From Atrina japonica (lineage: Eukaryota; Mollusca; Bivalvia; Pterioida; Pinnidae): a DNA stretch of 64,000 nucleotides. The notes under the pieces are model-generated. The model was not told the DNA's origin, made no database searches, and saw nothing but the letters and a program-made list of their open reading frames with translations. The DNA lies in assembly GCA_030159075.1 (NCBI GenBank), contig BROG01000649.1:124001-188000 (forward strand), written 5' to 3'. The translations under genes and the position numbers were made by a program. Positions 1 to 64,000 of the stretch are shown here, in pieces (positions within the stretch are counted from its first letter, which is position 1; each line of letters starts with the position of its first letter).

Positions 1-335
1 TAGGAAGTATAACCATGTGAGGCCGCATAAAGTTTGTTGATTAAAAGGGGCTACTAGGGGCCGCTTCAGTAACAGGGTACAATTATTGTATTACAAATTG
101 ATAAACAACTCAAAACTATTTGACTTTTTATATACAAAGATATATGAGAAAGTTGTTAGGAATTATGTAATGATCATTTGGACAAAAAATTCAAGGTCAT
201 GGGATCAAAGGTCAAGGTCTCAGACACCTAAGTAAGCAGAAAGTATTAGTTTTTTGTCAAATTTTTAGATATTTTCGACTTCTTCTCAAGAACCATTGGG
301 CTAATTTTTACAAACCTTTTTCTCAGGTGACCGTT
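1..335 (-). repeat. Interspersed repeat, family C (GTGACCTTGACC-type), reverse orientation
   Basis: This stretch is a reverse-complement relative of the segments at 21380-21725 and 23514-23850. Shared landmarks are a run of GTGACCTTGA-like words, the text for 'taagtaaataatt' style spacers, and a GAGAAGAAGTCGAAAAT-like block (here read as its complement near 265-290). It sits just before the first recognisable phosphatase exon, so it is intronic. No coding potential was seen. It is probably a fragment of a non-autonomous mobile element. Confidence 0.55.
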
Positions 336-389
336 TAGGCCCATTTGGCTTCTTGTTAGCAAAGTTTTATAATGAACTTTTTTCTATAG

Positions 390-463
390 ACAGAAAATAC
401 AAGCCATACTTAGTATCTTATGCAGTGAAGCGGAACGAATACATCAATGCCATTATTCTGCCA
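390..463 (+). CDS. PTPR exon (domain start, EYINAIILP)
   Basis: The exon starts after the acceptor TTTTTTCTATAG and ends before a strong donor, GTAAGT at 464. It encodes RKYKPYLVSYAVKRNEYINA followed by IILP. A start at 394 after the alternative CAG is possible. The start at 390 gives an N-R-K-Y-K start resembling the usual NRY/K beginning of PTP domains. Confidence 0.8.
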
Positions 464-3400
464 GTAAGTATCGCGTGTTGTACGTTGAAGAAGTTTGGAA
501 ATAAGAATAAAAATTTGAAAATGTCGGGTGCTACTAATCATGTGTTTATTTGTTTGAATCTGAGTTTTGAATAGTGTTTTACGCAACATTCAGTAATGTA
601 TCCCTTATATGGTGGTGGCCAGATTTCAGTGGTGGAGAAGAGAACCCGGTTACCCGGGAAGGACCACCGCAAGTAAACTTGCAAACTTTTCTCACAAAAA
701 TCAACTTAGGTTCCAGTGGGACTTCATCCTGCACTAAAGACAAGTGAAAGACTCCATGGTTTAAATCGTGATGCGCTAACCTTTCCGACACAGAGACCAC
801 CTATTTATTTGTAAATTTGCCATGATACTAGTACATGTTTCTGCTTGTTTCTAACTACCATTTTCCTGATTATAATGTATAAGTGTCAAGCGATGTTGTA
901 TCTGTTTGGAAGTAGTTCTATATAACATAATGAATCAAAAACCCGACAAATAACTAATTATCTGTACTGCGTTTTGTTATATTTTTTAGAGTCTGACGTC
1001 AAATGATGGTTTCTTTGTGACGCAATATCCACTTCCGGAAACAGTTTCAGATTTTTGGTGCATGGTATACGACCATAATTCCAATTTGATAGTATTTCTG
1101 GAACCAAATGAAGAGGTTATTTCATATTCGTAGATTTTTCAATTAATATTATTTTAATGCCTACTACTTTTATATGTTAACCGTCCCAGCTGTAGGTCTA
1201 GTTGTTTGCCATATTCACAGTAAATGATACAGGCACTATACATGTATTGCTCACGACCACAGGTCCTTTCTATAAACATATATTCCATATTTTACATTTA
1301 TGTCCCTGGTTGTAGGTTAATATGAATGTTTGTTTACCTGACTGCGCCATTGGGAAAATATGACGGCTGATGATTGAATTTTAATAGTGTTTAACGCCAC
1401 ACTCAACAATTTTTCAGTTTTATTGTGGCGTCCAGTTTTAATAATGGAAGAGAAGAACTGGCTATAATGTACCCGGGAAGAGACCATTTGCCATTCGCAA
1501 GTAAACTGGCAAACTTTCTCACGAAAAACAGCTTAGATTCAAGCGGGGCTCGAACATTCGCTGATCCAGAAAACTTACCATATCATGCTACAAACCAGGG
1601 ATATAAATTGTTTATTATACCGGATTCAAATTACTGTAAATAAAAACAAGTTGATTAATAGTGTAATTAGTTAATGATTCATTAAATCATATATTTCATC
1701 TTTGTCTACCTGCTGAAAACGATTCCGGTCATCTGTAATTGTTGGTTTTTGTCTTGATTTTTACTACAAAGAACGATAACTCTGATTGACAAAATAGCGA
1801 GGTTTCAAAGGTGGCACATACTTCAGAGTATTATAGTGTTTCTCATTCCCATGGACGCATCCTACAGGGTAATATTATGTTTCTCATTTCATTACATTTT
1901 TTATTCCCTGGTTTGCATTCCCCTAGGTAATATGATGATTTACAGACTGGTCATGTGATGCAATTCAGCAAATTATGAAAATTTTATACATACGAGGTAA
2001 AATAGAATACATTGTGTACTTAAGTAAACTTGACAGTTTTTATGATATTAACATATTATCTAATTCTTTTCATGCGTAATCAGCGTATCAATCTACTTCC
2101 GGAGGCAAACAATTGTAGTACGTTTGGGTCAGTAAATGTTACATACTCAGGGGGTACGACTTCTACTCACGGGATTAATGAGAAAGAGGTGACAATATAC
2201 AGAGAGGTAAATAAGATTTTTTAATCCTCAATTAACTTTGCTTGTTGCTTTACATCCTGTCAAAATGTTCTCATTTATATTGAGATGTCACCAGCTTTAG
2301 GTGAAAAGCCACAAATTTTGACCTGTGCTATGGACTGACGCCAATGCAGTGAGGGTTCTTTTAGGTGCCACACATGACGTGACATAGGTCTCATCTGAAA
2401 GACCTGTGACTTTCATTTCTTAGGACGAGCAATTTGTGAAGGAATAGTCGCTACCATTTCAAAACATCTTTGATATTGCGGGGTTCAGTGAATCGAACCC
2501 GGTACTTTCCGCTTGCGAGTTGAACGCTCAAACACTAGACCAACACAAGTGGTCCCTCGATTAAGAAAGATTGAAATTTCCGAAAACATTCGTCTTTCAG
2601 GTCAGCTACTTAATGTAGGCATGACATTTCACTTCTTCTAAGTTAACATTTAACGGATTGGATGATATGGATCGTTTTAACACTATTTTAACTGTGTATA
2701 TAGAGCACTCATTTCTCATAAATGCGAGTCGGGTTCGAGCCTTGGATTGGACAGGGTAATATATGAGATTATACGGTGGCTGCCAAGTCGGGAACGTGCG
2801 TTATCTCCGGGTACTACGGTTTCCTCCCACAGCAAGGATCTCCGCACACCAACATCAGACATTTATATAAGTTGAAATAACTTGTCTGTTACTCGTCGTC
2901 AGTGTTTCATTTATATGTCGCCATTCAACATTTGTACATGTATATCACTTCCCTTTAATGGCGTCGTATTATTCCATTTAATATTTGTTATGAAATAAAG
3001 TAGATGTACATATAACGTTCTTCGGGGCTGTACAGATTATTATTCAGTTAAAACCATCTTATGTGCAGGTTATCATATCGATTAGAGATGTAATAATATT
3101 ATTCAGACTTCTTCAAAAATTATATTTAGGGAGATGAAACCTTCAGGCGAGTGAAAATCTTGGAAGCTACATCATGGTCATGGGAAACTCCGATACCATC
3201 TACATCAAAACTTTTACTGGACATGATAAGACAGGTTGACAATCTTCAAAACACTACGGAAACAGGACCAGTTACGGTAGTGTGTTGGTACGTATATAAT
3301 ATCCAAGATAATATGGCACATCCAACCTAAAATATTTGATATTTTCTACCATGGGAAAAAGGATAAGGGCAAAAATATTTGTTATGACTGCTTGTTCAAA

Positions 3401-6400
3401 GGGACAGACACCACCAAATATTTTCCCATAGGCCTCAATGCTAATTTACAAAACTTCAGGTCACTGTCACTCCCATGTTTATTATATCTGGGTCAAATAA
3501 GTACCCTGTGGTGGAAGATCAATATTTTTTGATAACAAAATTTGCAATCAAAAGTATAGGTTGCCGTTGCATTTTTACTTCAAATTTTCACTTGTTTACA
3601 ACTCGTTAGTATTCCGCACCAAAAGAAAATATCTATTCTCATATGACCCCTCCCTTCAAATTTTCAACCGTCAACCCTATAATTTCCAAAGTACTACCAA
3701 TATTTCATCTATCTTTTTTATCACCTTTATTTCACTTATTAATGGCAAAACTAATTTTTTCATTAATGACAATCAGATCGCTGGGCTCATTTTTACCCTC
3801 CGCACAACTTTGGGTGTCCAAAATGTCTGCGCCCATGTTGTAAACAAAGCCGGTGTGTTTTTCCTATAGATTTATCCAAAACATTGCCAAAAATAGTCAT
3901 TTTGCATTTTTTGGAAATCTCACTAACTGTACACCAAGCCCCCCTTAATAATGAGGATGGGAAACCCAACATGAAGAGAAAACACAGTCTATAATGTGTC
4001 ACACCCCTACCTCTCAATCCCATTCATTGATATTAACAAATAAATGCATTTATATGAAGAAGTTGTCTGTTTTTCTTTCATGATTTTCATTCAGAATTGT
4101 TTGTAACACATATATTTCATTATTTTGAATGATTTCATACCATTATTTACCAATATTGACCATGATATCAAATAAGGGTAGAAGGTACCCCTTAATAATG
4201 GAAAAAAGTGACAAAATTATACCATTTTTCTTCACAAAAACTTAAAATTTGGATCATTGCTTAATGAGCATGGAACCAATTAGGCACCAGAAGTAAAGAA
4301 GAATTTCTGAAGCTCACTTAATAGTAAAACCATGTCATTTTTTTATATCATCAAATTGCTTTTATTGACAAGGAATGAAGTGCACCCTAATAAAAGTGTA
4401 AAACTTCTCGGGAGGGGATACCCTTACATACAACACATTTTCAATAGACTTATTGTGTTCATTTATATAAAATATGTTATGTAATCATTTTCAGACATGT
4501 CCATGTTTTGTTTCATCCCTTAATTACAGTCTCATGATGTAAGATATTAAATACAGAGGGCAGATAACTGAGTCTGACTTTAAAATGACTGACACTTAAA
4601 TGGTGCAAAATGATAGTCAAATTGCTTTTAAAAGGATATGACATATGTATAGTTCTGTTTCAGGTGAAAAATTAAGTCAAATTTTAATTATACTAAGTTT
4701 TTGAAACCAGTAAAAGTCAATATCAGGTGTTAATTTTTGTCTGGTATAACCCAGAGAGTGTTTTAAGTACATTTGCTGGAGGGGGGAGGGTGAAAAAATG
4801 TGATTCAAACAAAAAATGCATGACTGAAAATTTTGAAAACTTCTGAAAACATGCAACTTGAATGAATATTAGATGCGTTAATACAGAAAAATATATAATT
4901 GATACTTTATATTTATCTTTACAGGTACTTGAGTATGATAATTAGATAAAAATCTCTTATTGGACAATATTTGCTGGATTTAAAAAATTGAAATATTCTT
5001 CTACAGGTTAAAATGTTGATAGATTATGAAAAAAATGTTTTAAAACGCCCTATTTCTAAAGAAATTTTCTATTTACAAATTTTTTAATTACCCAAAGTTT
5101 AACACAACAGTATTGACCTAACCACAATATGGAAATTCTTGTGTACAGATCAGCATATAGGGGGGGGGGGGGGTTGGTATTTAAATTAATTTTTATACTG
5201 TTTACAGTGTATATGGCATGATGAAATATTTTACTGATGAGACTTATATGCTGAAATGCAGTTTTAATACAATTTTCATAAAAGTGAGATGGTTTTTACC
5301 CTTCAGATACAGTACATATATACAACTAAAGGTACAAAATACACTGCATGAGTAAAATGACATGGTCCAATATGTAGATTTTGCCCTCAAAAAAAAGAAA
5401 ATCAACCAGTCTTTACCTCAAAAAGGTCTGATTTTGTAATTCAAATGAGTTAAAATTTTACAATAGAAACATCATTTCCAAAATATCTCGCTAAAATTAG
5501 TCACTATGCATAACCATAAACTATATGATTTATTTATAAAAGAACATGTGCATGTTTGTAGGAGAGGGTGAGGGTAATACTTGAATTTTCCAAGAAACAG
5601 ATGAAATTTTGACCAATAAATGATAAAAATATTAGTTCTAGGTGTAATATAAAACATACTGATAAAATTAAGAGATCTCAATATGCAACAAATGCATAAT
5701 AATGTGTGTAGAGGCAGCACACCTATTAAATTTGCACCTTGTGGACCCCCAACAGCGTGCCCCATTTCATATAGACCCCTCAGATCTGTTTTAAAGTATG
5801 AGTAAAAGTGAATGAATTGCAATTTGGGTGATAAAAATGAGAGAAATGCTTTACTTTAAGGCTTCATCCAGCCTACATGTGTCAAATGTGAATTTCTCTA
5901 TAGGACAGACACCACCAAATATTTCCCATAGGGCCTCGGCTAATTTACAAAACTTCAGGTCACTGTCACTCCCATGTTTATTATATCTGGGTCAAATAAT
6001 TACCCTGTGGTGGAAGATCAATATTTTTGATAACAAAATTTGCAATCAAAAGTATAGGTTGCCGTTGCATTTTTACTTCAAATTTTCACTTGTTTACAAC
6101 TCGTAGTATTCCGCACCAAAGGAAAATATCTATTCTCATATGACCCCTCCCCTTTCAATTTTCAACCGTCAACCCTATAATTTCCAAAGTACTACCAATA
6201 TTCATCTATCTTTTTTATCACCTTTATTTCACTTATTAATGGCAAAACTAATTTTTTCATTTAATGACCAATCAGATCGCTGGGCTCATTTTACCCTCCG
6301 CACAACTTTGGGTGTCCAAAATGTCTGCGCCCATGTTGTAAACAAAGCCGGTGTTTTTCCAAAGATCACGGTCAAAGGTTACAACAAAAATGCTTGTTAT

Positions 6401-8290
6401 GACTGTGGTGTGAAAAAGATCTACGTAAAATTAATGTTAAAACAGTTGACAATTTATATAAAAGATCAGGGGCATCATTGTTATTATGATTTTGAAGTCA
6501 GAGATCGAGGGCATTTTGATTGGTTGACGGTAAATATCAATGGATGTGACATTCAATATAAGGATAACCTCACTACGCTTCAGCTGACAGTTGTAAGCAT
6601 TGTAAGGTTTTCCTCGTTTGGAATGTGCATCCTTTGACGACTTACCGTCATCCAATCAGCGAGCTTGTCATATTTTCTGACGAATTCACGTCTCAAATAA
6701 ATGGAAATATGACAGAATACAACTTATTGCCTATAGATTTATCGAAAATAAAAAATTAGGGAAGCAAATTCACCAAATTTCAGACAGCAACGATGGGAAA
6801 AAGATAGTTTAACAGATCCATTATGCTGCTGTAAAAAATGTCAGAGAATATTGCTACGAAGAAAGTATATGGGAGTACTTCTGCCCCTGATTTGACAAAA
6901 AATGTAATTTTAAATCGGGACCGAATTTCGACTTATCCTCCACTTTGAGATTGACAAAAACAAATCAGAAACTCCATACACAGTAAAATTGAAGAAAATA
7001 ATGTGTCTCTTTCTGTCTCTTTTAAAAATAATGTTCGATAACTATTGAAAATAAATATTAAAAGGTAAAAAGTGGACGAACTATATACAATGCGTCGACA
7101 TTCGGTCGGAAACCTAACAAATAAATGTCAACACCACGTTAGTATTGGAGTTTGTTTTTATTCATTTTATGTTATATTTCTTACAGCGATGGATCTGTAA
7201 AGTGCGGATTATTTTGTACAATATATAACGTCATCGAGTGGTTAAATGAGACAGATCAAATCGATGTTATGTTTTCAGCTCGCCAATTGCAATTACGACG
7301 ACCACAATTTCTCGCAAATGTTGTAAGTAAATTACATCCGAATTTCAAAAACTAGTTTGAAACTATAAATATAAATGGGCATTAGCTGTGTTTTAATACA
7401 CCCTTTTTACTACTTACATTGATAAAGCATAACAAACAAGAGATATACACAGACATGAAGATCTTTATATTCCTATATATTTTGTGAAAATTACTTGAGA
7501 AACCCAGATTTGGCACTTTTAGATTGCAATTGATTAACTCGACCTTACTATTTGTACATGTATATGAATACCACACTTGGCCTGACCTTATTTTACAAAA
7601 CATATAGAAATATAAGAATTTTTATGCTTGTGCATCGTTCGTTACAGAACTTTTAAATTAATATTTTTGTTAGTATAATTTTTCATTTCTCTCCAGGATT
7701 TTAAAACAAATGTTGAGAGAATAATTGTAATATGATAAGAATTTGTTATCGTGATAACAAATGTTAAGAATATGATATAAATTATTATAACAAATGTTAA
7801 AAATATGATAAAATTATTACAACAAATGTTAAGAATATGATATAAATTGTTATAACAAATGTTAAAAATATAATATAAATTATAATATCAAATGTTCATA
7901 ATATCATATAAATTATAATAAATGTTAAAAATATATTAAAATTATTATAACAAATTTTAAGAATATGATATGAATTATTATAACAAATGTTAAAAATATA
8001 ATTATAACATGTAAGAGATATATTATAAATTATTATTACAAATTTTAAAAATATAATTAAAAATATACTATAAATCATTTTCACAATTTTTTAAAAATAT
8101 GATATAGATTATGATAACAAATGTTAAAAACATTATTAAGATTATTATAACAAATGATAAAAAATATCTTATAAATTATATCATGTACACATGTCATGTT
8201 ATGATATCTATATTCCAGGAGCAGTACAAATATTGTTATACAGTCGTAAATGACTTACTGGAAGAAACAACAGTATACGCAAATATGTGA
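390..8290 (+). CDS. Receptor-type protein tyrosine phosphatase, C-terminal D2-like pseudophosphatase domain (six exons, 5' part outside window)
   Basis: Joined exons 390-463, 990-1115, 2084-2206, 3130-3287, 7187-7322 and 8219-8290 stay in frame through every junction and end in TGA. They give about 229 residues. Recognisable PTP motifs in order: EYINAIILP (the 'DYINA' motif), VTQYPLPETVSDFW (the 'TQGPL..T..DFW' motif), NLIVFLEP (the 'VMLT' strand), TSWSWETPIP at the WPD-loop position, VCCDGSVKCG at the P-loop position, RRPQFLANVEQYKYCY (the 'QRP.MV....QY.F.Y' motif). The active form of the P-loop is HCSAGVGRTG. Here the arginine is a lysine, and no WPD aspartate is visible, so catalysis is unlikely. 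This is usual for D2 domains of receptor PTPs, which act as regulatory or redox-sensing modules in the cytoplasm below the membrane. The extracellular part, the membrane span and any D1 domain must lie upstream. The subfamily cannot be named from this piece. Confidence 0.88.
570..803 (-). repeat. tRNA-derived SINE, family A (reverse)
   Basis: The body words GGTGGTGGCCAG, AGAACCCGGTTACCCGGGAA, AAGTAAACTTGCAAAC and GGTTCCAGTGGGAC are shared in order with copies at 12755-13010, 17512-17706 and 21118-21362. The tRNA-like head is on the right and decayed. It lies in the first visible phosphatase intron. Confidence 0.75.
990..1115 (+). CDS. PTPR exon (VTQYPLPETVSDFW)
   Basis: Acceptor TATTTTTTAG at 980-989. 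The exon is 42 codons long, phase 0 at both ends, and closes with NPNEE-like acidic residues before a GTTATT donor. It encodes the substrate-side 'TQ.PL..T..DFW.M' block of PTP domains, strongly diagnostic. Confidence 0.88.
1381..1568 (-). repeat. tRNA-derived SINE, family A (reverse, head missing)
   Basis: A family A body fragment with TTTAACGCCACACTCAACAA, CCCGGGAAGAGACCA, AAGTAAACTGGCAAAC and GGGGCTCGAAC (the reversed B box). It stops within the tRNA-like head. Intronic. Confidence 0.7.
2084..2206 (+). CDS. PTPR exon (central D2 strand region)
   Basis: Acceptor TGCGTAATCAG, donor GTAAATAAG at 2207. The exon is 41 codons, phase 0. It encodes LLPEANNCSTFGSVNVTYSG and then INEKEVTIYRE. This corresponds to the region after the 'YWP' motif, here LLPE instead of YWPE. 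Confidence 0.8.
2274..2562 (-). repeat. tRNA-derived SINE, family B (reverse, nearly full but diverged)
   Basis: On the minus strand a tRNA-like head (A-box region TGGTCTAGTGTTTGAGC, B box GGGTTCGATTC) is followed by the family B body. The body words are a 'gaaccctcactg' block and a 'gacatctcaat' end, matching the full copy at 42717-42999. Intronic in the phosphatase gene. Confidence 0.65.
2695..2885 (+). repeat. tRNA-derived SINE fragment (plus), third family
   Basis: Starts with a tRNA-like half (TAGAGCACTCATTT... with B box GGGTTCGAGCC) and continues with CTCCGGGTACTACGGTTTCC and CGCACACCAACATCAGACAT. The 'cggtttcctccca' block is a common SINE central domain in invertebrates. Only one copy was seen here. 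Confidence 0.5.
3130..3287 (+). CDS. PTPR exon (WPD-loop position, altered)
   Basis: Acceptor TTATATTTAG, donor GTACGT at 3288. It encodes GDETFRRVKILEATSW and onward to GPVTVVC, leaving two bases of the next codon. The strand before the P-loop (GPVTVV) is typical. The WPD position reads WSWETPIP, with no aspartate at the general-acid site. Confidence 0.85.
3402..3860. repeat. Direct repeat copy 1, about 460 bp
   Basis: Nearly the same text recurs at 5903-6358, from GGACAGACACCACCAAATAT to GTAAACAAAGCCGGTGT. The copies differ mostly by single-base changes in homopolymer length. Short ORFs inside are frame-shifted between copies, so they are not coding. It lies in the large phosphatase intron. 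Confidence 0.8.
3861..5902. other. Phosphatase intron, spacer between the two direct repeats
   Basis: About 2 kb of AT-rich intron. There is a G homopolymer at 5160-5173. I see no exon-like segment with splice signals, no long ORF and no recognisable retroelement motif. Confidence 0.6.
5903..6358. repeat. Direct repeat copy 2
   Basis: Second copy of the segment at 3402-3860, same orientation, about 2.5 kb apart. No clear TG...CA ends or target duplication are visible, so a tandem duplication of intron DNA is as likely as a pair of LTRs. Confidence 0.8.
6359..7186. other. Phosphatase intron remainder
   Basis: AT-rich intron between the second direct repeat and the P-loop exon. No supported feature except the acceptor TTTCTTACAG at its end. 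Confidence 0.5.
7187..7322 (+). CDS. PTPR exon carrying the degenerate P-loop
   Basis: Acceptor TATATTTCTTACAG, donor GTAAGT at 7323. Together with two bases from the previous exon it encodes CDGSVKCGLFCTIYNVIEW, then FSARQLQLRRPQFLANV. The signature C-x5-R becomes C-x5-K. The following helix and the 'QRP' motif are intact, which argues for a folded but inactive domain and against a pseudogene. Confidence 0.9.
7745..8190. repeat. AT-rich minisatellite, about 33-bp period
   Basis: Diverged tandem units containing ACAAATGTTAA and AATATGATATAAATTATTAT recur about every 32-33 bases for roughly 13 units. It lies in the last phosphatase intron, immediately before the final exon. Confidence 0.8.
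8219..8290 (+). CDS. PTPR terminal coding exon
   Basis: Acceptor ATATCTATATTCCAG, then EQYKYCYTVVNDLLEETTVY-ANM and TGA. 'QY.YCY..V...L' is the expected last helix of PTP domains. The protein stops only about 15 residues after it, a normal receptor-PTP C terminus. Confidence 0.88.
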   Translation, partial: EQYKYCYTVVNDLLEETTVYANM

Positions 8291-8317
8291 AGGATGTATC
8301 ATGAACTGATTGCCATT

Positions 8318-8367
8318 AAGATTATAATTATTATCATTATTATTAACATTATCATTAATTGCTTTTA

Positions 8368-8415
<48 letters not shown>

Positions 8416-8608
8416 GTTTGTTTGTTTGTTTGTTTGTTTTTTATTAATTTTTATTCTGTCCTTTACACTCCTTAATCATTATTATCATTATTATTAGTAG
8501 TAATATTATTATAATTATTATTATTATTATTATTATTATTTGTTTATTTGCTTTTATTTATTTTTATTTGTCTTTAGACTCCTTTATTATTATTATTATT
8601 ATTATTAT

Positions 8609-8647
<39 letters not shown>

Positions 8648-8900
8648 CAGTAGTAGTAGTAGTAGTAGTAGTAGTATCATTATTGTTATTACCATTATCA
8701 TTTATTTGTTTGTTTTTATTCATTCTTCATTTGTCTTTAGTCTACTTTATTATTATTATTTTACTATTTTATTTCCATTATTTATTATTATTATTATTTA
8801 TTTATATATCTATCGATTTGTTTATATATCTGTCATTTAACTGCTTTTTCATTATTGTTGTACCCCTTTTTTTACATTATAATTATTATTACTATTCACT
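8318..8900. repeat. Compound microsatellite cluster (ATT, GTTT, AGT)
   Basis: Runs of (ATT)n at about 8369-8415, 8515-8540 and 8581-8611, (GTTT)n at about 8415-8440, and (AGT)n at about 8608-8677. This forms poly-Ser/poly-Ile open frames that are artefacts. It follows the phosphatase stop codon, possibly in the 3' UTR. Confidence 0.9.
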
Positions 8901-9058
8901 TTAAATGCAAAATGGAGAGTGCAATATATTGGAGGATAGATAGCATTGCCTCCTCAAGGTCGAATTAGTTGTTTGAAAGTACTCACACATCAGTTGCGAG
9001 TTTGGTTCTGTAATTGGGTTGAGAAGAATATAACTTCCTCGTTTGATTTTTAATTCAG

Positions 9059-9131
9059 ACCCGTGAACTTTCTCCAGACAATCAATTTCTCCTACTTAGC
9101 CAGCTGTATATCCATAACAACTGGTCAAGAG
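9059..9131 (+). CDS. Candidate orphan exon
   Basis: A good acceptor (GATTTTTAATTCAG) precedes an open 73-base stretch reading TRELSPDNQFLLLSQLYIHN-NWSR, then a weak donor GTACCA. It lies 3' of the phosphatase stop, so it would be an alternative 3' exon or part of another gene. I do not recognise the peptide. It could be chance. Confidence 0.2.
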
Positions 9132-9845
9132 GTACCATGAGATGCCAGTTTGTTATTTTATATAAAGTGTAAATACCGAGAAAGCGTTTTTTCTGAAATG
9201 TAAAAACCTTAATTTCTACATATTTTCATTTTAAATGCAAAAACATTTCTTATTTTTACAACCGTTATTGATTACTTTAAGTTGTTGCTTAAATGAGTTT
9301 AACTTTTTATTGGCTATTTTGTAATGTAGTATTTCGTTAGTTTTTACTAATTATTTCATTAATGTTTATTGTATGTTTGTAATTAAGTTATTATAATTCG
9401 GTTTTTAGTATACCTTTCTCAATACATGACCTATTACCTTATAGGGTCCCGACATTGTCCGAAGTCTGCTAACAATTGACAAACGTCTTCTTATTTTGAC
9501 TTTAAATGGAATTGGACTATATATAGTCAAAGCTGACTATAAAGACCACTACAGGCAACAGGCAAAAGTAACGGTTATAGACAGCTGGCCTGTGAAGGGA
9601 GGGTTATTTATTATAAAAAAAACGTTAATCAAAGTTATGTAACAAGGGCCTTTAAAGGCAGGTGCCCTTATACAGAAGTGACCTTTAATGCAAATTTGAC
9701 TGTTGTTGAATGAAAAAATAAACTGCTGATAGTAGGAAATACTTTTAAAATTGTAATTTTCATTCGCTAGACGACAGGAGCCAAAGTGTACTCAGCAATA
9801 TTCAACATTAATCACTATATCAATAGTAAAGATCCAGACACTTGT

Positions 9846-9847
<2 letters not shown>
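9132..9847. other. Intergenic stretch
   Basis: AT-rich DNA. Near 9520-9600 it has a 'gactataaagaccac' block related to repeat family J (51738-51900, 62440-62615). An open frame from 9445 to 9642 runs through that repeat and is not credited as a gene. Confidence 0.4.

Positions 9848-9928
<81 letters not shown>
9848..9928. repeat. (TA)n microsatellite
   Basis: An uninterrupted TA run of about 40 units. Confidence 0.98.
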
Positions 9929-9930
<2 letters not shown>

Positions 9931-10324
9931 CTGAGTATATGTTAATAACTTAAATGTATTATTCTTTTTATTGCTTTGAATGATATTTCATCTAAGGACT
10001 TATTATATTTTCATCTCAAACTCATATAATATTAATGTTGTTAGATTTAACACACTCACTAACAAAATATGGCATTGCATCGTGTTCATTTTAATGGTAA
10101 AATATTTGTGTTATAGATAATGACGATAATGATCTCAATATTCCATAGAAACTTATGTTCAATACTCTTTTATTACCAAACAGGAGAAAGAAAGATGTTT
10201 GTTTCATATTAGAGTTATCTCCCTTACAACAGAACTCTTGATATATTTTCGCGGATGGCCACCATAGCAAATTTATGCCCCATAGATCTAGATCCTAAAA
10301 CAAACACATAATTGTAAATAAACT

Positions 10325-10412
10325 TAAGTTGATTTTGTGCCCTGAGAAAGTTTTCCAGTAATTTGCGGAAGGCCGGTAGTACACTGTAACCAATATGTCT
10401 CCTCCACCATAA
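10325..10412 (+). repeat. SINE family A fragment (plus)
   Basis: A partial family A body: GATTTTGTGCCCTGAGAAAG, TTGCGGAAGGCCGGTAGT and CTCCTCCACCAT. It abuts the duplicated block that starts at about 10415. Confidence 0.6.
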
Positions 10413-10789
10413 ATCAAAGTACTGAAAGTACTGAAAGTACTGATACGAGTTGATGGTAATCGTAAGTTTTAATGGTGATGTATAATACACTCAGTATACT
10501 GAAAAATATACACATAATGATATCATAAACCCCCGGTTCCGACGCCTATGCATATGTACACATAATTGAAATATATTGTATCCTTAATACGCTATACTTC
10601 CCATCAGTAGTCTTAAATCGTGTGCGTGTAAAACATTTTCCCAACTTTAAAGACTGCCGCAAATTTCTCATCAGATAAGATCACGTGAATGAGGAATGAC
10701 GCAACTTTTATGTCCACCTTAACAGCCAGATCTTGTCAATACGCAGTGAGGGAAACTCATTTGCATATCAATCGTGCGCAAGAATTGAT

Positions 10790-10869
10790 TATGTTAAAAT
10801 GTTTATAATATGTTCTCAATGTTGAATTGTCAACCTAAAGAGAAATAAAGAATCTTGAATCTTGAATCT
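10790..10869 (+). mobile_element. Short 5'-truncated retroposon insertion with (TTGAATC)3 tail
   Basis: Relative to copy 2 of block G, which reads CAAGAATTGTTAACAG without interruption, copy 1 has about 80 extra bases between AGAATTG and TTAACAG. The insert ends GAAATAAAGAATC followed by three TTGAATC-like units. Short tandem 3' repeats of this kind are typical of some non-LTR retrotransposons of the CR1/L2 type. Confidence 0.5.
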
Positions 10870-11234
10870 TGTTAACAGTCCAGTCAATCGCTTTTAATGT
10901 CAATTCTATCACAAGAGTATAATGGTAAAAAAATAATTGAAAAGAAACATTCTACAGCAAATCTATAATATCTTAAAATTCATACCGGACGCTGAAATGA
11001 CCTTTGATCGCATATTTTTCAACAAGTCTTGTAGACCTAAATTTTTCAGCGAATTGTTAATATATTTTCGTCATGTTAAAAAGCAAAAATATACGAATAA
11101 AAGTGAGATTTGGAAATTTCAATCTTGAAGTTGAGTTTATGTTGCTGAAATCCACATACATGTGTAATTTCCGTCAATATAAATTATATTATAATGTGTT
11201 ATTAACCCGATACAGCAAAATGTGCTTTGACTTG

Positions 11235-11323
11235 TTCCCAATTGTTTGTTTGTTTGTTTATTGTTGTTTAACATCCCACTCAAGAATATTTCACTCATAT
11301 GGAAACGTCTACTTTTTCCCAAT
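11235..11323 (-). mobile_element. SINE family B 3' fragment with 8-bp target duplication
   Basis: The insert at 11243-11315 is the reversed 3' end of family B: (TTTG)n, then TTTAACATCCCACTCAAGAA and TCACTCATATGGAAACGTC. It is bracketed by TTCCCAAT at 11235-11242 and 11316-11323. The paralogous block near 32530 has TTCCAAAT once and no insert. That is a pre-insertion site, so the event postdates the duplication. Confidence 0.75.
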
Positions 11324-11365
11324 AAACAACTTAGCATTACAAAACTGAGTTGATGTTCAACTCGT

Positions 11366-11488
<123 letters not shown>

Positions 11489-11953
11489 ATACCTTGGATT
11501 TCATATCTCATGTGACCCTTTATATAAAGACCACTTGTCTATAAAGACCGTTTTTGTAATTTCCCCTCGGCGGTCTTTTTATACAAGTTTGACTGTATAC
11601 GTGTGTGTGTGTGTTCATCTTTCTAAATATAAACTAAACTTTGTTTTACAAATCATGTTATAGAATGTTGTTAGCACAAGGAGAAAAGTACCATGGCGAT
11701 TTAGGGCTAATGTCTTGTTGATCATCAAGCTTGCTTATACATTTGCTAATGCATTTTTAATTGTTGCATGTCAAATAAAAGATTACAAACGTGTGTCTTG
11801 TTTCGTTATTAAATTTGAAATCCATCAATTTGAAAACCAGTCTGATTAAAACCCCATCTCTCATCGCTCCCGTTGTCTGATAAAGACCGGTATTTAATAA
11901 CATTGCTTGCATACAGAAGAAGAATGATAAATATGCAGATTTAAACTATGGCT

Positions 11954-11956
<3 letters not shown>

Positions 11957-11991
<35 letters not shown>
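11957..11991. repeat. Poly(C) tract, 35 bases
   Basis: An unbroken run of 35 C. Its true length is uncertain because homopolymers are error-prone in long-read assemblies. Confidence 0.9.
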
Positions 11992-11994
<3 letters not shown>

Positions 11995-12044
11995 TACACA
12001 CACACAAATTTTCTAATGCTGTATCTGGCAATATTTTATTTCCT

Positions 12045-12290
12045 TTTCGTGTAGGGATTTTCCTATCTCCTAAATTCTGGGTGCAGGGTCCGAAAATTTT
12101 TAAAGAATACATTTTAACAGAAAAGCTTAATTTGACGCTTTTATTGGAAAATACTTTATATATATATTCTTTATTTTGAAATTCCAAATTCGGAATTTTG
12201 GGGGGAAATACAAGCCATTTTTGCAGTTGAGTTGGTCCTGTAACCGAACCCAAGGATGACCTAGAAAAATCCCTGTCTGTATTTCCGTGT
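12045..12290. repeat. Interspersed repeat family F, copy 1
   Basis: Related to 31325-31572 through AATTCTGGGT, ATACATTTTAAC, TTTATTTTG, ACAAGCCATTT and AAATCCCTGT in the same order. No coding potential. Confidence 0.65.
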
Positions 12291-12754
12291 CCTCATTATA
12301 GCAGGTGACAACGAAGCAATTTGATTGCTTATGTGTCACGAGTTGATCGTAGTTGTAACGAGTATTCGGATAGATTTACAGTGTCTTTTTGTACTCGTTT
12401 TAGCTCTAGTGAATTCCTTCCTGGTTCTCATTAGTATTGTTCCTTGTCCACTGACTAGATAAAAAGTACAGTGATTGCATTTGTAACACTTAAAGCTAAT
12501 GGATTCAATTTTCACTGTCAATACCGGATTACTCGGACCACGCCTCTTTAATCCCTGATCCTAATTACCTACCTTACCTCCGGCTCCTCTCGTATTGAAA
12601 TGTTTTGCCATACTGTCTAGTAAGATTACACCATTATACTAAATACATTGCACTTCTATTTTCCAATTTAATATTGTTAGGAAGAACTCACTATAGTTTT
12701 CATTCATTCGCTTTATTGCGGTCTGAGGGTTTTAAAATCGTAATCTGTCGTCAG

Positions 12755-13010
12755 TAACATTTTGAATTTTGAATGTTGTTTTGCACACTCAACAATTTTT
12801 CATTTATATGGTGGCGGCCAGTGTTTTAAATGGTGGTGGAGCCAACTTCGTTACAATTTAAGGTCTACCCGACCTTCCGGAAGTAAACTGGCAAACTTTG
12901 TCAGAAAAATCAACCAAAAGTTCCAGTGGAGCTTGAACCTGTGTTGACCAGAAGTGAGAGACTTCATGGTTCAAAGTGCAATGCTCTAACAAATCCTCTA
13001 CGGGCGTCTC
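12755..13010 (-). repeat. tRNA-derived SINE, family A (reverse)
   Basis: Carries CACACTCAACAATTTTTCAT, ATGGTGGCGGCCAGT, GGAAGTAAACTGGCAAAC, AAGTTCCAGTGGAGCTTGAA and a degenerate head near 12970-13010. Confidence 0.75.
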
Positions 13011-14152
13011 CTTATTAGTTACCACCCTATTTCGTCATGGTCACTTAGCTGGGGGAGGGTGGAGGTTATTTCATACATTCCTATTTTCACTTTATTAAAC
13101 TGAAGTGACGATACAGTCCTGTGATTGGATGGAGCTAAATATTCAAAAGACACCGACATAAAAACAAGTTCCGATATCAAATATTTCAGATACAATTTGT
13201 GCGTCCAAACTCGGGGAAATTCAAAGTTTGCAACAGAGACTAGTTCCATACAGTCAGTCGCTATACGAACAAGTAAAATAAGCCTACTGTCGCTAGTCCT
13301 AAAGCGTCATTTGCAAACTTCAAAACTTAAAATATAAACTTTAGCCAATGATAATAGTACGTGATTGCAACCATTACGAAGTATAAATAAAAACTAACGC
13401 CTGTCAGCACGACACTGCATTGCCAGGCATTACTGAAATGCATGCGAGCTCTATCCGCTATAGGTCAGGGAACGTCGGTAGATCAGGATACAGCATAAAA
13501 ATACAGGAGAGACAGTTTTTTAATCGCTAGACAGTCTGTAAATAGATCAAAATATTAGTATTCCGACATATTTAATGCTTTTGTACACATTTCATCTGGG
13601 GTGTCATTTTCCCGTGAGATGCAGCAGTATTTTAATCCACATATAAACCTCCTTGTTCGTCGGATTTTCAACATGTGGAATACATACGTTTAATTTTAGT
13701 AACAGTGTAATGGTTGACCCGGTGTCAATTACTGAAAAAAATATTTCTCAGGGCGATCAATAGCCCCATCAAAGCAACTCAATAGCAAAACAAGATGCCC
13801 TGCTGGGCCGTATGAAAATGAGCGTCATGTATGTTTGGCCACCATCCGTCACAAAACACCTATTTAAAATCATCTAAAGTAAACCCATGAGTTGTTCGAC
13901 TCGTGATGCATTCTGATCGTGGTGGAGAGTTGACCTTTACGGCACTTTTTATTGTTACTTTATTGCTTTTGACTACATGGGCCCAATGTTTCTGATAATT
14001 TTAATATGTTGGTTTGATTGTGTTGAGTGATAACTTGGCATTTTTATTTTTAAATTAGAGGCAGATCTGCGAAGTTTTTTTTATAGATTTTCTGTCGGAA
14101 TATAAACCCTACTGCAAAGTTTCCAGTAAAACTGTTCCTTTATCCTTTCCAG
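13011..14152. other. Intergenic stretch
   Basis: Unique-looking DNA, AT-rich. I see no ORF with splice signals that I would credit and no repeat shared within the window. Confidence 0.4.
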
Positions 14153-14278
14153 GGCTACCATCTTTACACTTTAGGAACCCTTGGCGACTTCCAACCTTCG
14201 TCGCTCGTGTCCACAATGTTGGACTGGACTGCCAAGAGCCATACCAACAGTGTCCGTTCACAACTTGCCGTGTATAAG
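14153..14278 (+). CDS. Candidate orphan exon, 42 codons
   Basis: A very good acceptor (TTCCTTTATCCTTTCCAG) precedes GYHLYTLGTLGDFQPSSLVS-TMLDWTAKSHTNSVRSQLAV-YK, then AAG|GTTG. Both ends are phase 0. A second frame across the same bases is also open, which weakens the case. I do not recognise the peptide. Confidence 0.3.
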
Positions 14279-14394
14279 GTTGAAATTTTATTTTCGTTCA
14301 AAAATACCATCAGTAAATGTATTTTCGTCGATTATGCCATTCCAAGTGTTTTTTATGTTTAGCGTCCATACTAAACTCAAAAACCTATCTTCCA

Positions 14395-14407
14395 GGGGGG
14401 GGGGGGA
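14395..14407. repeat. Poly(G) tract
   Basis: A run of G within intergenic DNA. Confidence 0.85.
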
Positions 14408-14559
14408 GTCACAAAAACTACAATATAATGTGCAATATAATGCACATTTAGGTATTTTCCTCAGATGTGTTAATGAAAACAAAATATATCTTTGGCACAT
14501 ATAAATAGCCTATGTGAAATAAGGGGACAACCATTTGATTCTGAGGGGGTGCTGGCAAA

Positions 14560-14660
14560 TTTTGTCGAGTCAGATTATTTATTTTCATACCGCCGCAGGA
14601 CAGAATATTTATTTTCAAGCAGACCAGGGACAGATTATTTATTTTCTTCATTTTTTTCGC
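14560..14660 (+). repeat. Short tandem repeat, about 32-bp period
   Basis: The phrase CAGATTATTTATTTTC / CAGAATATTTATTTTC recurs three times (near 14570, 14600 and 14630) with related spacers. Confidence 0.7.
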
Positions 14661-14812
14661 CATGTGGTCTGAAATATAATATATTGCAATATATACATGT
14701 AGTGCAATCTACTGACTGTACTTCTATTGGTTTTGATTCTAGTGTAACTAATGCCCAAGACAAATCCATGCAAAAGTGACAACCGTATAAAAATAACAAA
14801 TCTGTTATCCAG

Positions 14813-14957
14813 AGAGGCACCGATGAACATTCTTTTTGATAATATGATGAAAATTACTGACGCGGAATATTTGACATTATTACACGAAAGAAAAAATACG
14901 ATGTCCAAAATGAGTAGCATGATTGTGTTGGAGGATGGATATCATTTTCTATTTATA
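14813..14957 (+). CDS. Candidate orphan exon
   Basis: From an acceptor (AATCTGTTATCCAG) to the donor GTATGT at 14958 the frame is open and reads EAPMNILFDNMMKITDAEYL-TLLHERKNTMSKMSSMIVLE-DGYHFLFI. It is less AT-biased in composition than flanking DNA. Its entry phase does not fit the 14153-14278 candidate directly, so another exon would be needed between them. Not recognised. Confidence 0.3.
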
Positions 14958-15020
14958 GTATGTACTTTTCATACGAGAATTAAGATTGAAATATTTGACA
15001 CGGTGTGTGCATGCATATGA

Positions 15021-16263
15021 CCGCGTATTTGTAAATATATTGACATTATTGATTCTGTAATGTGGTTCTTCGAAAAGTGTTGATATAATTGTTTGTTAAT
15101 TATACAATCAAATTTCTGCAATTTAAATTTGCCTAAGTTTCCGGCATTGTATTATATATGTTGTAAAATTGCGTTATGATGGGATACAGCATCTTGTATG
15201 ATGAGCTAAATCCATAGTTAACTATACTATCATGAAACCAGACATTCTAAAACTAGGTTTCAAAAACCCAATGACTATCTTCTCTTTTATTCAGAACATT
15301 TTTTAATTATTTCTGCACGTGATGTAAAGCAGTTCTTTGTTATTTCAAATGAAAGATATTTCCCGGTCAACGACGCTTGATGAAGCTGTCAAACACGTCA
15401 GATAAACGATAGATTTATTTCTTTTAAAATAGGTCAGTCAAATCATCTTGAAATTATAAAATATCAACTACAAGTTATATATGGGAGGGTCTGGGTGAAC
15501 AATTACATTACTCGTATGACATTTGTGACCTTTGGATCACGTCTGGGTCAGAAGGTCACTATCAAATATCCCTGAAAACAAACCAGGGCGATGTAGTCTA
15601 CAGTAAAAACAAACATTGGCACAATTGACACATGAACGATATTTGGAGTTGAAAGCAAAATAAATCGTAGTTTTTAGCATGTTATATAGATTTAGCATAG
15701 AAAATGTGGAAATGGCGTTATATATTTGCTCTGTGTGTGTAGGTGTGTGTGTATGTGTGCAATTGTCCAGTTCGCTTTGTAGAGTATGGGTGTTTTCAAA
15801 GAATCTCAGATATTTGTGAATTTACCTCAAAATGGCATTTTACAACAGTGAAAAGTGTAATGATCCACCTCTTCCCTTTGTGTTCCCTTCGAATCAAAAT
15901 TCCTTGATCCGCACCAAATGAACTAAAAATATGACATTTTTGTATACAGTAATTACTAGTCAATACACAGCGCCCGGAATTTGTCGATTGTTAAAATCAA
16001 TAGCTTAAAATATTCAAACTCACTGACCTCGGAACTTTTGAAATTAATTAAAGGTTTTCAACTTCGATATAAAAATCTAAAATAATATATCAGCCAGCAA
16101 TTAGGTGTATGGTTCATAAAGCTTGATTTTTTTTCATCCTACACTTTCATTTGACGCACAATTACGGGACAAATTACAAATAAACACGTGCGATCTGGAC
16201 GAAATACAGATGTAACGTTTCCATTTAAAACACATAAAATCTCTGTACTCTCTTGTAATTAAT
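15021..16263. other. Intergenic stretch
   Basis: AT-rich DNA with a short GT-rich run near 15733-15760. No supported feature. Confidence 0.4.
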
Positions 16264-16446
16264 TTGACGATGGATGAGTGTCGTGACGTATCAACGCCTT
16301 CACTTAGCGCGTGTGATTTACTGGCTAGTTACTTCATGGGAGGTTTGCTGTTCCTCACTCTTGTCGCAGTTTCATTGTATATGTTTACAGTAAACACGTG
16401 TTATGTTGTTTCTATTGTTGTTTATCGCAAGGCGATTGGTCAGTAA
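16264..16446 (+). CDS. Possible 60-residue small membrane peptide
   Basis: Starts at ATGACGATG-like context (a second Met at codon 3) and ends TAA. Residues about 22-52 (YFMGGLLFLTLVAVSLYMF, then more hydrophobics) would span a membrane once, possibly twice, before a short basic tail YRKAIGQ. No upstream evidence of a promoter or splicing. It may be chance. Confidence 0.15.
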   Translation: MTMDECRDVSTPSLSACDLLASYFMGGLLFLTLVAVSLYMFTVNTCYVVSIVVYRKAIGQ

Positions 16447-16793
16447 TTGTTTATTAGGGGTAGCGGCGTTAAAAGCATGAAAATTGTGACCAGGTAATGT
16501 TACCCGAGTTATTAGTAAGAATATAAGGTATTCGAAGCTTCGCCGCCTTGTGCAACAGACGCATTATTCCCCACCCACCCGCCCGTTGTTTTTCACTATA
16601 TTGTAATATTGTACATGATATTAATTACCTTTTCATTTTTTGTAGAAAATGGTTTGAGTGTGATGTTTTACAAGACTTACGCAGATATTTATGTAATTTA
16701 TATGTAATAAAGTCTGTTGCACTCGCACATGCGAGCTTATCCTATTTATGTGTTGAGTTTATTTTATAAATAATTTATGTTCGGTTGAGACTG

Positions 16794-17472
16794 GCGAATT
16801 AGAACATAACTATGGGTGTCTTTGGGCGAGCTGTTCTTTCAACGAGAACAGTGTTCTCGTGTTAATTTCTCGCCCAAGTGACAAGAACCAATATCGCGAA
16901 CGTTGTTCTCGGGTCAAAATTTCACACTAACTATTTTGCAGGAGTAAGACGAACAAATATGGCGACAGACTGAATGGTAATGCTTAGATAGAAAAGAAAA
17001 AAGTCCAGTAACCACTATTATATTTAGTTTTACACTGAAATTGATTGCACAGTTACTGCGCTTATTGGTTTAAGTTGTCTAAAATATTAAAATAATCCAC
17101 AACGATAATGTTTTGTTAAATTGTCCCGAAAATCAGCGAGCAGATGCCTATAAACATCACGGCTAACTCGAAAATGTCTTCTAAATTCTTCATTTGTCAT
17201 CAGTGGAATAATATTCCCAACAAAATCACTAATTTTTGGCCTTTTGTGATGTTTGTTAATTTCATTGTTACGTGCTATGACAAAATGCAGTAAAGCTGTA
17301 TCATGTGGCATCTCATCTACATTATCGTCTATAAAATCGTCTACCATATGGTAGATTCCTCGTGTGCCTAATGTTAGATTTCCAACAATGGCTAACTTCT
17401 CCGCCATATTTATGTTCTCAGTTATGTTCTTGGTATTTGGGCGAGAACGTTCTAGAGTAAGTTCTTATTCGC
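16794..17472 (-). mobile_element. Internally deleted PIF/Harbinger-like DNA transposon
   Basis: The outer ends are imperfect inverted repeats: GCGAATTAGAAC at 16794 and the complement of GTTCTTATTCGC at 17461-17472. The left arm also folds on itself (TTGGGCGAG at about 16818 against CTCGCCCAA near 16869, with AACGAGAACA facing TGTTCTCGTGTT inside). Between the ends is a Harbinger-type transposase N-terminal fragment (17087-17407). The nuclease half of the transposase is missing, so the element cannot be autonomous. A target duplication was not found. Confidence 0.55.
17087..17407 (-). pseudogene. PIF/Harbinger (HARBI1-like) transposase N-terminal fragment
   Basis: A 106-residue frame. Residues about 68-97 read IPLMTNEEFRRHFRVSRDVY followed by RHLLADFRDNL. 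This matches the helical segment before the nuclease of Harbinger/HARBI1 proteins ('L....F...FR.S...F..L'). The full family protein is about 350-400 residues. Here the frame stops before any DDE nuclease motif. The start ATG (MAEKLAIVG) is embedded in the inverted-repeat arm. The frame is intact, so a domesticated short protein is possible, but a decayed transposon is the simpler reading. Confidence 0.6.
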
Positions 17473-17511
17473 TCCTACAAATTACAAATTTCACACATCT
17501 GTGACATCACG

Positions 17512-17706
17512 ATTGAAACCATAAAGTCTCTCACCTCTAGTCAGCACGGGGTCAAGCCCCAGTGGAACCTAAGCTGATTTTGTGAGAAAGTTTGTCAGTG
17601 AATTGCGGATGACCTATGATCTCGTCTCGGGTACGGGTAGTCCACCTTTAAAAACTGGCAGCCAACATATACATGTAATCGAAAAATTGTTGAGTGTGGT
17701 GTAACA
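17512..17706 (+). repeat. tRNA-derived SINE, family A (plus)
   Basis: Carries AAAGTCTCTCACCTCTAGTC, CCAGTGGAACCTAAGCTGAT, TTTGTGAGAAAGTTTG and GAAAAATTGTTGAGTGTGGT in family order. The B-box equivalent is GGGGTCAAGCCCC. Confidence 0.75.
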
Positions 17707-18575
17707 CAGTACTCACAGCAAAACATGGCAAGTTGTCTGTCAATGGGTTCACGTTTCGGGGCATATTGAGCCCATCTCGGAACAAAATGTAGTGCGAAAA
17801 AGGTGTACTTGAGAAACTCTAAGCCCAAAGGGCTAAACCATTCACAATTATTACAAAGTCCTATAACTATGGCAGATATAACCGAATGTCGACCATAATC
17901 TAGCTTACACTTATTCTGAATGGCATGAATAAATGTACCACATTTAATTAAAATTTCGGAAAGAAACCCGTTATTTGACCCATGCTTAATCGACAGAACC
18001 TAAAACTGAATATATGAATATTAACATACACAAATATTGTATTTCTAATATGTTTTGCTTTCCATAAACAGTAACTCGGTGTAAAATCTAATCTCCGTTG
18101 ATCTAGGTATTGGAAATGTTCAAGTATGACTTGTCCCAGTTCCGAGATAACCCAATTGTGGTCATCGACGTATCATTAAACCTCTGACCTTAAGTTTATT
18201 TTCAAAATTTGCATAAATGACATTTAAGTGTGTCATGCGATGTAAGCCCGTGACTTACAAACTGCAGATAGGTGTAAATAAAAAATCTAGAATGCATAAG
18301 AAGGTAAAAATGACAACTGGAACGTCACGGACGTTAACAGATCGTTTTTAAACGGGTAAAACTCTGTATACTAGTCGAGGTACGACAAGCCCTCTTAGTT
18401 ACAACGACAACGGAGAATTTGTTTTACTATAAAGATTTACGAGTATTACGAGAAAAATTGTGGGAAATACAACCCATATTATTTTTTAAAATATTTTAAA
18501 AAGTATAGTGTAGGCCTATACACTAGTAGTACTGACAAAAAAATCTTAAATGTCTGTGTTATTGGGTTGAATTAG
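17707..18575. other. Intergenic stretch before the retrozyme dimer
   Basis: No supported feature. DNA is AT-rich and looks unique within the window. Confidence 0.4.
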
Positions 18576-18861
18576 TGTCTATAATATTTATAACCACTAG
18601 GTCGTTGCCACTGCTGGTGGACCGTTTGAGTCCCCGAGGGTATACATAAACCTAGTACCTGGTATTTCGATACCAGTTGTTCATCTTATACTAAGGGAAT
18701 ATTTGGCACTGTTAACACCATTTAAATTCGAAAATCTTCTAAAGCTAAGATAGTCATTTTTTTTTACAGTGGTTACACTTAGACGGATTTAGGCTATACT
18801 TTCAGATATATTATTTGGCCCTGTATGACACCACTTTATTTTTAGAAAAACACATACTTTT

Positions 18862-18928
18862 CAAATTGGAGCTCAACTGATGACGTCTAATTGACAGAAA
18901 CGGTATCGTCTTGAGCACTATAACTTTG
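18862..18928 (+). ncRNA. Hammerhead ribozyme, type I, copy 1
   Basis: Stem I pairs GCTCAA (18871-18876) with TTGAGC (18911-18916), 6 of 6. After an internal loop, CAAA (18862-18865) pairs with TTTG (18925-18928). Core box CTGATGA is at 18877-18883. Stem II is GTC/GAC around the loop TAATT. Core box GAAA is at 18897-18900. Stem III is ACG/CGT around GTAT, followed by C17 in the triplet GTC (18908-18910), with cleavage expected after 18910. The one departure is a C/A apposition at positions 10.1/11.1 next to the core, where G-C is usual, so activity may be reduced. Confidence 0.8.
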
Positions 18929-19219
18929 GTATTATGTCTATAATATTTATAACCACTAGGTCGTTGCCACTGCTGGTGGACCGTTTGAGTCCCCGAGGGT
19001 ATACATAAACCTAGTACCTGGTATTTCGATACCAGTTGTTCATCTTATACTAAGGGAATATTTGGCACTGTTGACACCATTTAAATTCGAAAATCTTCTA
19101 AAGCTAAGATAGTCATTTTTTTTACAGTGGTTACACTTAGACGGATTTAGGCTATACTTTCAGATATATTATTTGGCCCTGTATGACACCACTTTATTTT
19201 TAGAAAAACACATACATTT

Positions 19220-19286
19220 CAAATTGGAGCTCAACTGATGACGTCTAATTGACAGAAACGGTATCGTCTTGAGCACTATAACTTTG
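19220..19286 (+). ncRNA. Hammerhead ribozyme, type I, copy 2
   Basis: Same structure as copy 1 without any change in core or stems. CTGATGA is at 19235-19241, GAAA at 19255-19258, GTC at 19266-19268, and the stem I arms are at 19229-19234 and 19269-19274. The distance between the two cleavage sites is 358 nt. Confidence 0.8.
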
Positions 19287-19333
19287 GTATTATGTCTATA
19301 ATATTTCAATCATCTAAATGTCGCATTGAGAGG

Positions 19334-19344
19334 GGGGGGGGGGT
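19334..19344. repeat. Poly(G) tract
   Basis: A run of about 11 G just downstream of the retrozyme dimer. Confidence 0.85.
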
Positions 19345-19409
19345 GTCTCACAACACATGTTCATACAAACTCGATTAATTAATGACATGACATACTATGT
19401 ACACTCTGT

Positions 19410-19575
19410 AATTAAGGACTGTTTTTCATTTTTTTATGAAAAACATGGAATATATATGCAATGACTCATGGAAAAAATTCCAATGTGCAGCACTTTCGTA
19501 TTGCACATTGAATGTTTTCCATGAGTCATTGCATGTATTTTCCGTGTTTTTTTAATAATGAAAACAATCCTTATA
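19410..19575. repeat. Foldback (long inverted repeat) element
   Basis: The left arm has AAGGACTGTTTTTCATTTTT, AAAAACATGGAA and ATGCAATGACTCATGGAAAA. The right arm has TTTTCCATGAGTCATTGCAT, TTCCGTGTTTTT and GAAAACAATCCTT. The two arms pair over about 60 bases around a short centre near 19485. It resembles a MITE without coding capacity. Confidence 0.75.
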
Positions 19576-19744
19576 TTTATTTACATTACCATTTTCTGTA
19601 AATCCGTAGTCAGCTAAATACGAAATTCATTCTATTTAATCGAATTAATCGAATATAAATGCAACCGGTTTGTATACTTGCAATGAAGGAAATAACAGTC
19701 GGTATGTAAATATAAATACATGAATGGCAAACAGTCGATATGCG

Positions 19745-19940
19745 AGACTGCTTGCAGCGGTCGTGTGGCAGAGCGTTCGACCAGCAAACGAGAGGTCCCG
19801 GTTCGAATCCCGATGACTGTCAAGTCCTTAGTAAATCGCTTGGTATGCTAACTAAAAGTCATTCGTCTTTCTGGTGAGATTTAAAATCGAGGTCGGGTGT
19901 CACTACGGATGTGACAAATAAAAGAACTTTCAATACATCG
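19745..19940 (+). repeat. tRNA-derived SINE, family B head and body (plus)
   Basis: The head has an A-box region GTGTGGCAGAGCGTTCGA and a perfect B box GGTTCGAATCC. The body has 'ctttctggtgagatttaaaa' and 'tcgaggtcgggtgtcac', matching the family B order. It is not a functional tRNA gene, because the acceptor arms do not pair. Confidence 0.7.
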
Positions 19941-20041
19941 GCATCAGTCCATGAACTTCATATAAAACTGGTGACTTCTCCATATATAAAGTGAAATATG
20001 CAAAACAACTGAATAAAACAAAAGAAAATAAAAACGGTACT

Positions 20042-20224
20042 GGTTAGGGACCAGTAGCCGGTTATTACATGATTTCGGTTATAGAGAATACGATTTTCTG
20101 AGATTTAATTTTACATCAATCGTCAGCTGTTCCGGGACACTTTTTTTCAAACAGAAGGAGGGTATATTGTCGTGGTACATACTATTGATGAAATCACTCC
20201 ATAGCCGGCTACTGGTCCCCAACC
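20042..20224. mobile_element. MITE family H, copy 1 (183 bp)
   Basis: 20-bp terminal inverted repeats, GGTTAGGGACCAGTAGCCGG at 20042-20061 against CCGGCTACTGGTCCCCAACC at 20205-20224 (one mismatch). A related copy lies at 58326-58533 with shared interior words TATTACATGATTT, CTCAAACAGAAGGA and CGTGGTACATACT. No coding capacity. Confidence 0.82.
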
Positions 20225-21117
20225 TGTATACGCCTGGCATAATGTACATATCAATTCTCAAAGTCGCAACGGCATCTGGGACGGCTGAACCAGAAATTGT
20301 CAGCTCAGTGGCCTAATTTTTGCTGGGATGGTGTTGGAACTAGACAAACAAAATATAAATGTATTATGTACAGTTGTACGATCCAAACACTTGTATACAA
20401 TTACATCTCCACTGTATTTCCTGATGTTTCAACGTCTTTTGATCGTGATACCAGATTATAACGTAGAGAGGAATCATTGCGGTGATACTTCTTAACTTGT
20501 GTAAATAAAGACTTAATGTCGCTGTTCCGACATAGAGAAGGTGGTATCCTCTAAGTTTCCACTCCGCGGCGAGACCATAAAAGCGATCGAAATGTGTGAA
20601 AGATACACAAACATCTGATAACGAGGTGTGTCGAGAGAAATAAATTACGTAAAACCACACATTTAATGACTTAAAGAATCGAATTCTCTATACGTAGTTA
20701 TAAAGTCATTACAAGATCAAATTACAGGTATACAAACAGTAGGGAAGGGATTAGATATTGTATGAGACCAAGATTTGAATAAACCTTTTCGTGACCCTCG
20801 CCCGTTAAACTATAATGTACGTACTGTTAACGGGCTCCATATCTGAATTTGATAATATAACGAGAAAATTCTGCTGCGAGAGCATAATTTACCTTAGCTG
20901 TCCAAAATCGCTTGACCAGCTATATTAAACGAGCGTGTGAAATCTGACCATCATATGGAGAAGGCTTTATTTATTTACTTACGCGTTTTAATATGTTAGT
21001 TACAGCGATGTGTTGACTTTGTAGTTAGACCAAAAGTAAATCGGAGTTGGAGGGATTATTGCGATAGAAGTACCTGTCCTAGATACAAAATCACAGATAA
21101 AAGAAAAATCAACTGGC
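20225..21117. other. Intergenic stretch with one unassigned ORF
   Basis: An open minus-strand frame runs from 20660 to 20364 (98 residues, with WYHDQKTLKHQEIQWRC). It shows no domain I recognise and no splice context, so I do not call it a gene. Nothing else stands out. Confidence 0.35.
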
Positions 21118-21362
21118 TTCCGCGCCTGTGTGGTTAGGGCACCGCACTTCAATAAACCATGGAGTCTCTTACTTCTAGTCCGCGGGTTCGAGTCCCACTG
21201 GAACATATAAATCTGATTTTGTGAGAACGTTTGCCTGTTTACTTGCGGAAGGCCGGTGGTCTCTTCCCGTGTATATTTTGACCCGATTCTCTCCTCCATC
21301 ACCTTATTATCTGGCCGCCACCAAATGACTGAAAAATGGTTGCATATGGCGTAAAACACCAT
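21118..21362 (+). repeat. tRNA-derived SINE, family A, best full-length copy
   Basis: tRNA-like head with an A-box region TGTGTGGTTAGGGCAC and B box GGGTTCGAGTCC. The body is CACTGGAACATATAAATCTG, TTTGTGAGAACGTTTG, TTGCGGAAGGCCGGTGGTCT and GGCCGCCACCA. The end is TGGCGTAAAACACCATGC. It gives the reference order for the family in this window. Confidence 0.82.
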
Positions 21363-21379
21363 GCAAAATTAAAAAAGAC

Positions 21380-21725
21380 AAGGAGGCCCGACGGGCTTAA
21401 CCGTCCCCTGAGAAAATTTCCTGTCAAGTTTGGTTAAATTAGTCCACTGCATGGTTTTTGAGAAGAAGTCGAAAATGTCTAAAATTTGACAAATTAAAAA
21501 AAAAATCTGTTTACTTAGGTGTCTGTGACCTTGACCAGACCCCATAACCTTGACACTTTGTCAAAATGACCCTTACATAATTCTTAACAAATTTGTTATA
21601 TTTCTTTGTATACAAAAAGTCAATCAGTTTTGAGTTATTAAGCCATTTGTATACGACTGTACCCTGTTATTCAATAAACGGCCCCCTAGTGGACCGTTTA
21701 TTGACAGATTCCATTTTAATTCGCA
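21380..21725 (+). repeat. Interspersed repeat family C, copy 2
   Basis: Opens with AGGAGGCCCGACGGGCTTAA, then GAGAAGAAGTCGAAAATG and TGTGACCTTGACC. Same family as 1-335 (reverse) and 23514-23850. The opening palindrome-like GGCCCGACGGGC is also found in variant form at 41628. Confidence 0.7.
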
Positions 21726-21879
21726 AACTTGTTAGATATTGACTTAAAAATCACGCATACAAAAGTTGAAAGTCATCTGATTATTGGTTCATCAGAAGAA
21801 GATTCACGAAATAAATGTGAAAAAAAACCCAAAAAACAAAAAACAAAAATTTAAAAACAAAAGAAAAAACTTTAAAAAT

Positions 21880-22385
21880 TCCACTTAAAAGAGGAAATAA
21901 CCCCCTATAAAGGTTTGCATGACAATTTCAGCCCCTTGACTTTTTTGAAGATCTTTGCCTGCCGAACATTTTTGCTTTTTTCACTTTCTCTGCCTATTAT
22001 ACTTTTCAAGATGATAGGATAAAACTGCCCAAAACATGAGAAATCAACTTAAAAGGGGAAGTAATTCTCGTAAGGATCGACCTGACAATTTCGGCACTAT
22101 TGACTTTTTTGTAGATCTTTGTGTGCTAAACAGTTTTGCTTCTTTCACTTTCTCTCTATTATATTTTTCAAGAATATAGAACAAAACAGCCCATAACATA
22201 AATAATCCACTTAAAAGGAGAAATAACTCCAATAAGGGGCGACCTGACAATCTCCTCCCTATTGACCTTTTTGTATATCTTTGCATGCTGAAAACAATGC
22301 CAAAAAAAAAACATCCGAATACACAAAAAATCCACAAAAGGGGAAATACTCACAAAATGGTCGACCTGACAACTTCCACCAAAAT
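21880..22385. repeat. Tandem repeat, about 163-bp period, three and a half units
   Basis: CACTTAAAAGAGGAAATAAC-like starts occur near 21882, 22046 and 22208, with a truncated fourth near 22330. Each contains a 'ctgacaatttc', 'attgacttttttgta-gatctttg' and 'tttttcaagat' block. The minus-strand ORFs across it come from the repeat and are not genes. Confidence 0.75.
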
Positions 22386-22504
22386 AAAATATTGGTAGAT
22401 TTTGCTCATTTTAAGGTTAGTTTCTTTTTTCTAGCTTTAATAATCTTGGAGATACATATATTATATCAATAATATCTGCTGGCTCATTTGTTCTATATTC
22501 AGCC

Positions 22505-23313
22505 ATGACAGCCATGTTTGGTCCAAGCCCTTTTTCATCCACAAACTTTAGTACGTTACGTGTGCATACAGATTTTTGTAAACGTATTCTAAAGGTGAAA
22601 AGAAATGTACCAAATTATATGTTATATTCAGAATTCGGTAGATATCCATTGTGTAGATTTCGAAAAATTTATATTCTGAAATACTGGACAAAACTTTTAG
22701 ATACCGAAAACTGTATTCTTGGATCTATTTATGATTATATGTATAACCAATTAAATATTGATGTTAATTGGTTGAGTCATGTAAAAAAATTGTTGTTTAG
22801 TATAGGTTTGGGTTATGTATGATTACAACAATTTGTTCCAAATCGTAAAGCTTTTATACATATTTGTAAAAATAGATTAAAAGATATTTTTATTCAAGAC
22901 ATGCAAAGTTATTTTCAACAATCTTCAAAATGTCGTCTATACCGATACTTACCTGATACAACAATGTTACAATATTACTTGAGGAAGTCATTACTCGACT
23001 CTCATATTTATATTTTAGCAAAATTTAGAATGTTCGCACATAATCTTTTGATTGAAGAGGGCCGATATAGAGAAAATTTACCCCGTGACCATAGATTATG
23101 CCGTTTTTGTACGATATTGAAGACGAGTTTCATTTTATTTTAATAGTGTGTCATCTATATCGTAATTTACGTATTGTGTATATAAAAAGGTATTATTATG
23201 TAAATCCGTCAATGTTTAAATTAGTTCAATTACTATCAGCTAAGAACAAAAAGATGTTAAGCAATTTGGCTAAGTTCCTCAATAATGCAATGAAGATTAG
23301 ATCTGCAAAATGA
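22505..23313 (+). pseudogene. Decayed non-LTR retrotransposon ORF2, C-terminal part
   Basis: Three overlapping broken frames (22505-22822, 22901-23143, 23098-23313) join conceptually into one C-terminal tail of a LINE reverse-transcriptase polyprotein. The pieces contain LRVHTDFCKRILKVKRNVPN, YLRKSLLDSHIYILAKFRMF, a CRFC zinc-knuckle half, DEFHFI and CHLY (the C..C...H...C pattern of I/jockey-type tails), and end at RSAK and a stop. A stop at about 22820 and a frameshift near 23120 inactivate it. No polymerase core is present, so the copy is 5' truncated. Confidence 0.6.
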
Positions 23314-23513
23314 AAAGTTTGTATTTTCTCTTATATCTGTCTTTTCTCAAATGCTTACCTCAAAATACTTTCACTCACTTGATCATTGTATTCATTATGT
23401 ATGTATTGTATTTATTTGTATTGATTTATATATATATATTATTTGTATACTGGGGCATGTATATTGTATGCTGATTGACCAGACGGTCAAAGACTAAAAT
23501 AAACTATAAACTA
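23314..23513 (+). mobile_element. 3' untranslated tail of the LINE copy
   Basis: Follows the broken ORF and ends with GACCAGACGGTCAAAGACTA and AAATAAACTATAAAC, a plausible LINE 3' end. It is immediately followed by family C sequence at 23514. Confidence 0.5.
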
Positions 23514-23850
23514 CATGGTTATACTCCCTGTCAAGGTTGATTCAAATTGGTCCAATGGTTCAGAAGAAGTAGTCAAAAATGTAGAAAATTTTACAAAAAA
23601 AATAATGTTTTGCATTTACTAAGGTGCCTGTGACCTTGACCCCATGATCTATGACCTTGAAATTTTGTCAGAATGATCCTTAGATAATTCCTAATAACTT
23701 TCTAACTATGTAGATATTGACTTAAAAATCATGCATATAAAATTTGAAAGTCATTTGATCATTGGTTCAAGAGAAGGTGATTTTTAAAGTTGTACTAAGT
23801 TTTGGTCCTTTTTGGTCCCTATGGGTCCTAGCCCCTTTTGATTCGCAAAT
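23514..23850 (+). repeat. Interspersed repeat family C, copy 3
   Basis: Contains CAGAAGAAGTAGTCAAAAAT, CTGTGACCTTGACCCCATGA and ATTGACTTAAAAATCATGCA, matching 21380-21800. The two copies flank the LINE fragment in the same orientation. Confidence 0.7.
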
Positions 23851-24502
23851 TTTATGCCAGTAAAATGAACAGGAACAAAAATGAATTCACAGTAAATTCA
23901 TTGATTCCATTGAAAATGCTTGACAACAAAGAATAATATTCTGTGATTTCCCCTTCAATAGTATGCAAGTAATATATGTAAAATATACATTTTTTCTAAA
24001 AAAAAACATAAAAAAACAAAACAAAACAAAGATTCATCTATACAATAGGTTAATAATACAATAAAATCTACAAAATAGAATAAATATTGATTGAAAACAA
24101 CTAATTGACATATTTTAATATAGATGTATACAAAGAAATAAAATTAAAAAAAAAATACTTTATAATAAATTGTAAGAAATAGACACTTAATGAGAAAAGA
24201 ACTTTTGAACACTGGTGACGCGCGGTCTGGCCAACCACGGGAATTTTTTGTTGTGCGTTGTCTCCCCCAGGGAAATTTTCAAATGTTGGCAAGTATGTGA
24301 ACTGTTACCGGGAATCACATCGGTCGGGATATTCTGCTTGCAAGTGGAACGCCCTACTTCCAACACACCACCGCAAGCGGTTAAAAAGTCAATGTATTAT
24401 TGTATATCTGTAAATTTTTGCTGCTGTTTAATTTTCGTCATTAGATGAAAGCGAATTTAAAATGAAAGCGAAATTTTCATGGTAAATAATTGAAGCACGG
24501 TT
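23851..24502. other. Intergenic stretch
   Basis: AT-rich with A-runs near 24000-24035. No supported gene. Confidence 0.4.
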
Positions 24503-24593
24503 GTGTCATGTTGTAAATTTTGAATTCACTGGTTGGGTTTAAATACAAAACTTACACACCCAAACAGTAAATTCAAAATTTACAACATGGCAC
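24503..24593. repeat. Inverted repeat, 29-bp arms
   Basis: The arm with CATGTTGTAAATTTTGAATT near 24507 pairs with AATTCAAAATTTACAACATG near 24570-24589 with about two mismatches, over a 33-base loop. It looks like a small foldback element or hairpin. Confidence 0.75.
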
Positions 24594-24797
24594 GTACATG
24601 CAACTCATAAGACTTGTGAATGAGGGCGAATTTAAAACAGAGTGAATTGTTCTCTGCCGTAAAATTACGAAAATGACCAGGCATAAAGTATGTCATAAAT
24701 AGCAATTTTACTGTACGACAATAAAACGATCGATATTGAGAGAACTCACTGGGATTTGGGTGGATATAAGGATAAGATAGGGGCTAATGTCATAACG

Positions 24798-24812
24798 CAT
24801 ATATATATATAT

Positions 24813-24892
<80 letters not shown>
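24798..24892. repeat. (TA)n(GT)n microsatellite
   Basis: A TA run to about 24854, then about 19 GT units. Confidence 0.96.
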
Positions 24893-24895
<3 letters not shown>

Positions 24896-24896
24896 G

Positions 24897-24963
24897 CACT
24901 AAAATGACTAACGACACGGGCAAGATGACTATCATCTTGTCCGTGTCGTTAGTCATTTTAGTG
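24897..24963. repeat. Near-perfect 67-nt hairpin
   Basis: The arm CACTAAAATGACTAACGACA plus CGGGCAAGATGA pairs with TCATCTTGTCCG plus TGTCGTTAGTCATTTTAGTG, with one G/T mispair and a loop of about three bases. It starts four bases after the (TA)n(GT)n tract. Confidence 0.88.
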
Positions 24964-25017
24964 TTTCATATATTCTTTTTTTGACTTGTATATATTGTAT
25001 ATATTAGATCCGCCACA

Positions 25018-25141
25018 TAGGCTATATAGTGTTGTTGGTTTTAGTGCTTTATATATATATATATATATATTCTGTGTTCGTAGGCTATATAGTGTTGTTG
25101 GTTTTAGTGCTTTCTATATATATATATATATTCTGTGTTCG
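25018..25141 (+). repeat. Tandem duplication, 63-bp period, two units
   Basis: TAGGCTATATAGTGTTGTTG starts both units (25018 and 25081). Each ends in a TA run and TTCTGTGTTCG. Confidence 0.88.
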
Positions 25142-26097
25142 TTTTTAAATGTGCCTTTCCAATATCAGGTCAACAATATGATAGTCAAATGTAAATATTC
25201 CAAAACTGAAAATACATGTTTTTTTTTAAATCACTATGTCATTAGAGTCAAGGAGACTAACATGGGTGGTATATCGCTTTTATTAAATTTCTTCCGCCCA
25301 GAAGAAATATGATTCATTCTAAAAGCCACAGAAAGAATCTTTAACACATAAGATGTCTCACGACAGGAGCTCATCAGAATTAATCGCACTTGAAGCACAC
25401 TAATTGGCAGAGGAACAACATGATGAATCCGCCACTTAAAATCCTTTGAAGAACAAGGACATTTCCCTTTTATCATACTCTATGGATTATAATAGCAATT
25501 CCATTATAGAGGGAAATTCGTTATTGTTAATATCGCCAACCGTCCATCAACTGCTGTCACTCCATACACATGTTGAAATCTTTTCATTATTTGACCACGC
25601 CTAAAGCCACGCCCACTTTTCTAGCACTAAGTTTATTGAAATATCATATATCCGCGGGAGAAAAGAAGTTGCCAAATCCATGAAAAAATCTATCTTTATT
25701 TAGAATCTATGTACACTTGTCTTAAATGCTCATCTTCATGTTTCCCTAAACATCTGCAATTATATTTGTGTTTTCCAAAAGAACACGCTCGAACGCAAAA
25801 CACACGTGACGATGTTATGTTACAAACAGTACTACGTGTATTAAATGTTCTCTTTCTATCTACAATTTAAAAATTCTGAACCGTTAAGTGTAACCGCTAT
25901 CCTATTACACACGACTTCCAATACCTACCAGTAACAGGATTAGTTATTAGCATTTCTAAGAGCGATTTGAACGGAGATGACCACTTGCCATTTCAAATGA
26001 CCATCACAAAAAGTGTCGTGTATTTGACCCATTTGTGTCTTTAAAAACTTAAGTGACAGGGTAATATGATAAACGAGACATTAAAAATATACCTTAC
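25142..26097. other. Stretch with minus-strand open segments of unknown status
   Basis: A minus-strand frame at 25476-25234 (MIKGKCPCSSKDFKWRIHHV and on, 80 residues) is open but unrecognised. Near 25950-26020 the minus strand has WSSPFKSLLEMLITNPVTG before a GTAGGT donor-like site. Both could belong with the candidate exon at 26098-26214, or be chance. Confidence 0.25.
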
Positions 26098-26214
26098 TGA
26101 CATTTTGTACCGATTCATCTTTCATTTTCTCGCTTTCATGTTTTGAAAATTCTTCGTCCAGAACAAGATTTAATGTTAGGCTATCGGTACACGGTGTGTT
26201 TATATAAAGGTTCG
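26098..26214 (-). CDS. Candidate internal exon, minus strand
   Basis: On the minus strand a long pyrimidine tract and CCGTTTCAG precede an open 117-base segment, followed by the donor GTAAGG. Read in the one open frame it gives NLYINTPCTDSLTLNLVLDE and EFSKHESEKMKDESVQNV, hydrophilic and acidic in its second half. It begins with two bases and ends with one base of split codons. I do not recognise the family and found no convincing partner exon. Confidence 0.35.
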
Positions 26215-27985
26215 CTGAAACGGAAAAAAAATCGAAATATCATTTAGTGAAATTAAACGTGTAAAACCCAAAATCAAGATTTAAGAAAAAAAGGCTTCTC
26301 TTTTTTTACGGTCGGATGGCATTTGGTTTAATGACCAACATTTTATGAATGTATAAACATCTAATTATAATATATCACAGACACGTACACAAGTAATGTC
26401 TACACTCGGTGTAAGATAGGACGAATATTAAATCATGTACTCATCGTCCGGTGTTATGCCTTGTGTCAAAAAGACAAGTGAAACATATACTAAGTATACG
26501 AAGAAATACTGAAGACTTATGAAATAAATCACAACATGAGAGAAAGGCCTGTACGAAAACAACTTCGTCCAATTTATTTGATTTTGTCGCACGTGCAGTA
26601 AAATTGATAAAACAAACTTTCCAAGATGCTTGTTGTGTTTGATATAAATAACCACGTGTAGTTTTGGAATAATCAGAACCGATGAACAAAAATTCGAAGT
26701 TTGAAAGGTTGGCTACCCAAATGAACAATTTTTACATAGATAATTCATAAACTGTACCTATAGAGAGATAATCAAAGGGTTCAAACTGAGTTATTATCCA
26801 TGATTCACATAAAAAAGTATACATGACGAGATATTCATCGTTATAGGATAGATTGAATTCTGTATGTACTTGTACACTTTATTGACGACTATATGACGTA
26901 ACATGATCCAGATTCTATATTCAAAGATGTAATTACTATTAAAACCTCTGGAAATATCGTCCTTCTCATCTTGACTTATTCTATTACAATTCAGGTTGGC
27001 TACCCAATTGTTATAACGTTTTGACAATTTGCTTGTTAGACAGTTGGTGAAAAAATGTCGCCTGTGATACATCTAAAATGTTACATTTCCTTCTGATATA
27101 TTAGGATTATGATTGCATTTTGTTATAATATTTTAAATAAATATGGTATTTTGTCATGATTTTGTAAACATTGTAAGCTATTAATGTGCAAATAATATCT
27201 TACATACAATGTAATTTTCTGTTGTAATTGTGATTTTATTTTTGTTTTATTTGTAGTCAAAAGTCATATCAAACTACTGGGTAACTGTATAATTCTTAAA
27301 GTCGCAACTTTAATTGTATTTATTTTATCTTAGAAAAGGGAAATCAGGAATTGTTCATTTGCAGCCATATATTTATACAACCATGTTTATATTATAGGGA
27401 AAGGACGTTACTAAGTTGTATAACTTGTGTCCAATTCCCTTTTGATTATTATCAAATAAAATATGTTTAAACAAAACTTTTTGGCATCACAACTAGAATT
27501 GTAATAAATTTATTATAATTCAGGTTCTTATTACAATTCAGGTTGAAACAAGGTTCTTATTACAACTCAGGTTGTAAAAATGGACTTGATATCAAATATG
27601 GTGTTCAGTCCACATCTAACAGCAACTGTTGAAGTGGACTGGTAGATAATTTGCGAGATAGGAATCCGATGGTCGGTTCGGAAATCGCACCTGATTATCT
27701 TTACAGATAATTGTCGTACATTGTAATGAAATTTACCGGACAAAACTAATTTGTAGATCAGCCGTAGGGACTGTAATATCCTCTACCTTGGTCTGAGCGA
27801 GACTGGTGGTTTCTAAAGGAACATTTGGATGAAGTAATGTATGAAGTAAGACTACAAGATGATGTCATCTAAGCCTACTCCCTTAATCATTGCTCCGATG
27901 TAAGATTCGTCTTCTAAACCTTTGATCAGTTTTCACATAACGATGTGTAGAGACAAGATTTGATTTTTGCTTCAACTTAACGTTT
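26215..27985. other. Stretch without a supported gene
   Basis: The phrase GGTTGGCTACCCAA occurs at about 26705 and 26995. GGTTCTTATTACAA and TACAATTCAGGTTG words repeat near 27510-27575. Minus-strand ORFs at 26441-26728 and 26794-27072 are unrecognised and not credited. Confidence 0.35.
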
Positions 27986-28172
27986 GGTTTTGAATGGCGT
28001 TTTACGCCAGTCAACAGTTTTTCAGTTCTTGGTGCCGGTCAGTTTTTAAACGGTGGAGAAGAGAATCCGGATTCATTGTGCTCAGCTTACTGCAAGTAAA
28101 CTGTCAACACTTTCTCACTTTAGCTTGGGTTCCAGCAGGTTAACACAATGTTCTTACCACTTGGCCACAACT
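27986..28172 (-). repeat. tRNA-derived SINE, family A (reverse)
   Basis: Carries TGGCGTTTTACGCCAGTCAA, GGTGGAGAAGAGAATCCGG, GCAAGTAAACTGTCAACACT, GCTTGGGTTCCAGCAGG and a remnant head ACCACTTGGCCAC. Confidence 0.7.
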
Positions 28173-28921
28173 CAATATTTACGCGTATTTGATTATTATT
28201 TGAAGAGCTGAACATTTTCATATTGAGTACTTGACTTAAAAGGATATAAACGAGCATTCTGAGAGTACTGATGAATAAACACATGCCCACCCCCTTTATA
28301 TTGTTGATTTACTTACTGCCAATAATTCTTCACTTATATGAGGTATCGTCAGCCTTATATGAAGTGTCTCTAATTTAGACCTGCGTCACATCGCACCTTT
28401 GTTTTGTCTCATTCGAAAAACCCGCGACGTTCATCTTTTCTGCTGAGCGCTAGCCAAGGAACAGTCAATACCTTTTTTTAAAGTTTAAGGTATAAACTGG
28501 CACTGTGAATCAATAAATGACTCTTGGAAATTTTCTGCAATGAGTGTGTCCCAAATCAGATGTGCATTATACGTGTTATATTGGTTTTTTTTCCCAAAAT
28601 TCTGGTGCACTAAAATTAGGTGCGCATTTTACGCCGAAATTATGATAATCAATAACAAACCATCACCAAAATAGACTGAAGGATGGATAGAGACAAAATC
28701 AAAGAAATAGGGAGGGGTATCATAATAACTAAAAGGCATTAAATTTGACAATTATCGTGGTTTTATATAGTTTAAATAAGGAACTCTAAGTCAATATACT
28801 GATGGCTCTTTATCAGAGCATCTGAATTGGGGATGAAGCTTAATTAACATTAAGTGTCCAGTTGCCACATATTTCTGAACTTCAAGAAAGCCCTACAATT
28901 AACCTAATTTGACCATCTATT

Positions 28922-28924
<3 letters not shown>
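28173..28924. other. Intergenic stretch
   Basis: No supported feature. ATGTGCATTATACG-like and GGTGCGCATTTTACGC-like phrases near 28560-28635 may be a degraded repeat. Confidence 0.35.

Positions 28925-28985
<61 letters not shown>
28925..28985. repeat. (TA)n microsatellite
   Basis: A TA run of about 30 units. Confidence 0.97.
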
Positions 28986-28991
<6 letters not shown>

Positions 28992-29139
28992 ATATATGGT
29001 ATAATCTAATTACCTCAAAATCAGATGAGTTTAAAGGCCAGTCCAAAAATATTTTGGTTAGATAAATATATCTATTTTCAGTTATATCAATTTCAATACA
29101 TGGAAGTAACAGGGGTGGTCCCATGAAGATATGACATTC

Positions 29140-29158
29140 CACTTTGTGTGTGTGTGCA

Positions 29159-29253
<95 letters not shown>
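29140..29253. repeat. (GT)n(TA)n compound microsatellite
   Basis: A short GT-rich run, then about 43 TA units. The TA tract ends in a short CA block (AAACACACACATAC) after 29253. Confidence 0.96.
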
Positions 29254-29257
<4 letters not shown>

Positions 29258-29427
29258 ACACACATACAGAGTCAAACTACACTTTTAACCAATGGAAAGG
29301 GAGATATATCTCATCTTTGGTGTAGCCAGAAATCATTATTCAGATTTATAGAGAATGTTAGAGTTGTATGGGGATTAGATATATATATATGTACATGTAT
29401 TTTCATTATGAGCCGCATCTTGTTATA

Positions 29428-29480
29428 TTTTTGTTTACCATCCCACTCAAGAATATTTCACTCATATGGAGACCTCTCGT
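29428..29480 (-). repeat. SINE family B 3' fragment (reverse)
   Basis: TTTACCATCCCACTCAAGAA and TCACTCATATGGAGACCTC match the 3' end of family B. Confidence 0.7.
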
Positions 29481-29867
29481 TATATAAGGTCTGGTTATAA
29501 CTTATAAGTGACTTAATTACACAATAAAATAACAACATACACTCAAATGAAATGTAAAAATATATTCTTCCAAATAAGAGAAAAGTTTCAAATGCATATA
29601 CTCTCTTATCAAAATCTGTTACAGTGATGTAACAACACATATATATCACCTATTTTCATCAATCACACGTTTCACAATATACCACAGCTTACAAATCACA
29701 CAGTAAATCTTGTCTCCTCAGACTACTGTCAACAATGGGCACCTGTCTCTACAGGCCCTTATTATCCCCATGGATGTTCATCTATCAGTAACAAATTCCA
29801 CTATATGAATTTGTATGTTTGCAACTGTAAACGAATTCCTCCTACCTGTTCAACTACAATGCTGTCA

Positions 29868-30045
29868 ATGGAACTTGTCTTGAGAGACCACTCCCATAGA
29901 AGACCAACTCTCTTCTCAGACCACTTTTTGAAAACCACTGGATTAATCTTTTAAATAAAACCTCTTTTGATAGATCACCTATCGTCTAAGACCAAATTTC
30001 AGTGGCAAATGGGGTAGTCTCTCAAGACAGGTTGTACTGTATTGG
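29868..30045. repeat. Interspersed repeat family I, copy 1
   Basis: 'cttgtcttgagagaccac' and 'agtctctcaagacaggttgtactgtat' recur in variant form at 31008-31305, 38459-38612 and 59430-59577. The two ends are roughly inverted versions of each other (CCTGTCTTGAGAGA / TCTCAAGACAGG), suggesting a short inverted-repeat element. Confidence 0.65.
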
Positions 30046-31007
30046 CTTAAAGAAACCTCAGTACAGGGACAGTTCAAACCGACTGTGAATTTAGTTAACA
30101 AGATATTACGGTGTGTCACAAAAAGAAAAGTAAAACTTGTACATCTACTCATCATATTGAAACCTACTCTACCCTACAGGTAAGAGTGGACTTGTTTATG
30201 AAAATTTTACAATATAACCAGGAAGTTGTGTACAGCTTAATTCTGAATAAGGAAGTTAAAATAATATAGGTAAAACACAAAATTTTACATCAAAATTTGG
30301 AAGTTGCAGAGTGTACTTTACTTCTGTACACAAAAATTTAAGCCAGAACCAGGAACTTGCACCTGCATTTTATTTCAGAACCAGGAAATTATATATAAAC
30401 CAAAAGTATGCTTAACAAACAAAAAGTAAGATACATGTATACTACAAGATATGATACATGGAAGTCTATTTATTTTAAGTAAAATTTCACTTCAGAACCA
30501 GGAAGTTGAAATGCTTACACAACCGATGAATGATATATCTAATAATGAGGCATATTCTCAATTTTCACACAACAATGGAACCATAATGGGACTGTGCAGT
30601 TGAATAAATCCTTGTCACTAATTCTTGGGCCAACATACTGACATTGAAGATTTACAAGGTAGTCAAGTAATGCCATTTTGGACAAGAAACAACCTTAAAT
30701 GTATGTGTAAATAAAAAGAGTAATTTCCCGGAATGTACTAGAAGAAATAAAATCATTGTACTAAACTGATGAAAAAAAATATGGCCATTTTCCTTTTCTA
30801 AAAACAAAAAAAAACAACATGAAAGTTGTTGACAGGATAAATCTTTTTTTTTTACCAAAACGGACATTTCAAAATTTTTAAATTGTGAATAATTCTGGAA
30901 CAACGTCTTCCAAATGAAACTTTGCAGGAGTGTTTATCTACTATGTTGTAAAGAATACAGTGGAAATTGTCATGAGAGAATACAGCAGCCTCTGAAATGT
31001 GATCTCT
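30046..31007. other. Intergenic stretch
   Basis: AT-rich. The phrase CAGAACCAGGAA(G/A)TT recurs several times between 30330 and 30515. No gene supported. Confidence 0.35.
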
Positions 31008-31305
31008 AAAAAGGATATATTTAAAGGATCATTTAACCAAGTGATTTTCAAAATTTGGTCACAAAAGACAGGTGGTCTTTCAAGACAGGTTCCAATGTAG
31101 CAACAATCTACAGAAAGTATAGCTGTGGAACCTGATTTGAGAGACCGCCCCTTCTACCACTAAGATGTGGTCGCTCAATACAGGTGATCTCTCATGAGAG
31201 GTTTTATCTAAAGGATTATTTAACTAACTGGTTTTCAGAATGTGGTCTCTCGAGACAGGTGGTCTTTCATGAAAGTGACCTTTCAAGACAGGTTCCACTG
31301 TATTA
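31008..31305. repeat. Interspersed repeat family I, copies 2 and 3 in tandem
   Basis: Two successive copies, each with 'aaaggat-atttaac', 'ggtggtctttca' and 'caagacaggttcca-tgta', the second ending CAGGTTCCACTGTATTA. Confidence 0.65.
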
Positions 31306-31324
31306 CTCAAATCTAGTCATTGGT

Positions 31325-31572
31325 GTAAAGCAGGGATTTTAGTACCACCTTAATTCTGGGTCCAAGGTCCAAAACATTGGGAAGATATACATTTTAACTA
31401 AAACAGAAAATCTTAACTTGAGACAATTTAAAAAAAAAATACTTTAATTATTTATTTTGGAACTCTAAATTGGGCATTGTTGCATGTTATGGGGAAAACA
31501 CAAGCCATTTCTGTATTTGAAATGGGTCTTGTTATTGGACCCCAAAACCGACTAGGGAAATCCCTGTACAGG
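31325..31572. repeat. Interspersed repeat family F, copy 2
   Basis: Same order of words as 12045-12290: AATTCTGGGTCC, ATACATTTTAAC, TTATTTTGGAA, ACAAGCCATTTCTG and AAATCCCTGTA. Confidence 0.65.
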
Positions 31573-31689
31573 CCTACTTTTAAAGGAATATTAACATTTT
31601 TTTTTAACAAGTGTAACATTGTATAGTATTAAAGTTTTCTTTTTCAGACAAATAATACCTTTTTATTTTAGAAATATTAAAAAAATAAA

Positions 31690-32580
31690 AGTACTGAAAG
31701 TACTGATACGAGTTGATGGCAATCATCAAGTTTTAATGAGGTATAATACACTCAGTATACTGAATACTTTTTAATTCGGTAAAATTAGGTTTTACAACAA
31801 CAAAAAGTAACTAAAAATCGGGTCAGATATTTGGCCTAACTTGAGTACTGATGGCTTATTTACTATACAACAAACTACATAGATCAGCGATATGATCATA
31901 AAATCTTGTGCTTATAAACATCGTTTCATCGATATTAGATTTCTATGCGACAGGGCAGTATTATACCCTTACGCTACACTTCCTATCAGTAGCCTTAAAT
32001 CTCTAGGTCAATATGGGTACATGTAAAACATTTTCCCAACTTCAAAGACTGCTGCGAGTTTCTCATCAGTTAAGATCATGTGAATGAGGAATGACACAAC
32101 TTCTATGTCCAACTTCACAGACAGACCCTGCCAATACACAGTAAAGGAAGCTTGACCAAAACTCATTTGCATAATAATCGTGCACAAGAATTGTTAACAG
32201 TCCAGTCTATCGCTTTTAATGTCAATTCTATCACAAAAGTATAATGGTAAAAAATAATTGAAAAGTAACATTCTAAAGCAAGTTTATAATATCTTAAAAT
32301 TCATAAAGGACGCTGAACTGACCATTAATAGCATATTTTTCAACAGGTCTTGTAGACCTATATTTTTCAGCGAAGTGTTACTACATTTTCAAAATTATAC
32401 AAATAAAAGTGTGATTTGGAAAATTTCAATCTTGAAGTTGATTTTATAGTGCTGAAATGCACATACATATGTAATTTTGCATCAATATAATGTGTTATTA
32501 ACCCCATACTGCAAAATGTGCTTTGACTTGTTCCAAATAAACAACTTAGCATAACATAACTGCGTTGATGTTTCATCAAC
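31690..32580 (+). repeat. Duplicated block G, copy 2
   Basis: Paralogue of 10415-11350 without the two insertions found there. It contains the related short frame 32258-32449, MKSNILKQVYNILKFIKDAE and then IFFNRSCRPIFFSE. Lack of the insertions makes it a useful empty-site reference. Confidence 0.75.
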
Positions 32581-33338
32581 TCGTAAAAATGAGAATTTTT
32601 TTTAAAAAAACAACCAAAAAATAAAAAAAAAAAACAACCAAATTCTGTATATATGCACCTGTTTACACCAGGAAAATACATGTGCAACCATGGGGTCAAA
32701 ACTGATCCATCTCAAAAACTTGTATCTAAACAGCCATGCAATGACCACATACAAAATAGTTCAACCACAATCCCTAAAAAAGTTGACATAAAAAACAGAA
32801 AAATCAATACTTCTGTACAAAACTTAAGCTAGACTATCTCTATCTACTCTATCTGTACATGTGATAAGCCTTTCCTACCTCTTAGCCACAATGGACTATC
32901 CCATAAAAATGAAAATGACAAGTCCAATTTGAGAAAAGAGGGGTAGGCAAGACTAACAAATAAGCCTGTACATGGTACAGGTAGCACCTTGCTACAACAA
33001 AAAGCCGAAAACGAGAAAATATGAAACCAACATATATATACTAATAGTATTAAAAAATACGAAACTAACAATTATACTATTAGTATTGAAGACACAATAT
33101 TTGTTGTTATGGAAACAAAGCAAACAATGGAAGAATTAAAACCTGCAAACTTAACAAAGTTAACAATATATAATCCAGTCAAAATCTAACATCCAGCAAA
33201 CTTAACAGTCAAAAGTCGTGGCTTATGAACAAGTTTACTAAATTGTAAAATAAAAAAAAAGTTGTGGCCTCACTGAAGCCTTAAAGCTCCCAATAATTTT
33301 CTATAAATATAAACAAGTTTCAAGAAAAGAAAAAGACA
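32581..33338. other. Intergenic stretch
   Basis: A-rich runs near 32600-32635. No supported gene. Confidence 0.35.
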
Positions 33339-33597
33339 GAAATATGACACCATAAACATAGAGATTTGTAATGGTAAAATAATTGGGAGCAGAGAATGAC
33401 AGAACTATGACACCACAAATGTAGAGATTTGTAATGGTAAAATAATTGGGAGCAGAGAATGACAGAACTATGACACCACAAATGTAGAGATTTGTAATGG
33501 TAAAATAATTGGGAGCAGAGAATGACAGAACTATGACACCACAAATGTAGAGATTTGTAATGGTAAAATAATTGGGAGCAGAGAATGACAGAACTTT
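33339..33597 (-). repeat. Minisatellite, 63-bp period, four units
   Basis: GAGATTTGTAATGGTAAAAT occurs at 33361, 33424, 33487 and 33550. The unit is a multiple of three, so minus-strand frames stay open (33301-33684), giving a repeated 21-residue unit with LSFSAPNYFTITNLYI. No other gene evidence. Confidence 0.92.
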
Positions 33598-36500
33598 TGC
33601 ATAAAATCCCCTTGAAAAAAAAACAAAAAACGGGACACCAGCAAGGGACTTAAAGCACCTCATCAGCCACCTAAGACCCATCAATCCAGTCTAATGATGA
33701 TGGTCTAACAAATACAATTTTGGGGAAATGTTATCTCGGTGACTTGGTTGAAGCAGGCTTGTTTTACATTTGGCTTCAGATTTCAGATATATGTATAGTC
33801 TTCACCTATACTAAAACATGGGGAAAAACAAACCTTTTGTAAATATTTCAAACATTGCATTTTAGGAGGTCTGATATATATTTTTATCTTTCCCTAAAAC
33901 AGATATATGTGTGATTTTTATGTACCACTTTGAGACAACTGACAATATAAAAAAGATATGTTAAGAAAAACTGCTCCCTGAAGTTGTAAGTTGTTTTAGA
34001 TGATAAAAAAGTCCAGTAATTTTGGCAATAGTGCTGAATCTCGGCCATAATCAAACTCCTCCGAGTTCTTAATGATATACAATGTTAAACCTTCATACCA
34101 AATATAGTTAAAATATGAGAAAAGAAATTCCAATTACTTGGAAACCAAAAAGTTGCAAACAAAAAGATAAACAGCCCCCCTTCCTCCAGGATATTGATCT
34201 TGGGGCATGGATATACCCAATCAAAAGTTAAACATGTACTAATAACAATAATACTGTTACAAGTTCTTAGTTGTGTTTATGAGTTTCAAGTCTGCATATA
34301 TAAGCAAGACGGTACGAATAATAAGTATACTACAACTACAGAGCAATATTTATAACTACATGTATCTACATTGTATATACATTGTCCACAGCATTTGATG
34401 AACCTTTATCAACAGAAACATACAAAACCAAAAATCTATGTACAGCTATCACATAAGCTTAAAGACAGCAAGTCTAATGTGCCATTTTATTTCTGGTTCT
34501 ATATTTATTTTACAGTGTCTCAGAACGGTTGAGAATGCAGATAACTTTAGAGAATGTTTTGTAGACTTCAGGCAAATTAGCCAATGACAACATTGGCTAT
34601 CCACAAAGCCAGCTCTAAAAATGTTAGCTATTATAATGCCAATAAACATAAAGAGACAGAGAACTGTAACGGAATGACTGTGACCAAAAAAACTAACAAG
34701 AGTTGTCAGAAAACATCCTGCTCAGCACTGGCATCATTGCATCTCGCTACTAAGTCTGACTAAGAAGTAGGTCAAATGGTCTTATCCAGGTCATTAGGTC
34801 ATGAACTAATCACAAGGACTGTCATAAGTGAAGCTCTACTTCTTGTATTTTAAAAGTTACAGCTCAGTTTTAAGTTTTTGCCCATGGATGCCTAGCAAGA
34901 ATGACATAAGCTCTCCGGACATTTTGTTGCCGACAGGCGAAAACAGAAGTTACGGAAGATTCAATTCTAGATTACAAACAAAGCATTTACTCTCATACAA
35001 TACGGATCAGAAATATTTCAAGCACAGAAGACATACTGCCCCATAGCAACAGTGATCATGTGACAGTTATCAAATTAAGATTAAGATTTTAAAGATAAGA
35101 CAATACTTAACAAGAACATTATTTTTCATTTAATATCTCAAGAGACAGAATTCTGAATGAACAGTTACACAAACAACAGAATTATATCCCTTATTTTTGA
35201 AGACAATCACATGATCACACTTTAAGATTCAATACACAATATAAAAGACAATAAAATAGTGACAGGTTTCCATCGCTCAACTCTACAATAATTATGATAC
35301 CTAACTTTGATGTAAAAACAATACACTTTTTAGGGCTAGCGTTGGCAGGATTTTTTTTTTTTGCCAATTTCAGACATTTCAAATGAATTTCTCAGTGTTT
35401 ATATAAAAAGAGTATGAATAATTTTAAAGATTCAGCCCAGCTATTTCTTAAGTTTTGGCAGGTAATTCTAGTCATTGTAGTCATGTTATACTCAAACTAC
35501 CTGTACCGTTATCTCCATCTGATTAAAATTATTTTTCTTTGTTTTTTTGGTGAGGTTTCTCAAGCAAAAAAACATGATAAATCACAAAATGGACTAATTT
35601 TTAGGTTTATTTAGTAGCAACTTTAATGTCTATTTATATAAACAAATATTAACTACTATCAGATTTTGAAGAATCAACTCAGTATATATTACTTTCAAAT
35701 TATAACTTTTTAAGCCATGTTTACCGACGTCCAAAAATGCATGATGCAAGTCAATTGTGTTAAACGGCGAAACCTGCACGTTAACTGCAAAATCTACATA
35801 CACACAAATATTTTAGTGACACAAGGTAACTAGTAAACAAAACTTTCTCAATGAAAAATCAAAAAAACTAAACAAAACAAAAGTAAATTCCACATTTCAT
35901 ATGAACATATGGGATAAAAAATTATATTGCACTTTAAATTTTTGTGAATACTTTCTTATAAATTCATCGAACACATATGGTAATGAAACACAAGGTGGTG
36001 ATGAACTCATTCAGCCCCTAAAGACACTAGGACTGGTCCAAGTCTTTGATTTACAGAAGCGTCCATTGTTTTTCAGGGGTTAAACCAATTAAAAACATGT
36101 CAACAGGGGAGTGGAGGTCTTTTGTGTACCTGCTGATGGTAGTATATATATAACAGGACTTTCTAACCTGCACATCCCTGATGGGAAGAGTGAACTCTTC
36201 TGGTTTTAGACAAATAAGTCCATATACAGAACTGGTGTTATGAAGGAGAAACAAATATCATTTTGTTTTGATTGACGCTTTCTCAGTATGTTATAACAAT
36301 GAAATTCAAATACACAAAATGTACCATCACTTACAAATGGTAAAATGGTCCAATTCTGCTCATTTTTTCTTAATATGCAAAGAGTTCTAAAAACAAAATA
36401 TTCACCCACTCACACAGAATTTGAGATTTTTACAAATGACAAAAATCATTAGCTGCGGCTGAGGATGAAATACTCGCTAACAACATCAAATCAACAAAAA

Positions 36501-37085
36501 CATTCCACTAAGTAAGTTTGAATTTTAACAATTCTAGTTCAATCATTGAGTAGCACTAAAAAATGTAGAAAAAGACTAGCACTACAAACACAGAACCGCA
36601 ATAGTAACAATGAAAACATGGCTACAATACAACCACTCATTGAGCGATGGCTAAAATGGCTGCTCCTATATATGGTATTTGAAATACCAAAATGCTAATT
36701 ACTCCTTTTTTTTAAAATTGTTAAAATTCAATCTCTAATTTTTTATTCAAAATTACAAAATACTGGTAAATTGTTCTACATTTTTCAGAATATTTGATAT
36801 TTGTGCACGATTCAACCTAAACATAGTTTGGTAACACAAAATATTTGTCAGTTGTAAGATAATTTTCTTCCAGAATTGCCAAAGAAAATACCATTTGCTA
36901 CCATTTTTTCACATATCTTTATCACAACAATGATGCCATTATTTTTCATAAAAAAACAAATAAACAAAACAAAAAATTAGCATACATGTATCTATACATA
37001 TGTACATTTATGTACACAGCACAGTGCATCATGGGAAATGTTTGTATGACTGGGAAAATGAAATATGAGAAAAAGTCCACTATAA
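33598..37085. other. Long stretch 3' of the zinc-finger gene
   Basis: AT-rich. The minus-strand 3' UTR of the zinc-finger gene must start at 37085 and run leftward. A TTTATT (AATAAA on the minus strand) at about 36742 is one candidate polyadenylation signal. A 'tttga-tta-gaagcgtccattgtttttcagggg' phrase at about 36026-36090 recurs at 62711-62757. No ORF is credited. Confidence 0.35.
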
Positions 37086-37393
37086 TTAAAATTCTAATGA
37101 CTTCTTTCTTTTCAATGGCGATTGAAATTTCTTAGGGGATTTGTGTCTTTTTTTTAAATCAGGAGACCCCATTTCCTCTTTTTTTTCGTTTGCCTGATTT
37201 GGCGCCGTCACCAGCAAGTTTGTGAAAATTTCGCTCTCCTCCTTGGACAAACCATGTAAACTGTTATACAGAATAACTGCCGCCTGGATGGATAACACAC
37301 GCTCATGGTTCTTAACTCCCTCAAACTGATCCCAGTAAACAGAATGCTCCCAAAGATGCTTGATAAAACACACTCGGCTCTTGTACAGCTTCC
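37086..37393 (-). CDS. Zinc-finger gene exon 2
   Basis: The acceptor on the minus strand is TTTTGTTGTTTTCAG. It encodes from GKLYKSRVCF to the basic C terminus SLEF and stop. Confidence 0.8.
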
Positions 37394-39899
37394 CTGAAAA
37401 CAACAAAACAATATAAATCTAAAGGGAGATAATTCATCAAAAAATTTAATGCCTTTGTGTTTACAGCCTACGGTAGTTAAGTAATTTGGAATTTACTTTA
37501 TAAATAGTCTGGACTGAATGCCATTAAATAAGCTTCCCGGTTTACTTTTTCTACTACCAATCTGTTTACTTTTTCTACTCCAAATTGTTTACGATATGTA
37601 AATCAATCTGCCAAATCTTACCAGAACACAAAATAACAGAAATCATCATATCCCACTAACAAGATACGCTTGAAGGAATTAATGTAACCAAAACAAAAAA
37701 ATACACTCAACTGGTTACTAATGCCTTGTATAACTTTCGTGCTTAGTTTTCCTCTGTGTCTATTTAACAATACATGGAATCTAAAAACTATAGTTAAAGT
37801 GACATCATAACAATCTAGGCATCCATAGAAAAGTGAGTCATTAACGTTCCACCTTTATGATATTGTTCTTTTGCGCCCACCACTATTAGGTTACAGGTTA
37901 CCATAACAATTGTAAAGACAAGAATCATCAAGAACGTAAAGGTGGTTACGTTATTTGTATTTGTTGTAAATATCACCCTCATGTTATTATGTGGTATGCT
38001 TATACGTCATACTGTAGAATCAGAAAATTCTGTTGTTTCAATTTTATTTACATTGTTGTTTTCAAAAGACGACAATCGGTGGCAGAAAGGGTTATCTCTC
38101 AAGATACACTCCACTGTATAATGAAGTTTTACATAAATAAAAAGAACACACATTCTTAGTGCAAGACATGTAACACATCGCTAACTAAACCAATTTGAGT
38201 TGGTCAGTTAGGTGGTCTTAACAGCGAGGTTCCACTATAACATATCGCTAACTAAACCAATTTGAGTTGGTCAGTTAGGTGGTCTTAATTGCGAGGTTCC
38301 ACTGTATATTGAACTAACATTAACACACAACATCTCTAGAAATGGATTAAAATTAATAAGAATGTAGCAAGTTTTAATTTCAATTTTTTTATTTGTACAT
38401 TAATTTAACTACATTGTATTTGTAAATTATAGTTAATGTTAACAGGCTAATATTCTGATAGTGGGACCTGCCTTGAGAAACCAACCTTTCTGCTATTAAA
38501 ATGTGATCTCTCAAGACAGGTGGTCTCCAAAAAGAGATACATGTAACCAAGTGTTTTTCAGAATTTTGTCACAAAAGGTGGGTAGTCTTTCAAGGCAGGT
38601 TTTACTGTAGATATAAATTCAAAGTATTCACAGATCTAAACAAAAACTTGGTAGAATTTTATTTTTATGGGTCAGTTAACAGATCATACAATTATTTTTT
38701 GGTCAAACCACTTGAAGATAAATCATCGCAGGTGCTTAAATTTTGTTATAGACAACTACTTAAAACACCACTTCAAAATAAATTAAGTGTCCATATTTAA
38801 TGCAAGTGGTTTTCTACTAACAAAATCACATAATCCAACCCCATTTCAATGATTTCATTAGAAGTTCATGCTACTTTACCCAAGGAGCTGGAAATGCCTT
38901 GTTGTCGATTAAACACATCCATGTATAAAATATATTTTAGATATGTGTTTGTACCAGGACCGGGCATTTCTAGCTCCTGTGACTTTTTCAGGGAGAGTCA
39001 TGAAATGGACATAATAATAAACCATGATAAAAGACCATCAAATTCAAGAAAGAGACAATGAGATTCTTCTTGCATTTTATTGCTGAACTCCCTTCAAAAT
39101 TCTAAATTCTAAAATGTAATATTGAAATGAGATCAGAATTGGCTTCGTAATATTTTTTGGAACAAATGTGGTTTTACACATATTTAAAATACATGTATAG
39201 ACTGATATATATATATATATATTTTTACAGATCTATGTACAAATTCATGCTTACTTCCATTTTTCATTTTAAGCCGAGTAAAATGAAATCTAAACCATGA
39301 CATGTAAACTTGTATATCTTTAAAAACGAAGTCCATGAATTGACAATTAGATATATAAAAGGATTGAAATAATATCTAAACTTAAAATATGATCTACACA
39401 GTAAAGAAAGTCTTACGCTGATCTACAACTACTAATTTAACCGAGTCTTATAAACAGGCTTTCAAATTCAGCTGAGCTGTATCGTCGTACGACACTAACC
39501 ACATGTTGCAAGTCGTCAAGTACAATCGTACCAATTATGTATGCAAGGCCACGACCGTGGTACCGCCGTAGTTCCGTCTATTTATAATTATGATGCATGT
39601 CACCGATAAATGATGCTACGAAGATACATTTAAAGCTTACTCGATTAATACACCGACATTTAATTCTCAAGTATTTATTACTTACCGCATATGCTGCAGT
39701 TGATTCCACCGTCGTAGTCTTGGTAACTTTTCAGAACTTGAAGTACACCTTTAATATCAAGTGATTTATCGGTGACGCCATCAACACTAAAATGTCTTCC
39801 TGAATCTAAACGAATTCGTTTTGGTCTTGGAGAAAAACTAAATGCATCTGCAGATTCAATCTGTGTTGCAATCATTTTGAATTTCTGGCTGTCTTGCAA
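37086..39899 (-). CDS. Single C2H2 zinc-finger protein, 173 residues, two exons
   Basis: Minus-strand exons 39899-39686 and 37393-37086 join in phase (G|GG) into one 173-residue frame ending TAA. The junction falls inside the zinc finger, CSICGKLYKSRVCFIKHLWE-H, which fits C-x2-C-x12-H-x3-H exactly. That strongly supports the splice. Before the finger (residues 1-66) is a polar region with a basic SPRPKRIRLDSGRHF patch, a possible nuclear signal. After it come a conserved-looking YWDQFEGVKNHERVLSIQAA helix and a Lys/Ser/Pro-rich tail (KKRHKSPKKFQSPLKRKKS). Likely nuclear. DNA, RNA or protein binding cannot be told from one finger. An alternative start is the second Met, nine codons in. I believe animal orthologues exist but cannot name the family. 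Confidence 0.78.
38178..38310. repeat. Direct repeat, 67-bp period, two units (intron)
   Basis: CGCTAACTAAACCAATTTGA starts at 38179 and 38246. Each unit ends GCGAGGTTCCACT. Confidence 0.9.
38459..38612. repeat. Interspersed repeat family I, copy 4 (intron)
   Basis: GTGGGACCTGCCTTGAGAAA at the left and TTTCAAGGCAGGTTTTACTG at the right, with CTCTCAAGACAGGTGGTCTC inside. It lies in the zinc-finger gene intron. Confidence 0.65.
39686..39899 (-). CDS. Zinc-finger gene exon 1 (coding part)
   Basis: Starts ATG at 39899 (MQDSQKFKMIATQIE) and ends TGCG before the donor GTAAGT. The first two zinc ligands (CSIC) are the last residues of this exon. Confidence 0.78.
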
Positions 39900-40049
39900 A
39901 GAAACTTTTTCAGTTAATCATAACCTCGTGCTGCCGTCCACCATTGCAAACCATAACAATATCATGTGACTTGTCAAATCAGCAGACCGACCAATCATAC
40001 TCGCTAAATACGCCTATCTTTCACCACATACGTCTTCCATGTGACAATT

Positions 40050-40061
40050 TTTCGCGGGAAA
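40050..40061. promoter_or_regulatory. E2F-like site upstream of the zinc-finger gene
   Basis: TTTCGCGGGAAA, a near-palindromic E2F consensus, about 150 bases upstream of the start codon in a locally GC/CpG-richer stretch. It suggests cell-cycle-linked expression. Binding is inferred. Confidence 0.45.
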
Positions 40062-40102
40062 TGCCATGTGTATGTCCATGTGACGAAAACAATAATAGAA
40101 GA

Positions 40103-40112
40103 TTTCCCGCGG
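40103..40112. promoter_or_regulatory. Second E2F-like site
   Basis: TTTCCCGCGG, about 50 bases from the first and in the opposite sense. Two such sites within 60 bases near a start codon is more than expected in AT-rich DNA. Confidence 0.4.
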
Positions 40113-40177
40113 TTGTGTTACTAGTTCAAAGTACATTTTAAAATTATCTTATTTTAACTTTAATTTGATTTTATTGT

Positions 40178-40363
40178 GTATAGTGTTTTGAAAGCTTTAA
40201 GCAAAGGCCTGAATGATTAGCATTAGTCGAGTATAGTGTATTGAAAGCTTTATATATTACTGGATAAGCAAAGGCCTGAATGATTAGCATTAGTCGAGTA
40301 TAGTGTATTGAAAGCTTTATATATTACTGGATAAGCAAAGGCCTGAATGATTAGCATTAGTCT
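40178..40363. repeat. Tandem repeat, 67-bp period, nearly three units
   Basis: Units start at 40178 (14 bases shorter), 40231 and 40298 with GTATAGTGTATTGAAAGCTT, each containing GCAAAGGCCTGAATGATTAG. The last two are identical. It lies just upstream of the zinc-finger gene promoter region. Confidence 0.92.
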
Positions 40364-41255
40364 CGACTGAGCAGTCTGAGAGAAAAAAATCAGTACTTTA
40401 TGACAAAAGCGAAACGCGTTTCAGATAAATCATGTTGGTGGAGGTTCAGTGTGCGAATTCACATGTAGATTAATATTACACGGCATTTTTTGTAAATCTT
40501 GCTAAGCGAACGGGTCGTGAACGCGGTCTAGTTGTCAAGCCAAGAAGAGTTGCCTCGCTTTATAGTCAAAGAAGAGTTGTCTCGCTTTCTATCAGTCAAC
40601 AAAAAACTTTATTTGATCCTTTTTAACACACTACTTATAGATATATAAAGCTTTTTGGTGGATTTGATGTTATTTCTATATAGTAATGTCACTCATACTA
40701 TATGTGTCTATTTCATCAGAGACATTTAAAAATCACATACGATTACCAAAGCATTTAATCTTTAAATGGATTAGTCGAAGACTATGCAGGTCAAGTGAGC
40801 ACTGGACACCGACCTCTGAAAATATAGAGGTGGGATCAGGTGTCATAGAGGAGTTTAAGCTTAATATATCGCTTATTCCATGAGTACGACCAACGAAAAC
40901 AATCGAGCAAGTACATTTACCTGTATCAAACACCAAATCATGTATGTGCTTTTATAGATATCAGTTATCACATAGGAGCACGTGCATCTATACTTATTAT
41001 AATTACACATAGCTACCCAGCCTTACAATAAACTGTATCAAACATCAATAATTGACCCAACAGGCAAAATATTTCTCTTATACGTGGAACACAAGTCATG
41101 AGTATACGAAGACATCTTATAACACAAATGCGTCTTACAGAAAACGTTAGAAAAAAGTTAGATAAACGTTTTTGTTGTGACTGGTTGTCGAGTGACACTA
41201 AGTACTAAAAAGTGACACCTGACACCAACCGTGTACTACTACTTCATCACGCATG
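40364..41255. other. Intergenic stretch
   Basis: Contains a short doublet, AAGAGTTGCCTCGCTTTATA / AAGAGTTGTCTCGCTTTCTA (near 40545-40590). No supported gene. Confidence 0.4.
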
Positions 41256-41322
41256 CGTTATAGTATTAGAAATTTCGTAATTTAGTGTTTTAAAATACTA
41301 AATTTTGAAATTTCTAATATAA
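41256..41322. repeat. Inverted repeat (hairpin), about 31-bp arms
   Basis: GTTATAGTATTAGAAATTTC pairs with GAAATTTCTAATATAAC, and AATTTAGT with ACTAAATT, around TTTTAAAA, with a few mismatches. Confidence 0.8.
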
Positions 41323-41620
41323 CACATGTACAATAACATGTGCATCATTCACGCACCTGTATATATCATAAAGCAAAAACATGAATATTTATTTTCAACA
41401 TTGTGAAAACTAACATTTCATAGGTTTTTATTAGTATGTGTAAAAGATACGATTTTTATAAAGTTAAATTTGTTTTCCTTTTGTAGACATATTAGGAAAA
41501 TATTCAAATGTGCATAAAATTGCATTTCTTCTCATAGAAATGTCTTGTGTTTTTTCTGTCGTTTTGTGTTTTTTCCTGATAGGTAGATAAGTTTTTGATT
41601 TCAGGGTGTACACTAAACAC

Positions 41621-41627
<7 letters not shown>

Positions 41628-41656
<29 letters not shown>

Positions 41657-42645
41657 ACTGTGTTTGTATCCTACAAATATGGGAATCTCAAATTTACAAA
41701 TTATATTACATAATTATTTTATTTTAACACCCCTTAGGAGTGAAGGAGACTTAAAAATGAATGAAAATGACAAAGCTAGAAAAGATGTCAAAAACATGTC
41801 AAAAATTAGCTTTCCAATTTATTTTAAAAACACGGAATTTAATGTATCCATAAAAAAATCATTCAGATGCAATTAGTTTTTCAATCCATGCAGCAGTTCT
41901 GGAGAAGATTTTTAAAGAGGGGTACCCTGGGGCTTCTTTTGCACCACACTGGATCCTTCCCTGGGCCGATCGGGCCGAAATGAACAAACTTGGTAGAGGA
42001 CATTGAGTACTTACTTCCTATAACGTTTCATCAAAATCCTTTCAGCGGCTTTGGAGAAGAAGTCGAAAATGTGGAAAATTACACCCCCTTCATTTTTGAA
42101 TTCTTAAAAAATTCATAAAAAAATAAAAAAAATTAAATTTCAGCAAACTTCTTTCAGGTAAGCATTGATCTACCAAACCACAGGTAAAACACATAAAACA
42201 AATGCATTATAATGAATAATATGGGAGAAAATCAAAGAAATCATACAAAAATGAATGAAAATTACAAAGTCAAAACGCGTCAAAAATTTATTTTCCGATT
42301 TTAAAGAAATTAACAAACTTGAATCATAGATCTATGTAGATCAATCAGATACAATTATTTTTTTCAATTCATGCAATGGTTCTGGAGGATAAGCTTTTTA
42401 AAGAGGGGTACCCCCTGGGGCCTCTTTTGCCTCACCCTGGATCCATCCCTGGGCCCATCGGTACGAAATGAACAAACATGGCTGAGGAACTTGAGTACTT
42501 ACTTCCTACAAAATTTCATCAAAATCCTTTCAGCGGTTTTGAAGAAGAAGTTGAAAATTTGAAAAGTTTACGGACAGACAGACGACGGACAAAAGGCGAT
42601 CAGAAAAGCTCACTTGAACCTTCGGTTCAGGTGAGCTCGACTTTT
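41628..42645. mobile_element. Non-autonomous element with inverted CACCTGAAC ends and internal duplication
   Basis: The left end has AGGCCCATGGGCCACATCGC then TCACCTGAAC. The right end has GAACCTTCGGTTCAGGTGAGCT. These form short inverted repeats around GCTCACCTGAA. The interior holds two related segments (about 41890-42110 and 42370-42560), each with AGAGGGGTACCC, TTGAGTACTTACTTCCTA and TCATCAAAATCCTTTCAGCG. Near the right end is ACGGACAGACAGACGACGGA. I recall such 'gctcacctga...tcaggtgagc' elements as common in bivalves. No transposase. Confidence 0.65.
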
Positions 42646-42716
42646 TAACACAGGGAGCTTGAGATCTCTCTTTCGACAGAATCTTCACCAGGCGTTCCAG
42701 TCAGCCCAGGATAATC

Positions 42717-42999
42717 GTTTGTTTGTTTGTTTGTTTATGGTTGTTTAACGTCCCACTCAAGAATCTTTCACTCAGTCATATGTAGACGTCACCAAATGCC
42801 AGTGTAGGGCTTCAGATTTTGACCTATGCTCGGCACTTACGGCCATTGAGCAGTGAGGGTTCTTTAACGTGCCGACGCCAACTGCGACACGTGACCTCGA
42901 TTTTTACTGTCTCATCCGAAGGACAGGAAACCAACCTGCCGCCAGCTTGACTCGAACTCACGATCAAGAGTCGAGCGCGTTACCGACTGAGCTAGGCTC
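42717..42999 (-). repeat. tRNA-derived SINE, family B, best full-length copy
   Basis: On the minus strand the head has A box TAGCTCAGTCGGTA (42981-42994) and B box GAGTTCGAGTC (42949-42959), an excellent pol III internal promoter. The body runs through TCATCCGAAGG-type and GAACCCTCACTGCTCAATGG-type blocks to GTGAAAGATTCTTGAGTGGG, ACGTTAAAC and a (CAAA)n tail at 42717-42735. Confidence 0.85.
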
Positions 43000-43186
43000 A
43001 AAAGTTTCGAGTCAGGATTATGTAAGTCCTTGTCACAGTCAACAGTTTAGGCATGTCACCTGAATCAGATCACATTTAAATAGATTTAATATTCGGCACA
43101 TCACATAATTGGCCAATTGGGCAATGAATTTAATTTTTTGGAACTTCGCCTTTAGCTGGCATAATAAATCATCTCATATCTTCGGC

Positions 43187-45255
43187 AGCTGGCCACGCTG
43201 CAATATACTTGACTGTCGCCACTTCACATATAGTAGGCCATGCTGCAATATACTTGACTGTCGCCACTTCGCATATAGAAGGCCATGCTGCAATATACTT
43301 GACTGTCGCCACTTCACATATAGTAGGCCATGCTGCAATGTACTTGACTGTCGCCACTATCGAAGGCATATAGACTTGAGGCCACGCTGCAATATACTTG
43401 ACTGTCGCCACTTCACATATAGTAGGCCATGCTGCAATATACTTGACTGTCGCCACTTCGCATATAGAAGGCCATGCTGCAATATACTTGACTGTCGCCA
43501 CTTCACATATAGTAGGCCATGCTGCAATGTACTTGACTGTCGCCACTTCGCATATAGAAGGCCATGCTGCAATATACTTGACTGTCGCCACTTCACATAT
43601 AGTAGGCCATGCTGCAATATACTTGACTGTCGCCACTTCACATATAGTAGGCCATGCTGCAATATACTTGACTGTCGCCACTTCACATGCAATATAGTAG
43701 TCGCCACTTCACATGCTGCAATATACTTGACTGTCGCCACTTCACATATAGTAGGCCATGCTGCAATATATACTTGACTGTCGCCACTTCACATATAGTA
43801 GGCCACGCTGCAATATACTTGACTGTCGCCACTTCACATATAGTAGGCCACGCTGCAATATACTTGACTGTCGCCACTTCACATATAGTAGGCCACGCTG
43901 CAATGTACTTGATTATCGGCAGTTCGCCTATAGCGGGAAATGCTGTATTTAATTTTCGGCACTTCACCTAGAAGTGGTCACGCTACAATGTAACTGGCCA
44001 CGCTGCAATGTATTTGATTTTCGGCACTTTGCCTGTATTTGGCCACGCTGCAATGTAACTGGTCACGCTGAAATCTCAGATCTTCGGTACGTCAGCTTTA
44101 GCAGGCCACGCTGTAATGTAGTTGATTTTCGGCACTTTACCTATAAGTGACCATGCTTCAATGTATTTGAATTTCGGCATTTCACCTGTAATTGGCTACG
44201 TTGCCATGTAGCTGGTCACACTGCAATGTAAAAATTTATTATCTCAGATCTTTGGTTCTTCAGCTTTAGCTTGACCTTCGGCACTTCCCATATAGTAGGC
44301 CATGCTGCAATGTACATGTATTTGATTTTCGGCACTTCACCTATAGCAGGCCACGCTGCAATGTACTTGATTTTCGGCACTTCACCTATAACAGGCCACG
44401 CTGCAATGCATTCGATTTTCGGCACTTCACCTATAACAGGCCACGCTGCAATGTATTTGATTTTCGGCACTTCACCTATAACAGGCCACGCTGCAATGCA
44501 TTCGATTTTCGGCACTTCACCTATAACAGGCCACGCTGCAATGTATTTGATTTTCGGCACTTCACCTATAAGTGGCCACGCTGCAATGTATTTGATATTC
44601 GGCATTTCACCTGTAATTGGCTACGTTGCCATGTAACTGGTCACACTGCAATGTAATAATTTATTATCTCAGATCTTTAGCTTGACTTTCGGCACTTCCC
44701 ATATAGTAGGCCACGCTGCAATGTATTTGATTTTCGGCACTTCGCCGTTAGATGGCCGCACTGCAATGTATTTGATTTTCGGCACTTCACCTTTAAGTGT
44801 CCACGCTGGAATGTATTTGATTTTCGGTACTTCGCCTTTAGCTAGCACTGCTGCAATGTAGAATTTATTATCACAGACCTTTAGCAGGCCACGCTGCAAT
44901 GCACTTGACTTTCGGCACTTCGCATATAGTAGGCCACGCAGCAATGTACATTTGTATTTGATTTTCTGCACTTCGCCTTTAGCTGGCCACGCTGCAATGT
45001 AGTTGATTTTCGGCACTTCAGTTATAACTGGCCACGCTGCAATGTCAAATTTATCATCTCATATCTTCGGTACTTCAGCTTTATTAGGCCACGCTGCAAT
45101 ACACTTGACTTTCGGCACTTCGCCTAAAGTAGGCCACGCTACAATGTATTTGATTTTTGGCAATTCACCTTTAGCTTGCCACGCTGCAATGTAATTGGTT
45201 TTAGGCACTTCGCCTTTAGCTGGCTACGCTGCAATGTAATTGGTTTTAGGCACTT
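43187..45255. repeat. Minisatellite, 45-bp period, about 45 units
   Basis: The basic unit is GGCCACGCTGCAATGTATTT plus GATTTTCGGCACTTCACCTA plus five bases. It is homogeneous at 43187-43910 (variant with GACTGTCGCCACTTCACATA) and again at 44280-44600, and diverged elsewhere. Because 45 is a multiple of three, several frames on both strands stay open (for example 43109-43777 plus, 43169-43681 minus, 44216-44605 minus), encoding 15-residue repeats. Equal openness of both strands argues that these are by-products and not genes. Confidence 0.95.
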
Positions 45256-45308
45256 CACCTAATGAAACACTTGAAAGGCCTGAAACCCTTTCCATTTGAA
45301 TTTGAATA

Positions 45309-45375
45309 AGAATTGTGTATGTTGGTTTATGCCACACTCAACAATCGTCCAGTCATATGATGGGAACCAGTAAAT
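45309..45375 (-). repeat. SINE family A 3' fragment (reverse)
   Basis: GGTTTATGCCACACTCAACAA, CCAGTCATATGATGG and AACCAGT match the 3' part of family A. Confidence 0.5.
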
Positions 45376-48300
45376 TGGATGGAGTATGGTGTTTGGCCAA
45401 ATTCCCTGTAATTCATGTATTTTGGAATTTTTCAAAATTACCAATATATAGGGCACCTGGCATATCTCAAAATTATCATGTTTTGAAGAAAAGAAAAAAG
45501 AATATAGACCGAAAGCAAAGGGTCATGGGCAAGGGTCATTAAGAGGGTACCTGTGAACATGACCTGGATCTCAATACACCATGTTGATGGATACGGATTA
45601 ATATTGTTATGGAATAATCTATATATCAAATATGTTGTACTCTAGATCCATACTCGCAATACACGGATATTCATGGTGTTGGATAAATTGGGAGGCAAGG
45701 ATACTCGAGCAGCTTCGGACAATTTGGATTTTCATTTCCCGCAACAGTATATTCTGGTTTCCTAACACACTGAATAGACCTTATTTGAGTTGTTTCATCC
45801 CGTTCAGTTTTGTCGGAATAGTTTGCAATCAGATCACGTGACTTCAACAGAAAGTCGGACACAGTCACTTCTGGTTTCGTAACATTTACATTGAAACCAT
45901 TCGGAGATATCTTGTTTCAGTTTATATGTGAGGAATAAAGTTTAGATATATCTTATTTCTTGTAAAAATGACAAGTGTAATCACTTTCCTGTATGCTGCT
46001 TTTCAAATCAGGCACCTAACACTGCATGATATCCATATTCCATGTCGTATGTAAGATAAAATCCTTAACTGGAAGTGATGGTGCCTGCATAGTTTTATGA
46101 CGAACCGCGACGGATCGGAACAAATCGAAAAAGATATAATGAAATTGATGGATTTATATATAATGACCCCAACAGTAGAGGGAATTTTATTGTACAATAT
46201 CAATGGAAATATTTTCAATTCAACGAAACATAATTCAGGGCAAGAGTCAATATTCTAAATTGCAGTTACTAGCAAAGACCAGTTCATCCTCTCAAAATTA
46301 ACACATTGATGTATTGTTTATTCCCAACGTACAACACTGAATGAATGAATAGCCATCGAAAATAAAAGCAATGCTTGGTGGTTCGGGGTATGCTCATCCA
46401 TACCCCCCTGAACTTTCAAAATCCCGGACGTTCATTCCCTAGCTTTCAAACACAAACGTTTTATAGCCTTTCTAGGAAACCACGTTACTGATTGTATTCT
46501 TCCGTTTCTTTTCCCCGTTTTACCACTAAAAAAGTATGTTTGGTCCAGGCTCGTAGTCACCAAAATTACTCAATATTCAAGCTCAACTTTTATTTTATCA
46601 TTTTTGTGAAATTTCTGGATGTAACTGTCAAGTAAACAGATTTTTTCTATGTTATCATTCACATAAATAAAACTTTACGTCAAATTTATGATTTTCATAT
46701 GAACGACGAAAAACACTTTGAGCTTGGTAAATTTGAGTTTTTACCCAGACATTTTTTTCTGATTTTCTTCGAGTAAACAAATTTTTTTACTATTATTTAC
46801 AAAATTGTGTCATAAATATACATATATGTCAATTAATGGAATTATATATGTAGTAAATTTCGTGGTTTCGGGTCCCAGTATTTCGTGTTCCCTCTGGATC
46901 CATCAATGCTCTTCTTAGATTGCTAAAGAAAATTCGAAATTATTGCGATTCGTCTTCTATTGTATTTTCCCATTTATTGATTAATCAACATCCAGTGTCC
47001 ATAAAAATCGGGAATTCGCATAGTTAATTGTAGGCCTATATCCCATGAGTCATTTCTTTTTCTTTTGTTAATACTTCCGAGAAGTTATTCACCTTATTGT
47101 ATTCAACTTCGATATTTAGCAACCTTGCATTTTGATGAACGGCATATTTGGGAAATTACGTCACCGGAAAAGAAATACACAAGACTATATTAACAACTTC
47201 TGGAATTAGACAGTGTAAAAAGTATGAACTAAGATATCTTTTATTCAGTCAGAGATGTAATTTTATATATGAAAATGATTTATATCAATCATCTTGACAC
47301 CGTGGAATTACAATTTATTATGCACTTCGTTGACATCGCTTTGTTTGGTTAAGAAATAAATTAAAGCTGTAAAAGGCATTCATTTAATCGTGTTATTGGC
47401 GAACGATCGGCATTCTCTCCTTTATCAGAAAACAATCCTGAAATAGTATTAAGTGATAAACATTATTTGCTTGTCTTTTCGGTATTTGTACAAGGAAGGG
47501 ACAAATGAATGTGAAGGCGAGTGCACGTGCATGAAAGAATTTCAGTTAGCAAGAAGATATTTACACAGATGAATTCCTTGTTTGGCAACTGCAACAAGGT
47601 AATTTTATCAAGTGTCACCGTGGGTTATCATCATTGAGTAGTGAAACATCAACTTTACAGGACAATGAGTGGTGTCCGGGGTGCATGGGAGTTTTTATGT
47701 TTGTTGTTGTTGTTTTTTTTTTTACCCCCATTTCTTCCCTTACTAATTCGGTCGTGTAAAACAGTTTGTAGTAAATTCTATTTCTAGTTTTTTTTTCTCT
47801 TATTTTGCTCATTTTTTTCGCCTTGTTTGTTTATTTCTCTTTTTTGTATATATTTTTGTTTTTACTGCTTTAATTATGTATAGAAAGGAAACCAGTTACA
47901 ATCATACGAATTACTAACATCATAAGTTGTATGTGAAAAAAAAATCTTCAGACTGAATCTGAGAGAAATACTGAAATGGAAATGTGAACTCTCGTGAAAA
48001 TTTCTAGATCCGCCTTGAAATATTCGATGTTTTAGAGAGCATTGACACAAGTAAATTTGAAATCGCACCTAAAACCTAAGCCACCTTAAACTGAAATGTT
48101 AACGGTCATGTAACGGAAGTATAACACAATTAACTGAGATATATAATGTATAAACGACGCATGAGTTTAAATCAATAAGACATATACATTTAAATAAAAA
48201 AAAAATATTTATATGTCCGTTTGTTAGGCGAGATTTGGTCCACTTTTGGTTTTTTTCTTGCTTTATATCTGACACTAAATATAATTCACCGCAAAAATTA

Positions 48301-48399
48301 ATCACATGCTTGTTGTATGACTGTTTGCTTTTCATTTAAATTCACTTGATTGTACTTTTTCTACTTGATTACCTCAATAAAAAAGTTCACGTGTATTTA
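45376..48399. other. Long intergenic stretch before the neurabin-like gene
   Basis: AT-rich, with long T runs near 47705-47720. No exon-like segment or repeat shared inside the window was found. Confidence 0.35.
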
Positions 48400-48480
48400 T
48401 AACATCCGGGTATTACAGGTGAAAGGTCACGATTCAAGATGGCGGCGTGTTTTTGAAAGAAGGGTGGGTGTGTGTATTTA
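48400..48480 (+). promoter_or_regulatory. Candidate promoter with YY1-type element
   Basis: AAGATGGCGGC at 48436-48446 is a textbook YY1/'ATGGCGGC' start-site element and is locally GC-rich. The short frame from its ATG (MAACF and stop) would be an upstream ORF. Being on the plus strand, it could mark transcription start of the neurabin-like gene 7.5 kb downstream. Confidence 0.35.
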
Positions 48481-48995
48481 TTTGTTTGTTATTGCAATTC
48501 TAAAAATGATGGAAATTATCATGACTTTGTTTTAATAAGTAGATTTTTCGTTCGTTTGTTCGACACTCTCAATTGCACCTCCCATTTTGTCTCGCATATC
48601 GTAACTAGATCAGAAACTTGAGCATCTGTCATCACCGGGTGCGACTTCTTTCACGGTAGCCCGATAAATCACTTTCACCCCTTTGTTGATATTCGGAAGT
48701 AAAGATTTGCAAGTCAAGCTTTCATTTCCGACAGTTTAAGGATCTTGTTATATAAATATAGATGAATCTGAATGTTTAAAACCGACATGAAACCGAAACG
48801 AGTCTGTCAATTGTTTGTCTGCAAATGCAAACCGGAAGTTCGATCCAGGTAAACTACTACAGAAGGGATTAGGGAAATTAGGTCAGCCCATTTGTTCTGT
48901 TAACACATCCTAACCTGTTTGAAGTCATTCTTTGTTGTTAAAGAAGTCTTCTTAACGGGTAAATATTTTGTTTTGTAAACAGTTTTGCTTTTAAG
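48447..48995 (+). other. Candidate untranslated first exon of the neurabin-like gene
   Basis: The segment ends at a strong donor, AAG|GTAAGT at 48996, and has no long ORF. With the acceptor at 55728-55729 this would make a 6.7-kb first intron, usual for such genes. The exact 5' end is unknown. Confidence 0.3.
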
Positions 48996-50477
48996 GTAAG
49001 TTTACAGGTTTTATATCTTGCCTAAGGTGTAAGTTACAACACAGCTGATCAAGGACTACATTTTACATTTAATATTGTACCTTCACTTGAGAGCTCAATA
49101 TGAGCAACATTTGCATATGTTTTTGTCAAAATGTAAACATGATATCAGTTCACTAAATTTTTGTATTCATGTTTAATTAAGCATTCTAGTTTCTATCCAT
49201 GTTTGTTGAAAACAAATATCCCAACCCAGTGCATAATGTAGGCCTAATTCATCGACTCAAAATTAATAACATAAACAAATTAACTACTGCACCAACCTAG
49301 AATAAAATGTAATAAATGTTTTACCTCTAACTCTCTTATTGGCTTACCTAAAACAAAATTTTGCTAAGCTTGACATTAAAGTAACTAAAGATCATTAATT
49401 CAAACTGAATTATGGCCAGATTTTACTTTGAACAGTCATACTGGGATACCTATTTATTACAATGCTGTTCGGTGGAGGTGCACACTTAGGCATTTACCGA
49501 TCGATTAAAAACCACAATTTTCTCAAAACAACAGATTACCTTATAATCATTGAAAACATTGAAAAATTAATTTTAAAATTCTGTTTTTAACACTAATGTA
49601 ACTGCAAATAAATACCAACTAACTGTTTTCAAAGGCTGCTGCCATGTCCTGAGGAGTTGCGCTGTGAATATGACTGGGTTGTTTTCAGTTTATAACAAGG
49701 TCCAATAAGTATGGAGAATTTGTAGCTCCCTTCTCATTTGCATATAAATCGATTGCATCATTTCACAATCACAGTCGATCATCGTGGTTGCTTCGTTTGG
49801 ATAAATTAATCTGACCATTTAAACCAACAAAGAGCATCTTAAAGCTCATTTTATGCCCTTTTAATAGTGAATATAATGTTTCATTGGAATGGTATTTCTT
49901 AGTTTAGTTTTAAGTTTAGTTTAGTATCTTACGGTACCCTTGAGTGGCTTGACTTACTTCCTGATGCTTGAAAATATTCAAACTGCAGTAGACCTTTTCA
50001 GTCAAAACATTACACCACGGCATGACCGATTTGAGTAATATTCAATTCTTTCGATGAAAAGAAAAAAACCACAAACTATACTGGGGAAATGCTTTAAGTA
50101 TATAGTAGTTTATTTTAATTGAATGAATCTTCTAAAAGTCACAGGGTAATTTTCTGGTGCACAGGACGGAGACGTCTTCCGATAAATTGAAAGTGAAACT
50201 ATGTCATCAAAACTTGAGCTCGCAACTCCACCGCACCCGACAATAATGGTTCAAATAGATGTTTACCTTTTTCATCCATAAAGTGGTACAATGTATGTTC
50301 ATTGTATTCTTTGAACAATTTGATCAAAAATTCCTTTGTGGCAGAAATTTGTGAAAATATTTCATTAGTATTGAATTAGGTCGGAGGAAATTTGTCAATG
50401 GAAAAAAAGCGTGGGGGATATTTTGGATTTTATATATGCATAAACAAAGATGCAAGTTACTTTTAGACTGAACTGAT
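48996..50477. other. Presumed first intron, 5' part
   Basis: AT-rich. TTTAGTTTTAAGTTTAGTTTAG repeats briefly near 49902. No other feature seen. Confidence 0.35.
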
Positions 50478-50671
50478 AGCACCTCTTCTTGATGCAGGTT
50501 CAAATTCCTGCTAGAACCTAAACTGATTTTATGAAAAAAAAATTGTAGTTTACTTGGGGAAAGGCTGTTGGTCAGGTCTCGTCTTACATTTTGTACTTTG
50601 TAACCATGTTCTTTTCACCACTAAAACTGGCCGCCAACATATGAATGAATTGTTGTGTGTGGCATAAAACA
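50478..50671 (+). repeat. tRNA-derived SINE, family A (plus)
   Basis: B-box remnant AGGTTCAAATTCC, then TAGAACCTAAACTGATTTTA, GTTTACTTGGGGAAAGGC, CTGGCCGCCAACATATGAAT and GTTGTGTGTGGCATAAAAC. Confidence 0.75.
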
Positions 50672-50744
50672 ACTTTCAAATCCAAACTTAAATGATAGTC
50701 CTAGACTTAATGTAGTGGGCTACCTCCAATTCATTCCCCTTACG

Positions 50745-51068
50745 TACCATACACAGGGATTAATATCATCAACATGTGGGTCCTGTAAAAAGCCCCATTA
50801 CCAATGCAAAATCTGCTATTTTTTTCCCCTAATTTTAAGCAAAAATTTCCCAGTTATGGTCACAATGTTGTTCACATTTTGGTATTAAACAATTAATAGG
50901 AGATTTTAGTGCATGTGCGAACTGCACTTAAAAGTCTTCAGAAGTTGATTAAGTGAGCTAAATGTCCAATCACAAGTTTTGTTTCTGAAAGTTTATTCTT
51001 ATGAATTAAATGACCATAGTTACTTTTTCCCAACTGGAAGGGTCCCAAAAAGGGTCTATTAATCCGTG
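50745..51068 (+). repeat. Interspersed repeat family D, copy 1
   Basis: Shares TAATATCATCAA, GCAAAATCTGCTATTTTT, TATTAAA, GACCATAGTTACTTTTT and AAAAAGGGTCTATTAA in order with 61787-62176. Confidence 0.8.
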
Positions 51069-51541
51069 ATACTTGGTGCAGTGTTTTTGTTTAACATGTG
51101 TTTTAACACATCTCTGAAACATTTTTCAGTTAATATTCTGAAGTGATATTTTTGTCTGGGATTTTTTACCTGTTGCCAATAAATCAACAATTTTTTATAA
51201 GTTATTAGGTTTGAATCTAAACCATGCAAAAACATAAACATGGTAGGAATGTTCTAGTTAAAGGCATTACATCCACTCAGATGTCATTTGAGACCCTGTT
51301 TCATTTACCATTGCATACATTTTGTGCTGTCATCCAGTTTGGTTATCTGTGGTCCCATGTACTATAGAAATGTATAATAATAGCTTTTCATGTAGCATAT
51401 TTATATATCATGAAAAACTCAAATGTATTTTAACAATGTTTGCATGCAAGTCTGGGGTTTCTTTTCCATCCATTTGGGAAGCTAGCCCATGGCTTTAATA
51501 GAGAATTCTGATTACGCTTTCTGAAAATATGGGAATTGTCA

Positions 51542-51697
<156 letters not shown>

Positions 51698-51737
51698 TTA
51701 TTACATGTACTGGAACATTCAAACTTACATGTACATT

Positions 51738-51900
51738 AGAGGCCATCTCTGTATAAAGGGCACCTGCCTATAAAAGCCATTCAAATACAACCTTTGTTAA
51801 CTTTTTATAATGAATAAACATCATTGTAAAGTTCACCTGTTTGTAACCGATACTTTTCCCTTGAGTGAACTTTATAAACAAGTTTAACTGTACATTTTGG
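51738..51900. repeat. Interspersed repeat family J, copy 1
   Basis: 'gtataaagggcacctgcctataaaagcc', 'aacctttgttaactttttataatg' and 'gagtgaactttataaacaagtttaactgta' recur at 62440-62615 and 62786-62960. Confidence 0.65.
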
Positions 51901-54063
51901 ACATGGCAGTGAAGCCATGTTATCTGTCCATCCAGCTGTTTCTCCTTAAAGAATGGTCCAGGCCATATTTTCCTCATTTCTTGAACTTGCTTCCCATGCA
52001 TCTTAATTAAGACGACAAAGTAAACATACATGTATCCTATATACAAAAAATATGCTTTACATTTACATGTACCACTCTTATTTTTTAGATTTATTGCTCT
52101 TTCTTGATTTATTTGTACATTTAAGTTATTTTTAAAATATCTATTACATTGAATCTACAAACAACAACTTTGGCCAAGTTTTATTGATTTTGTTTAGCAG
52201 ATACACTATAGGTAACAATTTCTAGGAAGTTTAAATTGGGGAAAATGTATGAAATATGATTGAGGAAATCTGAGTAAAGTCCAATTTTACTTGTAAATGG
52301 AATGCAATTTAAAAAAATCACTGCACATGTTAGTGAAGTATTCTAAGTGGGAAATTGAATAAGTTACAAACAAAACAAAATATAACATACACACAATGTA
52401 GAGACAGACACTTGTTATTTCTAACTCTTTGATGAGTATATCCTTGTCACTTAGCCGGTCAAGTGTTACCACTTACATATTTGTTAGGAATTATTAGGAT
52501 GTCAAAGTAGGACTTTCCACAGTGTGACCACAAATTGTACACTCTTTTGAAAGTCAACATTCATGATCTGTAAGGTGAGTGGATTATTTCAGATTTAACA
52601 GTCTTGTGTAAAGCTGAATATCTTCTTTCTTTCAAAGTATCTAATTACTATTTAAAGTTTTGCCTACAAGTGTTGTTTAGGGATGAAACATTACTGTAGG
52701 CGAGGGTACTATTTCATCTTGAGATGGCATAAATTAGACCTTGGGCATACATGTAGCAGTGGCAGATTCAATGGGGGTGGGGGAGGGCGGTGTAAAGGGT
52801 ACAAGGTTTTCCCTTACGTATGATTACTGCATCTCTGATGCAAAAAATCTTTTCAGGATGCAAAACTTATATAAATGATTCCCAAAGGACGCACAAAAAC
52901 ACAGAATTTTTTTTTTTCAACCTTGGACTAAAAATGTTTTCAATGTATTTTATTGAATTGCATTGACTTGGGGAATCACATATTAAAAAATGACTCCGGA
53001 ATTATGTTCTTGTGGGTCCCTGGGACTCACTAAAGTAACATCCTCGGGAAAACCCTGAGGGTGTATTCCACCCTTTGAATGCCTATGTATATAATATTAT
53101 GTATGTACATGTACAATAAAAGTCATCTCTATACAAACCGCACAATATTTTTCAGTAATGCATAAATTATTCCATTTTTTTAAATTCAAAAGATTTTTGC
53201 CTCGCCATGCTCAGCAAAGTTAATCTACTCTTTCTCCCATCCAAATGTAATCGATTCCACCTTGGTTTTTGTCTAGCTCATTTTGAATACGCCTTGGTTT
53301 ATTCATGTACAGAAAGAGTCCATTGTTTTTCATTTTTTGTTGTTGGATCAGTTAAAAGAGCAATTGTTGACGTATAGGATTTTAAAAAAATACAAGAGTT
53401 AATTCCCCTTAAATGTGGTATATAGAATGTAGCACAATTGTAGAATGAGGGGGAATGGTAAACACACCTGTTGTGACCCTTGCTTCCCATTATGGCCCAA
53501 AGTCTACAAATGTACATTGTAAGTTATGCTTCCCAAAATTGAGTTCTATTTCAATGGAACCCCCCTCTTTTTCCTTAAATCATGTATCTTTACACATTGA
53601 ATATTTCCCTGATTAAAATGCAAGTAAACATTTCTGACAATCTGATGTGGGTAATAAAATCACTGACATGATTGTTTATTGTGAAATAAGAGGAAGAAAG
53701 TTGATCAAGGAAGTACATGTACATGTATGTTAGCAGTATATAATAAACCCATTCACCCCTAGAGATAAAGTGGTAATGGTCTGTGTCATTGATGTGAAGT
53801 AGAGTGCATTATGTTTCAGGGGTTTAAAATTTAAAAATATAAAACTACCGGTAAAGTATATTGCTGAAGTGATCAGAATATCTATAAGCATTAATATAAT
53901 ACTTGTATGTGACGTGAGCCCAAATTTGGAATAAAAAACACATGTTGTAATATTATTCTCAGGATTAAGTTAGTATTGTGATGATAAATCCTTCTAGTAT
54001 TACAAGTCATATTTATTTTCACAGAAAATTTTAAAAGCTATCTGATAAACAGTGTACACATTT
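51901..54063. other. Presumed intron, middle part
   Basis: AT-rich with several ACATGTACATGTA runs. No supported gene or repeat beyond these. Confidence 0.35.
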
Positions 54064-55012
54064 AATAATTTTTCACGGCACACTCAGCAATTTTCAGTTA
54101 TTTTGTAGCAGCCAGGTTTTGATTCATCAAGCCCTAAAGCCCAATTTGGTCTCAACCATTTCAAGGAATGGCAAGGTCCCTTGTCAAATTTCAGAAATTT
54201 TTTAAATCAAAATTTTACAATGATTTTAATTTATGTGTAATCTTAACTTACTCTTTCTATTTATTGACTTGGGTGATTCTAAATACGGCCAAGGGGGTTT
54301 ATGAATTAACGCTTTCAACCCTACAGACCATAATAGACTGGTTTTGAACAATAGAAAAGCATATACCACTCAGATATTCAGGGGTAAAAGGGTTAAAGGT
54401 GGAAATGAGAACCCAGTTACAATATACAATCACCCCTTGTTATAAAAGCCAGGTTGGGATCCAGTAAAATTGCCATTATATCAAATATTCTGTTACATCA
54501 AATTTCCAGGCTTGGCGCCAAAAAAAGTTTGCATGAACATCCTCAATTTAAACATGATTGCATTCAACATGATTGCATAAATGATATAAAATGACTACAA
54601 CAAATAAAATTGTTTTTATTTTTATTTTCATTTTAATTCAGTTGAATGAATCATGGCAATAATTTTTCATTTTGGATGCTTTGCCATTATAACAAGTCAA
54701 TTCTACAGGTTAAATCCATATTTGTTTCTGAAAATCACTGCCAGTGGCGGAAAGTAATCATGCCGTCATGTCAATCAAATTAACATGGATATAAATTCGT
54801 TCCCATGAAATTTCTGCCATTAACCAAAATTGCTGTTATATCAAGTTGTGTTATAACAGGAGTCGACCTTACTTGGTTAGAGAACAAATAAACTAGCAAA
54901 CTCTCACACAAAATTCAGCTTGGGTTCCATCAAGGCTTGAACCCATGCAGACATGTGAGAAACTTCAGGGTTTAAAGTGCAGTGCTCTAACCACTTGGCG
55001 ATAGAGGCCCCT
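54064..55012 (-). repeat. SINE family A (reverse) split by insertions
   Basis: The 3' part is at 54064-54125 (CACGGCACACTCAGCAATTT, CAGCCAGGTTTTGA). A middle piece is at about 54395-54425 (GGTGGAAATGAGAACCCAGT). The rest is at 54865-55012 (AACTAGCAAACTCTCACACA, AGCTTGGGTTCC, AGGCTTGAACCC, CTCTAACCACTTGGCGA). The pieces are in correct order with foreign DNA between them, so at least one younger insertion split an older SINE. Confidence 0.65.
54426..54864. mobile_element. Insertion inside the SINE, with TTATAAC-type inverted ends
   Basis: The left end has CACCCCTTGTTATAA. The right end has GTTATAACAGGAGTCG, roughly its inverse. Inside, 'ttgc-attatatcaa' and 'tgttacatcaa' phrases face 'aaaattgctgttatatcaag'. 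It is probably a non-autonomous DNA element. No ORF. Confidence 0.45.
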
Positions 55013-55729
55013 AAAAGAAACTACATGTATGCCAGGCTGAGGGTTTTTGTTGGACTTGGATATCAGTTGTTGCCCTTTCACCCTCTTTTTGACTTGCCAT
55101 AAAAATCATCATGTTTGAAATGGTAGCCATATTTATACATTGTTTATAGGACAGGTAATTAGGTCAAAATAATAGATTTGTTTGACATGAGCTTACTACA
55201 TGTAACCTACCTGAAATTTTTAGATAATTTTGTGAACTAATTTTTTTTCTAAATAAAAATCTTAACTTTTGTCTACTTAAATTAGTAAATAAAAATTAAA
55301 ACAAAAACTAAAAAAGAACAATTGCCTATCAAGAAACTCAATTCTAAAACTTCTGCTGTGTACTGGTTAGGGAAGATCAAACAAATAATTTTTAATAATG
55401 GCCTTACTTAAAAAAATATTTGTCTCACAGAAAATTAGTCACAGTTTGCAGGGGTTCAGAATTGCCCAAGTCTGAAGTCCAGAATTTACTAATTTGGGTT
55501 CGAACTTGGCATTTAGAAATACCCAAAGTCAGAGGGACCTTCCTCATCTGTATTTCATTTAATTTTACTGTATTACTTAGTAACAAAATTCAGCACAGAC
55601 TTTGAAATTTCTCAGTTGGACTTGCTAGAAATTTACTCCCCAAGTCCAAGTCCTGGACTTTAATATTTTAAAACGAATTTGGAATCCCTGGTTTTAGATT
55701 TTGCTAACAATATATTATTTTACTTTCAG

Positions 55730-55982
55730 ATAAAGAGGTTTACCATGCTAGTACAAGATGTTTTTGTCAGTGATGTAAGCACGCTGCCATGACTTAATCT
55801 GTGGGTTTGCATGAACATTTCTGTGCCCATCCCTCCCACATTATGAATTCTTAACACCTAAATGGATTGTCAAACTTTATTAATCCTTGGATTATAAGCT
55901 GGAGACCATCATTCTTGCACTCTCACTCCATTTAGTTTCACCGCACATCATTTTCAATGTCTGGATATCACATAATTAAGTT
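55730..55982 (+). other. 5' UTR part of the large neurabin-like exon
   Basis: Starts after the acceptor TTATTTTACTTTCAG (55715-55729). A stop TAA at 55977-55979 is in frame directly before the ATG, so the start at 55983 cannot be extended within this exon. Confidence 0.55.
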
Positions 55983-58288
55983 ATGTCATCAACGCTGAAA
56001 GAAGCACGGACAGATATTTTAGCAGGTAGTCGATTTAGAAGTGGCAGTTTAGTGTTTGATGACCAGGAAAATTTACCTCCAGAAGTCCAATCTCAAGTAA
56101 CATCTAAACTGGATAATTTAGCATCAATCGATCCAGCTCTCCGGAGCAGACTGAAGTTTGGTTCAAATGTTAGTAAAATGAAGGAGAGATTCCAACAACA
56201 GCCAACAGGAAAAGGAGAGGAACAAAAGGTTTCTTCTACATACAAACATTCATCTTCTGAATTGGATAAATCTCCGGAAATCAAAAGGAAAAAAACAACA
56301 GATCTTCATGCAAGAGGTAACCAACCTCTGTCTCCATCACATTCTGAGCATAACTTGCATGAACCTACAAATCATGTCCAAAGATTTAATTATACACGTG
56401 CCCTATTTGCTCGCTTGGAAGAAGAGAGTCGGGTTACACAAGTTAATCGTCCTACCAGACCACGTAAATTGTCACCCTCAGCAGGTCATACATCACCATC
56501 TCCAGTTCTGTCTCCAGTGACAAGTTCTCCGACAAGTCCAGAACCTAAAAAACGATCTCCATCAGAGGAAAGATTCCTCAGTTCACATTCCACAGCATCA
56601 GAAAGTTTCAAGAAACAGCGCTCATATTCAGAGTCCAGTGATAAGGAAGAGAATAACTTGGAACAAAGGTCCAGGTTTGACCAGAGGCCTTCATCTTCCA
56701 CTAAATCCTCAATACACTTGTATAGCAATGCACCGGGTGGATTGCTATGGAAACGTAGACAAGCTGAAGCAAAATCAGGGACAGATTTATCACCACGTGA
56801 TAGAAGTGAATCGCAGGACAGGAAAAATGCTAATTTTGATTATTCAGTGACCTCTGGCTATTCAGCATCTAAAAAATATCAGGGTGAAAGTAACTTATAT
56901 CCAGACAGAGCAAATTCCAGTGACACTTACAGCAGTAGGTCAAGGTCAGGTTCAAGTGATAGTTTAGGGAACAGGGGTAGGTCTTCGTCATCTGAGAGTT
57001 GTGATAGAACCGTTTCTGTGCCAAACACAAATATTACAAGTGATGTCGTGATGCGGCGAAAAAAAATTGACCATGGCGACAAAAAGGAAACTACCACAAA
57101 AAGACTAAGTCGTGAGGAAATTAAAGCGGCTCTCGATCGGGCAGACACATATTTATCTCACGTAACGGATCCTAGTGATTTTCAGGCTAAGAGACGATCT
57201 TGGGAATTACGCGAACAAAAATCAGATGCCAATGAATCAAACTTATTTGGGTGGTCGAAGTATAAAAACCAGCGTCTTTCACGTTCATCGGACTGTTTAG
57301 ACGAGAGAAAATCAGATAACAAGAGTTCAAAAGAAAAGACAGCAAATCATAATCATTTAAATGGAAACTTGTCAATGGATAAAAACGCTAATTCATTATC
57401 AGGTCAGACATCAGGGTCAAAGGTCACAGCTAGTGTTTCAGAGCCTGATATAAAGTCCAGAGATATAGATGAAGCTTTTGTGGCAGATGAGGATGTTACA
57501 TCCTTCTCAGCATCATATTCTAAAAATTCTAATACATCAAAGCCAGTAATACAAGAATCGGTCACAAAAACTTCAGCATCTCAATCGTCTAAACCCCCAG
57601 TTCCATTTAAACCTCCTATAAGTTGTAAGCCCAACTCAGAGACTGCAAAGATATCATCTAAACCTGTTCAAACTTCTTTAGATTCCAAAAAACTGACACG
57701 GCCTTCTCCAGTCCCACGTAGACCTGCCCCTGCAGTCCCCACTTGTCCACCTCCTCCAATTCCTAAAGTGTCTGGGAATGTTTCTGAAGTAGAGGTTACA
57801 ATACAGCCTCCATCTCCAACCTCTACATCAGAGGAGGTTACCTCAAAGGAACTTGATACTATTATACTTGAACAAACTCAGAGTGAAAGAAGTGCAACAG
57901 CATTAGATCAGTTTGTATCACTTATTGACCAATCAGAAAGCAGTGACTTTGCATCGGATATATATGAACCTGTCATTCCAAAAGAAAGTTATTCACAGTT
58001 ACCAGAACTTCCTCCACCACCACCTTACCCTAAGCCACCTCCCCCACCATACCCCACATCATCCTCATCAGATGAACCTCCATCTCCTGCACCACAACCG
58101 GGCTTCTCTGAAAATCAGATCACGACTCATCACTATGAAAATGTTAGCTCCTCCTCATATGTGAGATTACAGAATGATAAGTTGAATGAGGAATCGACAG
58201 ACAATGCAGTAGAAGAAGACTTGCTGTCCTCTCAAAGGATGGTCAACAGACTTACCTCGGAAGATGCTCAGCAGTTTATGAATAAAGG
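55983..58288 (+). CDS. PPP1R9: Neurabin-like large coding exon
   Basis: An unbroken 768-codon frame, by far the longest in the window, with an in-frame stop just before ATG and a GTGAGT donor at 58289. Overlapping short frames on either strand are shadows. Confidence 0.92.
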
Positions 58289-58663
58289 GTGAGTACAAGA
58301 AATTTTTTGAAAATTTTATCTACTGTACTGGTCATGGACCAGTAGCTGGCTAGGACCAGTAGCTGACTATTACATGATTTTGGCTATATAGCAGACAATT
58401 TTGAGATTTGAGATTTGTTTAGATCAGTCATCTGCTACTGGACATTTTTCTCAAACAGAAGGAAAAAAATATTATCGTGGTACATACTGAAGATGGAATC
58501 ACACCATAGCCAGCTCCTGATAGTATAGCCAGTCTAAGTCTGTGGTCCTCTGGGTGACCAAGGTAAAGTTTTATTGTTTGATCGCATTTTCATAGGTGAA
58601 TCCAATGATACATGTATATTTAGTGGTGCCAAGAAGGTAACATTCGCAGAGCCTGGAAGAGAG
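55983..58663 (+). CDS. PPP1R9: Neurabin/spinophilin-like PP1 and F-actin scaffold protein, N-terminal 782 residues (gene continues past window)
   Basis: Two coding exons (55983-58288 and 58624-58663) join in phase (GG|T). Residues 59-70 read FGSNVSKMKERF and 132-148 VQRFNYTRALFARLEEE. This pair, in this order near the N terminus, matches the actin-binding region of neurabins ('YGSNV..IK..F' and 'I.RF......TR.MFER'). A long Ser/Lys-rich disordered stretch follows, with a RLSREEIKAALDRADTYLSH helix near 375-395, then SH3-type proline runs (RPSPVPRRPAPAVP near 574; LPPPPPYPKPPPPPYP near 676). Exon 2 supplies KKVTF, an RVxF-type PP1-docking motif, at the place where neurabins have KIKF/KIHF before the PDZ domain. 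By family knowledge such proteins tether PP1 to actin at synapses and junctions. The PDZ domain and coiled coil are not in the window, so this is homology by motif order, not proof. Confidence 0.72.
58326..58533. mobile_element. MITE family H, copy 2 (in neurabin-like intron)
   Basis: ACTGGTCATGGACCAGTAGC at the left and ATAGCCAGCTCCTGATAGTA at the right. The interior words TATTACATGATTTTGGCTAT, CTCAAACAGAAGGA and CGTGGTACATACT are shared with 20042-20224. The left end contains a partial second copy of its own terminus (AGGACCAGTAGCTG). Confidence 0.75.
58624..58663 (+). CDS. PPP1R9: Neurabin-like 40-nt exon with PP1-docking KVTF
   Basis: Acceptor CATGTATATTTAG, donor GTCAGT at 58664. It completes a glycine codon from the previous exon and encodes GAKKVTFAEPGRE, ending in phase 0. 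The acceptor at 58595 would place a stop codon in frame, which supports this one. The open frame continues into the intron to about 58750 but has no other support. Confidence 0.65.
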
Positions 58664-59429
58664 GTCAGTATTGCTTTTGAGGACAGAGGAATTATTGTAT
58701 TTACTGTAAAGAATTCAATAAATAGTTCACATATCATACATCTAAAACACTGACCTACATGTGAAGTGATATCACTTCACTAACATTGATAATCTATTTG
58801 AAGCATGAAACTACATCTGTACATGTATGCTTTCAGCGTTGTTACAATGTACGTAGTTCCTTATATAAAATATATAAAACAATGCATAAATGCTAAAATT
58901 ATAGTTGTTTTGGACTTTTGGATTGTCTTTAAAAGGCCCATTTTACAAAATGTCCTGTGTCCTAAATCCTAAATAAGTCTTAGTTGTAATTGTCATGGGA
59001 CTGACCAATCGGTGATGCATTGCCAGTGTAGTTAGGACTAAATGTTAAGATTTAGGACTTAGGACTTTTTGTAAAATGGACCCCAGGACTACAAAATGTA
59101 CCCTATGAATCCTGAGGTATATAGGTTGTGTCTTTGTCAATACTGGGTCCATTCAGTTATATATATTATGACCAGATGGTATTTATACACAGGTGGTCAC
59201 TAAAGCAGGTTTTAATGTACATGTACAAAAATGTATATTGATTTCTTCATTACTACAGCAGGATTGTTCATATTGTTCTGTAAATGTTGATGTACCATTG
59301 TGTATATGTAAATATTGTAGTTATCGTGTAGATGGGTTGTTGTCTATATACATTACATGTACATGTGATATACATCGTAAGTTACATGTATGTATAGACC
59401 AAGGTATGAATATACAATATCGTATTATA
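58664..59429. other. Neurabin-like intron
   Basis: Near 58930-59090 two roughly inverted phrases (TTTTACAAAATGTCCTGTGT / GGACTTTTTGTAAAATGGAC and CCTAAATCCTAAATAAG / AAGATTTAGGACTTAGG) form an imperfect inverted repeat, perhaps a MITE. Many TACATGTA words follow. No exon for the PDZ domain is seen. Confidence 0.4.
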
Positions 59430-59577
59430 CAGTGGAACCCATCTTGAAAGACCACTTGGTTAAATAATCCTATAGATAAAACATTTGGGAAACCACCTGC
59501 CTTGAGAAACCACCTGTCTTGAGAGAACACATTTCAGTGGCAGATGTGGTTTGTCAAGACAGGTTCCACTGTATATT
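59430..59577. repeat. Interspersed repeat family I, copy 5
   Basis: ACAGTGGAACCCATCTTGAA at the left and GTCAAGACAGGTTCCACTGT at the right are inverted. The inside has CCTGCCTTGAGAAACCACCT. It is the clearest evidence that family I has inverted ends. Confidence 0.7.
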
Positions 59578-60830
59578 TATTTAGATTGGTGGGTACATGT
59601 ATGTGATATACATGTAGTGTGAATCATACTATGATGTAGATGTACATGTATATAAAATCATTATTATTATACAATGGCAGATTCAAGGAGAGGCGTAAAG
59701 GGCGTATGCCTCCCTTTGAACGCCAAAGTATACATGTAGATGTTTGTATAGTAAAACTAAACTCAGAAGCCTAGATGTTGACAAAAATGTTTAGAACATT
59801 TTTAAAATAAAAAGTTTGAAAATCAGTTAAAATCAATTACAAAAATTTTCAAGCCTTGCTATATGCTCGGCGAAAACAATTATATTCACTTCCTTCCATC
59901 TAACTTGAAATCCTGGATCCACCCTGACTTTGTCTATATATTTTGGATTTTAGGGCTTTTGTCTGTGCTTTGTTTTATTTCAGTTTCTTTCTAAATTGTT
60001 TGCCTTACTTATCAGTAAAGAAATATCCGTTTGTGTATGAATATTTACTTGTTAACAAAATTTTCATTGGATCAAAATGTATACCATTTTCCCTTATCTT
60101 ATTATCAGCTAAATACATGTACAAATTTATCTGGAAATTTATTCATCGATGATATCCAATTTTGTACACAGAAAGAATGAACCATTCTCACCCACATAGC
60201 ATTTTTTCACCCCCCCCCCCAAAAAAAAACTTTATGCCCCCTCTTTGAAAATTCCTGGATCTGCGCTTGTTATAATTGAGCCAACAGCTGAGAAAAAGGG
60301 TCCTTATGACAAAGCCAATGAAATGCCAAGAAACAAGGAATTTCCTCCAATGTAATTTATTTTGTAATTTTTTATACCAGACACAAAGAGTTGCTCTTTC
60401 CTGTAATTAAAAATCAATGGATATGCAAGCAAATCAAAATCCATGTGTAAGATACCCAATTTCAAGTCAAAACTGAAGTGTAAAATTAAACACATTGGAA
60501 TCAGAATCTGAACCCAGCTGAGCGATAAATTATTGAGTTCACTGTTCTGAATGCATCTTGGTCATAACTTATGTTAAAGCTCTGTAGTGATAATGTGTAT
60601 TTGCTGACCCATACCCAGATGTTTAAAGTGTGGACTTACTTTGTACAGACAGATATTAATGGTAATTTAGCAACAAAGCCATTACAGTCAAATCAGTGAC
60701 AATCATAATTTGGCAACAGAAATAGAAAATAACTCTTTACATAAATTTTTGTGTAAAAATTCTCAACTGCATTTGGAAATGATGGGTATTGTACCCAAGA
60801 CCAAGTGCTCAGAATGTTCTCTGGAGCACT
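59578..60830. other. Neurabin-like intron, continued
   Basis: No exon recognised. A short C-run and A-run lie near 60210-60230. Confidence 0.35.
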
Positions 60831-60890
60831 GTGTGTGGTGTGTGTGTGTGTGGGTGGATGGATGAATGGATGGATGGATGGATGGATATA
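60831..60890. repeat. (GT)n and (ATGG)n microsatellites
   Basis: A short GT run near 60831-60852, then about nine ATGG-type units. Confidence 0.9.
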
Positions 60891-61695
60891 AATATATACA
60901 CAATGTATACATTACATGTACATTTAGACAAGGGAAAGGTATATTGTTGCTTTGCATGTAATTTAAATTATTAAGTGTACATGTTCATGATATATCATGT
61001 CTTTGTGCATTTGTTTAGGCCAGGGTACATCTGTACATACATGTATGTTGATGGGTAGGTACAATGTAGGTGTGCATTGTACAAGTACATAACAATGCTA
61101 ATGTGTATACAAATACATGTATTATATTCATGATACCTGGTACATTATATTTGTAGACTTAAGTATAGGGCCTACATCTTTTTTAGATACATGTATATAT
61201 ACATTACTGATAAATGTGTAGCTATAGATAGAGACAAAGGTAGCGTGACAGTTGTACCTGTAGGTGTGTGGGTAGTTGTACGGATTAGACAGAGAAAGAT
61301 TGATAAACTTTCAAAGACACAAATATGAAAAGGTTAAGAGATCATGAGAGTTATCGGCATTATTGTTAGATAACCGTTGCGGCATTTTTGTCAAGTTACA
61401 GGGATAGGTAAAGATAGATTTGATCATCTGAAGAATTTATTCAATTTAGTGACTAGGATTAAATGTAGCAGGATTCCAAGATGTTTAAATCAATAATTTT
61501 GAATAATGTACATACATACATTGTACATATACAATGTATATCCTCGGACTGTTTTGATTAATTTTGACTGATGGATGCCATATTGAAATTATGGGTAATT
61601 TTTCTCAGCACACAGTCAATGTTTTTCTGAAGTATGATGATGTGTTCGGGTGATGAGGGAACTCTATTAGTTCATAGTGAATTAGATTTATAACA
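60891..61695. other. Neurabin-like intron, continued
   Basis: Rich in TACATGTA and TGTACA words. No exon recognised. Confidence 0.35.
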
Positions 61696-62176
61696 ATAGC
61701 TGTGACTCTGTGGTAGAGTGTCTGCCTCTCAAAATTATGGTGTTAGGTTCAAATCCTGTCTACATCAGTTTTAATTTTAGCCTTCAGAGACTAATATCAT
61801 CAAAATGCAGGTCCGGGAAAAGGCCCCATTCTCAATGCAAAATCTGCTATTTTTGCCCACAATTTTGATAAAATATTTCCGAATTATGTTCATTATGTCT
61901 TTCACATTCAGTATTAAAGAATAAAAAGGAGAATTTAGTACATGTACAATGAACATGTATGAACTGCCTTTCAAGAATGAGACAGACAGATAAAAACCAT
62001 CTTGTCAGTTAAATAAGTCATGTGAAGCTAAGTCATAAACCACAAGTTTTGTGTCCCTACTCTTATGACTTAAATGGCCATAGTTACTTTTTTCCAATTT
62101 GGCACATTGCCATGTAAAATTCTCAATTGGAAAGGTACAGGACCCTGTTGCAAAAGGGTCTATTAACCGCTGGACT
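61696..62176 (+). repeat. Repeat family D, copy 2, with tRNA-like head (candidate SINE)
   Basis: Opens with an A-box region CTGTGGTAGAGTGTCTG and B box GGTTCAAATCC (61745-61756), then about 30 bases, then the body shared with 50745-51068 from CTAATATCATCAAAATGCAG to AAAAGGGTCTATTAACC. The tRNA head plus a body that is repeated elsewhere suggests a third SINE family. Confidence 0.55.
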
Positions 62177-62439
62177 TTCAGAAAGCGACTGTTCTTACCC
62201 CAGACATTCAACATTCGAAACAAAAAGTCATTAATTATAGTTTTGATATGATTAGTTCTGTATTACATAATACATTATAAGCATATTTTGAGCCATTTGG
62301 TAAGGTGTCGACAGGCAACAGAATCTGTTGGCTATTTCCTTCAACCACAGTGTACATTGTAACTCAATGGGTAGTTTTTCTTATCTTCTTTTACATAACA
62401 TACTTTTGAGACAAGGTGGTCCTGAATATAATGTACAGT

Positions 62440-62615
62440 AAACCTGCTAGCGACCACCTCTATATAAGGATTGCCTGTCTATAAAGGCCAGTTTTGAAAA
62501 GTACCATGACTGCATACTTCAGTTAAATTGAACCTGTGTATAATGGTCACCTGCACATAAAGGCCAATATTTTCTGGTCCCTTGGGTGAGCCCTATATAC
62601 ATGTACAGGTTTTAC
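62440..62615. repeat. Interspersed repeat family J, copy 2
   Basis: 'cctgctagcgaccacctctatataagg', 'ctgtctataaaggcc', 'cacctgcacataaaggcc' and 'tacaggttttactgta' in order. Confidence 0.6.
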
Positions 62616-62785
62616 TGTATATTCATTTACATGTACAAATTATACAAGACATACTGGTGGACAGTCTGAAATATGGTAACACAAGGCAGGCTAAAGACAC
62701 ATTTAGAATGGTCTAAGTCATTGATTTATTGAAGCGTCCAATGTTTTTCAGGGGTTGATGAGTTTGATACCTGTAGTCAAAATTG

Positions 62786-62960
62786 CACTACAGGCCACCT
62801 ATGTATAAAGGCCACCGACCTGTAGCTAAATAGGCCATGGATTCAAACAACCTTTGTGCGCTTTTATATAATGTATAAACCTCTTTATAAAGGTCACCTG
62901 ACTATAAAATCTGACTACTTTTGTATGTTCTTTTGAGCGGTCTTTATAGAGACTAGGTTC
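62786..62960. repeat. Interspersed repeat family J, copy 3
   Basis: 'ggccacctatgtataaaggccacc', 'aacctttgtgcgcttttatataatg', 'tataaaggtcacctg' and 'gagcggtctttatagag' parallel 51738-51900. Confidence 0.65.
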
Positions 62961-63460
62961 ACTTACATGTACATTTGTAAGGTTGTCCACTCAAGACTGT
63001 ATACTGGTACAGATAAAAATGCACCAAAACAGAATGAATTCAAATATAAATGATATGATGTTATAATGATCTTATCAGAGTACACATACCACATGTGGAA
63101 CTGTGTCACAGGTATACATTCTATAAGGCCTGTGATATTCCACGATCACAGAATAACACTTGACAGACAGAATAGCAATCTGAAACGAAATTTGCAGTTT
63201 TGAAAAATCTTTAAAAATTCTAAACGAGGTATTATTTTCCAAACTAATGTGCTATTTCCGTGTTATAAACTTAATTTCTTTGTTCATTTACAATATTTCA
63301 TTACTTTTCTATCTATCAATTTCTGTATTTATATATCCTGTATTATAAGTCGGATAGTCTTACATGCACATTTTACATAGACTAGCATTGATAAAAGGGC
63401 TAACTCATTTCGGCTGTCATAGTATCAATACTGTATCCGGATTCTTTTCAAATGAAAAAC
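62961..63460. other. Neurabin-like intron, continued
   Basis: No supported feature. Confidence 0.35.
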
Positions 63461-63559
63461 AAAATTTGAAGCCCTTCACCGGCATTGGTGACGTCTCCAT
63501 ATGAGTGAAAGATTCTTGAGTGGGACGTTAAACAACAATAAACAAACAAACAAACAAAT
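63461..63559 (+). repeat. SINE family B 3' fragment (plus)
   Basis: AAATTTGAAGCCCTTCACCG, GTGACGTCTCCATATGAGTG, AAAGATTCTTGAGTGGGACG, TTAAAC and a (CAAA)n tail. Confidence 0.85.
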
Positions 63560-64000
63560 CAAATGAAAAAAAACAAAACAGAAATCATGAAAACTGAAAA
63601 CAGAATTGAGGCAAATTTGGAACAGTAAATCACTGGCCCTAATTCTAGACAAGGTTAAAACATCGGAAATATCAAGTTTTCATACATGTGTACATGTTAT
63701 ATATATTTTTCTGTTTATTTATTAAGAGTCAATACTACAAATTAAAAGTATTTAGTTCACCTGACAGATCTACCTGCCCAAGGCATTCAGGTATTTTGTC
63801 ACCTTCAACACAGAAAATGATCAATGTTGTAAAATTGATGTGAAATTTGTAATTAGTGATAATAGATCAGTTGAGAGTGAGACAGATTATGTCACTGATG
63901 GTCTGCTGTTATTTCTTGTTACCTGGTGTATGAAGCTTAAAACTAATATGGCTGACATCACCTGTAAAGTAACCCTGCAGGTACATGTATCTTTACCTGC
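63560..64000. other. Window end within the neurabin-like gene
   Basis: AT-rich intron-like DNA. CCCTGCAG|GTACAT near 63980 looks like a donor, but no open exon before it is convincing. Confidence 0.3.

Follow-up and report, generated by a model that had tools for sequence, protein, structure and literature searches.

The window, a 64,000-nt stretch of contig BROG01000649.1 from the bivalve Atrina japonica, carries a short tandem array of non-coding units, each with a type I hammerhead motif. Its features, numbered from the first base of the window, are as follows.

18576..18589, + strand: truncated first unit, TGTCTATAATATTT, 14 nt, 5′-truncated (unit positions 345–358; from the sequence)
18590..18948, + strand: retrozyme unit 1, 359 nt (Tandem Repeats Finder and unit comparison)
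18869..18916, + strand: type I hammerhead motif 1; stem I arms 18871–18876 and 18911–18916, predicted cut after 18910 (motif search)
18949..19306, + strand: retrozyme unit 2, 358 nt, the reference for unit numbering (Tandem Repeats Finder and comparison)
19227..19274, + strand: type I hammerhead motif 2; stem I arms 19229–19234 and 19269–19274, predicted cut after 19268 (motif search)
19276 (unit 1: 18918), + strand: unit position 328, where 9 of 74 hammerhead-less tails start (tail start counts)
19281..19290 (unit 1: 18923–18932), + strand: box ACTTTGGTAT, common to the retrozyme tail and the 3′ end of a Penelope-like element (alignment of 3′ ends)
19287..19304, + strand: small predicted hairpin directly before the fixed 3′ end (pairing probability about 0.5–0.6, circular fold of the window's unit)
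19304..19306, + strand: fixed 3′ end of insertions (unit 356–358), putative start of reverse transcription (40 of 40 array loci)

The array belongs to the metazoan non-LTR retrozymes, an already described class of element. Tandem Repeats Finder assigned it a period of 358 with 2.1 copies and 98% matches, and the two full units differ at three places: A/G at 18714, one T of a T run near 18757, and T/A at 18858. The original prediction of a near-identical head-to-tail dimer at 18576–19306 was exact in its coordinates, which resolve into 14 + 359 + 358 nt. No stop-to-stop frame of at least 130 aa overlaps 18576–19306, and no direct-repeat ends of LTR type were seen around the array apart from the units themselves. 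G+C content is 0.349 over 18001–20000, low, as in metazoan non-LTR retrozymes. Unit size, hammerhead type, low G+C and the range of copies from dimers to multimers all match published metazoan retrozymes, in support of the earlier reading.

Two other features of the window were recorded. A large 45-bp tandem array (GGCCATGCTGCAATATACTTGACTG...) lies in two blocks at 43191–45261 with open frames running through it. A 770-aa open frame at 55980–58292 has molluscan relatives and no Pfam match; the few named matches to its stretch 55983–58289 include Pinctada imbricata (45% identity, 40% of the query), Lottia, Ruditapes and Mya. These relatives, like those in Pinctada of the Penelope-like frame described below, fit a bivalve host.

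The hammerhead motif and its conservation

Each unit contains the predicted type I hammerhead, in the order GCTCAA CTGATGA C GTC TAATT GAC A GAAACG GTAT CGTC TTGAGC. Stem I pairs GCTCAA with TTGAGC, the other helices pair GTC with GAC and ACG with CGT, and CTGATGA, GAAA and the GTC at the cut complete the core. The motif is more than chance, because a spaced pattern of this core matches 4180 times (2005 + 2175) in the 832-Mb genome while the reversed control matches nowhere. In canonical hammerheads stem II starts from a G-C pair. The window has C-A at this place and the commonest genome variant A-A, and a weak stem of three pairs remains.

Covariance models gave a different outcome from the motif search. 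The Rfam check proposed with the original prediction, which named the lack of a match among its refuting outcomes, returned no hammerhead at any threshold tried: the hammerhead families matched the window neither at the gathering threshold nor at E ≤ 10, and ten other retrozyme loci likewise gave no match at E ≤ 10. In free-energy folding stem I forms and the full hammerhead does not; the 3′ arm of stem I (unit 321–326) is paired with probability 0.75–0.98 in a circular fold. MicroRNA-like Rfam matches, all below their thresholds, were set aside; they fall on a long hairpin at 19439–19551, not on the hammerhead. This hairpin lies 130 nt past the retrozyme; its arms, each of 42 nt and 90% complementary, enclose 29 nt.

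Stem III is 3 bp long in the window's variant. It forms a near palindrome there and a full palindrome in the variants ACGATATCGT and ACGATCGT, so two RNAs could pair at this site. A second abundant variant, GAAACGATCGTC (L120–L193, for example L126, L141 and L166), has a palindromic GATC loop in place of the 3-bp stem III and may need to act as a dimer. A search of the fetched loci for other hammerhead families found variants of the present one alone.

The hammerhead is among the least variable parts of the unit. With one unit taken from each of 45 arrays, which had been picked by whole-unit similarity, variation is 0.65% per site in the hammerhead, against 1.86% in unit positions 1–278 and 3.6% in 327–358, and the hammerhead is the fourth least variable of 311 windows of 48 nt. 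Within the commonest type it ranks 44th of 311, at loci that had been selected by the core itself. The fourth-lowest rank contradicts another of the outcomes named beforehand as refuting the prediction, that genome copies would lack conserved stems and cleavage site.

Fixed 3′ ends, variable 5′ ends and single-unit origin of arrays

The genome holds thousands of matches to the retrozyme. An exact 25-nt tail occurs 5320 times, with none for the control, and the 358-nt query returned 4474 first-look candidates, 40 of which were scored and gave at least 136 matches. Many insertions are shorter than one unit; the arrays among the loci examined hold from about one unit to about 25 (the longest is L044). 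The first set comprised the window and 39 loci from the 358-nt query (40 array loci). A 78-nt tail query, with 40 of 1696 candidates scored, gave 19 new places, 14 of which form the second set, and the third consists of the first 20 loci in genome order that match the hammerhead pattern. Of the first 99 tails, 25 have an exact hammerhead upstream; the 74 without one make up a tail set.

Insertions end at one place in the unit. In all 40 array loci of the first set the 3′ end lies at unit 356–358, which is 36–38 nt past the cut site. At L061 the main array stops short at 295, and it is an older, 79% identical piece that reaches 358; L044 has an internal gap within its last unit. The hammerhead-pattern set, an independent sample in genome order, behaves alike: 15 of its 16 loci with a visible 3′ end stop at 356–358, the exception (L105) being interrupted at 324 by other DNA, and its other 4 of 20 run off the fetched stretch and stand outside the count. 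The 78-nt tail set was also left out, its query being built such that the end is forced to 358. Among the same 16 loci no second, tail-less 3′ end of the kind reported in Anolis was seen. The small hairpin predicted directly before the fixed end in the window's unit is absent from the best fold of the commonest variant's tail stretch. A separate 33-nt insertion of the retrozyme tail alone (unit 326–358) lies beside the array at L094 (283–315).

The 5′ ends are free. Starts of 66 insertions spread over the whole unit, and many insertions in the 78-nt tail and hammerhead-pattern sets are shorter than one unit. Target duplications of at least 6 nt flank 5 of the 66, with 0.8 expected from shuffled pairs (where present, the retrozyme criterion is >4 bp). 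Past 358, 36 of 48 insertions (control 30.6%) have a flank that reads on into a further unit for one base or more, and 13 of 48 (control 4.3%) have one that does so for three or more. Two explanations offer themselves: a preference of the enzyme for ATA targets, or base pairing between the nicked DNA and RNA that extends beyond 358.

One 5′ start recurs. Nine of the 74 hammerhead-less tails begin exactly at unit 328 (L190 with a mismatch nearby), while other positions between 277 and 333 account for 0 to 2 each. Across the genome the exact count falls from 2764 to 2603 when base 327 is added; on contigs C1–C3 the same step loses 9 of 54 matches, comprising eight loci that start at 328 and one point mutation (L167). 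A peak exactly at the cut site was sought and not found; the observed one sits 7 nt downstream, at the foot of hammerhead stem I, and may reflect arrest of the enzyme there. Among the array loci, 13 of 40 start in the last 45 unit positions where 5 are expected (P 0.0009), a range chosen after the data were seen and with four of the 13 starts placed by eye.

Each array looks copied from a single unit. Fourteen sites differ from array to array, with a second allele in four arrays or more. At these sites 260 of 263 array-site pairs agree within the 19 arrays that have at least two full units; three are discordant, against 21.8% disagreement expected between arrays. The nearest neighbour of a unit lies in its own array for 64 of 74 units, and divergence is 0.9% within arrays and 2.5% between them. 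Of 305 sites compared in truncated first units, 300 match the rest of the array, where 77% would be expected. Of 95 unit junctions 86 are seamless, and the other nine are offset by a few bases or belong to older, broken copies. The likeness of units within an array is put down to the array having apparently been copied from one unit at insertion, which narrows the original proposal of recent activity or homogenisation to single-unit copying at the time of insertion.

A tail shared with a Penelope-like element

The retrozyme tail shares a short box with a Penelope-like element. ACTTTGGTAT lies 14–16 nt before the retrozyme end, and ACTTTGGTA[TC] appears in 9 of 13 aligned Penelope-like 3′ regions, about 13–18 nt before the copies diverge. 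The full box is missing from the other four: L087 is cut inside it, L035 has TTTTGGTATC, and L066 and one L062 copy are without it. For eight 3′ ends, which are related to each other and so not independent tests, a shared run at a like distance from the end was reached by 4–39 of 5000 shuffles of the window's tail, by 4–86 of 5000 with the commonest tail shuffled, and by 1–68 of 3000 with the other side shuffled. Plain local alignment of the tails with four Penelope-like ends is weaker (11–230 of 2000 shuffles).

The two elements also meet end to end. On one contig (C507; L052, L077) a Penelope-like 3′ end runs straight into the start of a retrozyme of like orientation, the joint expected from a template switch. 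On two others the 3′ ends abut tail to tail (C290, L044; C146, L092), the latter with a 17-nt remnant of the Penelope-like end. On C575 and C181 the retrozyme lies inside a Penelope-like frame, in opposite orientations. The minus strand of L052 carries, at about 270–301, a mini-insertion of the Penelope-like 3′ end alone, like the retrozyme mini-insertions. On the plus strand of L081, two copies of an unassigned repeat, 171 nt apart (343 and 514), have the same ACTTTGGTATCTG box followed by an AT-rich stretch.

Co-location with the Penelope-like element proves nothing, because its abundance makes such neighbours expected. Pieces of one reverse transcriptase of this type occur at 13 of 53 loci. 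The genome yielded 47,311 first-look candidates, all 150 scored ones being matches, and at that abundance the 122,631 bases examined should hold about 7 such neighbours; enrichment of the retrozyme near these copies was therefore given up as an argument. The window contains no Penelope-like peptide match and one 49-nt UTR match.

The likely machinery is this very abundant Penelope-like element. Locus L194 (C567) has an open 782-residue frame, 60% identical to P0173 over 765 residues, with a weak match to RVT_1 (E 8.8e-4, below the curated cut-off); named relatives of the frame are found in Pinctada. P0173 has a GIY-YIG domain at 133–224 with the reverse transcriptase behind it, and L194 aligns behind GIY-YIG, its fetched stretch ending short of that domain, so that the endonuclease is known from the relatives alone. 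GIY-YIG stands ahead of the reverse transcriptase in five of five relatives scanned, four of which had been selected for a listed GIY-YIG, and precomputed annotation gives it for 12 of 120 relatives among the matches listed. GIY-YIG ahead of the reverse transcriptase is the order of Naiad-type elements.

Copying mechanism, alternatives and known systems

We favour, as reasonably probable on the sequence evidence, target-primed reverse transcription by a Penelope-like enzyme from one internal site of a circular retrozyme RNA. Arrays would be transcribed, hammerheads would cut the RNA to unit length, and a host ligase would close it into a circle, a step shown for published retrozymes. A Penelope-like protein with GIY-YIG endonuclease and reverse transcriptase would nick AT-rich DNA and begin copying at one internal RNA site, 38 nt downstream of the cut and just past the tail with box ACTTTGGTAT, a tail that the Penelope-like element's own RNA would also carry. 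The enzyme would run round the circle until it stops, sometimes where it meets the foot of stem I. An enzyme lapping a circle in this way would leave insertions with a common 3′ end, various 5′ ends and no set number of laps. The sequences themselves show the fixed 3′ end, the variable 5′ ends, the origin of each array from one unit, the 5′-end peak and the shared box; we infer the circularity of the template, the identity of the enzyme and the cause of the stop. The fuller reading stands at about even chances: that target-primed reverse transcription round a circle has left its fossil record in the arrays, with whole laps, a folded hammerhead as the stop, one copying event per locus, and a Penelope-like enzyme recognising the shared tail.

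A linear template would leave many of the same traces. Were the enzyme to act on a linear, partly uncut multi-unit RNA transcribed from an existing array of the same element, each copy would take its unit number from that array and again show a fixed 3′ end with 5′ truncation, a uniform source array would yield uniform daughter units, and the post hoc excess of starts in the last 45 positions would lie near the 5′ end that hammerhead cutting gives. Inherited differences between units should nevertheless appear as array-site disagreement, of which there are three cases in 263, and arrays of about 25 units (L044) would need an equally long uncut RNA; we regard a linear template as rather unlikely.

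A different enzyme, or none, is less probable still. A fixed 3′ end with 5′ truncation is typical of LINE-driven elements, and a reverse transcriptase piece that we take to be LINE-like adjoins one locus (L013, RVT_1 E 9.5e-15). Yet both the shared box and the joints between element ends favour the Penelope-like element, and target duplications are few, so that a LINE-type enzyme as the mover is doubtful. Ordinary satellite growth by unequal crossing-over, with the hammerhead incidental, would account for tandem arrays of uniform units, and the longest array may have grown so. We reject satellite growth as highly improbable because all 40 array loci combine a fixed 3′ end with a free 5′ one; many insertions below one unit and the low variability of the hammerhead also speak against it.

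By its description, the Mytilus galloprovincialis retrozyme (PMC7229834) is a close counterpart. It too consists of non-coding tandem units (about 350–390 bp in the mussel) in thousands of copies with low G+C, has a type I hammerhead that lacks the usual loop-loop nucleotides, and co-exists with Penelope-like elements. Mussel hammerheads, which are without most of these nucleotides, cut at about 0.1 per minute, and circular RNA and cleavage are reported for the mussel. Among the axolotl retrozyme hammerheads described there, those of one family have a mismatch at the base of stem II, as in the window; the axolotl hammerheads also show a short stem III with a palindromic loop, which resembles the present GATC variant and differs from the window's 3-bp stem III.

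Penelope-like elements themselves offer further parallels. In Anolis (PMC11167929) an internal reverse transcription start lies 85–92 nt past the hammerhead cut, against 38 nt in the present retrozyme; AT-rich targets, partial tandems and 5′ truncation are common to both. The Anolis element codes for its own protein and has two start sites, whereas the retrozyme is non-coding with one 3′ end in the compared loci; the available text of PMC11167929 does not mention retrozymes. Adineta vaga Penelope elements (PMC3846280) likewise form partial tandems and sometimes lack target duplications, but are protein-coding; their 31-bp optional tail resembles the 31-nt mini-insertions here (unit 328–358) in length alone.

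Animal retrozyme mobility has so far been a proposal. Copying of circles, probably by Penelope-like elements, is put forward in PMC7229834 and PMC7761336, and the available text of the latter describes retrozyme repeats as without a motif that tells which element moves them. In open-licence literature, judged by titles and abstract openings, we found no treatment of fixed ends of animal retrozymes or of a tail shared with a Penelope-like element. The available text of PMC7229834 gives no fixed 3′ ends, single-unit test or shared tail. A fixed internal 3′ end, arrays that derive from one unit each and a shared tail make retrozyme mobility directly testable, with the Penelope-like enzyme family and the 31-nt tail as the objects of such tests.
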